From assembly GCA_030272155.1 (NCBI GenBank), contig CP126193.1, forward strand, positions 2,852,001 to 2,916,000: DNA of 64,000 bases, written 5' to 3'. Under the pieces are notes generated by a model that saw only the letters and a list, made by a program, of their open reading frames with translations, had not been told where the DNA came from and did no database searches. The stretch's first letter is position 1, and the number at the start of each line of letters is the position of its first letter. This document shows positions 1 through 64,000 of the stretch, in pieces. The translations under genes were made by a program, and so were the position numbers. This DNA comes from Tetradesmus obliquus. Lineage: Eukaryota > Chlorophyta > Chlorophyceae > Sphaeropleales > Scenedesmaceae.

Positions 1-1123
1 GCACGATGCGCGCCGCCTGGATGCTGCAGCGCGCTGCGCGCACGTGCGGCGACAGCACGATGGCATTCCTGCAAGCCAGAGACAGCGAGAGCTGTTACTT
101 TGCCGTGGCAAGTCGAAGGTGTTGAATGGTCTGGCGGCGGGCCGGGTTGGCGCTGTGTAAGTACGCTGCTGCTTGGAAACCGGCGGTAATCTAAGCACAG
201 GATGAGCTTGTGTTGCAGCTGCATGCGCTGCTGTGAATGATGTTCAGTGTCTGCATGTTCCTGTCGTGTAATGCGTGAGACTGCCGCACCTAGTCTTGAG
301 TGTCAGCAGGCACTTGAAGATCACTGTGGAGGTGGGGTTGGTGGTGGGCACGATGCCTGCAGCAGCAGGAGCAGCAGTGGCCGGCAGCAGCAGCAAGACA
401 CAGCTAAGCATGCGCAGCACCGAGCAGGCTACATCGCAAACGCAAGCCCATCTGCAGGTACATAAACCGGTACATGCCAACCTCCCAGTGCTCAATGATC
501 ATGCCAGGGGACAGCATCCACAAGCGACGCCTGATACAGCAGCTAGCTCACCACTTCCACCCACACAGCACTTGCAACACACACTATGACGCATACAAAA
601 CACTGCATTGCCCACTGCCTGCTGTGGCTGCTGTGCTGCGCCCCGCAAGCCTGCAATGTAATTAATCACCTGCGATGACGCCCACTGGCGCCGCAATCTT
701 CTTTATGCCCTCCAGCACATTCTCCTCGATGACGTCGCACGTGCGCGTGTCCTTGTACTTGTTGTAGATGTACTCAGAGGCAAAGTGGTTCTTGATGACC
801 TGGCAGCAGGCAGCGCGGCCAGCAGTGGCAGCAGCAGCAGCAGCAATTCATGGACGTTGTAGAGGCAGTGATGGTGGTTGGGTGGTTGCTTGAGAGAGGA
901 CATGTGCATGAGTGGTGGGAGCAAGGGCGCTCTGCTGCTTGCAGGATATGCAGGCACTGCCAACGCTGCAATACATGAGGTAATATGGTTTCAATTTCTT
1001 GTGGTATGCGCAACGCTGCACGTAGAAGCTGTAGACATGTGGTTCACATGTGTTTGCACTGTAGCTGTGACCTGCAGCAGCCCTGAAGCCCACTCACCTT
1101 GTCTTCCATAAGGCCCATGCCTG

Positions 1124-1164
<41 letters not shown>

Positions 1165-2112
1165 GCAGCAGAGACAGCAACAGCAGGGCGCATAAGCATA
1201 TACCTTGTGCGACAACACTGCAGCACATGCAAGAATGTAGAACTTGGTGCTGCCAGAGCACACCGTTTCCTAGCCCAATCATCCTCACTTGCTGTGTTGC
1301 TGCATCGCACAAGCGCAACGCTGACACGTATAATGCTGCTGCTGGTGCCGTGTCTTTCCACATCTACATCCACATCCACAACACAACACTTGGGCTCCGT
1401 GCAGCGCAGCAGGCGCACCTGTGTCCTCCACTGCTGCCACCGCCAGCTTGATCCTGCAAGTGCAACCAGCTTCATTTCAGTGCAAGGCAGCGTCCTTGAA
1501 ATAGCAAGGCAGTTGCTGGTTTGACTCCTGTGAGCACTCAAAGCAGTCCCTGCAAACCCTAGTAGCTGCTTGCTGTTGCCAGGAGGTGCCAACAGCACCA
1601 AACGTACCTCTCAGCGCTTGCTGCAGACGCGGCCGCCTTGAAGATGGCATCAACCTAGTTTCCAAGGAGCCAGCAGCAGGCAGCGGCAGCAGCAGCAGCA
1701 GCTGTTTCACTGGCGGGCTCGCTGACATGCTGGGACATGTGTTCCTGCAGCACCAGGAGCAGCTTGACAGCTGCACTGACTCAAGCCCGGGGCGCACCTG
1801 GGCCTGGCTGAACTTGCTATAACGTTTTTGAGCCTTTTTAGCCGTAGAGATGAGCTGCTTCAACGTCTCTAGCTCGCAGAGGGAGTCGCTTGAGGAGCCA
1901 GACGCGACAGAGCCTGCAGTGCTCGGTGGCAACACTGGGAGGGCCACCATGACGGCGTCAGAGCCCGACTCCGACATGATAGGTTGGTTAAGGATGGCCT
2001 GATCGCTGCTTGTCCCTGTTTCACACGGTGCCTGCTTCCGGCACGATGATGCCGTGACCCTGAAAGCTTCGCTTATCAGCTGCGCGTAAGTGAAAATGTT
2101 TGGTTGAAACAA
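1..2112 (-). CDS. adhE: Bifunctional acetaldehyde-CoA/alcohol dehydrogenase AdhE, 5' part (truncated by window edge)
   Basis: AdhE reduces acetyl-CoA to acetaldehyde and then to ethanol with NADH in dark or anoxic fermentation. Seven exons can be read on the minus strand (5' to 3'): 1798-2112, 1608-1654, 1419-1453, 1098-1120, 670-799, 290-356 and 1-68, the last cut by the edge. All junctions are GT-AG and the phases agree, giving 228 codons. After an N-terminal leader of about 75 residues come VDAIFKAAA, IKLAVAAVEDTG, MGLMEDKVIKNHFASEYIYN, GIVPTTNPTSTVIFK and NAIVLSPH. These match the start of the aldehyde dehydrogenase half of AdhE in bacteria and of Chlamydomonas ADH1. The leader is probably an organelle transit peptide, as in other algal AdhE proteins (inference). 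The catalytic Cys and the whole iron-alcohol-dehydrogenase half lie outside the window. The start at 2112 is the longest in-frame Met; 1977 is an alternative. Confidence 0.93.
1121..1200 (-). repeat. CTG (sense) trinucleotide tract upstream of an AdhE acceptor
   Basis: The plus strand reads CAG/CAA repeats, so the AdhE sense strand reads CTG repeats. The tract ends directly at the acceptor of the 23-nt exon 1098-1120. A smaller tract of the same kind (about 823-845) lies upstream of exon 670-799. Confidence 0.85.
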
Positions 2113-2509
2113 AGTCGAGAAACTCGACCGAACAGCAGCACGTTGTTTCTGGTGGCGTTCACGTAGCCCTATTCCAAATTCTTCTTGCTCAAGTCGATCC
2201 AGAATCCAACGACTTGCTGCAACAATCCAGTGCTATATATCCAGTTGCTTGAGCAGCAGCACGTGCATTACACCTTACCAAAATTCGCGCGCAGGCGTGC
2301 ACCGCGAAATAACATTACGTTGACAACTGCCGGGAGTGCTGGGGGCTGGTGTGACCCAAACAGCAGCTCGCAATCAATGCAACAACCATGAGTGGCTGGT
2401 GTAGGTCAACATAGAAGCTGGCTGCGCTGCTTGACTGCGCTGTCGACTTCTGCTGCTGCTCCTGCCTCGGCCAGGCTGCTGCTCAGTCAAACATGCACCT
2501 GGTGGTTGC
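2113..2509. other. Intergenic: AdhE upstream region / hydrolase 3' flank
   Basis: About 400 bases between the AdhE start and the stop of the downstream-lying hydrolase, both on the minus strand. It must hold the AdhE promoter and the hydrolase 3' UTR. No coding exon or clear motif was seen. Confidence 0.5.
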
Positions 2510-3469
2510 TCAAGCTGACAAATGCTGCTTCAGAAAAGTGATGAGCCGGTCAAACGCCTGTTTGGGCTCAGCTTCTGGTGGCTCGGCTTGGCCGATCTCT
2601 GCACAAGGTCACCATAGTGGGGTTGCAGCAGCAGGACAGGGCAGATGCAGCAGCAGGACAGGGCAGACACAAGTCATTGTCAAAGAGTATTTGCTGCAGT
2701 GTATGTAGCAAGACTGAGCAGTAGAAAAAGGTACAGTAGGCTTGCCAGCAAATGCGAACAATGCATATCTGCCAGGCCAGTCACCATGAACTTCACTTGG
2801 AAACCCTAGTGGCCGCTCCCACAGCGCAGTGGCGATGCAAGGCACAATGAAACTGCAGTGCAGTGCAACAGCGTCCTCACAGAGCCATGTGGCAAGGACA
2901 ATGCAGGATCACCCTGACATGCTGCGCAAGTAACACACCTTTGATCTTGGCTCGGCCCTTTTCCGTGAGTGCATTCATGAAGGCATGGCCGCTGCCGTCA
3001 TACATGAACAGCTCCACAGACGCCCCGGCTGCCTTCATGCTGTCAACCACCTTCTTGATGGACTCCGGGTCACTGAAACCCTGCAAAAATGACGGCATTC
3101 GAAAGAGTCAGCACCAGGTGTGCGCTCACATGGGACAGTGCACTGCTTGAAGGTGCGCACATTTTTTCCCTGTTAGACTGTCCATCTGTACAGTGCACCA
3201 GGTATGCGTCAGTTGCAGATGGCAGCGGACCGCAGGACACGCAGCGCCCTTCCGCCCCAGCTGCCCGCATGCTCAAGCTTTCTTGCCTTTGGCCATAAAC
3301 TGTACACCAATTTGAACACTCTAACAGTAGCTGGGCCACGACATGCTTCCCTACATATGCTTGGTTTGCTTCCATCCACCCCCGCACCTGCATTGTGTCC
3401 AGCTTGCCAAAGTGTGCCTGCACAGGCACCTTGATTGCTGCAGGCTGTACACAACATAAGAAGCAGCAC

Positions 3470-3526
<57 letters not shown>

Positions 3527-4867
3527 TAGCAACGTTTGAAAGGTGATGCCACCACACTGAGGAAAAGCACTACCATCAGGCATCTTGAGCTCCCACACAC
3601 TGTGTCCCCAAACCGACCCAACATAGCTACACAACAACATGATCTGCTGCTACAGCTAACGCCTGCAACCATTGGCACCTGCCGTACATGCGTGCAGTCA
3701 CTAGAGATGACACCAAACACCACCCTGCAGATGCACAACACAGCCGCTCCCAGCACGCGCGAGCAGCTGCCACTCACATCGCAGATTGCAGGATCTGGGA
3801 TGCCGTAGAATGGCGCCGCGCAGTCTACGCCCGCGTGCTGCGCTGCAGCAAAGCTGAGCGCGCCACCCATGCAGAAGCCGCACACACCGACCTTTGCCGA
3901 GCCGCTGCTGCGCAGGTATGCCACTGCCTCGGTCATCTCACCCACAGCAGCCTTGAAGTCCAAGTTGTTCATCAGCTGCATGGTACATGTGGTGGAAAGG
4001 GCAATGTAGGGGAGCAGCGGGCGAGCACGGGGTGACAGTAGCAAGCACTGGCCACGCCAGAGACACGCGCTGTGACTGTGTCTGGTGAGGCTGCTGGTAG
4101 CTCCATGCCTCAACGCTCGGCTGCGCGACAACAGGCTGCACATCTGCGGTGCTCTGTCGAGTGTTGTTGTGTGATGCTGTGTGTTTTGCGCACTGTGATC
4201 ATTAAGGTGCATGATGTACACTCACGTGGCTGGCCTCCTCTGCATCAACGCCGACTTTGCCCTTGTACAGGTCAGGGATGAGCACGCGGAAGTTGCCGGC
4301 CTCCGCAATCAGGTGCGCGTGCTCCTTGATGATGTCATTCACGCCTGTTGGTGACAGAGACATCGCATTTTGCATGTAAGCATTCGTGTGAAGCGATAAC
4401 CTGTTGTTGCTCGGCGGGTTGCCATGAGAGGTAGGCAGGGGCGGTGGCACAGTGCAGGTGAGGCGGCAGGGATGATGCGACGCTGCTGGGCTGCCAATAT
4501 TGTGTCTGACTTGCGTTTAGTGGCAGATCCTACTTCGTACGCTGCAGCCAGCACAGAATGCCTGTGTGTGTACTGACGACACAAAAAAAAACGTCAATGC
4601 AGAACTCTGCCAGGTGCTGCTCAGGATGACAGACTGTGGAGGGGTCGCATGTTGTTCACTGTGCAGCGCACGGAATGTGAAGCTGGCAAGACACACTGGT
4701 GTTGCTGCTAGTTTCACATTGGTTGCACGTTAGCTGCAGTTTGGCTGCTTTCCTCATTGCAAGGCCCGCTCACCCCACCACTCCTGCAGCACCACCACTG
4801 CGGGGCTGCCCTTGGGTCCTGCCTCATAGCCAGTGGCACCAGATGTCCCAAAGCTGACCTTCTCCAT
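2510..4867 (-). CDS. Dienelactone hydrolase family protein
   Basis: Alpha/beta-hydrolase of the dienelactone hydrolase (DLH) family. The physiological substrate in algae is unknown; the bacterial relatives open dienelactones. Six exons on the minus strand: 4774-4867, 4226-4344, 3978 side exon 3778-3975, 3388-3444, 2939-3080 and 2510-2598. All phases agree and the product is 232 aa, the normal DLH length. The sequence shows VVVLQEWWG, the nucleophile elbow GFCMGG (catalytic Cys), the KVPVQAHFGKLD block with the Asp, and the MYDGSGHAF block with the catalytic His. This is the Cys-Asp-His triad of the family. The last exon ends FDRLITFLKQHLSA. The start at 4867 (MEKVSFG) is the first Met of the conserved region. 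The frame is open further upstream, so a short leader is possible. No signal peptide is evident in the chosen model. Confidence 0.93.
3471..3525 (-). repeat. CTG (sense) repeat, about 18 units, in a hydrolase intron
   Basis: A nearly pure AGC repeat on the plus strand is CTG in the sense of the hydrolase gene. It lies about 27 bases upstream of the acceptor of exon 3388-3444. Confidence 0.9.
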
Positions 4868-5684
4868 TGCAGCAGATGCACGAGCAGACAATCCTGCAAG
4901 GCAGTCCAAGTCGAGCAATAGAGAATGTGCATTGTTTTCAAGCATTACAGCAGCAACTAAGCAGAGCTGTGGCAACAAAGTGCTGCGCGTGATGGAGTAT
5001 GCAATGGCAGAGCAATAGCTAGACAAACATAAGGCTGGCACAGACTGCACTTCTTAGAGCGTTCAAACGAGCTGCTGCTGCACTGTCGTGATGCAAGTCA
5101 CATACTGAGCCATGAGCTTCGCACAGCTGCTGCACTGATCAGCGCATTGCTGCTGCATTTTGCCGGCGCTCCTCTCATCACACGCTCATGCAAAGCCACA
5201 CAGCTACAGCAGCAGCAAACCAACACATGTCTTGCCTCGGATGAATGGTTATGGAGCAGTAGTGGCACCTATGCGCACAACAGGGGTGACTCGTGCCAAA
5301 GCAGAAGCCCTGTAGCTCAGTGCTTGCATTGCCTGCAAGCAGCAGGCGGGGAAGAAGCGACCCGAGCACGGGTTTAGCCTCGGAAACATCGGAAGTTAAG
5401 CTAAGAGCTATAGATCAAGAATATCGTGATGCAATGAGTCAACCACTGCTGCATACGACAACACAAGCGTAGCACTTGCTGATCACCTGCTGGCGCCCAA
5501 TCAGTATGTTGCCACCCGACAAGGAGAAAATCTTAAGGGTATATGATTCGTTCGAGCTGTATAGAGCAACCTTTAGCGGGCCTGAAGGTCCGTAGTGACT
5601 CTTTAACTGTTACGAAACTCACAGACATTCTTGCAGACCGTAAAAGCCAGTGAATCAGCATGCTACCACTGTTTCAAACGCATG
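4868..5684. promoter_or_regulatory. Divergent upstream region of the hydrolase and tRNase Z copy 1
   Basis: About 800 bases between two genes transcribed away from each other. A block starting near 5583 (GGTCCGTAGTGAC..., then GTTACGAAA) recurs near 11685 before tRNase Z copy 2. It is therefore part of the duplicated unit and probably lies in the promoter or 5' leader. No confident core promoter element was recognised. Confidence 0.5.
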
Positions 5685-7384
5685 ATGCTGGCACAGCATT
5701 GCACGGCACGGCATGGCTGTCCAGTGAGGTTACAGCGGCCGAGCTGCATGCGATCGCGATTCCCTGCTGTACTAGCTCATCTTCGTGCAGCCCGGCAAGC
5801 AACGATTCTACCAGACATAATGGCTCCCAAGCACGCGCAGAAGAAGGCGCACTACTCCAGTCACTTGCAGGTCAGCAAAGTGGCGGTCCAGCAGCAAGGA
5901 GAGCGTGCAGCAGCAGCTGTCTGGCGCATGGCTGCCAAAAGCTCCAGGGCCATCAGCAGCAACGAAAAGCTTCACATCGACATATCTAACATGGTTAAAG
6001 AGAGGTAGTGGGTCTGATGTTGTGAGGCCATGCAATGTGCCTGCTGCTGGTGTGCACAGGTGTTCAATGTGGACAACTCCACAGCATCGCCTTCAGTGCT
6101 GCTGGTGCTGGACAGCAAGCGCTACCTGTTCAACGCTGGGGAGGGCATTCAGCGCCACTTCATTGAGTACAAGCAGAAGATGCGGCAGGTGGGCAGCAGT
6201 AAAGTTTTCTAGGCAGTCAGGCCAGCATATTCCTGGTTGACGCGCAGCTTGCAGGTTACAGTTTGCAACAGCCGCAAGCGTACGTTGTAAAAGTGAGAGG
6301 CTGTTGTGCTGCTCAATGCTTCAACTCCAACTCACCGCATGTTGTCCAACCTGCTGCCTGCCACAGATCACCAGCGTTCTGGCGACACGGGTGTCAACAG
6401 ACACGCTTGCAGGACTGCCAGGTGAGATGAGGCAGATGTTGGCAGCAAGAGGGCTGCTGCCGCAGCTGCTGTGATATTGACATTTTTCCAGCATAGATGT
6501 TGCAATGAGGCAGCATTGTTCGTGTCTCATGCGCAAGCTGCGGTGCTGTCTCTGGCAGCCGAGAATCCCCCACATGTGCCTGACACGTGCAACGTGTTAC
6601 GTTGTGCAGGCATGCTGCTAAGCCAAGTGTCAGTGGGCTCGGACGGGACCGGCAGTGACGCAGTAAAGTCATCAGTGTATGGTGAGTGCTGCAACAGCTG
6701 CTATGCCTTGGCACACAGAGTTGCACTGAAGGGGGTTTGCCGCAGTCTTGCGGACCACCAGCTTGCAGGACACCAGCTTGCAGCGCGACAGCTTGCAGGA
6801 AACCAGCTTGCAGGACACCAACTCGCACAACACCAGCTTGCAGCACAACAGCTTGCAGGACACCAGCTTGCAGGACACCAACTTGCAAGACACCAGCTTC
6901 AGGACACCAGCAGCTGGATCATGCATTGTACAGGAGTCCCTGGCCTGTGGGCAGCACGCGCTGACTTGCTGTCTCAGTAGCTGTGTCCGTCCAGCCGCAT
7001 TCAGGGCACTGCTGAAGCCCTGCTGCTGCTGCTCTGGCTGTGCTGCGGTGCTGCTGCATGCTGCCAGGCCCTGAAGGGCTGAGCCAGTATGTGCGGGCCT
7101 TCCGCAACTATGCCTCCTCCTTTCAGCTGGAGCAGCACGAGATAGGTGCGCGGTTCCACTAGCAGGACTCGTGTCAGCAGCTGCACCTTTGCTTGCAACA
7201 GACTGAAGCTGCAACAACCATGTGCAGAACTGTGCATGAAAGGGTACGGCTTCGTAGTTCAGGTGTTCAAATTGCACACCGTGTTGCTGGTGTTGTCCTG
7301 CCTCTGCTGCACTGCAGGCTGCAAGACCAAGAACCCAGTGATAGACGATGGCTTTGTGGCCATCTCTGCACTGCACATACAGCC

Positions 7385-7415
<31 letters not shown>

Positions 7416-10400
7416 AAGGCACCTGGCGCAGCAGCTGGTAGCGCAGCCTCAACAGCAGCAGCAGCAGCTGCTGGTGCAGCTGCAAACGGGGCACCAGCAG
7501 ATGCCGCCGTTGCAGCAGCAGCAGAGGAGGAACCAGCAGCCAAGCGCCAACGCACAGCAGGAGACAGCAGCAGCACCAGCTCAGCAGCGCATGCTGCTGC
7601 AGCAGCAGCAGGTGGCTGGCTAGGGCTTGGCATGTCTGCTGCTGCTCCTGATGTGGTGTGCTACATGTGCCAGCTGGCAAGCATCCCTGGCAAGTTCAAC
7701 CCTAAGAAGGCTGCACAGCTGGGAGTGCCGCGCGGACCGGTGAGGGGTGATGCAGCATCATTGATGCTATGCCAGCTGTGCTTGGGTCCTGTTGGTTGCG
7801 TAGCTGGGCTACTCGCATGGTGCGGGTGACGGTTATGTGCAACATGTTAAAAGCTCTGCTCAGTAGCTGCTGGAACAAGGCAGCTGGCCCCTCCGCATGC
7901 TGGCCAGTGGTTTGACAGATGCGCTTTTTTAGAGCAGGAGGTGTTCTCGTAGTTGGCTTGCAAGGCAGCGCTGTTGCCATGCCTGTACATCTGCTGCTGC
8001 TGCTGCTGTCATGCATTTTGATGCTTGCAGATGCTAGGGGAGCTGCAGCGTGGCATTGCTGTCACCATACCCAACGGCAAGGTCATCCAGCCTCACGAGG
8101 TCATGGACACGCCAGCAACGCCAGGCGCATGCCTGCTGCTGGTGGACTGCCCCAGCGCAGCATACCTGCCGGGCCTACAGCAGCAGCAGCAGCTCCAGGC
8201 CTTGCAGCAGGAGGCAGCACAGCTGCAGCTGCAGCAAGCGCCTGATGTTGTGGATGCTTTTGGCAGCAGCAGTGGCGACAGTGAGCAGGTTGCTCCTACA
8301 AAGAAGTTCATAGTGATCCACTTGGGCCCTGCCCATGTTACAAGCTCTGAACCCTACATAGCCTGGGTTGCAGGGTTTGGGCCTTCGGTGCAGCACTTGA
8401 TGGTGAGCAGTGACAGCCAGCACAGCCCGACTGTGCTGCGTGCAGCTGTGCTGCAGGCGCAGCTGAATGCAATTGAGCCAGAGGTGTTCTCCCTGCAGGG
8501 CTTCCAGGCCCTCATACAGCAGCAGCAGCAGGACGCAGGTACTGCAGGATTGCAGCAGCAGCAGCAGCAGCAAAGCAATGTGCTGGCTGCTGGCAATGGC
8601 TGCCGCTTCACACTAGCCCCCCTGAAGCACCAAGGGCTAATGCTGGAGGCAGTCACTGCAGCACCAGACCTGCAGCAAGTGCAGGTGAGGCGCGGGGCAG
8701 CTGTGTGCACTGCAGCAAGCAGTAAACATGCGCAGCTCACAGGTTATCGCAGGGTACTACGGTGACGTGTGTCGCAACGCAATGATCCTACATCATGTTG
8801 ACACCAGCTTAGGTCCTGTGCTTACATGTACAATGCTATGTCTACAGCTCACAGCGGCACACGCTCAAGCATGTCGCACAACAGTCTGCGATGGTAGCAG
8901 CAACTGCTGTGTGGCCTTGCGTGATCGATGGTGGCACTCGTTGGCAGCTGCTGGATTTAGTTGTGGTCCAGTTGGTGTCGTACTGCGTGGCTCTGTAGGT
9001 GCTGTAAACTATTGCTGCTGTCTGCCAGTGAGGGCCAGTCGCAATTACTGTGCAGCTCAGCAAGTGTGTTGGCTGCTGTTCTGTAGGCCGAAGTGCATGA
9101 CAGCAAGCGCGCAGCGCTGCTGCAGATGCTGCAGGACTACCAGGCAGCAAAGGCACAGGTGCAGCAGCAGCCGGCACCGCAGCAGCTGCAAGGCATCGGC
9201 AGGTGCGCAGGCACAGCTCTAATTATTCCTGCAGCCTGTGTCCAAGCAAACATCTGTCCCATATGCTGAGGGCATGTTTCCTGCACGAAGATCATCGTTA
9301 CGGGGTGGCAGTGGCGATGGCATGCAGTGCTGCTGGAGATATTGTGCCTTGCATGGCATTGTGTCAGCAGTGATGCCGTGCAAAGCAGCCTGTTTCCAAT
9401 CTGCAGCATGCCAGGAATGCTGGCTGCGTGCAGCCACAAGTTGCAGATCAGGTGGCAGCAAAAAGATCTGCAACCGCAATTTGCAGATGATGCCCGCCTG
9501 GCTGTGGCGTAGCCCACAAAAGTATAGTCACGTGCTTGCACTGCCCTGGTTTTGTGTTTCTGCTGTTCCTGCAGGCGTGCTGCGGAGCTCACGCTGCTGG
9601 GCACCTGCTCCGCCTGCCCCAGCAACCACCGCAACGTGTCAGCATACTACCTGGACCTGTTTGACAAGGGTGGCCTGCTCATGGACTGCGGTGAGAGCAG
9701 CTGCAAGCCATACACAGCTACAGCAGCAGCAGCAGCAGCCGCATTGCGGTAGTATTGGGGTATGGGAGCGTTGTATATGTTGTTTGGGCGCTTGTTATGC
9801 TGTGTGGATCACCGCATGCCGGCCTGTTGGTGTCGAGGGGAGTGCCTCAAGCAAGCACTGCGTCTTCAGTCCACCTCGTATGTGCCTCTGCTCAGCGCAT
9901 GCAAGCATGGGTGGCAGCTGCCGAGTTTGTCGTCGTGGGCGCACCTTTGACAATGCCACAACTACTACTGCTGCTTTCCGTGCTGCTGCTACCGCTGCCA
10001 GGTGAGGACACCATGGGCCAGCTGGAGCGCCGCTTCGGGCGGCAGCAGGCCGCGCAGCGCATCCTGGGCCTCAACGCAATATGGGTCAGCCACATGCATG
10101 CCGACCACCACGGCGGCCTGTACCCGCTGCTGCTGCGTCGGCAGCAGCTACAGCAGCAGCAGCAGCAGCAGCCGCAGCAGCCGCTGCTGATTATGGGCCC
10201 CTGGCCGCTGTTCCGGGTGCTGAGCAACTACGGTGATGCGCTGGGGCTGCAGTTCCGCTTTCTGCCCAACACGTACTTCTGCGCTGCGCGCTCGCCGCAC
10301 GAGCCGCCTGCTGCTGCGCTGGCAGCTTACAAAGCAGCGCGCGAGGCTGCGGGGCTGTCTGTGCTGGAGCCCTTCCCTGTGCAGCATGTGGCGCACAGTA

Positions 10401-11161
10401 CTGGGCTGCGGTTGGAGAGCAAGGATGGCTGGAAGGTGGTCTTCTCAGGTAGGGGGTTGCGTGGGAGGGAGGGGGGCGGTGGAGAAAACCCAATGGGAAG
10501 GGGATGCTATATGTGTTACTGCTTGGTTGGGGCTAGTGCGTGACTTGCGGCGTCTGTAGGATTGTTGTTTGCATGTGTGGGTGGTGGCCTTGATGTTTGG
10601 ACAATGCTTGCAGGACACTTGCAGCTTGCAGGGCTTCTAGCTTCTGGACAAGCACTTCAACTGTGTGGGTGTGCGCCCTGGCGGGCTGTGCGCGCATGTC
10701 TTAAACATCTGTTTGAAGAAGCCTACTTGTCCGCCTCTCCTGCAGGCGACACGCGGCCCTGCCAGGCTGTCATTGATGCTGCGCGTGGCGCCACGCTGCT
10801 TGTGCATGAGGCAACCTTTGAAGATGAGCTGCAGGACGAGGCGATTGCCAAGAAGCACAGCACAACAGCAGAGGCGCTGGGCGTGGCAGCAGCAGCTGGC
10901 GCGTACCGCACGGTGCTCACACATTTCAGCACGCGCTACCCCAAGATCCCTATTATGAAGCCGCCAGCAGCAGCAGATGGTGCGGCAGCTGGCAGCGACC
11001 TGGCGGCGGTTGGGTCTGTGGTGGTTGGGTTTGACCTGATGAGCATCAACCTGGCTGACCTGGCGTGGCTGCCCAAGGCACTGCCTGTGCTGGACGAGCT
11101 GTTCAGAGAGGAGGAGGCAGCATACCAGCAGGATGATGAGGCACCCCCTGCTGATGCATGA
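5685..11161 (+). CDS. tRNase Z, long form (ELAC2-like), tandem copy 1
   Basis: Zinc endonuclease that removes 3' trailers from precursor tRNAs. Eleven exons: 5685-5870, 6060-6188, 6367-6421, 6610-6681, 7068-7145, 7318-7739, 8031-8684, 9087-9202, 9575-9690, 10002-10448 and 10746-11161. All phases agree; 896 aa. Exons 2-8 form the non-catalytic N-terminal half (FNAGEGIQRHFIEYK, TRVSTDTLAGLPG). Exons 9-11 form the catalytic half: the metal motif HMHADHHGG near residue 640, the His of VQHVAHSTGL, the Asp of FSGDTRPC, the LLVHEATF exosite-type motif and the LTHFSTRYPKIP motif. The N-terminus is Arg-rich and aligned with copy 2, so it may be an organelle transit peptide. Motif I reads GTCSACPSNHRNV, with two Cys where the family has GSA-I-P. 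Low-complexity Ala/Gln linkers enlarge the N-terminal half. The start at 5685 is the Met shared in position with copy 2. Confidence 0.92.
6747..6910 (+). repeat. 15-bp minisatellite in tRNase Z copy 1 intron 4
   Basis: Eleven consecutive units of about 15 bp, consensus CTTGCAGGACACCAG, the last one base shorter. Many units contain TTGCAGG, which resembles the local 3' splice-site consensus. The array is not present in the matching intron of copy 2. Confidence 0.9.
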
Positions 11162-11779
11162 GGTCACCTTGCAGGCTGCAAGCCTTCAAGGGTTGCTCAG
11201 CAGGTTGCTGAGCAGCAGGCTGCTGCTGCTGTGGAGTTCTATCTGCAGGACTCATGTAACCTTCCCGTTTGCTGCTGGTGGCATAGGACTACTTGGTGGG
11301 CGATTCAAGCGTGCTTGTTCGTGATTCTTTGAGGAGCCGCCTGTGGAACAGAGGAAGTGTACTGCCATGCATGGCAGCACATGCTGTTGAGCCTGAGAAG
11401 TCATGTCGGCAGCTGAGGTCGTCTGTCGGTGCGTTCGTATGGTCCTTTTGCTGGTTGGACTTGTCCGTGTGCGTCAAGTGTATGCACAAAGACGAACATA
11501 GTACAAAGGAGCAGTGAGATCCACAAAGATGCTGCTGGACTTGTGCTTGGCAGGAAAGGCTGAGTAGAGGACATTACAGTGTTTAGCATGGTCGGTGGAT
11601 CCACGCATTGGACCTGGAATTTGTTTTGCACCCTCAACTTTGCTCTGCATAACGTTCAGGCTACACACACTGAGGCCGCGGGCGAAGGTCCGTAGTGACG
11701 CTGTCAATGTTACGAAAATCGCAGTGCAACCTCCAAAACAGAGGATGAGGCTGCAAGAAGTCAGAGTTGCACACGCAAG
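11162..11779. other. Spacer between the two tRNase Z copies
   Basis: About 620 bases. The first bases after the copy 1 stop (GGTCACCTTGCAGGCTGCA) recur after the copy 2 stop, so the duplicated unit reaches slightly past the stop codon. The block near 11685 matches 5587 onward, giving a unit of about 6.1 kb. A TGTAA element, the common chlorophyte polyadenylation signal, lies near 11254. Confidence 0.6.
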
Positions 11780-14700
11780 ATGCTGGGACGGCTTTGCAGC
11801 CTACGGCATGGCTGTTCTGCGGGGTTGCAGCGGCCGAGCAGCATTGGATCACGCTTGCCTCTTCTACTGGCTGTCCTTCGTGAAGTTCGGCAAGCCACGT
11901 GTGTAACGGACACACTCTCCGCCAAGCAGGAACTGAAGACGGCGCACTACGTTAGTCACTTGCAGGTCAGCAGAGTGGCCAACAGCAGCAGGTAGAGCTG
12001 GCTGCTGCGCTGCTGACAGCTCAGTGATCCTCAGCAGCAGAACTCTGCTTGCACATCGGCACATAACACACATGTGAGTGCTTTTAATTTCAGTATGTAT
12101 ATGAAATGCCTGCTGCTGGCATGTGCAGGTGCTCAATGTGGACAACTCCACAGCATCGCCTTCAGTGCTGCTGGTGCTGGACAGCAAGCGCTACTTGTTC
12201 AATGCCGGCGAAGGCATACAGCGCCACTTCATCGAGTACAAGCAAAGTCTGAAGCAGGTGGGCGGCAGGACAGATGGCGGTGGCATAACTTCAGCCGGAG
12301 CAGCGTTGGATTGTTTGTGCGCAATTTGAATGTACTTGAGCTAGCCGAAAGCGTCCACAGCACGTGTGTCGCAAACCCTGCCCTGCCGCTTCGGAATCTT
12401 GTTGCCCCTGTCCAACCTGCTGCCTGCCACAGATCACCAGCGCCATGGCGACACGGGTGTCAACAGACACGCTTGCAGGACTGCCAGGTGAGATGAGGCA
12501 GATGTTGGCAGCAAAAGGGCTGCTGCTGTTGCCTGAAATTTGATTGTGCAGCTTGCGGAGGCAGATGTATAAGGCGCTGACTGTGACTCATGTGCATGCG
12601 GTGGTGCTCTGTTTCTGCAGCACAGCAAGGCTACACGTGTGCCTTGCTGGCTTTGAAATATAGATAAATTTGCATGTTCTGCATGTATGCTGCGCAGGCA
12701 TGTTGCTGACTCAAGTGGCAAGGGAATCCCCGGGGAGCACTGGACCAAGCATCAAGTCAACAGTGTTTGGTGAACGCTACAACAACTGTTGGTTTTCAAG
12801 CCTGAGCGCCACAATGAAGGAATACGCATCACCATCATTACAGAATGCCCCTGCAACCTGCTGTCCTTTGGCAGCACCTGCTGTACTAATGCAGAATGTT
12901 GTGTCGTTGCGCCACATGCCGAGCACACTGCCTGCCTGATGGCTGCTGTCCCTCTGCTGTTGTACTGCATGCTGCCAGGCCCCGAGGGTTTGAGCCAGTA
13001 CAAGCGCGCCTTTGGAGACTACGCCTCATCCTTTGAACTGGTGGAGCACGAGTTAGGTGGGCAGCAGCAATTGGGAGGCCTGACAGCAACTGCACGCTTG
13101 TTTGCAGCAGGCATTGCAACTTCATTCTGCGCAGAAGTGTGTGTGCACACCACAATGCTCCAGCTGTGAAGATACCTTACTGCTGTCGCCATTCTGACTT
13201 TTGGGCTACAGGCATCAACCACAACGACAGGAACCCTATCATAGATGTCGGCTTGCTGACCGTCTCAGCACTACAGATACAGCCTGTCAGCATGGAGACA
13301 GCCGCTGCAGCAGCCAATATCATAGCAGCAGCAGCTGCTGCTGCAAACACGCAAGCAGCTGCTCAGGGAGCCCTAGCAGAAACAGGTGCAGCCGATGGCA
13401 GCAGCAGCAGCAGCAGGAGAAGAAGCAAAAAGAAAAGGATCAGCGCCAGCGCGTCATCGCACAGCAGTGGACAGCAGCAGGCCAGCTCAGCAGCGCATGC
13501 TGCAGCAGCATCAGCAGCAGCAGGAGGCTGGCTGGGGCCTGGCATGTCTGCTGCTGCTCCTGATGTGGTGTGCTACATGTGCCAGCTGTCAAGCATCGCC
13601 GGCAAGTTCAACCCTAAGAAGGCTGCAGAGCTGGGAGTGCCGCGCGGACCAGTGAGGGGCTGCAGTTGTGCCAGCTGTGCTCGGTACCTTGTGGTTGGGA
13701 AGGGTAGGGTAGGGTTTGCTACTTGCATGCTGCATGCGGGTCAGTCCAGAGATCCAGCAGATCGCGTTGAGGGCTGTGCCACGGCAGCAGTATCTGTCAC
13801 AATGGCTTCGAGACTGCAGCGCTGCTGCTGTCGTTCTGCATGCAAGTGCATTGCGCCAAAGCCTAGTGTCCTGGCAGTTCCTGTAGCGCCCACACCCGCA
13901 CAAGTGAGGCAGCCTGCTAGCACATCCACCTGCCTGCTGCTGTTGCAACACACCTGACTCCTGCAGATGCTGGGAGAGCTGCAGCGTGGCATCGCTGTCA
14001 CGATACCCAATGGCAGGGTCATTCAGCCGCACGAGGTGATGGAGATGCCAGCAACGCCTGGCGCATGCCTGCTGCTGGTGGACTGCCCCAGCGCAGCATA
14101 CCTGCCAGGCCTACAGCAGCAGCTGATGACCGTGCAGCAGGAAGCAGCACAGCTGCAGGCGCAGCACATGGCGGGTGGTGCTGCCAAAGTGAATGGCACC
14201 AGAGACAGCGACAGTGCCCAAGCCATTCCTGCAAAGACGTTCGTAGTGATCCACGTAGGTCCTGCACATGTTACAAGCTCTGAACCCTACACAGCCTGGG
14301 TGTCGGGGTTTGGCCCTGCGGTGCAGCACTTGATGGTGAGCAGTGACAGCCAGCGCAGCCCCACTGTTCAGCGTGCAGCTGTGCTGCAGGCGCAGCTGAA
14401 TGCGATTGAGCCAGAGGTGTTCTCCCTGCAGGGCTTCCAGGCCCTCATTCAGCAGCAGCAGGAGGACGCAGCATAAGGAGCAGCAGCAGCAGCAGCAGCA
14501 GCAGCACCACAGGAGATGCACCAAGCTGCAGGGTCGCAGCGGCAACAGCAGCAAGCCAATGTGCTGGCTGCTGGCATTGGTTGCCGCTTCACACTAGCCC
14601 GTTTGAAGCACCAGGGTCTGAGCTTTGAAGCAGTCACTGCAGCACCAGACCTGCAGCAAGTGCAGGTGAGGCGCGGGGCAGCCGTGCGCACTGCGGCAAG

Positions 14701-15797
14701 CAGCAGCGACTGAGCACAAGTAACAGGGGCACGGGCAACAGCACACCACACACCTGCTATGCAATGCTGCTGCTACGGTAGCAGACGAGCGCTGTGTGGG
14801 CAGTGTGGATGACTACGGCGAATTGCTGGTGGTCTGAAGCCTGTCATTTTGGCATTTGGTTGCATGCGGCTGTAGCAGTCACGACTCGAGGGGTATGCTT
14901 GGTGCAGTTGCTGGTCAGAGCAGATCTTGTTACTCAGAGCATGCTGCTGTTGTGTGTGCTGCCGCCGTGCAGGCCGAAGTGCATGACAGCAAGCGCGCCG
15001 CGCTGCTGCGGTTGCTGCAGGACTACCAGGCAGCTAAGGCGCAGGTGCAGCAGCAGCCAACGCCACAGCAGCTGCAAGGCATCAGCAGGTGCGCAGGCCT
15101 AGCTCTGGTCGTTCCTGCAGCCCTGCATTGGTGCCACATGTTGTCAGCATGTCGCATGTTCGTTTCAACACCAAGATGGTGATGCTGCTGAGGTGGCTTA
15201 GAGTTGGAGAAGTCGTATTAGCTGAATGCTGTAGGCGCCAGCAGCAAAGTTTGGATCCTGCAAACATGCAGCATGTCGGGACTGCTGGTGGCATGAGGTG
15301 CAAATCATACTTACATGAATTACAGATGATTGACCAAGCTGCTACATGTTCCGAAGCAGGTGGCAGTGACAGCTGTTCCTGTCTGTTTCTGTCTGTTCCT
15401 GTCTGCTGTACGCCCGGCTGGCCGGCTATGTGTCGTGGTTTGATACCGTGCACTCATGTGCGTTTTGCTTTCTGTTGATGTCGTTCAGGCGTGCTGCAGA
15501 GCTGACGCTGCTGGGAACCGCCTCTGCCAAACCCAGCAAGCACCGCAACGTGTCAGCATACTACCTGGACCTATTTGACAGGGATGGCCTGCTCATGGAC
15601 TGCGGTGAGAGCTGCAGCAGCAGCATAACAGGGGCGGGTTGTCAGTGATTGTCCACACTGTTGCAGTGCTGTGATTGCGCTATGCAGCTTTTGCGCTGTG
15701 GGTTGTGCGGAGGAGGGAACAAGCAAGCATGATGTGTCTCTTTTTGTGCATTATGCCTCAATTGGCTGCCCCGTTTGATGCGCGCCTGTGATGGCCT

Positions 15798-15833
<36 letters not shown>

Positions 15834-16033
15834 CGTCATTGTGCTGCCGCCGTCATTGTGCTACCGCCGCCAGGTGAGGACACCATGGGCCAGCTGGAGC
15901 GCCGCTTCGGGCGGCAGCAGGCAGCGCAGCGCATCCTGGGCCTCAACGCAATATGGGTCAGCCACATGCACGCAGACCACCACGGCGGCTTGTACCCGCT
16001 GCTGCTGCGCAGGCAGCAGCTTACTGCAGTAGC

Positions 16034-16066
<33 letters not shown>

Positions 16067-17038
16067 GCTGCTGGTGATGGGTCCCCGGCCGCTGTTCCGG
16101 GTGCTGAGCAACTACAGAGAGGTGCTGGGGCTGCAGTTCCGCGTTCTGTCCAACTCGCACGCTTCTGCTGCGCACTCGCGGCATGAGCCGCCTGCTTCTG
16201 CTGCTGCACTGGCAGCGTATCAAGCTGTGCGTGAGGTGTGCGGGCTGTCTGTGCTGGAGCCTTTTCCTGTGAAGCACGTCCCGCGCAGTACTGGGCTGCG
16301 GCTGGAGAGCAAGGACGGCTGGAAGGTTGTGTTCTCAGGTAGGGTAGCCTGGGGGTCTAAGAGGATGCTGACAGCGGCTTTTCTCTGAGTCTGAGGCTGG
16401 TGCGTTGCGTGCAGTGCCTGTAACATTGCTGTTTGTTTTGTTTGCGGTTGCGCTGCTGCTGGCACATGCCTTCGCAGGAGGGGTGGTCAATTGGCAGGAG
16501 GATGTTGCATGGCATTTGCAGCGGGGGCGCGTCACATGTCCCCTGACAACACTGCCACTATGTAGCTCTGCACCCAGGATGCCTGCATGCACATGCTGAA
16601 CACTGTTCTCGTTTTCCTGCAGGCGACACGCGGCCCTGCCAGGCTGTCATTGATGCTGCGCGTGGCGCCACACTGCTGGTGCTTGAGGCAACCTTTGAAG
16701 ATGAGCTGCAGGAGGCAGCAATCGCAAAAAAGCACAGCACCACAGCAGAGGCGCTGGGTGTGGCAGCAGCAGCCGGCGCGTATCGCACAGTGCTCACGCA
16801 TTTCGGCAACCGCAGCACACATGTTCGACGTACGCAGCCGCAAGCAGCTGCAGGTGGTGTGGAAGCTGGCAGCGACCTGGCGGCGGTTGGGTCTGTCGTG
16901 GTTGGCTTTGACCTGATGAGCATCAACCTGGCTGACCTGGCGTGGCTGCCCAAGGCGCTGCCGGTGCTGGACGAGCTGTTCAGAGAGGAGGAGGCAGCAT
17001 ACCAGCAGGATGATGAGGCACCCCCTGCTGATGCATGA
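11780..17038 (+). CDS. tRNase Z, long form, tandem copy 2; in-frame stop, probably decaying
   Basis: Paralogue of the preceding gene with the same 11 exons: 11780-11965, 12129-12257, 12433-12487, 12698-12769, 12979-13056, 13212-13651, 13967-14665, 14973-15088, 15489-15604, 15874-16338 and 16623-17038. Exon lengths are identical to copy 1 except in the three low-complexity exons (6, 7 and 10), and all phases are kept. Codon 490 of 924 is TAA (14474-14476), inside an Ala/Gln linker that is open in copy 1. The metal motif HMHADHHGG and motif I (GTASAKPSKHRNV) are present. However, the HEAT-type motif is LLVLEATF (His to Leu), and the RYPKIP segment after LTHF is replaced by unrelated residues. 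If the stop is real, only the non-catalytic half would be made. Alternatives are a sequencing error or an alternative splice skipping the stop. Annotated as a gene in probable decay. Confidence 0.75.
15799..15832 (+). repeat. CTG repeat in tRNase Z copy 2 intron 9
   Basis: Pure TGC/CTG run about 40 bases upstream of the acceptor of exon 15874-16338. The corresponding copy 1 intron has only a short interrupted run (about 9965-9990). Confidence 0.85.
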
Positions 17039-17330
17039 GGTCACCTTGCAGGCTGCATGTTGCAGGGAGCCTTGCACAGCTGGGGCTCCTGGGACGTGAC
17101 CATGGTCGCTGAAAATGGCGTAAAACGTGCATTACCGCCGCATATGTGTGCGTGGTCGTGCCCCTTTTGCAAACAAGTGTGTGACTGTCATCTAGGGCTT
17201 GAGCCTGGAACGTTCATGTTGACAGCTGTAGCAGGTGGGGCACGCACTGGCGCAAAGGAAGTGCCTTCGTCTCGTTTTGACCAAATGATCGTCCCACAAG
17301 ACCACGCCACTCTGCAAAGCCGATACAGCT

Positions 17331-20300
17331 ATGCCGAAAGCAAAGAAGAAGAAGAGAAAGGGAGCAGCAGCGAGATCAGCAATAGACGACATAACTAGGC
17401 AGGAGATAGCTGAGGAGATTTTAGCATTAGAGGCGATCTACGCATCGGACTTCACTCTTCACCAGGATGGGCTCGGCTTTGCTCTGCGCGTGGTGCCCTA
17501 CACCTCCGAGCAGGACAACTATACTGCGGTGGAACTGAATGTCAGGTACGGACGACTTGGCTATCACCCAACAACTTGCAGTTTGTTGTGGGCAGCAGCA
17601 GCAGCAGCACTCTTTGCCTTGGCACAAGATGACCTGCATCTCAAGGGACAGGCGCCAGTGATTTCCGCCCTGTGCAATACAGCGCTTCAATTGCTTGAAG
17701 TTGTGCCGCTGCAGCTGTGTTTAAACCAGAGCAAGGCTAGCAGTTGTGCATCAGTGCTGTTGCTCCACCATTGAAAGCTGCAGGCACCGTTCGTCACACG
17801 CACTTGCTGCTTGTACAACCATCCGACATAACAGCGCTTTTGGGTGTAGTGCTCTGCCTGGCTGCGCAGTGCTTGACCCGCCAAGGGTCCTGCAGCTGCG
17901 CTTTTCTAGCGCACAGCGCTGCCACTTGCACGCAATTGCGTGTCTCAAGACCCACCGCTTGGCACTCCGCTGTGTTTCTTACACCTGTAGCATGCATCTG
18001 ATGAGAGCGTTTCTCCCAAACCCTGCACTGGTAGCTACAGACACCACCAGCTGCATCTTCTGTGATCATATTAGGTTTTGACAGCCGACACACCTGACAC
18101 CTTGCTGCCGCAGGTACACCGCCGGCTACCCCTCCACCCCCCTGCAGCTGCGCCTGGCAAACACCACAGGCCTGCCGCCAGCTGATGTGAAGCAGCTTGC
18201 AGGACAACTGGAGGAGGCAGCAGCAGCCTTTGCACAGCAGAGCACGGTGTGTGTCTTCAACCTCGTTGACCTCTGCCAGGACTTCCTGCGAGAGCACAAT
18301 GAAGCAGCGCAGCAGGCGGCTGCAGCAGCAGCGCTGCAGGAGCAGCAGCAGCTGGAGGCAGCAGCGGCTGCGGCAGCAGCGGGCAAGGACGGCGCAGGCG
18401 CGCAGAGCTTGTGGCACGAGATGCAGCAGCGCATGCAGCAGCAGGCTGCTGAGCGAGAGGCTGAGGTGTCGGTTGGTGGGCCTGGTGGTGGGCTGAGCAG
18501 CAACGTGCTAGGGGAGGACCTGTGGATGTTTGATGGGGGCCTGTTTGCAGAGGAAGGTGAGCAGCTCGGCAAAGTGCCGGCACAGCAGGGTGCTTGGCGT
18601 TATGTTGAGTCGTTATAATGTTATGGCCAGTCATTACAGCAGATGTTATGGCCAGCCAGCACAGCAGCAGTATGGTTGTATCACGCACGCTTTCCTGGCT
18701 CAGCTTCCTGCAAGTCAGACAAGGCAAGAGACAGGAGCACAGCACCTGCGCACTGTCCTGAACGGCGTGACCTGCATCAGCAGATACACGCAGCAGTCCC
18801 AGAGGGGGCGATGGCAGACGCATGGTGAGCAACTGCATCCTTCCATCACCATTTTGCCGCCAACTGAGCAGCTTGGCACCTGCCGTGCTCCTTACCTGCT
18901 TGCACATTCACTTACTTGCGCTGCTGCTGCTACTGCTGCTGCTGCCTTTGCCGCCAGGCGAGCCGTCCTTCGCTTTGCCGAATCTGGCCACACCCCACGC
19001 ACCTCATCCTGCAAAGGGCCGCAGGTTCAACCCCAAAGCAGCTGCCCGTGCAGATCAAAGCCCTGAGCCCACCTCGCGGCTGGGTAGGGTGCACAGCGCT
19101 CTCTCGCCAGAGATGCCCTCAGCATCACCCAAGACACCTTCTTACATGGACAGAGCAGCAGCGGCAGCAGCAGCAGCAGCGGCAGCAGCAGCAGCAGCAG
19201 CAGCAGCGGCGGCGGCTGCTGGGAAGAGTCCGCGGCTGCCTAGGCCAGAGACGCCACAGAAAGGGCAGCCTGGCGCAGCAGCAGCAGCAGCTGGCAGCAA
19301 TGCTCTGGTGGGTGCGCAATCACCTACAGTGAAGGCAGCAGCAGCAGCAGCAGCAGCAGCAGAGGCGCGAGGTGCAGGCGTACAGCAGAGGCAGCAGCAG
19401 CTCCCTGGCAACCCATCTGCACAGCAGCCAGTAGATCAACAGGCAGCTCAGCCTGCACAGCAGCAGCAGCAGCAGCAGCAGCTGCTAGCACAGGATCAGC
19501 AGCAACAGCAGGCTGCTGGGCAGCAGCAGAAGAAGCTGCATCAGCTGCTGCTGTCGCACAGGCACAGCTGCAGCTTCTCCAACCTGCCAAGGGGCCTGCA
19601 GGAGCTGCTCAACAGCAGCAGAAGCGGCAGCAAAGGCAGCAGAAAGCACCGCCACAAACACAGAAGCAAACAGCTGGAGCAGCAGCAGCAGCACTTAGCA
19701 ACAGCAGATGCAGCAGGGCAGGGTGCACAATCTGCGGGAGCAACAGCAGGACCTGGAGCGCCAGCGGTGCTCGGTGTGTCCTCTGCTGCTGCTGCTGCTG
19801 TTGCTGGCCCACCTGCTGGGCGCATAGGCTCCTTAGTGTTTGGTGATTTTGACAGCAAGACGTACCAGCACCTGAACAGCGACAGTGATGGCGAGCCCAC
19901 CAGCAGCAGCAGCAGCAGCAGCAAGCAGCAAAGCCAATCCAGGAGGCATGCGCGTGGCGCAGCACATGCTGCTACTGCTGCCGCTGCTGCTGCTGGTGAA
20001 GGGGAGGTGTTTAAGAGCTGCATGTCTGACTCTGATCAGTCTGATACAGCAGCAGCAGCTGCTGGTGACTCTGGCAGCGACTCAGGCTCAGAGTCCAGCA
20101 GCAGCAGCAGCAGCAGCAGCGCTGGCGGCACCACGAGTGACATAGATGCACCTGAGGAGGAGGGAGTGAGCCTGCGGAGCCAGCTGCTGCTGGGATACCT
20201 GCTCATGCTTGCTGCAGGATCTGCTGGCTCAGCCGCCAGCAGCAGCAGCGGCACCGCAGCAGCAGCTGAAGCCGGCAGCAGCGCAGCCGGCGGCGCGGCT

Positions 20301-23300
20301 GCAAGCAACAGTGCGGCTGGCGGCAGTAGCACGCTAGTCAGCAGCAGCAGCAGCAGCAGTGCCAAGGGTGTGCTACCGCCTGCCAGCTTGCCGCTGCTGG
20401 CCAGCCATTTGAGGCAGGCTGGGCTGCTGCCAAAGTGGGTGCACTGGCTGCTGCAGCAGCTGCCGCAGCGGCCTGAGCTGTTTGACAGGGCCTTCCTGCG
20501 CCTGTTCCAAAAGGTGAGTGTGCACTCATGTGGTGATGCTGCGGCTCTGCTTGTTGAGTTAACGTTACCACCACCCCTTGACAGAGCCTTCCTGCGCCTG
20601 TCCCAGAAGGTGTGCTGGGTGCTGCTTGAGTTTGCATGGGAGTTGTGCTTGTTGCTTGTTGCCTGCTGTGTTTGTGTAGCTCGCTCAGGGGCTACTGACG
20701 CACAAGCCGGGCAACGCACGGAGCTGGCATTGGGGTTGCAGGCACACAGAAGGTGTGTGCTCCGTGTGATTGCTTGTGCTTGAAGCCAGGTGTTCAGCAG
20801 ACCTGCAGTATACAGCACGGCCTCAGGGCTATCAGCTGGCAGTTTGTAACTGTCGCTGCTGCTGCTGCTGCACCTGCAGGAGATCCAGGAGTGCTGCAAG
20901 CCTGAGGTGCTGCCCAAGGCCTCGCCAGACCAGCTGCTGCAGCTGTTTTGGGACAGGCAGGCACAAGTAGCAGCAGCCGAAGCCGCCGCCGCCGCTGCTG
21001 CTGCTGCTGCTGCCGCGACACCAGCAGTGACCCCAGTGCGTACGGAGAACCCAACAGGGGGTGCAGCAGGCACGCCAGGTGCTGCTGCTGCCACAGCAGC
21101 TGGGCCAGCAGCAGCAGCAGCAGGGCAGGCGGCGCTGTCGCGGTACCGCAGCGACTTTCAAGAGCTCAACCCTTTGGGGCGAGGCGGCTTTGGGGTTGTG
21201 GTGGCAGCGATTAACAGGTGCGGTGGTTGATGGTTTCTTGACGGTACTGCCGCGCCTGATGCATGCTTTTATCTTTGATTGTGCGACGCGTGCAGGGCTA
21301 CATGGATGCAATGCCGGTGCTGCTGTTTGCCCTGCGCGTGATCGTTTGTGTGCTGGGAATTACGTGTTGCAAAACCCAGCATCTGCACAACCTCCTGACA
21401 CTCTCAACCTGTATGTGCATCTTGGTGAAGTTGTACGCCCAACCGTGCCTGAACATGCGTGAGGGGTGCTGCGCTGTTGTGCCTTGTGCAGGCTTGACGG
21501 GCGCAAGTATGCAGTCCATACGTACGCTCAGCCCTGCATGACCGTGCCCCACCACACCTCTCACCCAGTTTCACACCTCATTTTCAGCGTGCTTTGCGCA
21601 TGGGGGCTGCTGCACTTGCTGCGCTGCGCTGTTATGCCCTGTGCAGGCTTGACGGGCGCAAGTACGCAGTCAAGAAGATCAAGTTACAGCCTGGCGGCGG
21701 CAGCGGCAGCTATGCGCGCATCCTGCGCGAGGTGGCCACACTCAGCAGACTGCAGCACCCCAACGTGGTGCGCTACTTCCAGGTGAGGCAAAAGGCATTT
21801 TATGGAACATACTTGGTGTGTATGCTGCTTGTATTGGTGTTGTGGTGCCGATATGGCATGCTGCAGCACCCCAACGTGGTGCGCTACTTCCAGGTGGGCA
21901 ATTTTGAGCCCTGGAGCCTCACCCAGCGTCCTTTGTTGGTGTGTGTGCTGCTTGTTGTTGTGCTACGTGCTTCGATGCAGCAGGCTGCAGCACCCCAACG
22001 TGGTGCGCTACTTCCAGGTAAGCAATTTTGGGCCCTGGAGCCTCACCCAGCGTCCTTCGTTGGTGTGTGCTGCTTGTTGTGTTATTTGCTTCAATGCAGC
22101 AGGCTGCAGCACCCCAACGTGGTGCGCTACTTCCAGGTGAGCAAATTTGGGGCCTGGAGCCTCACCCAGCGTCCTTTGTTGGTGTGCTGCTTGTTGTTGT
22201 GTTATGTGCTTCAACGCAGCAGGCTGCAGCACATCATCATTGTGCGCTACTTCCAGGTGAGACTTCATGGGGAGCTGTGCGGTGAGAGCTGTGTTCTCTG
22301 CAGCCAAATCTAGGTTTTGGTGTTGTAGGTTGCCCGCTGCTCTTTGTATTGGTGCTTGCCGCCACTCTCAGGCTGCGCCCCTCATGTGATGCCTCATGCC
22401 CCTCATGTGATGCCTCATGCCCCTCATGTGATGCCTCATGCCCCTCATGTGATGCCTCATGCCCCTCATGTGATGCCTCATGCCCCTCATGTGATGCCTC
22501 ATGCCCCTCATGTGATGCCTCATGCCCCTCATGTGATGCCTCATGCCCCTCATGTGATGCCTCATGCCCCTCATGTGATGCCTCATGCCCCTCATGTGAT
22601 GCCTCATGCCTCCTCCTGATGCTGGTTGGGTTGCGGCACACACCACCGCCTCTGCGCCTAGTGACCAGTAGCAGGCGAGCTTGCATCCCATTTGTCACGA
22701 CTGCAGCTCTGTGAATCTGTTGTGAACAGCATCGCCTTCCTGTGTGTGATGCTGTGTGTATGTGTGTGCGCGCGTGTGTCTGCTGCTGCAGGCCTGGACT
22801 GAGCTTGCGCTGGGTTCCACAGCAGGCATTTGCGCCCATGCGCAGCCCTTCAAACTGCCGGCGTGTGCCTGTGTGCATGTAGTTCGAATGTTTGTGTGTC
22901 TGCTGCTGCAGGCCTGGATTGAGCTCGCGCTGAGTTCCACAGCAGGCATTTGCGCCCATGCGCAGCCCTTCAAACTGCCGGCGTGTGCATGTAGTTTCAA
23001 TGTTTGTGTGTCTGCCGCTGCAGGCCTGGACTGAGCTGGCGCTGGGGGATGACGGCGATGCTGACCTGTCAGACGATGAGTCAGAGGGCGAGTGGGGCCA
23101 GCTTAGCAGCAGCAGCGACGGCGGCAGCGGCAGCAGCGATGCCAGCGGCTCATCAGCCTACAGCAGCAGCAGCAGCAGCGGTAGCTCGTCTGAGCCGGAA
23201 AGTGAGGAAGGAGATTCATCAGCATCAGCATCGGCTGCTGTGCAACGTGCAGGAGCGAAGCGGCGAGGCGTACTTGCTGCTGCAGGGTCCGCGCAGCGGC

Positions 23301-26060
23301 TTGGTTATGAGAGCAGCACAGGAACAGGCTGGGCCACAGCTACTAGCTCCCGCAGCAGCGGCAGCAGCAGCAGTGGTGCCGGCAGCAGCAGCAGCAGCAG
23401 CAGTGCGGAAGAGGAGGAGGAGAGCAGTCAGGAGCAAGGAGTGTTTGGTGACCCTGAATTGTCATTCCTGCCACACCTGCCTTCAGCAAAGCGGCGGCTG
23501 GCAGGCACAGCAGCCGCTGCTGCTGCGCGGCCTCCTTCTGCCGTGGGCAGCCCTGCAGGCAAGGCTGCAGCTGCAGCTGCACGTGCTGCTGCATCACCTG
23601 GCAAACAACCCAAGGTGGGTGCAGCATGTGATCTCAGCCTAAGCATAAGGGCTGCTTCTCGTTTGTTTATGCTGTCAACTGCGCTGATGCCATTCAATCG
23701 ACCCTGCAGCACACTGGTTGCTGACGCTTGGAACGTGCTGGCACCGCGCAAGGTTTTTGCTTATGTTTGCTGGCTCCCCAGCAAGCAGTTGTCTGCTGTG
23801 CAGTGCAGTCTAGGGGTGGAGACACCAGACAGCTTCTGCCGCTGCATACTCGTGCCTTACAGCAGTGTGTGAGCAGTGACAGCTGTTGCAGTGGCCACAG
23901 GGTCTGCTGCAGCTGCAGTTGCCAAGCGGCACTCAGTGGCGTGCTGCTGCTGTTTCTGCCTGTGCAGGGTGCTGCTGCTGCTGCCGGCTCCTCAGGCCGG
24001 CTGAGGCGGGGCCGCTCCACTGCGAGCCAGTCACAGCCTGCTCAGATCCTGTACATACAGATGGAGTTCTGCCCGCGCACACTGGCTCAGGTAATCCAGG
24101 ACTGTGGTAACGCGCGTGCATGCAGGTTCTTGGTGCAGGGCCCCATTTAGACATGTGAGTGAGCATTACGCTGCCTTGTGTCTGTTTAAAGTTTGCTTCC
24201 TGCAACTCTTCACACGCAGGTGCTGGAGGGTGGCGGCATGGAGGAGGCGTGTGCCTGTCCTGCAAGCAGCAATGTACATGCGCGCCCAGCAAACTCATTC
24301 ACGCCATCTATGTCTGTGCACATGCAACGTGGTCGTGTGCAGGTGCTGGAGGGGTGGCGGCATGGAGGAGCGCATGCGCTCATGCTGCATCAGGTTCACG
24401 GGCGCGGCTGCACCAAGCTCAAACCTGAGTATATTGCATGTGCCTCAAATTATATTGCATGTGCATGCATGCAGGTGCTTGAGGGTGGAGGCATGGAGGA
24501 GGCTGATGCGTGGCTGGTGCTGCGCGGCATACTGGCAGGCCTGGCTCACATCCACTCACAGGTGCGGGGCCAGGGCGGTGGCTGAGGCCTTATGGCGTGA
24601 GTGGTGCTTTCGATTTCTGCCAAGGTATCTGAGAACGTGCTGCTTGCTGGCTGGCCTAGCACACATCCACTCTCAGGTGCGGGGCGGGGCGGTGGCTGTG
24701 CTGCATTATCGATCTCTGGAACAAGGGATTTGAACAGGTGCTGCTCGGCATACTGGCAGGCCTAGCACACATCACTCACAGGTGCGGGGTCGGGCGGGGG
24801 TGGGGCGGCATGGTTGACTCGATAGTGCATGGGTTTTGAACAGGTGCTGCTGGCCTGGCTCACATCCACTCACAGGTGGGGGCCGGGGCGGGGGCTGAGG
24901 CGTAGGGGCGTGAGTGATTTCTGCCAAGGGATCTGAAAAGTGTTGCTTGCTGGCTGGCCCGGCCCAACTCCAATCACAGGTGCAGGGCCGCAGCCAAGAC
25001 TGGGCTGCATGTTTGCATTTTGTATTCGGCAGAGCTTAAAACAGGTGCTGCTTGCCGGGTGGTGATGCTTACAGCAGCACCTTCTACAGTCCACGCTTGC
25101 AGGTGTGTGGACTTGTTTTGGGTTGCATGGAACAGGCTGTCTGGCTGCCTATCACACAAGCTGCCTCTTCATCCTCTGCTTGTGATTTGCGTCCTCTGTG
25201 TTTGTGTCTGCTGTGCAAGCAGGGGGCCATCCATAGGGACCTCAAGCCAGCCAACATCTTCTACGACAGCAAAGGAGAGGTCAAGCTAGGAGACTTTGGC
25301 CTCGCCAAGTTCAACAGCAGCAGTGCAGCAGCAGCTGCTGCAGCAGCAGACGGCGCAGCCGATGGGGCCGGGCCTGCTGGCAACAGCGGCGGCAGCGGGG
25401 GCGGTGCGGCGAATGGCGAAGAGGGCAGCCCTCGTGCGGGGCACCGGCGGCTAAGCAGTGCAGCGGCGCGGGCTGTCAGCGCCACTGGGCCAAGTGACAT
25501 GACGGGGGTGTGCGGCACCGGGTTCTACATCTCTCCGGAGATCGCCAACGGATGGGCCAGCTATGATGAGAAGGTGCGAGATGGGCCCGCTATAACGGAT
25601 GGGCCAGCTATAACGGATGGGCCAGCTATAACGGATGGGCCAGCTATAACGGATGGGCCAGCTATAACGGATGGGCCAGCTATAACGGATGGGCCAGCTA
25701 TGATGAGAAGGTGCGAGAAAGATCGACTGCATGTGTGCTGCGGCGTGGTGCATGCCCTAGCTTGCTGCAGGGGCAATTTGTGCTGTCTTGGTTGGTCCTT
25801 GCACAGCCCTGGTTGTGTGGCCTTGATTAGGTACCAGCCGCTGCAAACAACAACAGAACAGGCTTCATGGAGAGGCCCCCAGTGTACCCATGCTGCCATG
25901 TTAAAACCTCAGAGTGATAGCCCGAGCTGAGCTGCTTGCAGCTTCCTATTTTACCAGGTGTCTGTGGTGGCGTATGCCGCATGTACACACCGTGTAACCC
26001 CTCTATCTATCTATCCCATGCTGCCAGATCGCTGTATATAAGGCGTATCGATCGCAGTCC

Positions 26061-26102
<42 letters not shown>

Positions 26103-27458
26103 GCGCGCCAGGTGGACATCTTCAGCCTGGGTGTGGTGGTGTTTGAGATGTGGCACCCCTTTGCCACCGCCATGGAGCGCGTGGTGCTGCTGCGGGAGCT
26201 GCGGGAGGGCGGGAGGATGCCCGCTGAGTGGGAGGCAGCACACCCGCAGGTGGCGCGGCTCATCAGGTGTGCCCACACAGACTTGTAACACTTGAGACAT
26301 TGCTGCAGCAATATGAGTGTGCATGCTGCTGCGGGGAGGAGGGGCGGCTGCCCCAAGGGTGAAAGGCAGCACACCCGCAGGTGGCGCGGCTGATCAGGTA
26401 AATATGCAACAGACACACCGCCAATAGGCAACCCAACTGTGACATTGCTGTGGCTCCATGGGTGTGCATGCTGCTGCGGGAGGCGGTACTGGAGTACTCT
26501 ATACTTCTCCAACACAAGAGGCTCACACAACCAGCTGAACTACCATTTGCTGACTGCTGCTGTGCGTGTCGTGTCCATCATGTGGTTGCTCCTCAACTTT
26601 GCACGCAACCAATCCGATCATCTCGCAGGTGGCTCATGTCGGCCAAGCCCGCGGACCGCCCCTCCGCACGCCAGGTGCTGCAATCCGAGCTGCTGCCGCC
26701 CCGCCTGGAAGACGAGCAGCTCAAGGACCTGCTGCGCAGCCTGCCGGACAACGCTGCTGCATACGAGCGCGTGGTAGACTCCCTCTTCAGCATCAGCAGC
26801 AGCAAGGAGCGCTCACAGGGCCTCCCCAGCCTGAATGCGGCTGCAAATGCTGCTGCTGCTGCTGGTGCTGATGGCTTGGTTGGATCTGGGCTGCTGTCTT
26901 CGCAGCAGTGCAGCCTGCCGCTCAGTGAGCTGCCTGGTGCGCCGCTGGAGTGTCACCTGGAGCTGGAGGAGGGCGTGTGCAGAGTGGTGCGGGAGGTGTG
27001 CAGCGTGCACGGCGCTGTGCAGATGAGCAGCACCAGCCTGGGGCTGAGCCACGTGGCACTGCCCAAGGTGAGGAGTGAGGGACGTGTGAGGGAAGAGTGA
27101 GGGGCGGAGTAAGGCAAGAGTGAGGGAGGAGTTGAGTTTTTTTTGCACCAGCCTGGGGCTGAGCCATGTGGCACTGCCCAAGGTGAGGAGTGAGGGACGA
27201 GTGAGGGAGGAATGAGGGGCGCAGTAAGGTAAGAGTGAGGGAGGAAATAGGTTTTTTTGCACCAGCACCAGCCTGGGGCTGAGCCATGTGGCGCTGCCCA
27301 AGGTGAGCTTTGTGTGACGTTGTGCTTGTGCTGAAGTGTGCTTCCTGCAATCCCGTACATGAGGCGCAGGAGGAATGAATGCCACAGTGCTGCGGTATCT
27401 CACCCAGCAGCAGCTATGCGCTTTGCTACTCCAGCATGTGTTGCAATGCCTGGCATCC

Positions 27459-27496
<38 letters not shown>

Positions 27497-30400
27497 AATC
27501 AACATGGCTGACCACGACCTTTACCCTTGTGATGCTGCACCCTTGTGCTGCTGCTGCAGGATGCTGTGCGCTTCCTGGCTCCCTCAGGCGCCCAAGTCTC
27601 GCTGCGCTACGAAGTGCGCTACCCGCTAGCGGTCTGGTTCGCGCAACAAGCAGCGCTCGCAGCAGCAGGCCCCTACGGTATGATCGGCGTCGGCAGCGTC
27701 CACAGCAGCAGCAGCAGCGGACACGGCCATCATCATGCGGCGAGCGCAGCGAGTGCATTGGAGCGGGGTTTGAAGCGGTTTGAGATCTGCAGGGTGCAGC
27801 GCGCGGGGCGGGGCGGGCGGGGCTTGCCTGCCAGCTACCTGCAGGCAGACTTTGACCTTATCAGCCCGAGTATAGCTGGCGGTGGTGTGAGGGAGCGCAT
27901 GCTTGCGGAGGCAGAGGTCATCAAAGTGGCTGCACAGGTGCGGGGATACAGGATTTGCGCTGTTTTTGCTACCTTGCAGCACCGCTGACAACCGCCACCC
28001 GCCCAGTACTAGTAGCAACAAGTTCAATCCTGTACAAAATCCTGATCACAGGAGCGCGCATCTTGTGGCAGCACGCTGTATCCTGGCATCCTGCATTGCA
28101 GAACAGGCCTTCTAGGTTTCATGTCCTCATTGCAGTGTTTTACCAGCCCAATCATGCTCGCAAGTCTCAGTTCAAACCTCCTGCGCGCCGTGCGCTCGCT
28201 GATCCCCTCTCAGCAGCAGCTCACACTCCTGCTCCTGCTTGCATGCCTGCTTGCGTGCATTGCGTGCAACCAAAACACGAACACCTCACCTTGCAGGTGC
28301 TAGATGCGCTGCCAGACCTTGGCCCTTACGAGCTGCGCCTCGGGCACAGCGCGCTGTTTGCAGCAGCAGTCGCAGGCCTCGGCTTGCCGCCTGAGGTATC
28401 CCCGGCCTCTGTGATGGCCCTGCTGGCATCTGCAATCAAAGTCTCTGCCTCGCAGCCTGCCACTGACACACCCAACAACAGCAACCACACTGGCACAGCA
28501 GCAGCTGGGGGCAGCGCTGCAGCTGGCGGCGGCAGCAGCAGCAGCAACAGCCATGCAGCAGCAGGACATGCGGGTGGTGCGGCCGGCGCAGGCGGCGGGG
28601 CTGGCGCGGCTGCCAGCAGCGGCAGCACCCGAAGCAGCAGCAGCAGCAGCGGAGGCAGGGCCAATGTGTGGCCTGCTGTGCGCGTTGGGTTGGATGGGCT
28701 GGGGCTTGATTCCAAGCCAGTGAGCAGGTGCAGGCAGTGCTTGCTGAAGTTGCCAGGTGGGTCTGGCGGCTGCGATGCAGCACACGTTCTTTGCTTGTGT
28801 GTTTGCGTGAGAGACTGTGTTTCCAGATGTTTAAAGCGAAATTGCATTTAGTAGCAGGCAAGCAGGCAGCAACAAATCCTGCTAGGACAGTTCCAACCAT
28901 GCTTGCTCGGAGCATAAGGGTGTGAATTTGCGCCAGCGCCGGGCTGAGCAATGGCAGCAGCAGCGCTGGTATGGCAGCTGAGCCTGTCTCTGAACTATAC
29001 GAGAAGCAGGCGCAGGCATCTTTCTGGAGGCTCCTGCGCCATTGCTGCAGCTAGCTTGTATGCACATGCCTCAACCTGGCACGTTGTACAGTAAAACCTC
29101 GAAGTAACGACACCACTGGGGACAGCCTAAAAATGTCGTTACTGTGTGTTTGTCGTTACTTCGCAACAGTTTTACGGCACTTCGGGCACTCTGGGGACAG
29201 CCTGACGTGTCGTTAGTATGCGAAAGTCGCTACTTCAAGCGTCGTTACTTTGAGGTTTTACTGTTTACAACCACACAGAGCCCTCGCACACCGGCCTTGC
29301 CTGTTTCATGCGCTTGTGTCTGTTCTATAACAAACAAAATCGTGTGCAATCTGCAGGCCCACTGTCCTCGCAGCTGCCGCTGCTGCGCTCGTTCCTGCGG
29401 GAGCTCAAGCCGCAGCTGGGCAGCGCTGCCGTGGCAGCAGCGCTTGCAGCAACAGAGGAGCTAGCCGCACTAGGGGAGCTGCTGCAAGCTTGGGGGCTGG
29501 CCCCTGGGCAGCTGCTGCTGGAGCCGCTGCTCACGCCACACTCGGAGCACTTCAGCGGGGTGCTGTTCCAGGTGAGGTTTTGAGGTTTTGTGGTTTAGCA
29601 GAAGGGTTCAGAAGCTGCTGGTGATGTTGTGTATGTATGTGTGTGCTGGTAGTTGCTGCCTGCCGTCGGCTGCCTTGCTTGCGTAGTTGCAGGATGCAGG
29701 GGTGGCTATGCTGCAGCTGGTACCTGCCGTTGCCCCTGTGTTTGGTGGCGGTCTTACACCTGCACAAGTGCTGCTGCTGCGGTTGCGGCTGATGTTTATG
29801 TGTTGGGGCGTTTGTACTGATTCGTGCTGTGTGGCTGGGTACTTTGCTTGTGCTTGCAAGCTGCTATTGATCTGCAGCAGCATATTGCTGACACGCTGCA
29901 TCCCTCTGTTTGGTTGTGCTGCTCCACCTGCACAGGTGCTGCTGCAGTCCACGCCGACACACTCTGGCGCAATGTACACCTCAGCAGTAGCAGCCGGCGG
30001 CCGTTATGACGCGTTACTTCGCAGCCTCTGGTCCCCTGCTGCAGCCACGCTCATGCCGCCACCCGGCGCTGTCGGCATCAGCATAAACTGCGAGAAAATC
30101 GTTAAAATGCTGCTGCAGAAGCGGCGTCACAAGGCTGGTGCAGCGCACGGCCATGGGAGTGCAGCCGCAGGGTTTGGGGGCTTGGGTTTGGAGGGTGGCG
30201 GGCGGCTTCCTGCAGGGCAGTGTGACGTGCTGGTGTGTGCGAGGGGCGATGATGGCATGCTGCAGGTGAGGCATCAGTGCATACGGGCACGTGGACGATA
30301 GGGTTGATAGGGATGATGTCAGCCTAGTGACAATCAGGGAGGAGCTCACATGGCTTCAGCGGTCCTCCCTTTGGGTGGTCCTGAGAACAGCCTAATCTCG

Positions 30401-31115
30401 CAGCGCTTGATATGAGGTGGGTGGCGTGTGGCCTGCCACTGCTCTCACTCCTAACCTCACTCTGTTTCTTTCCATTGTACACTATTTCCATGCCATCTGT
30501 CAGGTGCGGATGGAGCTGCTGGCGCAGCTGTGGGCCGCAGGCATCTCCGCTGCACTACTGCCCAAAGAGTCCCCCAGCCTCACCGAGCAGTACGAGTTCG
30601 GCCACGCCTCAGGGGCCCGCTGGCTCGTCATCCTTGACCGCAGCAGCCTACTCAGTAGCAGCCAAAGCGTGAGAGTCAAAAGCCTGGAGCGCAAGGGAGA
30701 GGATGTGTCTATCCACATCGCAGATCTGGGTCGCTTCCTGCAGCTATGCCTCAGCGGCGCGCAGGACCCCAGCCGAGGGATCGGGTCTGCAGTTGGCGCG
30801 GGCAGCGGCAATGCGAGCGGCTCCGTAGGCTCTTTCGGCGCGCACTTTGGCGCGGTCGGCGGCGGCTTGCAGAGTGCCGGCAGCGGCGGCAGCAGCGGCG
30901 CGACGCCGTTCGGCGGCGCGGGCTTGCTGCTGGGGCTGCAACGGGGGCTGCATAGGTCTGGCAGTGACAGTAGGTTGGGTGGTGTGTGTGACAGCATTGA
31001 TGCTGAGCTGGCGGAGGCTGGTGTGGGGCCTGGCGGCAGCAGTGCAGCGCTGAGGGATAGCCTGCGGGAGCGAGAGCGGGAGCAGGGCGGCAGGCACAGG
31101 GACAGGCGGCGGTAG
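17331..31115 (+). CDS. GCN2: eIF2-alpha kinase GCN2 (RWD, kinase, HisRS-like domains)
   Basis: GCN2 senses uncharged tRNA and phosphorylates eIF2-alpha to slow translation during amino-acid starvation. Sixteen exons: 17331-17545, 18114-18556, 18958-20513, 20880-21217, 21647-21782, 23024-23614, 23968-24090, 24475-24561, 25223-25573, 26112-26266, 26629-27067, 27560-27937, 28297-28756, 29357-29571, 29936-30265 and 30504-31115. Phases agree; about 2142 aa. The RWD domain is at about 20-130 (QEIAEEILALEAIYASDF). A 518-codon Ala/Gln/Ser exon follows. The kinase spans about 828-1355: LGRGGFGVV, YAVKKIKL, RLQHPNVVRYFQAW, HRDLKPANIF, GDFGLAKF, GTGFYISPEIANGW, DIFSLGVVVFEMWHPF. The HisRS-like region has RYEVRYPLAVWFA, FEICRVQRA, YLQADFDLISP and GGRYDALLRS. 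The C-terminal exon contains ELLAQLWAAGISAALLPKES. The 3' end of exon 28297-28756 is the least certain border. The gene is far longer than plant GCN2 because of low-complexity inserts. Confidence 0.93.
20576..20611 (+). repeat. Copy of GCN2 exon 3 end with its donor
   Basis: The end of exon 18958-20513 (DRAFLRLFQK then GTGAGT) is repeated about 97 bases downstream as CTTGACAGAGCCTTCCTGCG..., ending CAGAAG|GTGTGC. The copy lies in the intron. Confidence 0.85.
21467..21514 (+). repeat. Copy of GCN2 exon 5 start with its acceptor
   Basis: About 48 bases ending in the codons for LDGRKYAV, including the preceding TGTGCAG acceptor, duplicate 21623-21672 at a distance of about 157 bases. Only the downstream copy continues into the kinase frame (VKKIKL). 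Confidence 0.88.
21783..22256 (+). repeat. Fourfold tandem copy of GCN2 exon 5 end with donor sites
   Basis: The last 33 bases of exon 21647-21782 (LQHPNVVRYFQ, ending TTCCAG|GT) recur at 21861-21893, 21985-22017, 22104-22136 and 22224-22256. Spacing is 112, 124, 119 and 120 bases. Each copy is followed by a GT donor. The last copy is degenerate in its middle. The spacer between copies is also repeated, so this is a true tandem array of about 120-bp units. Confidence 0.93.
22379..22613 (+). repeat. 21-bp minisatellite, about 11 units, in a GCN2 intron
   Basis: Near-perfect head-to-tail 21-bp units built around CATGTGATGCCTCATGCCC. The 21-bp period keeps two plus-strand frames and one minus-strand frame open, but the array lies between the exons for RYFQ and AWTELAL. 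Confidence 0.93.
22774..23023 (+). repeat. Twofold copy of GCN2 exon 6 start with its acceptor
   Basis: The exon start GCCTGGACTGAGCTGGCGCTG, with its CTGCAG acceptor, is at 23024. Copies begin at 22792 and 22912 (spacing 120 and 112 bases). Spacer sequence is repeated as well. The first two copies are in frame with each other; the third is shifted by one base relative to them. Confidence 0.92.
24220..24474 (+). repeat. Twofold copy of GCN2 exon 8 start with its acceptor
   Basis: The exon start at 24475 encodes VLEGGGMEEAD. Copies with GCAG acceptors start at 24220 and 24343 (GTGCTGGAGGGTGGCGGCATG and a variant with one extra G). Spacing is 123 and 132 bases. Confidence 0.9.
24562..24985 (+). 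repeat. Fourfold copy of GCN2 exon 8 end with donor sites
   Basis: The exon end coding LAGLAHIHSQ followed by GTGCGGGG is repeated with divergence near 24648-24685, 24750-24795, 24844-24885 and 24948-24987. Each copy ends TCACAG|GTG or TCTCAG|GTG followed by a G-rich stretch. Exon 8 therefore has duplicated borders on both sides. Confidence 0.85.
25574..25720 (+). repeat. 18-bp array and copied donor at GCN2 exon 9 end
   Basis: Directly after the donor of exon 25223-25573 come about six units of 18 bp (ATAACGGATGGGCCAGCT). The array then ends with a copy of the exon end (CTATGATGAGAAG|GTGCGAG) near 25698-25716. The unit is derived from the exon's own codons for NGWASY. Confidence 0.9.
26062..26101 (+). 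repeat. CTG repeat, 13 units, just upstream of a GCN2 acceptor
   Basis: Pure CTG run ending about 10 bases before the CGCGCCAG acceptor of exon 26112-26266. Confidence 0.92.
26360..26398 (+). repeat. Copy of GCN2 exon 10 end with donor
   Basis: The exon end coding AAHPQVARLIR (26230-26266) recurs about 131 bases downstream, ending GATCAG|GTAAAT. That copied donor matches the usual consensus at least as well as the real one (CATCAG|GTGTGC). Confidence 0.88.
27068..27303 (+). repeat. Twofold copy of GCN2 exon 11 end with donors
   Basis: The exon end coding TSLGLSHVALPK followed by GTGAGG (to 27067) recurs ending at about 27182 and 27302, spacing about 115 and 120 bases. The spacer (GTGAGGGA-type repeats and a T run) is repeated too. 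Confidence 0.92.
27461..27496 (+). repeat. CTG repeat, 12 units, in a GCN2 intron
   Basis: Pure CTG run about 63 bases upstream of the acceptor of exon 27560-27937. A shorter run touches the acceptor itself. Confidence 0.9.
29089..29263. mobile_element. MITE-like element with terminal inverted repeats, in a GCN2 intron
   Basis: About 175 bp bounded by inverted repeats of about 23 bp. The left end begins CAGTAAAACCTCGAAG and the right end finishes TTTGAGGTTTTACTG, with GTAACGAC/GTCGTTAC inside. The element has no coding capacity. Its interior repeats GGGGACAGCCT and GTCGTTAC. The ends resemble those of Tc1/mariner-pogo elements in starting CAGT (family comparison from memory). A clean TA target duplication is not evident. 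Confidence 0.8.
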
Positions 31116-33137
31116 CTGCTGCAGTGTGTGCTGCGTTGCGCGCCTGCGTGCTGCTGCCTGCAGCCTGTTGCATGTCTGGAGTTGTTGTATTTATGTGGGT
31201 GATTGAGGATATACAGGGACGAAAGGGGTTGTAGATCAGGCTGTTCAGACAAAGATTCACCGAGCATCTGGCAAGCTGCTTGTGCATGCTGCTTGGAGCG
31301 TCAAGCAGGTTGTGGTGTCGTAACATTGCGCCGGCTTGCGTGATTGTTTTCAGCTTTGGTGTCAATGCGCAAGGCAACCAGGGTGCTTGGTGTCGAAGCT
31401 TTTGGGTGATGGAGGTTGATGGGCGCCGGCGTGCACCTGCTGCAGCCGACAGCCGTGTGGCGTTGGGTGTTGGTTATGGCTGGTACGCCTTGGTCATCAT
31501 ATCAGCACTACAAAGCCGTATTAACATTGCCATCTGCCCAGTGCCCTACTGAAGCGGAAGTGGGAGGGAGCACCGCTCCAATGTGCTTGCAAGCGCTGCG
31601 AGATTCTCAGCAAGCAATTGGAAGGTTTAGCCAAACATGCAGCCGCATGACCAGGATCCGAGATCTGTCCAAAGAGCCCTGTGGCAGCAAAAGCACGCTG
31701 TGACTCTTTATAAAGTAGCGGCCCTGCACACAATTTGCTTGGGCGCGCGGTGTTGAAAGGTATTCTGTGTTGCAGTCTGCTGTGTACGTTGTTTGCTAGC
31801 AAACACCAGCGCGGCGAAAAAAGAGTGCCTGACCCTCGCTGCCATATGTGGCTTTGAAAACAACAGCACTGGCCTAGGCCAGGGCAGGCCTGCCGTCTGT
31901 GAGGGTCAAGCGTGCGACACGCCAGCAACGTGTACATTGTGCTGCAGCTATACAGCAGCCTTGGCTGCAGTAGCACAACTCACCCTTTACAACCTTGACC
32001 ACGTACGGGTGCACCTGGATTGCTGTTGCACCTGGGATTTTGCCCCGATGACCGTAACCAGGAAACATCACCTATTTTGTTACCACGGGGAGCAGCATTC
32101 CATTGGCTGGCCGTACACAGCAAAGAAGTGAACTTGAATGCACTGGCATATGCCGGAAACCTAGTGCACTGCCGCAACACCAGCAAGATACGCCAAACAC
32201 CTTTCTAATGGCGGCCGCCAGTACACAGCAGCCACTACACAGCAGCCTCCAAAGCCAACGGGATGCGTACGTTTGACTTTGGAGTGCACGGCGTTTGTGA
32301 TGATAAACCACGGCAGCTGTGCGTCACGTCTTCACGCTTAATGCAAGCCGTGCCACAGTATAATTTGAGCAAGCATGTCGCATGGGCGAAGGCACACCCC
32401 ATGCGTTGCAAACAGATAAGCTGTACTGATACAGGCAGACAGCACAGCGGACCAGCAACAGGCACAAGTGTGACCAGAACAGCACGTGCAGGCGCATTGC
32501 CACAAGGCAGTAGGATCAGCACCAGTGCTGTTGCTGGCGCATGTAAAAGGACGAACAATGGCACATGTAAAAGGACGAGCATGTGCGGTTACGCATCCCA
32601 ACGTAATCCTAAGGACTCTGTGTGTATCTACCTTCGTTCTTATGCATATGCTGGCGCACAGTGGGATCTGTTCACCAGAGGTGGCTGCAGGCCTGCTTGC
32701 ATGCAACCAAATCCAATCACTCAGTTGGCAGCACCCTGCCATATCAGCTGCCATGTTGCACGGATCAGTTGCCCGCGCAGGACGCCATACTCACACCGGA
32801 GCGACACATCTGTATCATAGTTGAAACTCTGCGCGAGCCTGCCATGCTCAGCAACTGCAGCAAGCACACAAAGTGACAGACTCGCACTGCCCCATCAAAC
32901 AGAGCTTGCACGTGCATGTGCATGTGGCACAGATGATGTTTTGCAGGATGTTGTGCAGTGCTGCCCTGCATCGACGGTGCAGCAACAGCAGCAGCAACAG
33001 CAATGCCACGCCAGACTCGAGCACCATCAATGATGTTCATGCAACCGGCGAACCAGACCACCGCAAAAAGCCACGCTTTAGATGAGCGCACGCAAGCGAT
33101 ACGGCCCGCTTGTGCCCTGGGGCGCAAGTGGACGGGT

Positions 33138-33185
33138 AGAGGGTGTGGAGCCCAGGGGCGCCGCCCCTGGCCACACACACCCTCT
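33138..33185. repeat. Long imperfect hairpin
   Basis: AGAGGGTGTG...CCCAGGGGC pairs with GCCCCTGG...CACACCCTCT, a stem of about 22 bp with a tiny loop. A second inverted repeat (ACCCAGG/CCTGGGT) follows at about 33198-33225. Confidence 0.75.
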
Positions 33186-33731
33186 TAGCCTTAACTTACC
33201 CAGGAGCTGCAGAGCTGCCTGGGTAGTCACTCACTCACTCACATGTTCATGCAGCAGGACTCATGCCACAACAGCTGACTGATGCAACGTCTTCACCTCG
33301 GACAGCTGCCCATAAAGATGTTTGAAGAAGCAGGCAAGCTGATTGAATGCTGCATTTTACAAGCAAACATATCCGTGTACAACAACCCCCCATCTGAACA
33401 AACACCAGCAAAGACCCCGGGTCACCAACACCAACGCAACCCATGCACCCTGCGTCTGCCTTGCCTGTTGCCCGTTATAGTGACAGGGAATATGTCGAAG
33501 CAGCCTGCAATGACAGCCAAAAGGAGAAGTTGTAACCTCTAGGCACCCTCTCTCGCACATTCGTTGACCCAGAGCATTACAGGAACCATCACACAGATTG
33601 TCTGAATGGCCCTTCACCCCTTGTGGCTTCAACACCTGACCGGCCTGTGTTCAACTCCGCCGGAATTGCCACCCTGGCTTAACCAGCACACCACCCAGGA
33701 CATGCACGCACACAGCATACACGCATGTTCG

Positions 33732-33840
33732 CATGCATACATACACATGTTCACAAGCATACATACACATGTTCACAAGCATACATACACACATGTTCAC
33801 ACGCATACATACACACACATTCACATGCATACATACACAT
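33732..33840. repeat. CA-rich minisatellite
   Basis: About five units of roughly 22-24 bp built on GCATACATACACATGTTCAC. Confidence 0.85.
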
Positions 33841-33880
33841 GCCTCCCAACCACCACAGCACCTCCATCATGCAAGGCTGA

Positions 33881-33972
33881 CACCCCCACCACCACCCACC
33901 CCCACCCCCACCACCCACCCCCACCACCCCCACCACCACCACCCACCACCACCACCACCACCACCACCCCCA
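33881..33972. repeat. CCA/CCACCC simple repeat
   Basis: About 90 bases made almost only of CCA and CCACCC units on the plus strand. Confidence 0.9.
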
Positions 33973-34377
33973 ACTTACTGCAAGTGTATGGTCTGCAAGC
34001 GTTTGAGGCTGGTGCCACAACGCGAGCATGACTGACTGCCCACAGCTGCTATGAAGTTTCAGCAGCTACCCAAATGTCAAAGATCCGCCCCACCAGCCCA
34101 TGCAACATTCTGCTGGGCCCTGTTGTTGAGGGCCTAGAGCAGCTGACCTCCCAAAGTGCATAGCCGGTCACACTCAGCAGCAGCCGCTGTCCACACAACT
34201 TGCTGAACGCCAGCTGAAACCCCCTTTCCCGCGCCAGCTACAATCCGCAGTGCTGCGCCTTGCAAGCAGACAGGTGCAAAGCAGCCTTGCACCTGTGCTG
34301 CTGCATGATCGCGCAAAGCCCACAACATATTGTGACTGCCCCACACACCTCTGTGGCTGTGTGAGCCACCCACTTGC

Positions 34378-35120
34378 TTGCACAGCAGTTTGATGACGAC
34401 ACCCCACCAGCACGTGATGCATTTAATGGTAGTAACTCCGTGGCACAAGTATGTGCAGAGTCTATTGTGCAAGTATGGTGTGAATGTAGAGACAGCGGCA
34501 GGGCGTGCAAGTTGCTGCAAGAGTCACATTTCAGGGCAGATCAAGAAGTTGCATGCAGATAGGATAATGTTTGAATCGCTGGAGCATTCCACCTTGTTGA
34601 GTTACATCACGCATGTGCACCCTAAACATGCTGATGTTATGACGTTTAAGCGGGTCAGGCCTTTTTTGCGGTCTGGGGCGCCTACACGTGGTGTCGAGTT
34701 GATGATGCGTTTGCGTTTGGGTTGCTTGGCTGTACATGAACGCACCAGTCGTTATGGTGGCAGGCGAGCTAATGGTAATACAGCATGTCCGGCGTGTGGT
34801 GATGGTGTGGAGTCATTGTCACATTTGTTGTTTGATTGTGCTGCGACGTCTGTGCAAAGAGATGAGATGTTTAATGAGATTAGGGCTTTGTCTGGTTGCG
34901 CTGCAAAATTGCGTAACTTGTTGTCTATTACAGATGCTGAGGTGAAGGTGAAGCGGTTTGTGTCGGATGATGCTTGGGGTTCTGTTAGGTTACTGGTGTC
35001 TAAGGTTCATTGCTGATTTTTTAGAAAAGGCTTGGGGTGTGCGTAATGCTTGCAAACACGAGGGTGTAGTTGCCGCTCCATTGGGGCGCGGGGCCGATGG
35101 CGTTGATGCTATGGCTTGAT
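34378..35120 (+). mobile_element. Non-LTR retrotransposon (LINE) fragment, C-terminal end of the reverse-transcriptase ORF
   Basis: A 212-codon open frame (34378-35016) with no Met-rich start of its own carries the zinc-knuckle pattern CPACGDGVESLSHLLFDC (C-x2-C-x8-H-x4-C). It is preceded by MMRLRLGCLAVHERTSRYG. This combination is typical of the region after the reverse transcriptase in LINE-type elements. Codons are T-rich (TTG, GTT, GCT), unlike the host exons. Near 35003 the frame appears to shift by one base, after which a second frame (FLEKAWGVRNACKHEG...) continues to about 35120. A GATGATGATG run near 35130 could be the tail. No reverse transcriptase core or endonuclease is present, so this is a truncated, dead copy. 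Confidence 0.75.
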
Positions 35121-35586
35121 GAGTAACATGATGATGATGCATTAAATGCATATACCGCCAGCATTATGTACCCAACGGCAAAGGATCGCTGGGTGCATCT
35201 CAGTGCAGCCTCCTTTAACATGTCGTGAGCAGCACACCTTAACACATGCAAGGCTGGGGATGCATGCTACTCTGCAGAAGGTGCCACGATGGCTTGTTGC
35301 GCGGAGCGCTGGGCACGCAAACCACTCATGAAAGCTTTCCAGCACAGGGTTCACAAGTGATCCTAAAGTATGCGCTGCGATAGGCACAGGTCCGTTGTGC
35401 GTGCAACGCAAGAGCAACAGCAAACAGAATGTAACACATCACCACGGCTTCGAACTGAAGCGTGGCCTGCCACTGGATTGATGAGAAACAAGAGCAGGCT
35501 GGCAGATCAAATTGCAGCAAAGGACTGCACGCTAAATGCCTGCTTGCTAAGCAGTAGCTGCTGATACTGTGTCAAACCATCCGACT
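35121..35586. other. Spacer between the LINE fragment and the coiled-coil gene
   Basis: About 470 bases. Presumably contains the 3' UTR of the minus-strand gene ending at 35587. No motif recognised. Confidence 0.45.
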
Positions 35587-37538
35587 TCAGGCCTCCCACC
35601 AGCAGAGCTCCTTACGCTGCTGCGCAATCACTGTGCTGCGCAGCGCTGTGTGCTGCTCTATGTTAGCGTCGATGCGTGCTTGCACGTGGGGCGGCAGCGG
35701 CATGCAGCCACTGGGCGGTAGGGCCTCCAGCGCTGCAATGCATGAGCAGGCACACAATGCATGCAGCAGCAGCAGCAGCAGCAGAGAGATATTCTTTTGA
35801 GCGGTGGTGCTGAACAGTCGAACGTGCATGCAAAGCTCTTATTGCTGCCACTGCCTGGCATGAGACTGAATGTGTTTGCTTGCTGATCGGCGGGCAGGTG
35901 CGATGCTGACCACAAGCGCATGCAGTTTTGCAGTCACGAAGGCTCTGCTGCGACGTTGCAGCATGAAAACACACACTTGTACTGCTGCAGTTCTTGAACT
36001 TGAACCAAACAGCAGAGCGCCAAGCAGGGTCTGATAAACAACGCACATGATCAAGGAAGGAGCAGCTAGCATGAATTGAAAAATACTTCGCTGGCTGCAC
36101 TGAGCAGGGCTCACCTTCAGCCATCGCACCCAGCACAGGCATATACGGGTAGCTTGCGGTCCACATCACTGCATGCTGGTATGGCGTCAGCACATTGGTG
36201 CAGAAGGTGTTCACCTGCACACGCCATGTAACACGTGACATCAGCGCTCGGCCACAACAGCTGATGATGAAGACGTTATGATCTATGTGTTTGGCGCATT
36301 CGAAAGATTAGGAGCGAAAGCTGAGCATCAGGAGCGCTTGGCCACAACAGCGTGCCAGGAGTCACGAAGAGCTGTGAAGCAGCAGGGACATGCGAGCTCA
36401 GCTGCCATATCAGTTTGTTCAGAACCGTCCCAGAATGAGCTCACTGCACATGCCTACCACTGCAGCGTGAATTACAACATAAGGTTGAAAAGTTGATGAT
36501 CCCTAAAGAGGTATTGCATTTTGCACGTAAGCATGTGAGCGAAGCGGCATAGGTGTGTGCTGCACAAGCAGAAGGTGGCACTGATCAGCAGCAACATGTT
36601 GCTGTCAGCTGCTCCAAGCTCACCAGGTACATGTTGGTGAAGAAGGAGTTCCAATGCCGCTGCAGCCTGGCATCCAGCTGCTGCATCGAATCACCAAAGT
36701 GCTGCTGATCCTCAGCAGCTGCTGCTGCTGCTGCTGCGTGCTTGGCTGGGCCTGCCGCACATGCTGCGCCTTGCTGCTGTTCGCTGCTGCCACCTGTAGA
36801 CATGTCCGCTCCGCTGCTGCTTGGGCCACTGCCCGTCCTGCCCATGCCACTGGTGCTGTTAAAAGCCGCGCCACTGCTGCCATTCGCTGCTGCCGGCACT
36901 TTCGCCGTCGCTGCATCCGCTGCTTCGCTGCTGTTGGTGCTTGCTGCGGCGGCGCTGCAGCCTGCTGCTGCTGCCGCCGCAGCTGGCGGCGGCTCAGCAG
37001 CTGCTGCGCTTGTCGGCGCTGCTGCAGCTGTTGCTGGTTCACCCTGCTTGGCATACTTTGCGGCAGCTTCGGATAGGCTGAACTCCTTGGTGTGCTGCAC
37101 CAGGTCTAGGCCTGCTGCTGTGGCAGCCCTGCAGGCAGCAGCAGCAGCAGCATGCACCGCACAACACACATTGCACATGGCATACTGGCAGCACCTGGCA
37201 TCATCCCGCATTATGCTACCTTTGCAGGCGTGACACTCTCTTATCCCACTGACACTTGCCAAGCTCTTTTGCAGCGTGTTGCAGCAGGATTGGATTAAAA
37301 GTCGCGTGGCACAAGGCTGCTGTTGCTATTGCTGTCCCAGCAACCCAAAAACCAAACAGACAGCCGGCAGCCGGGATGTTCACGCCGTGAAGCTCACCGT
37401 GTGAGGCGCCTGTATTCCTGCAGTGCCACCTTGAAGTGCAGCATCTGTGAGGGGCTGAGGTGCAGCCTGTCAACAGCACGGCGCCAGAATTGAGGGCTGG
37501 GCTGCTCATGCTGCATGGTCTCCAAGTTCATGCTGCCT

Positions 37539-37605
<67 letters not shown>

Positions 37606-39317
37606 GCAGGCTTCGTCTGCAGCAATTAAGCAAGGTGATATGAGGCACATCCGTCTGTCGTCGCTGACTGCAACACGATGCAGCTGGTTTTGCTGAAGCG
37701 GCGCACTAACTCTCTCTATCTACTATAGATGCAGCATGATGCAACATGCAGGCGCCTGCCATTATTAGCAGCACAACTTCAATAGTTTTCGTTGCGCATG
37801 TGCATGACTATTGCTCTCGGATGTTTGCAGCGTGTTTGCGTTAATGAACCAAACGCACCACGGCGCAGGCTTGCACACAGGTGTTACAAACGTGTCAGTA
37901 ACGCCCCCGCACCTGCTGAAAGAAGCGCCATGGAGTGGTGTAGCAGCGCAGCGTGAAACTTGACGCCCTGCCTGCACAGCGCCTCAACCAGCAGCCGGAT
38001 GGGGTCCCTCTCCCAGGGCAACGCCAGGTCATCTTCATATGACAGTGCTGCTGCTGCAGCTGCTTCTGTGGCACAGCTTGCTTCTCCTGCTGAGCCTGAC
38101 ATGCTCAAGGTCGGCTGCTGCAGCTCGAAAGCGGGCGCAGCGGAGGTCATCTGCTGCAGCCGTTCACCTGTCAGGACTGCTGCGTCCACACCTGCAGCAG
38201 CTGCTGCTGCTGCCACTGATGCTGCTGGGGTGCCAGGTGCTGGCTGGCCTGCTGCTGCTGCGTCTGTCTGTGCGGCCAGGCAGGCGGCCACTGATGCTGC
38301 TGCCTCAAATGCCACTGGGTCGTCATGGTACATCTGTGGGGGTCTGTTCACAAACTCCAGCAGCACGGCAAGCTCCCGGAAGTGGCAGCGGCACAGGCAG
38401 ACCCTGCAGGAGTTGAAGCGAGGACGTAAATGTTGCACAGTTGAGTTAACTCGGTGCAGTAGCTGTGTATGGAAGTGAGGCACATATTGCCATGGTGCTG
38501 CTTGTGGGTGGTGGGTACTGTGTGGTGGGTTCAGCTGCTGCCTATGTGTGATGTTGCCAGGGCAGGCAGGAAGGCCGGCAGCGTTGTTGACAAAGAGTTT
38601 GCAGTTTACATGCACGTTGTGACCGCCCTGCCTGGTGGTCAGCATATGCATGCTGCTGTGCATTCCCGAGCAGAGCAGCGTGTGTGTTGCACAGCGCAGA
38701 CCCCCACTGGGCCAGGGGTCTCACCAATCCTCTGTTGTCATGGAGAGCACCTGCTGCAGCAGCTGCGGCGTAGCAGCCTCCACCAGCCTCACACAGGTGT
38801 GCTGCCTATACTGATTCTGGTGCAGCAGCTGAGCTTCATCTGCTGCTGAAGGCGAGTCCTCCTGTTCCTGCTGCTGCACCTGCTCAGGGGCCATGCCATA
38901 CAGCCAGGACCAGTGCTTCTGCAGCTGCTCCTGAACACATGCCTGTGTGGCAATCAAATCACACAGCACATTTGCTCGTTCTTCTATGAGCTGGCGCTCC
39001 TCTTGCGCTACCTGCACAACAGTAGCAGAAGCAGCACCAAGTGAGCGAGTTGGCAGCAGCGAAACACGTCTGCTGCATTGCTACAGCTGCTGCGCTGCCC
39101 TCCAAGGGATTTTTGAAGAGGCGTTGTACCGTTTGGATCCATCGCGCACACGCTGCAGCGCATGCCCGCTACGCCAACTCTGCGTCTGCTCTCGTACCTG
39201 CAGCTGAGCATGAGCCTGATCCAGCTTGTGCAGCTGTTTGTCGAGCGCCTCCCTGTATGGACATTTCTTTTTCATACGACGACGATATGGGTCTATCCCT
39301 GCGCCAGAAGACGACAT
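35587..39317 (-). CDS. Hypothetical protein with N-terminal basic coiled coil
   Basis: I do not recognise the family. Seven exons on the minus strand: 39198-39317, 38725-39011, 37913-38403, 37398-37536, 36624-37128, 36115-36214 and 35587-35732. All junctions are GT-AG and the phases agree; 595 aa. The N-terminus has a basic patch (DPYRRRMKKKC) followed by about 65 residues with helical, heptad-like spacing (LDKQLHKLDQAHAQLQ, then ERQLIEERANVLCDLI). This could be a degenerate leucine-zipper region, but I see no standard bZIP signature. Other conserved-looking stretches are ELAVLLEFVNRPPQMYHDDP, SPQFWRRAVDRLHLSPSQML, LQRHWNSFFTNMYL and VLTPYQHAVMWTASYPYMP. Ala/Pro-rich linkers separate them. 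The start at 39317 is the first Met of the frame; an upstream exon cannot be excluded. A DNA-binding role is only a guess. Confidence 0.72.
37538..37604 (-). repeat. CTG (sense) repeat, about 21 units, abutting an acceptor
   Basis: The longest pure trinucleotide run in the window. In the sense strand of the minus-strand gene it is CTG and runs straight into the TGCAG acceptor of exon 37398-37536. Confidence 0.95.
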
Positions 39318-40276
39318 AACCTTCAGCTCTCCAGCTTGAGTCGTGCATGTGGAGTCCAGGCTTGCATATTGTCAGATCCTCCGTTCATTTGTTGACAATC
39401 AGCCGCATTGGGGACCCACTTCTGACCGCTGCATAGTGAGTATGCCGCGTCGCAAAGCGTGTTGTAAAAGCCAACAGCAAATATGTTGGTAGATTACCTG
39501 CTCGCGGCTGTCGCGCCAAACTCTATCCGACGAAGATCTGCCGCGGTCTTAACTTTTGAGGTGATGTGACTGACGCATGCAGGGGTCTCGGGGGTCAGGG
39601 AACCGAGTCACCCGCATCACACCTGCACCCCGCACTATTGATAGTGGTGACACAGCGCACACGGCCCTGAGAACCCCTGTAGCATGCATATTGACGTGTA
39701 GAACGCGTTTTCCACTGGCATTGCTGCACGCGTAACATAGGCGGCAATGCCCCACGTCCCCCAAACACCTAGTGCTGACTGTGCTACTGTCGTGCTGCCG
39801 CTGCAAGTACACAAGGTGGGCAGAGAGTTCTCCTAGTCTAAAAACCTATTTGCAGGATAGGAATGCTGCAGAATGCAGACTGTGAAGTTGGTCTACTGTG
39901 CCACTGCTGTACATGCTACGATGGTAAGCACTGCTTGACACCGTTATTTTAGGCATGTCAGCAGGAAGGTACGCTCGAATTTCTCGCGCGTACATGTGTG
40001 CATGCCTGTGTGCCCGGTAGCGCCTGTATGGTCATCCTGTGAAGACCAGCCCCACTTGTCTGTCATCCCCCTGTTTGCAGCCTCACACGTGTGACTTGAC
40101 TTTGCATCCCGTCACTCAACCTGCACCGCAGCTCCCACATATATGTACCTTGAGGCAGAAAAGCGGCCAACGCTGCTCCTCCGCTAGCTTTCTAATACGC
40201 TGCTGCAGTTGCAGTCCGACGGTCGAGCCGTTTACGCACTGACCATCGGCACAGCGCATATTCATCTGGCAGCACC
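39318..40276. promoter_or_regulatory. Divergent upstream region of the coiled-coil gene and the UGT-like gene
   Basis: About 960 bases between two genes transcribed away from each other, so both promoters must lie here. No coding exon or recognised element was found. The last 41 bases before the UGT start are part of a 47-base block copied into a UGT intron. Confidence 0.45.
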
Positions 40277-41933
40277 ATGGCTTTAATCCTGTTTGTCTGC
40301 GTCCCCGATCAAGGGCATCTCCACCCACTGACAGCAGTGGCTGCGCAGCTGGCAAAGCACCGCAGCGGCAGTGTGGCAGTCGCATCACTAGAGCAGGCCC
40401 GATCCGGGGTAGAAAAAGCCGGCTTGGCATTCATCAGCCTGGCCTCTTTCAGCGATGAGGAAGCCTCCCAACACGCGAGGTTGACGAGGTGGGTGCAGGG
40501 TGCCAGCTTCTATCAAGTGACTGGTGCACTCAGTGCAGCAGTAACTGGCCACCGTGGCTTGGCCAAGCACCCATGGGTGACTTGGGAGTACTGGTGCACT
40601 GCACCTAGGTGTGCACGTGCACACATGCCACTTCTACTGATCTGCATACAGGCCTCCTTGAAAATAATCACACATATTTTCTCCATCCATGCAGGGCGGT
40701 GTTTGATGCCGGTGCACCATTCACAGAGAAACTGTCTGCTGTGACGACAGCTCAGGTTGAAAGTGAGACCACACATTGTCAAGTGCTGTGTGACTGTATG
40801 ATTCCCTTTTGCACCCAGCAAAACACATACTGATGCTGTGACAAACACGACTTTTTAAAGACATGCAAATGCTTGAAGGATTCTGGGCTATGGGTCAATT
40901 GCAAGCAGCTGTAAGGCACAGCAGTGTGCATTCACCATGCCTAAAACTGTCATTATACAACAGGTGGCATGGTTGCCCTGAAGACCAACATGATGGTGGT
41001 AGACGCTGCCGCTCACTTGTCACACTGTGCCCGCTGCTGTTGGCAGAGAGTTTGGATTTAGTAAGCTTGCGAGTGAAATTGTCTGCGATATGAGGAAGCA
41101 CAACTTGTTGTACCTGCAGTGGCTGGCGGCAAGATGGCGGCTGGGCTTTTTCAACACCTGGAGCAAGCACACAGCGCAGGCAGCATGCCAGACGTGCTCG
41201 TCACTGACAACCTGACTGTGGTGAGCAGCCTCTGACAAAGCAAAGAGATTGTGTATCTCATCAACCCAAATGAATGCCAACATCCCATATGGACCCTTGC
41301 TGCATTTGGGGCTGAATAGCAGAGATAACCGAAGCTGCAACCGCTGTTATGCGTCACCGGCTGTACACATGTGGCAGGCTGTAGCGCAAGCTAGTTGTTG
41401 CCTGGTGACGACATGTGCTTGTCACTGGCAAACCACCGTCACCCCGGGCGATTATCTTTGAATAACGTTTGAACAAACTATCAAACACGTTCACATTCGG
41501 CTGCTCAGCCGGCACACACATCAATGTCCGACATCTGCCGGCGCTGCTTCTACTGTTACCCTGCAGGCTGGCTATGAGGCAGAGAGCAGTTCCAGCTGCC
41601 TCTCGCAGTGCTTGCGCAGTACCCGCTGAGCCAATGCCTTTTGATGGCCGGCCTCAACAGCTACAACTACCCTAGCAATGTCCCACTGGAGTCCATGCCC
41701 CTCAACTTCTCAGCACACACAGCCAATCCGCTGCTGCGCTACGTTGCGTCACCAGCACTGAAGAGCCTCACCGCCTTGGCGTCCGACTGGGTGTTTAAAG
41801 CAGCGCGGAACCGGCTGCGGGCGCAGCTGGGCATGCCACGCATGGCGCGTGGAGGCGTATTTGCGCTGCAGGAGGGCGTGCCGCGCTCGCTGTTCATCTG
41901 CGGTGCCAGCTGGGAGCTGGTGAGAGCCGCCGC

Positions 41934-41984
<51 letters not shown>

Positions 41985-43915
41985 GCCAGAGCGCTGAGCG
42001 CTGCCAGTCTGTGATTTGTGGAGCTGAGGGAGTGCCGCACTGTGCTGTCAGCAGGGTGCGACCAGGTTACCGGTGTTGTGGTGTCAATGCCGCGTGGTGG
42101 TAACAGCCGCTGTCCACCATAGAGGCAGTAGGTTGAACAGAACAGCTAAGCTGCGTGCTGCTTGCTGCTGCAGAACGCCAAGCGACCCCTGCCAGACAAC
42201 TGGCAGCTGGTGGGGCCTATGGGGGTGGACTACAGTGCCCCTGGCTCGTTCCCTCCGCAGCTAGGCGACAAGGACGCGCAGGTGCAGCAGTTCCTGCAAG
42301 ACGCACAGGGTGAGCCGCGTGGTTGCGGGCTGTGCAAGCTGCTGCAAGGCCCTGCGTTGCACTTGCATACAGTGCATGAGTTGTCAGGCCCAGACAGAAG
42401 CTGCTGCTAGCAGGCAGGAATCATACTTACTTGTGGGAAGCTGGCGCTTGGGTTGTCATGTGTGCAAAGGTCATGCCAAACATCTTGTTTTGTGTTACTT
42501 TCATGCCGGTGGCGAGTTGCGGTATCCTGAACTGACGGGAGCTGCTCATCCTGTGTTGTGTGCCTTGCTCTCCTGCCTGACCATGCAGCTGCTGGGGAGG
42601 ATGTCATTTACGTAGCTACGGGTACGATGGTGGTGCTGACGCATCATCAAATCAATGCAATGGCAGAGGCATTCCAGACGCTAGCAGCAGACCCTGACAC
42701 AGACACCAGCACCACCACCACCAGCAGCAGCAGCAGCAGCAAGCCTGTTCGAGTGAGCTGGAGTCTCAAAGAGGCCACGCAGCAGATGCTGCCAGAGGAG
42801 CTGCGCAGCAGCCAACCTGCTGAGCAAGGCGGCAGCAGCAGCAGCAGCAGCAGGGTGCTGGTTCTGCCCTGGGTCAATCAGGCAGCAGTGCTGGCACACC
42901 CTGCAGTGAAGCTGTTTGTCAGCCATGGGGGCCTGGGCAGTACCAACGAAGGCTTATCGGCAGGTGCGTGTGTATTGGATGCTGGCCCCTCATGGTGTTT
43001 GTGATACGCTTTATGATGAGAGTTGAGATGATCTCGCACTTGCCATCGGCACAGTGCATATTGATCTGACAGCAACATGGCTTGCACTTTCACTGGCAGG
43101 TACAGGCAGCACTGCATCTCCTAGTTGTGCACTGCTGTGCTGGCTAGTACCAACATCTCGGCCAACAAAACATGGGGTAGCCAGCAGCTTGCACAACCTG
43201 GCAGTGCCAGTGTGCTCTGTGCCACGAACAGCGCACAGTGTGCAGAGCTGCTGGCACATAGGGGTCAGCACACACCCCACATGACCGGCACTATCAGCAA
43301 GGCTCGTAACATGTGTCTGTAGCTGGCAGGCGTCGGCGCATGTACGTACCGACCACACTGTATGTCCCATCACACCCAGCGACTTCCTGGTGTGCTGCTG
43401 TGTCACACAGCATGAGTCATGCTGCCTTGCCTTGCTGCTGTGCATGCAAGCCCATCGTCTGCATGCCGTTCTCAGGCGACCAGCCCACAATTGCTCAGCA
43501 GCTTGTTGACCGAGGAGTGGGAGTGAGGGTTGACCCAGTACGGCTCACAGCTGCACGCATGGTGGCAGCAGTGCAGCAGGTGCTGCAAGACGAGAGCTTT
43601 CGCAACACAGCAGCTGCGATGGGGGAGCGGCTTAGGAGCAGCTCCGGCGCTGGCACAGCAGCGCAGCTGCTGCTGCAGTTTGCTGCTGCTGGAAGCAGCA
43701 AGAAGGGCCACCTTGCGCCGCAGCCGCGGAAGCCACGACATTGGCAGGCTGGTGCAACATGGGACGTCCTTGCCTCACGTGGCTCCATTGGAGCGGGAGC
43801 TGAGCAAGCAGGGCGTATTGTGCAAGGCGGGGGGACAGTTGCATTAGAATGTGAATTGTTGCCGTTCAACAGGCTGGCGGCGCATGCCACCACCACCGCT
43901 GAACGTATGCTGTAG
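40277..43915 (+). CDS. UDP-glycosyltransferase-like (GT1 family) protein, with probable frameshift
   Basis: GT1 enzymes transfer sugar from a UDP-sugar to lipophilic acceptors; the acceptor here is unknown. Exons: 40277-40488, 40695-40762, 41120-41220, 41567-41919, 42174-42309, 42589-42963 and about 43450-43915. The N-terminus VCVPDQGHLHPLTAVAAQLA is the usual GHxxP acceptor-domain start. The C-terminal donor-binding region reads VLPWVNQAAVLAHPAVKLF, VSHGGLGSTNEGLSAG and PIVCMPFSGDQPTIAQQLVD, matching the UGT signature (HGG...E...DQ). In exon 4 the expected start AGYEA is one base out of frame with the following EQFQLPLAVLAQYPL, so either one base is missing or a later acceptor (AG near 41582) is used. 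The acceptor of the last exon is unclear, since no canonical AG fits the phase. Start context at 40277 is good (AGCACCATGG). Confidence 0.82.
41932..41982 (+). repeat. CTG-rich repeat just downstream of a UGT donor
   Basis: GCTGCTG run with one TTG interruption, starting about 12 bases after the donor of exon 41567-41919. Unlike the other CTG tracts it lies at the 5' side of the intron. Confidence 0.88.
43036..43082 (+). repeat. Copy of the UGT leader and start codon inside a UGT intron
   Basis: These 47 bases match 40236-40282, the leader and ATGGCT of the same gene, at 41 of 47 positions. The copy lies in the intron after exon 42589-42963, 2800 bases downstream of the original. Confidence 0.88.
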
Positions 43916-45129
43916 CCTTGTACAAGGCTACATGCAGCATGGGGGACGGGTGTGCCGCAGTGTAGCCAGGCTTGTGTTGGCAACTTTGTGCCAAGTTTCA
44001 GCGGTATGCTGGTGTCACACCACTGTAGTACAGTATTTGTGCAGGCACCACAGGAAGGTCTGGTCAATCACTTTGATGAGCTCGGGGTTAGCATCTATCT
44101 TGCATAGTACAACGACTAATGCACTGCACTGGCATAGAGCCACGCGCATGCAAATCTGGTGGTTTGCGATATGATCACGGGCTCATGAGCCGTTACACAG
44201 TTGTTGCTTGCAAGCATATGATGATGCAGCGCTGCTAATGGCATGTTCTCAGTGATAATGGCCTGCTACAGCCTGTGCATAGCCATGCCGCATGGCATGG
44301 CAGCTATGGCCTGCGCAGGTGGCGATGCTCTTTCAGCACCAGTCAACATGCCAAAGCTCACTGGTTTGCCGGCAGCAGCATGTGCTGCTGTAGCCAAAGA
44401 GCCCGAGGATTGGGTTTCCAGCAGATGCATGCTGCATAGTTTGGCTGCTGCGCTCTGGTGAGCAATGGCGTTGAACATAAATGGTGACATGCCGGCTGTG
44501 ATGTGATGCACAATATGCAGCACTGCCATATTGTAGGTCTGCTGGGACTTTTGACAGTGTAACAACAAGCATGTAACTGCTGACAGCTGCAGGTGGCCAT
44601 GGCCACAGCCGCTGTCCGGCGGATGACACTGTGTGACACACGATGCCGTTCAGCTTGGAACGCTTGTCAAGCAGAACACCTTGCACACAGGCAGCTCCGG
44701 GAACTCCTGTAAGATGGCCTGGGCATCAGCAGCTGCGCAATAGGGACAAAAACCTTCCGGTCAAAACAGAGTTGCAGAAGGTCAGCTCTTCTGATGCAAT
44801 TGCCGCTGCTACTGTATGGCACCACACCATACACAGCTAAGCCATGCAGCACCACATGCCACCCATGCTGGGCCAAATACATATGGCTTTGTGTCGTAGC
44901 AAAACCTAGTGGGTGCATGCACCATTAGATCACAAACCACGGCAACCTACACATCTAGTGACAAGCTTCACAGCTGTGCTGAAGCCCGAAAAACAAGACA
45001 CGATGGCACTACATGCACACCTACACAGACACCTGTGCCAACTAGCCACCTGTGGCTGCTGTCTAACAAGCCAATGCATGCCCCGCCTAGCCAGTAGCTG
45101 CTGTACACTTTAAACACTAGCATCCGGCA
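43916..45129. other. Convergent intergenic region
   Basis: About 1.2 kb between the 3' ends of the UGT-like gene (+) and the GH125 gene (-). Both 3' UTRs must lie here. I see no additional exon; frames up to 117 codons have no recognisable motif. Confidence 0.5.
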
Positions 45130-47471
45130 CTACTCATGTATGATGCCTGCTTCTAGCTGCTCGTAGAACTGCGGTATGTCCCTGCCCTTGTTAGCAGGCA
45201 TGCGCGCCTCATGCCCCTCCCGCTGTGCTATGCCTGCCAGCCGATGCACCTCTGCCTCTAGATCACAGTCCACCCCTAGTAATGACTCAACCGCCACCAC
45301 CAGCATGGCATTTGCCCAGCCAAACTCTGGCCGAGTAAAGCGCGAGATGGAGCTCACATGCACACTCTCATGCACCAGGCCATTGCCAAAGGCCATCTTC
45401 AGCAACATGCGCAGCAACTCAGCCTGCTGAGCAGTTGAGTTGCTTGTGAGCGCCTCGACTGCTGTGGCCAGCGGCCACACAAACTGTGAGTCTGTATGTG
45501 GGCTGCCAAGGCCTCGCAGCTCACTGCCAGAGAAGAAGTATGGGTTAGCTGGACTTAGAATGCGCGTGCGGGTTGTGGCATACACCTGCTGGTCATACAG
45601 CTCATACCCAAGCAGCGGCAGCGCCAGCAGCGAGGGCAAGTTGGGATCGTCAAAGTCCACCAACGTCTTGCCGAGCCCATCCACTTCAAACGCATACATC
45701 CGCACACCCGGCTGCACTTCCACAATGCCATGCTTGGTGATGCCCTCATGCACGTCATTCATGAGCCGCTGAGTTGATGCGGCTATGTAGCTATCCTGCC
45801 AGGTGGCAGCATTAAGCTTTGCCAGGCGCGCCAGTGCTCCCCAGAGGTACATGTTGTCTGGGATGTTGTAGGAGTACTTCTGTGGGTCGTCACTGGCACG
45901 GAAGGCACTCCAAACCATGCCCGTGTAGCCGCACGGAGGGCCCAGGCCTTCGCGCTCCAGCTCACTGTAGCGGTAAGGTGAGCGCTGCTCATGATGCTGC
46001 TCCACTTCCAGCAGCCGAAGCATGGTGACCACAGCATCATGCACTAGAGGCTCCATAAGCAGCTGGCCTGGCTGCCACACCCCTGGGGATTGGTGGTAGT
46101 TCCACAGGAAGTTGAAGAAATAGGCGACAGAGTCGAGCTCAAAGTTGCGGGTCCACACCCACCCGCCGCGGCCCAGCTGCCGGTCATATTTGCTGATGAT
46201 AGATGGCGGGATGTACTTTGGGTTGTAAGCGTTTGCCCAGGGGTCCTGCAAGCAAACAGAGGCAGATCGTGTTGAGAAAGGAATGGCAGAAAAGGGAATT
46301 GTGGCTGATGGCCTGCAAGACTCATGTTCATTGCGGGGGTTTGCCTCCCGCTGGAATACACATACATTTGTTTTTGCTATCAATATGCACTGCTGTGCTC
46401 AATGCTTCTTTGCACGAAGTTGACCAACGCTGCCGCTTGCAGCTTTAAGCTGCCAAACGTGCTGCTCAGCGCTGCATGCCACCACAGCTGTCTCGACCTG
46501 CACAGCCTGTGCTGACAACATCACAAAGTTGTCTTGTGCTTGTCAGCTGCCCTGCTAATCCACAAAGCAAGCCACAGTGCTGACAGACCAGCCGCACACG
46601 TCTGGTACCCATACTACAGGTGCATCTAGTGGCTGCACCCAACAGTAGTCAGTCCATATGCAAATGCTTGCAGGGAACGTCGCTGCCGGCCGCATGCTTC
46701 CCAAGCTGCAACCCTGCAGCTACCATCAACTTTAATAGAGCTTCTCTTTCATGCAGTGCATCTGCTGTGAGCTGTTGGCAGCTCTCGCAATTAACTGCTG
46801 GAGCAATCCTGCAAGCTCTTGATGCAGCTGCGCACCTGCAGGATGAAGTATGACTGTGCACGGATGGCACCCTCCAGGACCAGCCTCATTCCAGGCCTCT
46901 TGTTGATGCGTGGAAAGTAGGATGCCATCTGAACTGCACTATCGCGTACCCACATGGCAGGGATGTCGCCAGTGAGCACCACTGTCAGCCTCCCAAAGTC
47001 ATGCGTGCGCACATAGGATGTGAGGGTGCGGTACAGGCAACGTCCACATAGGGATTTTAGCTGCGTCAGTGTCTCTGCATCCAGCAGCCTTTGCAGCTGC
47101 TCTTGGTGACCGCCTTGCTGCGGGCCCGCTGCCCACACCTCTGGCTGCCCTTCAACAAGTGCTGGGACTGCTGCTGCTGCTGCCTGCTGTTGTGCTTGCT
47201 GCAGCGATGCAGCCAGAGCTGCTGCTGCAGCTGGTAGTGACAGTTCATCAGCTACTTTGTTCGTTCCAGCCTGCAGCTGTGGCCCAGATTGCTGCACGGC
47301 TAATGCTGATGCTGTCCAGCTGCTGCTGATGCCGCTTATGAAGCGGGCATGGTTGTAAACCAGTAGCACCACTGCAACGGCTGTGAAACATGTCAAAGCA
47401 ATTACTATAGTGCCATCTGCTCGCTTATTGCTGCTTTGATTTGCATGCTTTGGCAAGAAAGCAGCCTTCAT
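45130..47471 (-). CDS. GH125-family alpha-mannosidase-like protein, type II membrane protein
   Basis: Glycoside hydrolase family 125 (metal-independent exo-alpha-1,6-mannosidases in bacteria and fungi). Two exons, 46836-47471 and 45130-46245, joined in phase 0, give 583 aa. After a short Lys/Arg-containing cytoplasmic tail, one hydrophobic segment at about residues 22-44 (TIVIALTCFTAVAVVLLVYN) predicts a signal anchor, consistent with a Golgi or ER location. An Ala/Gln linker follows, then the catalytic domain: TGDIPAMWVRDSAVQM (the Asp of WVRDS is the family's likely general acid), FPRINKRPGMRLVLEGAIRA, GGWVWTRNFELDSVAYF, YNIPDNMYLWGALARL, FSGSELRGLGSPHT and HESVHVSS. It may trim or modify N-glycans or wall mannans (inference). 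The start at 47471 leads directly into the anchor. Exon 2 carries 371 codons without interruption, unusual for this gene-dense, intron-rich region. Confidence 0.9.
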
Positions 47472-48226
47472 TGGTGAGAGTGGGGCTGTCAGTGATCATG
47501 AGCCAGCACAAGTAGCGGGATGCGTCCAATCATTAAAAATACGCCATTAATTTCATTACAGGTGAAACGGCCTGCCTCGTTTGGTCAAAAGGTCCAACAT
47601 CGCGTACTGCCTTGGCGGGAACACCGAGGCTCGGTCTGAACCCGGGATCCGTGGTTGAGTAGACGTTTGTGCAATACCAGCAAGAAAGTTGAGATTTCTG
47701 GAAGTTGCCATGGGCTTGAAGCCGTCACCGGCCTTACCTGTTCCAGCCATGCACTGGGGTAGTGAGTCAGCACTGGCAGCACCTGTTCCTGCTTCTGCGG
47801 CTGTGGTGCACCGCGTTCCGACGTCATAACATGCAAGAGCAGGATCTCGAACGTGTGTCACGCATCATTGCACGTCAATCAGCTCGGGCGCAGGTTGTTG
47901 CGGGGCAGCATTTCCAACACCATGTGGCTGCTGTGTGGATGTGCGTACTTGTGTTGCTGCGTCACAACCGCAAGGACGCAACACCACAGAGACAGCACGA
48001 CTCAAGTTTATAGCACATATCTCTGCAGTCAGACCCGCCTGCACTTCCGGGCTGTGCTCAAGCAGCTTGCAAGCCTTGCAGCATCATGCCTGACTCGTGG
48101 TCCTTTACCAGTTAGCAAGCACCAGCCAGTGCACCCTTCACGACCTGTACTCCGAGCCGTTTCATAGGGGCCAAACACCACCGCATTCGCTCCTGCAGCC
48201 GCCGTCAGGGTGGCTGCAGGCCATGA
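47472..48226. other. Spacer between the GH125 gene and the GAF/membrane gene
   Basis: About 750 bases, upstream of GH125 and downstream of the next minus-strand gene. No exon, RNA gene or repeat recognised. Confidence 0.45.
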
Positions 48227-51200
48227 TCATGGGTGCAGCAGCCACCGCTTAGCCTGCATGTGCGGCAGGAACACTCGCCCGGACCGCCCTTCTAATAGGT
48301 ACACCATCAGGCTTGGCAGCACCAGGCCCAGGCTCAGCTGCACCGCCGATATGATGCCTATGCATCGCAGGCTGGAGGTGCTGTCGAAGAACGCCCCGCA
48401 GATGTCGGGGGTGCTGGTTGCGGCAAACAGCACACTGGCTAGCTGCAGGGGCGCGTGCAGGAAGAACCGCACCTGCAGGACAGCAGCACACAGCGCAGCA
48501 CAGTGAACCAGGTCTGCACGTCACCATGCACCCAAAATGGAGTGTGCTGTTCACTGGAACTCCCCCGCAGGAGACGCAACAACCCGTGTGCAGGCCTGGT
48601 TGCTGGTACGCTGCTGGTCCTCAGCTGAGCAGCCCTCCCGCCCCATATCTAGCTGGCATGCCCATGCCGGCTGCCAATGCTGTGCTGCCGCGCACCTGCA
48701 GCCCCATGACGATGCACGCCAGCAAGATCAGCCCCAGCACTGCCACCACGCCCCAGCTGGGTGTGACCGACATCTTGTTCAGCAGGCTCCAGCTCATCCA
48801 CGTGTTGGCCACAGGCAGCACCACCACCCGATACGCTTGAAGCACCGACAGCACTATGCTCCTGCAGGGCAAAGTTTGCCAGGACGCAACACAGCAGCAC
48901 AGCAGGTTGAGTGCCAACCGTAGTAAGCAGAAAGGCATGGCAGACAGCAGGCAAGGTCCAACCAAAAGAGTTCATGTACTATGCCTCTGCAATCTGATAC
49001 CCAGCGTCCCTGCATGGCTGCCACCGCCACTACAGCAGTCCATGTGAGCTCGTGGAACACAGATCATTAGCAGGCAGGAATCTTGCAGGCATGTACTGGC
49101 CACTATGGAAAGCGCACAGACGCTTATCTGATGCCGCGGCATATGGCTGCTGCAGTATGGATGCTGTACCACTTCTGCCGCATGCACGACTAGCCCTAGC
49201 ATCAATGGCAGCCACCGTGCCGCAGCGCTCACCCGTAGTTGACGTACTGCTCAAACCACAGCCAGCGCATCACCAGCAGCACGATGTCGAACGCGGCAAC
49301 GCCCATGCACAGCAGGATCGCCACCAGGCTCTCGCCTGCCACGGCTGCCTTGGAGAAGTACACGTACACGATGGCCATGGACACCAGGTTGAAGAAGAAG
49401 TCTGACCAGTCAAGATCCAGGTCTGGAGAGCCACCAAAGCTGTCAGCATCATACGGGTGGCTCTTCACGATCACTGCGTGGTATGTGAAGCGCATGCATG
49501 GTAAGTGAAGCAGGGGCCGAGTGTGGCAGCCAGGAACGGCATGTCAGCATGCATGTGGGTGTCGCACAGTTGCAGCAGCTTGCTGCACAAGCATTGGCTG
49601 CTTGAATATTGCTGCGATTGGCCATGCTTGCACAGCGAGCAACAACAGATGACAACAGCAGAGACAAGACAAACAAAGCAACAGCACCAGTACAGCGTGG
49701 GTGCCATTTCTCCAAAGCAGGCTGCAGCTGCGTCTTCAACTGTTACCTGACTCGAAGCGCTTGTGAGTGATGCCCTGCATCGCCGCAGCTTCCTTGCCCT
49801 GCCTTGACCGTCTGCCGCTGCCTGCTGCTGCATCGCACAGCTCCTCGCTGTCAGTGCTGCCGCTGCTGCTGGTGACCTTGACTGCTTTGCCTGCTGCACC
49901 CTGCGCTGCGCCTGCAGCACCGGTTGCAGCTGCTGCAGCCTTGCACCCCTTGCCCCTGCGGGACAATGCACCAGCACCCACACTCCCTGGCAGCGGCAGC
50001 TGTAGTGCAGCGTCATGCTTGCCCTTGGCAGCATGCCCGTCGCTGGCTGCACGGCCATGTGCTGCGCTGTTGCCGCCGCTGCGGCTGTGACTGCCAACCG
50101 CCACAGAGATGCCTTTGCCGTCTGTCGAGACGGTGCCTGGTGGCGCCTCCTCCACAGTGCAGCCCAAGCGTGCAAGCTGGCTGTGCTTCTGCTGCGCCAG
50201 CTGCGCTGCGATGGGGGTGATGATCTCGTTCACAAGGCGCTGCATCTCCATGCGGCGCGTGGTGAACTCCAGCATGTTGCAGTAGGGCGCCAGCACGCCA
50301 CCCAGCAGCTTCAGCGTGTCCACATCTGCAAATGCGTCTGCCTGCAGCAGGATGGTGGGCCAGCCAAGCCAGCAGCGGACAACACGCACACTGTGAACAC
50401 TTCAACGAGCAAAGTGTTGGCGTATCAGCCATAGTGTGACTGCAGGCATGTAATGTTTCATAGCTGACTTGCAGACCAGCATGCTTGTGACTTGCTGATG
50501 CTTCACGCATTGCAACTAGATGCAGATCGAAACAGGACACTGACAATATTCACGGCAGCTTTGCCACACCACTGAACAACACTGCTGATGCATTGGCGCC
50601 TGTGCTGCCAGCCGCACCTTGTCCGCTGCCAGGCACAGCACCGCCACAGGCCTGTTGCAGCTGAACATCGGCACAGCAGCCATGCTGACACAGCCCTTCT
50701 CAGCCAGGCTCTTCCAGTCCAGGAAGTGGGGGCCGTGTGCTGCATAGTCCCCTGTCACCACTGCATCCCCAACTGACACTGCTGCATAGCAGGTGGCAGT
50801 GCACGCCACAGGCCAGGAGGGGTGCGGCTGCACCACAGGGCCCCTGCCTGGGTAGAGCCGGAACACACAGCAGTTGCTCCAGTCCATGCCGCAGCCTGCA
50901 GGACAAAGTCAGCACAGAGCGCCATGAAGACACGCAGAGCCAGGTCAAGTTGAATGCCGGAAGGGCTATGTATGTTGGTGGCGCATGTGCATTTGCTGCT
51001 AGAATAAATGCGGATCCAGGGCGCAATGTTGTCTGCTGGGGTGCAAATTTGGTTACAGGAACAGCAACCCTGCAGTACATCAACAGCTGCTACATTTATC
51101 AGAGAGCTACGACAAACACCAGCTTCAAGTACGAGGTACGGCCGCAAACAGCTGCACGCCCTCCTCAGTCAGGTGCCTGCACAGCGGCTGCATTGCACAG

Positions 51201-52049
51201 CGGCTGCATGCACAAAATGTTCAACCCACTGGCGCAGCAGGATGTTACCTGCACGAAACGCTTGGAGCCTGCCGTTGAACTCCTGCTGCTCCTCTCCGGC
51301 TTGCGCGTGCAGCCCACTGCCGTGCTTGTGGGACCCATTAGCTGCTGCTTGCCCCTGCTTGTGGCCTGGCTTGCCAGAGGCACCCTTTGCTGGTGTGCTG
51401 CTGCTTGCTGCAGCTGCAGCGCTGTTGCTGCCGTTCGCTGGCTCACATGGCAGCAAGAGAATGCTGCATGACAGCAGCAGTGCCACAACAGCGCCAGTCA
51501 GCAACGGGTGCACAGATGGTGCAAGGCTGACACCAAGCAACACACTTTTTGCATGGCTTGCTGCAGGGCATCACCAACGTGTCAGCAAAGGCATAGCCAT
51601 TGCACAGCTTTGAAAGCTTCATGCAGCTAGTAGAGTCACTGTTGCAAAGCAACGAACAATCCTATAATAAGGCGCAACAGCCTCGCCTCGTTCAGCAAAT
51701 CACCTGATGTGTTGCAGTCCTGCAAAAATCTCGTGCACGCTGGATGCAAAGAGGCTGAATGTCTCCGTAGCATTCTTCGCCTGTGGAAGCTGCATTAGCA
51801 GCTGATTGACCTCATCCATCACCTGCCCAAGGTGTGGCAATGCACGGCGTTAGCCACTGCAGACGCTTTGCTTGTTTGGCAGGCAGCCAGGTGGTTTGCA
51901 TGCGCAGCATGCCCTCCTGTTATGCACAGCGCTTTGCAGGCCTGAAGCATGCTGTGCGAGCTATGTTCAGGTGCAGATGCAGTGCAGGCATCAGCCTTGG
52001 TGCGCACCTGCTTGTTCTGCTGCTTTGCCTCCATGCTGCTGTTGTGCAG
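48227..52049 (-). CDS. GAF-like domain multipass membrane protein (5' end not resolved)
   Basis: I do not recognise the protein as a whole. Eight exons on the minus strand: 52008-52049, 51704-51822, 51249-51556, 50618-50895, 49747-50341, 49233-49473, 48696-48861 and 48227-48472; phases agree over 664 codons. The order is a helical segment (EAKQQNKQVMDEVNQLLMQ), one transmembrane helix (LLTGAVVALLLSCSILLLP), a Ser/Ala linker, and a GAF-like domain (WSNCCVFRLYPGRGP, HFLDWKSLAEKGCVSMAAVP, AVLCLAADKADAFADVDTLK). A helix (MQRLVNEIITPIAAQLAQQ), a low-complexity linker and six hydrophobic segments to the C-terminus follow. GAF domains bind small ligands, so a sensor role is possible. The first coding exon is upstream of 52049 and was not found. 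Exon 51249-51556 uses an AAG acceptor next to a CAG (see findings). Confidence 0.75.
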
Positions 52050-52384
52050 CTGCGAAACCCGTCACCTATGTAGCTGAGCCGATGCACTAGCAAACAAGTA
52101 ATCGCGAAAGTCTTTCATGTCAGTGTTCTACCGCACCTAAGCTGCAAAGTTCGAGTTCGGTGAAGCACGGGGAACACACACTGACATCTCTGGTATCCTC
52201 GTTCCCTGCACGCGCTCACATCAAAGAAGCTGCATTGTTGTCAAAGTAAGAGCAGGATGTGTGGGCTTGCATGACAGTGCATCTAGCGGAGGTCCTGTCG
52301 GAACCCCGGTTTGTGCCTAGGTCCTGAAGCAGCATGAGGCATCGCGTCGCTTCGGAATACTCCAATCTCGTTTGTTTGCTTTAG
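52050..52384. promoter_or_regulatory. Divergent spacer between the two membrane-protein genes
   Basis: About 335 bases between the first exons recognised for the minus- and plus-strand genes. It probably holds unrecognised first exons and a shared bidirectional promoter. A minus-strand frame near 52076-52130 (MKDFRDYLFASASAQ) was seen, but its phase does not join the next exon. Confidence 0.4.
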
Positions 52385-55300
52385 TTGTGCCAAGATGCAG
52401 CTGTCAAACTCTTGAATTGTAGCCTGCAGTCTGGTGTGTTCTGTTCAATGAGCCGGTCGTATTTTATCAGCAAGGAGAGTTTATACATCCATCCAGCATG
52501 CTTGTGCGTGGCGGAGGATGCCACGCTGACGGTGCACAGCCTCAAACTGCAGCTGTGCCCGGCCACAGCCCAGGCGCTCGTGGTGCTCGCGCTGGATAGC
52601 GCTGTGGTCTTTGAGGCAGCTATTAACAGCACCCGTGATCCGCTCAAGTGAGGATCAGGCAACAGCTGTGTGGCCCGGTAGTAGACTGTGCGAAGATGTT
52701 TACTGGTACAGGACTGCCTTCTTGCTCACATCATCATTGCTCTTGAAGCATGCCAGCTCTGCCGTTAGCTTGGGCCCGTCTGGCATGCATTTTGACTCCT
52801 CCTTGCTGTTCCCTGCCGCTTGCAGGATTGCCATCCCACCCCAGGTGCTGGGCAGCACTGGTGTGCTGTTAGTTTACGTGGTGCTTTGTGATGCTGCGGG
52901 CCGCATCTCAGACATTGTAGACAGTGGCAAGGTCCTCGTGCTTTCCCGGCACGCAGCAGCAGAAGTTACTGCGCTCTTCGCCAGGATCAGGCAGGACGTG
53001 CAGCAGTGCCTGCCCAGTGCAGGCATCACCCAGCCTGCACCTGTTCAGCAACAGGAGCAGCAGCAGCAGCCTGAGCAGCCCCAGCGGTCGGAGTCAGCTA
53101 TACTCTCCAAGCTACAGCACACCTGGCGCTTCTTGATAGGCAAGCCCAGCAGCAACGGCCGCAGCAGAGCAGGGAATGCACAGGCTGCTGCTCCTGCGCA
53201 GCCTGCAGCTGCCTCTGCGCAAACCAGCAGCAGCAGCGCTGCAAATGCAGATGCAGCAGCAGCAGGCAGCTGCAGCAGCGCAGGCATCCCCGATGCCGCT
53301 GCGCTGCACGCGTACGAGCATTTCTTGGTGCCGTTTGTGCGGCACTGGGAGGCGCTGCTGCTGCACGGTGTAGCAGCCCACCAAGTGGACTCCCGCAGCT
53401 CTGCAGCTGCAGCCACAGCCACAGCAGACGCGCTTGCTGCGCGCCTGCTGCATTTCATGCTGGACAATGAGCTGTGGTCATCTGCAGTGCTGCTGCTGGA
53501 TCAGGTGCCGGCAGTTGCGAGTTATGCACTGCAAGCCGGCCTGCAGCCACCTGCTTGCGGCCCCGCCATATTGGGCCACATCAGCGGCGCGCAGCGCCCA
53601 GCGCAGCAGCAGCAGCAGCTGGCACTCGGCCAGTTGCAGCCTTGGGCAGCCGCAGCACGGGGCCAGCAGCTGCTGGCAGCGCAAGGAGGGCGGCTGTTTG
53701 CTGTAAACAACTCGCCACCGCTGCCGCCGCCGCAAGAGGAGCAGCAGGGTGGGCCGCCGCTGCCGCAGCTGCCGGGTTTACATGCAGGCCTGACTGCTTC
53801 CAGCCTGCAGGCATTGCACGCGCAGCAGCAGCAACAGCAGCAGCAGGCTGGGTACAGCGTGCTGAGCTACACGCACGAACTGAGCCCCTTTGGGTCTGTT
53901 GAGCTGCCGCTGCCGTCGCACGATGAGTCATCATTTGAGAGCGCCAGTGAGATCCTGCGGCGCGTGCTGCTGCTGCAGCAGCTGCGCTCAGAGCAGGAGG
54001 CTTTGGCAGAGTTTGAGGAGCAAGAGGACGCGTCAGCCGCGCCACCAGCTGAGCAGCAGCACAGCAGCAGGGGCAGCGGCCGATCTAGCGGGCGCAGCAG
54101 CTTGCAGCTGGTGTTGCTGCAGGCGCAGTATGCAGCGGCAGGGCCTGCTGTTGAGCAGCGCTGTTCCAACATCCACAGCAGGATGGCGGCAGCGGAGAGT
54201 GCATTGGAGGAGGCAGCAGCTGAGATGACGACCCTGGAGGTAGCTGCAGCAGTCGCTGCAGAAGCAGAGGCTGAAGAGCAGGAGATTCTGGCACAGATGT
54301 TGTATGCAGAAGGGCTGGAGGGCTCATATGCTGTGGCAGGCCTTTGCGCAGGGCAGGAGGCTGCCCTGGCAGCAGCGGAAGGGCCAGCGATGGTGCCCAA
54401 GCTGCGCCCACCAAAGCCGGAGCGCACATACCTGGAGGGCTCACTGCCAAGGCTGTCGTTCAAGAAGCAAACAGGCAGGGCAGCTGAGGCCGCTGACGCA
54501 GCAGCAGCTGCATGCAGCGGCAGCAGCAACCCCAGCGGCAACGTGCAGCACCCAGCAGTCGAGCAGCAGCATGGTGGCGATTGGCCTGGTGCTGCGCCTG
54601 TGGCAGCCCTTGCCGTGCCCGGTGCTGCTGGTGGCGTTGCACCTGCCACAGTGCCAGTACAAGGCGCGCTGCTGGATAGCAAAGAAAAGCAGCAGCCACA
54701 GCAGCAGTGCAGGCACCCTGTACGCGACATGGTGTGGCACGAGAGCAAAGCGACATTGCCAGCAGCTGTGTGCAAGGGCAGCAGCGCCTATGCTGACACC
54801 ATATCGTATCAAGTGGCCAGCTGCGCCAACACAACATCTTACATGGTGGACAGCGCAGTGGACAGCGCAGTGGACAGCGCAGCGTATGATGCAACCGAGT
54901 ATGAGGCTCTTGCAGAGTATGAAGCAGGCTGCTGCAGCGCAGCTGATGCCTGTGAGGCAGCAGCAATTGCTGCAGCTGCTGCAGCTGCGGCGGCTGCGGC
55001 TGTAGCAGCAGATTATGGCCAGCACATCCACCACAAGCCGCGGCAGCAGCAGCAGCAGCAGCAGCAGCTACAGCAGCTGCAGCAGGATCAGCGGCGGCCG
55101 CTGTCACAGCAGCTGCTGGCTCATCTGCAGCTAGCAGTCGTGGGCTATGAGGATCCCTGCCTGGAGCGCTCCTATCTGGTCTTCAAGAACCACTCCAGTG
55201 CATTGCTGGACACGACAGCGCTGCTGATCTGTGGCGGCATGCTTGCAGCCGCCGCAATGCGCAGCGTGGACTTCAAGGCAGATCCTGAGGCCCTAGGCAA

Positions 55301-55907
55301 GCTGGGGGTGGTGCTGCTGTACGGGCTGCTGTTCTTCATGCCCTATGCGGTGATGCAGCTGCGCCGGCAGCTGTTCCTGCGCTACAGGGAGGTGCTGCTG
55401 GTGCTGGCACGCACACTGACTGCTTCAGTGCTGATCCTGGTTGCTGTGAAGGCAGTGCCGCAGCCAGGCGCGTGGGTGTCGGTTGTCGGCAACACGCTCG
55501 CAATGCAGCTGCAGAACGGAGTCATCCTGCCGTCCTGTCAGCAGCTGCGGCTGCTCGCAGCAGCCGCGATCGCTGCGGCGCACCTGCCGAGTGATGCGCT
55601 GCTGCTGGCGTTGGCGATGCCAGTACGCTCAGCGGTGCTGACGAGCGTGCTGATGCAGCTGTGCATGCTGCTGATCACGGTTGCACTAGATGCGTGGTGC
55701 AGGCACAGGTTCACACAGCGGTACTTAGGGGTTGCTGCGGGCGTGGGGCCTGCGCGAGCAGCAGCAAGGCAGGCGCCTGCTGCAGCTGTGGTTGATGAGC
55801 AGGCGCAAACAGTGGGGCCAGCCGTGTATGCCGGCGGCGGCGAGGCTGGCTGCAGCAATGCTGATGCCGTGCTGCGGCAGCGGCGGCCTGTGCAGCAGGC
55901 ACAGTGA
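52385..55907 (+). CDS. Large low-complexity protein with six C-terminal membrane segments
   Basis: Family not recognised. Two exons are supported: 52385-52647 and 52826-55907, joined AA|G in phase to read DPLKIAIPPQVLGSTG. The exon at 52385 follows a TTTAG acceptor, so an upstream exon may exist; the first internal Met is at 52448 (1093 aa from there). The N-terminal 150 residues look globular and beta-rich (LTVHSLKLQL, VLALDSAVVFEAAINSTRDP, LLVYVVLCDAAGRISDIVDS). A long Gln/Ala/Ser-rich middle follows, with a glutamate-rich helix region (AEAEEQEILAQMLYAEG). A cluster of six hydrophobic helices spans about residues 855-1040 (DTTALLICGGMLAAAAM to LMQLCMLLITVALDAW). The architecture, globular front plus six-helix C-terminus, parallels the divergent neighbour. 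Exon 2 has 1027 codons without an intron, the longest in the window. No function is proposed. Confidence 0.78.
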
Positions 55908-58900
55908 ATGGGTGTGTGAGGTGTACTCATGGTGTGCGTTGTGGTAGGGGCAGCGCTGGCGCCTTTTGGCTGCCAATGCCTGGCCAGCGCGTGTTGCATT
56001 GCCGGTTGATTGTTTGTGACAGGCGCGAGTGAAGCGAACGCGGATATGTGCCACAGCTGATGAGTTTGGTGTGGGGGTCTGCGGTGTGTCTGACAAGGAG
56101 GCGTGTGCAGAAGTTAACAGAGGGATTACATGTGGATGCATGGGTGGTGTGTTGCTTGTGAGCGGCAACAGCCTATGCATGCTGCCAGCTGTTTCTGCGC
56201 GTAGGCCGGCGGCCATGGTGCATGCAAGCAAGCAGGGCCAAGCAGCCGACACCTGCCGTCCACATTCTTTTGTGCAGCGCGCGTGTGCCCTGATGCAAAG
56301 CGCCTTCTGCTTGCGTTTGTCCACACCGCTAGCATGGCGCGGCACCCTATCGAGTGCTGCGTGTGTTGGCTAGGCAAGAGTGAGAGATACGGCTGTGCCA
56401 CTTGTGGTCCAGCCGACGATTGTATCAGCAGCACTTGGGTTGCCATGTGCTGTGCGTGGGGCCTGGCACAGGTGGCTGTGGTATGGTTCCGCACATTGTT
56501 CCTTTGTTATGGTGCAGAGTGATGTGCTATTGCTACTGTTATCACAGTCGCAAGCCGATTGCAAAATAGCGCACCACTGTAGGGTGTCAGGTTGTGTGGG
56601 GGGCTGTGCTCTCATTTGTAGCTGTGTCGGTGTGTGGTTGGGTTTCCTTTGCGAGCCTGTTGGTGGGATCATCAGAACGGATGCAAGAGTTGCTGCTTCT
56701 GGCCGTACACCAACCGACGTTGCAAGTGGTGCTCGCCCGCAACCTGCTTGATCTACGCTGCTTTCGAGCGTAGCATGCGTGTGTTGTGTTGCACTGTTCC
56801 ATTGCCCACTGCTCGCTGCAGCAAGCCCGTGCCCCGGCACCTGCTGGATGCACCAGGTTACAGCTTGGAGCGGTTTGTTTCATTTTTTGTCATGGCAGCT
56901 GTCATGTGGTGGTGCTGCTTGTGTCGCATGCAGTGCTGTATTCCGTGGTGCTGCATGTGTCGCATGCAGTGCTGTGTTCTGTGGTGCTGCATGTGTCGCA
57001 TGCAGTGCTGTATTCTGTGGTGCTGCATGTGTTGCATGCAGTGCTGTATTTTGTGGTGCTGCATGTGTCGCATGCAGTGCTCAGTGCTAGCATGCGATAG
57101 TGGAGCTGTCCGTGTTGCCTGCACTGGCACGGATGCTCAAGCACGAGGGGGTTGCCTTGCATCAAAAACTCCGGACCTTGGATCTGGGCGATCTGGGCTA
57201 CGTAAAACTTGCTTGTATTGTACCTTTGTTCTCAGCGCGACGCTTGCTGCCTTTGGCAGCTGCTGCTGGCACGTGGGGGGCCTGCGCGGCTCAGTAATTA
57301 CCAATTTGGTTCTGGCCACCTGCCTGTGCCCGCTGTAAAGGCGTGATCAGTGCAGCGACAGTGCATGTGATGCTCACAACAGCAGCGCCAGCGTGCAGCA
57401 AAGTTTGCAGGCTATGTGTTGTGGGTGCTGCGTGTGCATCAGCTGACGTCAAACTTGCTCTTGGGCTGCACTTGCGCCAAATCTGCTCACACCTGCAGCT
57501 GAGGGGCCGGCTACAATGCTCCGAGCATGTGACAGAGCATCTGTGGCATGCTCAGTCGGCTGAAACATGACATTGTGGGAACATGGAGGCTGCAGCACTT
57601 GGCCAGCACGCCGCGACTGCTGTGGTGTTGTTGGGGTGGCGGTTGCTGTGCCTGTTGTTTGCCAGATAGCAGATCTGTACAAGCGGAATTGGCGCATGTG
57701 CAGCAGCCTTGCTCATTGCTAGCCTTGACATACTTGCATTCTGAGGTCTGCTACCTTCGTTGCGCATTGTGGCAGTGCTGTCTTCAGCCGTTGCTGTCTA
57801 TCTGCTGCCTGCAAGTCGCAAGCAGTGCAGGAAGGGCAACTTTTGGGGATGGTAATTGCCTTGGCCAGCTATGCACTGGCCAGCTGTACCCCAGATGCGT
57901 TGCACGTCTGACGCGCTGTGCGGGCACCGGCACGGGGTGCAGCAGCCAGCAGGACAGGTTTGTCACCTGGCATCTGTTTTTTCTTGGCTTCATCCGGTCA
58001 ACGCATGCATGCAGGGTTTAGAAGTTTGTATATTGCAGTGGCAGCGGTTGTGTAGTGTGCTTCTGCTCCTCCTGCGGTGGTTACATTCTTGCGCACATCT
58101 GGTCAAAGCATACTCGGGGCGTCAGCCCGATGAAACGCAAGCACAGCACTGCCGTGCTGCAGCTGTGACTGCAGGGCAGGCAGCCGTGCAGCCTGGTGCT
58201 GACTGGCCGCGTGCCAACCCCTTCTTGTTGCTGTATATCGCAGGGTGAGCTGGGCTGGTGCCTTGAGCTGAAGTTTCAGGTCAAGCAACAGCAAAGGCCC
58301 AAGTGCGCGGGGTTGCGTGCACAGCTTGGCGTTGCTCTGCTGTGAATGTTGCGTTCCATGCCAGCTGATCCATCTGCAGTGAGACCCGGTGGTTGTGTCT
58401 CCTGCAGTGTCGGTGGTCTTGCTGTGCAAGCCTGATTGGGTCCTTGTTGGGTACGGGTGTGTGCTGCCAGGCAACGTGCAGAATGAAACCCGTGCAGTGC
58501 AGACAGCTGCATGTAGCTGACAGCTCGGCAGTGGTTCGTTGGAGGTGGGTGTGGACTCCTGTGGTTGCCCAAGTCTCTAAAATGTGTGGAGCTGTCAGCA
58601 GTTTTGTTGCACGTGCAGGGGCTGAACCCGTTGCCTGCAAAACAGTGGTTTGGTGCTTTGCTATGGTTAGAGGTTGACGGTGCGACAGCCTTGGATGCTG
58701 TGCAAGTGCCTTGCATCATATGATCGTTACATGATAGGGGATGCGGCAGTGAAGGCCTACATGCTGCCTTCTTTTGCGTAGTTGTACATATTATCCAGCC
58801 ACATGTCACATGCATCGTACCATCGCTGCAGGCATATGTGGGTGCGGCCCCCTGCCATGCCAGGACTAGGGCGTACTTTGGTTGCTGTCGTGACGGGCTG

Positions 58901-59686
58901 CCCCACTCGTTGGTACGTTCATGGCTGCCCCGTTCTCTTGCGCTGCCACGTTCTGCTGCCGGTTTCTCATCAAGGACTTCCACATGGTGCTTGCAGGAGC
59001 CGTAACGGCTGGGGCTGTGGGGCACGCAGCAGTTGTTGGTGGTTTGGCAGCAGTCGCTCACTGACAGGAGCACCGACCCTATGCGCAAGGCTTGCAGGCG
59101 CTGCGCACGAACCGCCTGCCGCATCATCTGCATGCTGTGGTACCTCCAGAGGGAGGAGAGGACCTTCGCCATTGACGTTGTTGGTTGAAGTTTGTGCTGT
59201 GTGATGTCACATGCTGTGGGATGTAACAGTTGTACTTCTGACAGGCTCACCCAGCTGCTTGCCAGGGATGGCTGTGCCCCGCCAAAGCTAGAGCAGAACA
59301 TGCTGATGCACATAGTACGCATGCCTCACAAGACGCATGCTTGCACTCAATTGGCACGCAGTACAGACTGGTGCTTCCCTGATGTATCTACAGATGACAC
59401 ATCTGCAGCTAAGTTGCTGCACGGAGTTCGTGCCAACAGCTTGTTGATGGAAACGTGCGTTTTGTTACAATCTTGCAGCGTGGCCCACAAAGAGCAGCTG
59501 TAGATCGGTGGGGATCGTGTGAAATGTGTCAATTGTCACTAGCCTGTTGAACGCGATTGCCACCTCTTGTCTCGACGCAGACCACACACCCGCACACGCT
59601 GCACATTTGCCTGTTAGCTGGAACGTTTGCCGACTAGCCAGGACTAGGACAGGGTAGGCAATTGCCCTGGTGAGACAGGAGTCAAA
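55908..59686. other. Gene-free region upstream of the desaturase
   Basis: About 3.8 kb. The first part is presumably the 3' UTR of the preceding gene and the last part the desaturase promoter. No exon with a conserved motif was found on either strand. A 36-bp minisatellite at 56909-57088 is the main structure. A 348-codon minus-strand frame (58276-59322) shows no protein-like domain. Confidence 0.5.
56909..57088. repeat. 36-bp minisatellite, five units
   Basis: Five head-to-tail units of 36 bp (GTGGTGCTGCATGTGTCGCA followed by TGCAGTGCTGTATTCT), with few substitutions. The last unit diverges at its end. Confidence 0.93.
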
Positions 59687-62600
59687 ATGATTGCCCAGCA
59701 GCTTTCCCAGAAGCAGATTGTGCGCCCTCGCGCCCTGGTGCATGGAGTGGTGAGTTATAAACCGAATGATTGCAGCAATGATGCAGCACAGTGGCCGGCG
59801 GCACCATGTGTTGGTGATGGTAGCGCGCTTCGTGCACGCCAACCTATCGCCACGCCTGTGTCGATTTTATATGAATTTACTTACCAGAAAAGGCTTTTTC
59901 AAACCCTTCTGCTTGTCTCAGCTGCTCCTTGGATGTTCCTGTGGCACTGACCTGGTCACTGCCACCAATACTGGCCGATCACTTGCTGCACCCTGAGCCT
60001 TACCTTTGCTGCATATTGATGTCCTTTGCACCTTAAAAGACTATGAATATGACAATGACTGCGCTGCATCTCTATCCTGCAGGCACCCCTGCCTGGCAGG
60101 TCATGCCTGCGTGCCCCCCGCCGCTTTTCACCATCTGTTGCTGCCCCAGAGCGGGAGGTGGCAGTTGCAGAGCAGCCTGCAGTAGAGGCACCCAGTGCCC
60201 CTGTTCCTGCAGGAGGAGACCCTTGGGAGGATGCAAAGTGGACAAAGTACAAGGTGTGGTGGTGATGTATGTGCAGCAACGCACCACACAGCAGAAGCAG
60301 CTGTGCTGGCATTGGTTGCCGTGACCACCAGCAGTGGCATTTGCACCGCAAGACACTGGAGTACCTAGCAGAGCACAGCATATGCCCACGTGCACAGCAG
60401 CGAGCAGCCTGTATTCTGCTGCAACCTGCTCAGTGCATTTCCTTGCAAGAGCCCAGGCCCAGCCAACCTTGCCCGCTGCCCACGCACCCGTGCGCTGCTC
60501 CTGCCGCTTACTGCTTGCCGTATCATCCTGGTCAATCTTGGTCAAACCTTGCTGCCTCGGACACATCCACACAACATTGGCAACGGCCATGCAGTGGACG
60601 GTGTACCGCGGCGTGGCATATGACCTCACCAGCTTCATCGACAGGCATCCTGCAGGGAACTGGCTCATCCAGCTGGCTATTGGGCGCGATTGCACAGCTC
60701 TGTTTGAGAGCTACCACCTGCGGCCAGAGGTTGCTGTGGGACACCTGAAGCGCCTGCCAGTGCTGGCGGACTTCCCTGTGGATGCAGTGCCAAGGTGGGC
60801 GCAGCACAGCAGCTGCAGTAGGCGTACGGAGTGTACGCACGGAGCATTTGAATGCTGGCACAGTTGTGCCGGATGTCGCGTGATTGCCTCTTGACACAAA
60901 GCCTTGCAGCACTGTGCTTGCAGGAAGCATGACTTGCACCTGCAAAGCATACGGCAGCACATACGTTCACTGCAGCATCTGTCAGATGCATAACCGTGGT
61001 GATGCAGGCAGCTGAGGCACATGAACGCCTGCACACGCAATGTTGCCGCACGCGCTGCTGCTGCACACCCGCAGGGCACCATACCCCAACGACAGCGACC
61101 TCTACAACACCATCAGGCAGCGTGTGAGGGCAGAGATCTTCAAGGGCACTGAGATCAAGGGCGCGCACCGCAGCGGCAGCGAGCTCGCAGCAGCAGCCAT
61201 CCTGGGCTATGCAGTGGCAGCCTATGGCCTGTACTGCTGGGACGCCAACCTGCTGACTGGCACGCTGCTAGGCCTGGCGGGCGCGTGGATCGGCCTGACA
61301 GTGCAGCACTGCGGCAACCACGGCGCGATGTCCACCAACACGTGGGTGAACAAGGCGATGGGGCTGTGTGATGATCTCATCGGCGGCTCCAGCCTCATGT
61401 GGCGCTACCATCACCAGGTGAGGCGCTAGCCAGCCAGCATATGGGTGTAGCGATAGGTGGCAGACGTCAGAGTGGTGAACAGCTGCAATTGCAGTATGGT
61501 GTGTCTTTCGTGTTGTATATGGGCAGGGAAGCACTTTCAAGGCAAACACGCATCTTCCAGCTGTGTCTTAGCGTTGTCCTGCAAGTTGCCCCAACGGTTG
61601 TACTGCTCAGCCAGAATCGGTCTTACATACACTCAAGCGGGTTCTACCCTGCACAACTGTTCTGCTGACATGCCGTATTGTACAGTGAGACCGTATCCCA
61701 TCGCCACGCATGTCGAACTGCCCTGCAGGTGTCCCACCACATCCACTGCAACGATGAGGCCTTTGATGAGGACGTGTTCTCAGCCTTCCCGCTGCTGCGC
61801 TTTGACGCGCGGCTGCCGCGCAAGTGGTACCACAAGTACCAGCACATCTACATGTGGATGGCCTTCCCCTTCCTGCAGCTGGCCTTCCAGGTGGGGCGAG
61901 GGCAAGAAGTAGACTGTATTCTGGCAGCAGCACCAGCAGTGGCTGCAGCAGTATACGCTTGCAGCTTGACGTGCATGGCGTGGCAGCAAACAGGAGCACC
62001 ACCAAACGCTGTACCCGCTGTCGAGCACGGCGACCCCACACGCAGCGGATCCAAGAGGTTTGTATCAGTTGCACCCTGCACCTTTGCTAATGTGTGGCGC
62101 GCAAACATGCAGCCGCCCGTAGTTTCTTTCGCTGACTTCATATCACCGGGGGTGTCTTTCATTGCTGTTCCTGCCATACCTGTGCAGTACGGCGACATCA
62201 ACGCGCTGCTCACCAACAGGACAGCAGGAGCCACGCTGTACGGCGCAGACCAGCAGGAGAAGAACACCGTGCTGCTAGGCAAGGTGGCACACTACACGCT
62301 GCTGGCTGGCATCCCGCTGCTGCTGCATGGCCCCCAGGCTGCACTGATCGGCGCTGCCGCGTACACGCTGACGCAGTCCATCGTGCTGTCGGCAACGTTT
62401 GCTGTGAGCCACAACGTGCCTGAGAGCAAGCCGCTGCAGGAGGGCCCCACACAGGTGCGTGTTTGTCAATTTGCAGTGTCGGTGATGCGTGTCCAGATTC
62501 ACCGAGGCATTGCGTATGCTGCCTGCTTCTGGGCGGTTGGTGGTATCTATGTAGCTGACACACATGGGCTTGCTAACTGCCGCTGCCCCGCAGGCTACCC

Positions 62601-63176
62601 TTGACGAAGAGATTGATGAGCGCGACTGGGGCGTGCAGCAGGTGCTCACCAGCGCCAACTGGGGCGGCGTGATCGGCAACTTCTTCACCGGAGGCCTCAA
62701 CCTGCAGGTGCGCACCACATGATTCCTTCAAAGGCATGGCTGATTTATTGTTGTGTTTGCTCACAACACGCAGCTGCAGCAACAGCTGGCATCGTGTAGC
62801 ACCATTGCTGGGAATTTGCAGATTATCATTCAGCGTCAGCTAGTCACTGTTGTTTGCCTGCCACCGCCTGCATCCAATGCATCGCCTGCCTTTCTGCCGC
62901 TATCTGCAATAATTTTACATTCGCTCACAGCGCGTCCTCCCACCTGCGCTGCTGCTGCAGATCGAGCACCACCTGTTCCCCGCCATCTCCTTCATGCACT
63001 ACCCCGCCATCTCCAAGATCGTTGCGGACGAGTGCGCCAAGCGCGGCATCCAGTATGCGCACTACCCCACGCTGCCCGAGATCCTGTCACGTTTCTCCAA
63101 GTTCATGCAGCAGGTGGGAGAGGCAGACCAGACGCCCGCACGCGGCGTGGCTGCGCAGCAGCTGGCACGGCTGTGA
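59687..63176 (+). CDS. Front-end fatty acid desaturase with N-terminal cytochrome b5 domain, probably plastidial
   Basis: Membrane di-iron desaturase that inserts a double bond between the carboxyl end and an existing double bond. Eight exons: 59687-59749, 60083-60253, 60595-60794, 61075-61417, 61729-61890, 62188-62454, 62594-62707 and 62961-63176. Phases agree; 511 aa. Residues 1-60 (RPRALVHGVAPLPGRSCLRA, then PRRFSP) look like a chloroplast transit peptide. The cytochrome b5 domain has HPAGNWL (variant of HPGG) and a second haem His in ESYHLRPEV. Histidine boxes are HCGNH, HHQVSHH and the front-end signature QIEHH (Gln from exon 7, IEHH from exon 8). Hydrophobic segments lie around ILGYAVAAYGLYCW and LGLAGAWIGLTV. 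Similarity to the Chlamydomonas plastid delta-4 desaturase (ESYHLRPEVAV block) suggests a delta-4 enzyme making 16:4; delta-5, delta-6 or sphingoid substrates are alternatives. Confidence 0.92.
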
Positions 63177-64000
63177 GGCCTCGGGCGTGTTGTAGCAGCA
63201 GCTGCATTGTTTCTGGAGTGGAGTGGAAGCACTGCGACGAGGACCAGCAGGGCTGGTGTGGTGTACAGCCTGTGGCTTGCGGGTTGTTCCTTTTTGGCTT
63301 GAGCTTGCGGATTGCAGGGCAGGAGGAATGCAGCAGGTGGCAGCCAGTTTTGGCAGGTGGCTTGCCTTAAGCGTTTGGGGTGCAGGTGGGACGCAGTGTC
63401 CATGTGCGCAGCTTTACACCTGGTGTAGCTTGGTCTGCTAGCTTTGGCGGGTGGTATTGCTGGCAGTGATGGTGGCAGAAGTCATCCACGCGCTGGCAGC
63501 TGCAGGACCCGCCTCGCAGATGCATGGTGAACTTGTCTGTGCTTGACTGAAGAGTGCTTGTGGAGTGCCACCCCCTGTGCGCAGAGCGAAGAGGGCACAA
63601 TGGTGGGACGGCTTTCTGACAGTCGGTCAGCAGATGCAGCAGCGGTTTGGTCATTAGGGAGTCAGGCAAAGTGCCGAGAGTACCAGCGAGCACTGCTGTA
63701 CGGTAGTGTCGCGTTGCGCTGCATTGCTTGTGCTGTTATGTGTGTTGCAGTGAGCGGGAGTGCTAAATGGCATGGCTGTGTAGAGCCACCTGGTACTGGC
63801 TGAAGAATCCTGCTAGCGCATCCGAGACAGCAGACCCAGCTGCATCAAGCACACAGCAGCTGTCAAGACGTGCCTGATGTGTGACTCGCTACAGCGCGTG
63901 TGTTTTGCTTTTTGGCCCTGTCGGTCGTGCCGATCAGCCTTCACGCATTCCTTGAGTGCAGCATGCTACGCGGAGAGCGCAGGTGTCTGCATGCAATCAA
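63177..64000. other. Desaturase 3' flank to window end
   Basis: About 820 bases. Probably the desaturase 3' UTR followed by intergenic sequence. No further exon, RNA gene or repeat was recognised. Confidence 0.5.

Follow-up and report, generated by a model that had tools for sequence, protein, structure and literature searches.

Why should the introns of a single gene carry, one behind the other, copies of that gene's own exon edges? The question is raised by a stretch of 64,000 nt from Tetradesmus obliquus (contig CP126193.1, positions 2,852,001-2,916,000 of the forward strand; genome of 104.66 Mb in 17 contigs). We refer to this whole stretch of analysed DNA as the window. An earlier note had described in it a serial duplication of exon-intron borders throughout the gene for the stress-signalling kinase GCN2, and had offered a locus-specific process, intron gain or growth, or splicing control as possible meanings.

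Exon-edge copies in the GCN2 gene

The gene was modelled with 16 exons on the plus strand at 17331-31115, and a home-made gene finder, trained on the window sequence with a minimum intron of 60 bp, returned exactly these bounds. With the exon-side splice sites, and with the borders of exons 9 and 10 set by hand, the spliced model gives a single open frame of 2098 aa free of inner stops. Searched in three pieces, it produced Pfam matches to RWD (6.2e-17), Pkinase (1.2e-56, obtained with two low-complexity stretches omitted) and HGTP_anticodon2 (1.8e-7), and the five best PDB matches of exon 9 were all GCN2 chains. By these domains and matches the predicted gene is GCN2, an eIF2-alpha kinase. 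No Pfam family that would represent the HisRS core was found for the exon pieces 29359-29571 and 29948-30265. Among ten pieces submitted to Pfam in that search, only GCN2 exon 9 and a piece from the sampled stretch L015, with a glutamate-cysteine ligase domain, gave matches. If exon 9 is instead ended at the copied donor, as in the automatic GCN2 model, the frame also stays open, but the VDIF part of the kinase is lost.

A gapped search of each GCN2 intron with both neighbouring exon edges, with shuffled introns as control, identified 18 copies with a recognizable junction (13 donor, 5 acceptor) at nine of the 30 borders and in eight of the 15 introns. All borders named in the earlier note, the donors of exons 3, 5, 8, 9, 10 and 11 and the acceptors of exons 5, 6 and 8, were found to carry copies. 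The nearest copies lie 96-155 bp from the true border and successive steps measure 94-132 bp, in good agreement with the spacing of 97-132 bp given before. GT or AG is kept in 18 of 18 copies; 16 of them match the true edge with 82-98% identity and the other two at every aligned position, and splicing at 12 of the 18 would change the reading frame. The exon portion copied without gaps measures 21-38 bp at eight GCN2 borders, compared with at least 87 nt for the exons there, and tandem (mutually exclusive) exon duplication was rejected for GCN2 on these grounds.

The edges, copies and duplications described next lie on the plus strand. The true donor edge of exon 3 (20482-20516, border after 20513) has one copy at 20578-20612, 96 bp away, with 32 of 35 positions identical and GT and frame kept. 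Exon 5 (21647-21782, true acceptor before 21647 and true donor after 21782) has an acceptor-edge copy 155 bp upstream at 21485-21516 (31/32, AG kept) and four donor-edge copies at 21861-22261, with junctions after 21893, 22017, 22136 and 22256. The steps of this donor array are 111-124 bp and its spacer is repeated across copies; in the first copy the edge is identical at 33 of 33 positions and the spacer strongly diverged. Two copies of the exon 6 acceptor edge follow at 22785-22932, their exon parts starting at 22792 and 22912, with steps of 120 and 112 bp before the true exon, which starts at 23024. Intron 5 also contains a 21-bp array (22377-22615, 11.3 copies, 99%), located between the arrays of exon 5 and exon 6 edges.

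Exon 8 (24475-24561) is copied on both sides, as the earlier note had stated, with two acceptor copies at 24213-24370 (exon parts starting at 24220 and 24343, the second aligning only with a one-base gap) and four donor copies at 24639-24988 (junctions after 24676, 24781, 24875 and 24979), the second of which misses one exon base. Behind the true donor of exon 9 (after 25573), the region 25580-25718 comprises five further partial copies of 18 bp each and a terminal full donor copy that reads AAG followed by GT at 25710. The 18-bp array itself (25580-25701, 99%) derives from the final bases of exon 9 and has a period far below that of the other edge copies. The donor edge of exon 10 is copied once at 26364-26399 (131 bp away, 35/36) and that of exon 11 twice at 27145-27307 (junctions after 27182 and 27302; steps of 115 and 120 bp; spacer repeated). 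In addition, one duplication lies entirely within intron 10 (26296-26480, lag 145) and one in intron 14 ends just before the acceptor of exon 15 (29734-29945, lag 168). At least two GCN2 copies contain one-base indels; in others the amino-acid sequence is altered, as read by eye in the fourth copy of exon 5 and the fourth copy of exon 8. Intron 13 holds a 177-bp element (29088-29264) with 24-bp terminal inverted repeats that are 96% complementary; it has full or partial relatives in at least 16 other genomic places and resembles a small, non-autonomous transposon of the DNA type.

A scan of the window for ungapped direct matches (lag 40-400 bp, score of at least 18, short-period repeats masked) revealed ten clusters, all of them within GCN2 (nine at score 22, eight at score 24), with none in five dinucleotide shuffles and none at the control lags 3000-3360 and 8000-8360. 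The earlier observation is confirmed, and its statement that no other gene of the window shows such density is upheld by the absence of exon-edge copies from all 35 predicted introns of those genes. A 36-bp array at 56909-57081 (4.8 copies) was noticed outside every predicted gene.

Spread in the genome, step length and position at splice borders

For comparison we sampled this genome in 30 further stretches, each of 10 kb, and counted 28, L019 and L020 being excluded as satellite-rich. The former (L019:2224-8949, at the start of contig 17) has long arrays of ~167 bp, perhaps a subtelomeric satellite, and the latter (L020:1-6039) long arrays with units of ~277 and 340 bp, in a stretch classed as 65% coding by the gene finder. 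Counts refer to predicted introns under an ungapped, automatic exon-edge rule, 284 introns in total from the window and 28 loci. For the GCN2 counts, three 27-nt mini-exons predicted on exon 5 copies were recoded as intron; mispredictions of this type persist in the models of other genes, e.g. in L002. Exon-edge copies occur in 31 of the 234 introns in the 28 stretches and in 38 of 284 overall, and the affected introns belong to 17 genes, GCN2 included. By the same rule GCN2 has copies in seven of 15 introns and is denser (p = 0.003), a value that, like the other p-values given here, assumes independent copies and depends on home-made gene models. Its density is approached by genes in L008 (4/14 introns), L015 (3/7), L021 (3/5) and L029 (3/13). 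The spread between genes exceeds chance, the observed value being reached in 200 of 20000 shuffles, or in 690 when GCN2 is left out, and GCN2 is therefore to be regarded as a dense member of an uneven class: it is among the densest of many affected genes and not unique. A locus-specific duplication process is contradicted by the copies outside the window, even though GCN2 is denser.

Copies were found at 28 donor and 15 acceptor borders. The exon parts in the copies reach 191 bp in L002 and 170 bp in L029, so whole-exon copies may exist there. The youngest-looking case is an array at an acceptor (L002:2627-2959) with 137-bp units of 100% identity; the sequence upstream of its first copy is unlike that before the later copies. 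Two GCN2 arrays were searched against the 104.7-Mb genome, with very common words skipped, and matched only GCN2. Those two are thus not mobile elements, and an introner or other dispersed mobile intron element was ruled out for them.

The step is narrow. In a lag survey of the window and 26 loci (without L029 and L030; lags of 20-1000 bp), 57 of 75 clusters had a lag of 60-200 bp (median 116, quartiles 106-132). When the scan was limited to 60-200 bp, the median step was 115 bp for border, 102 for exonic, 144 for intronic and 128 for intergenic clusters. The similar steps of border, exonic and intergenic clusters suggest that the step is independent of splicing; its mode was measured in one genome only, so that rarity elsewhere is not implied.

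With lags of 60-200 bp the window and the same 26 loci yielded 66 clusters: 34 border, 7 intronic, 6 mixed, 9 exonic and 10 intergenic, where the window clusters at 26233 and 27030 were counted as mixed but are border clusters when assigned by hand. Border clusters account for 34 of the 47 genic non-exonic clusters, compared with 17.2 +- 2.8 by random placement, and none of 2000 trials reached 34. Because the true exon edge decays more slowly than its surroundings, we also ran a forward simulation of duplication and decay with the same detector; at assumed mutation and indel rates it placed 36% of clusters at borders by the same rule (P = 5e-7 for the observed 34/47), and 45% of the detected simulated clusters (402/891) truly spanned a border. 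Splice borders thus hold about twice as many clusters as either placement or simulation predicts. In a motif test that uses no gene models, with the window and blocks above 130 bp left out, donor-like motifs occurred in 15 of 58 copied blocks (5.1 expected, 0/1000), and acceptor-like motifs showed no clear excess (24/58, 19.7 expected). All ten genic non-exonic clusters with a best score of at least 60 are border clusters, the remaining four of the 14 clusters at this score being intergenic or exonic, and at 28 of 68 borders a copied block ends on the intron side within 10 bp of the border.

Fate of the copies, probable intron growth and competing explanations

In the sampled genes no selection on the copied splice sites or on frame was seen in GT/AG retention or in lag frame. 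Of 56 in-register copies, 46 still have the copied GT/AG, where the neighbouring edge predicts 47.2, and lags are multiples of three in seven of nine exonic but only 12 of 34 border clusters. Third codon positions account for 115 of the 184 differences in 55 of 60 copies; within the automatically derived GCN2 set the count is 16 of 17 and outside GCN2 it is 99 of 167, the expected share being about half by our own estimate for a true exon that drifts only at silent sites. Such a bias hints at constraint or conversion. We did not accept that the copies are under coding constraint, since the synonymous-looking automatic GCN2 set omits more decayed copies, including two with one-base indels, and in view of the share found outside GCN2. 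Donor copies have an acceptor-like AG at their far edge in 19 of 25 cases (12.2 expected, 2/200; score 0), or in 7 (4.4 expected) at score 4, whereas strong far-edge sites (score 6) are not in excess (2, 1.6 expected) and acceptor copies show no far-edge excess. A pseudo-exon design was rejected, as the far-edge signals are weakly in excess only at low scores and only in donor copies. Judged by their sequence, the copies look like decaying by-products.

Complete introns with copies have a median length of 438 bp (n = 37) and those without of 291 bp (n = 228; p = 1.2e-7). Since longer introns give duplications more room, this difference supports the intron growth considered in the earlier note, but is no proof of it. 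The idea of an intermediate of intron gain drew no support: the signature of AGGT-type gain, a border repeat whose step equals the intron length, reached score 14 in none of 265 introns (best 11, offset control 10). Among five green algae compared in a published table, T. obliquus, with 57% GC, has the longest introns on average (462 bp; PMC5966456).

The spacers between true edges and their copies qualify the picture of a tandem duplication spanning the splice site. In a test of 40 nearest copies (three further borders were dropped for an ungapped edge below 15 bp), the spacer aligned to the intron side in 20, to neither side in 17 and to the exon side in one, and was too short in two. Edge identity is 0.916 for the 17 copies without homology together with the exon-side case, and 0.926 for the class with alignable spacers. 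A spacer without homology at about equal edge identity is not the product of plain tandem duplication, and the proposed mechanism is supported for 20 of the 40. Similarly, the repetition of the spacer applies to the donor arrays of exons 5, 8 and 11 and the acceptor array of exon 6 but not to every copy. The 20 to 17 split may reflect two kinds of first event or a loss of spacer homology, and later expansion best accounts for those arrays in which the spacer is repeated.

The explanation that we consider reasonably probable is a genome-wide, recurrent short tandem duplication with a step of ~115 bp that is tolerated where the exon-side site stays in use, so that introns grow. Such a process, which could originate in repair or template switching, would generate short direct duplications of narrow step throughout the genome. 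If the duplicated piece straddles a border and the site next to the exon body stays in use, the copy would land in the intron, the protein would be unchanged, and the intron would be longer by one unit. The copied edge and splice site, presumably retained passively, would then decay. Once two exon-edge copies are present, unequal exchange or slippage could expand the unit of edge and spacer into arrays, as at exon 5. This explanation leaves the border excess and the non-homologous spacers of 17 out of 40 nearest copies unaccounted for; passive retention predicts fewer border clusters than were observed, which counts against it, as do the over-represented donor-like motifs and the third-position bias.

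It is the border excess that gives some weight to an alternative which we nevertheless hold to be unlikely, namely that the duplication process is itself drawn to splice borders, e.g. by transcription-linked breaks, R-loops or chromatin at exon ends, so that border copies arise more often and do not merely survive. The twofold excess over placement and simulation, the donor motifs recovered independently of gene models, the border position of all ten strongest genic non-exonic clusters and the many block ends within 10 bp of a border argue for it. Against it, exonic and intergenic clusters have similar steps, so that the process also acts away from borders; acceptor-like motifs lack a clear excess, and the comparison depends on assumed simulation rates and home-made gene models. 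Attraction to borders would be compatible with most of the favoured explanation. Its stronger form is speculative and we regard it as rather unlikely: splice borders would be true mutational hot spots with a fixed reach of ~115 bp, at which the transcription or splicing of a gene would duplicate that gene's exon edges and so lengthen its introns.

The non-homologous spacers, for their part, are what gene conversion would leave behind, if old duplications were kept alike at the edge by conversion from the true exon while the spacer diverged. The 17 unalignable spacers and the first copy of exon 5, with its intact edge beside a much diverged spacer, agree with this reading, which we find improbable. 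That the copies are functional alternative or poison splice sites tuning GCN2 output is in our view very improbable, although every GCN2 copy keeps its GT or AG, 12 of 18 would shift the frame and give early stops as poison sites should, the automatic GCN2 differences are almost only third-position and donor copies have a weak far-edge AG excess. GT/AG retention across the sampled genes matches expectation and border lags do not keep frame; GCN2 copies include one-base indels and amino-acid changes, strong far-edge sites are not in excess, acceptor copies show none, and copies occur likewise in 16 other genes. An assembly artefact might be suspected from a few identical arrays (L002, 196 bp at lag 137), but 16 of 18 GCN2 copies, and likewise most copies in other genes, differ from the true edge, and we consider it exceedingly improbable.

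Relation to known systems

The pattern is real and unusual, and wider than the earlier note supposed: a recurrent short tandem duplication with a ~115-bp step, over-represented at splice borders, that probably makes introns grow. Intron lengthening is usually explained through transposons. The 38 affected introns among the 284 sampled would represent a visible step of likely growth from an intron's own border, one whose length is characteristic and which is over-represented at splice sites. Their spare splice sites, of graded age and placed beside the presumably used ones, constitute a natural set with which spliceosome choice among near-identical sites and the fragility of DNA at splice borders could be tested. 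Titles and abstract openings of the open-access literature searched contained no serial exon-edge copies in an alga and no precedent for the scale, the narrow step or the border excess.

Single events of this kind are already known. According to excerpts of the report on the potato RdRp gene, a tandem duplication across an intron-exon boundary created a new intron there (PMC4974935), and in both systems the duplication crosses a splice border and the splice signals are inherited from the parent border. Unlike that single case as described in the excerpts, the duplications here are serial, have a narrow step, affect 38 of 284 sampled introns and were not seen to create a new intron. Intron gain by AGGT tandem duplication likewise involves short tandem duplications that copy splice sites, but in the outline consulted it is exonic sequence that is duplicated, and the step sets the length of the new intron, a signature found here in 0 of 265 introns. 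A possible source of the duplications is offered by the small tandem duplications that arise when Pol alpha-primase fills in the ends of breaks; the accessible part of that work links short duplications from break repair to natural human and plant insertions (PMC8355091). Those are similarly short and arise from break repair, whereas the copies described here are known from sequence alone, and the 115-bp mode and border bias were not found in that part of the paper. Polyubiquitin, with its tandem array of dual-specific AGGT sites (PMC10809524, from excerpts), resembles the present arrays in that potential splice sites recur in rows; there whole coding monomers are repeated, whereas here partial exon edges are repeated within introns.
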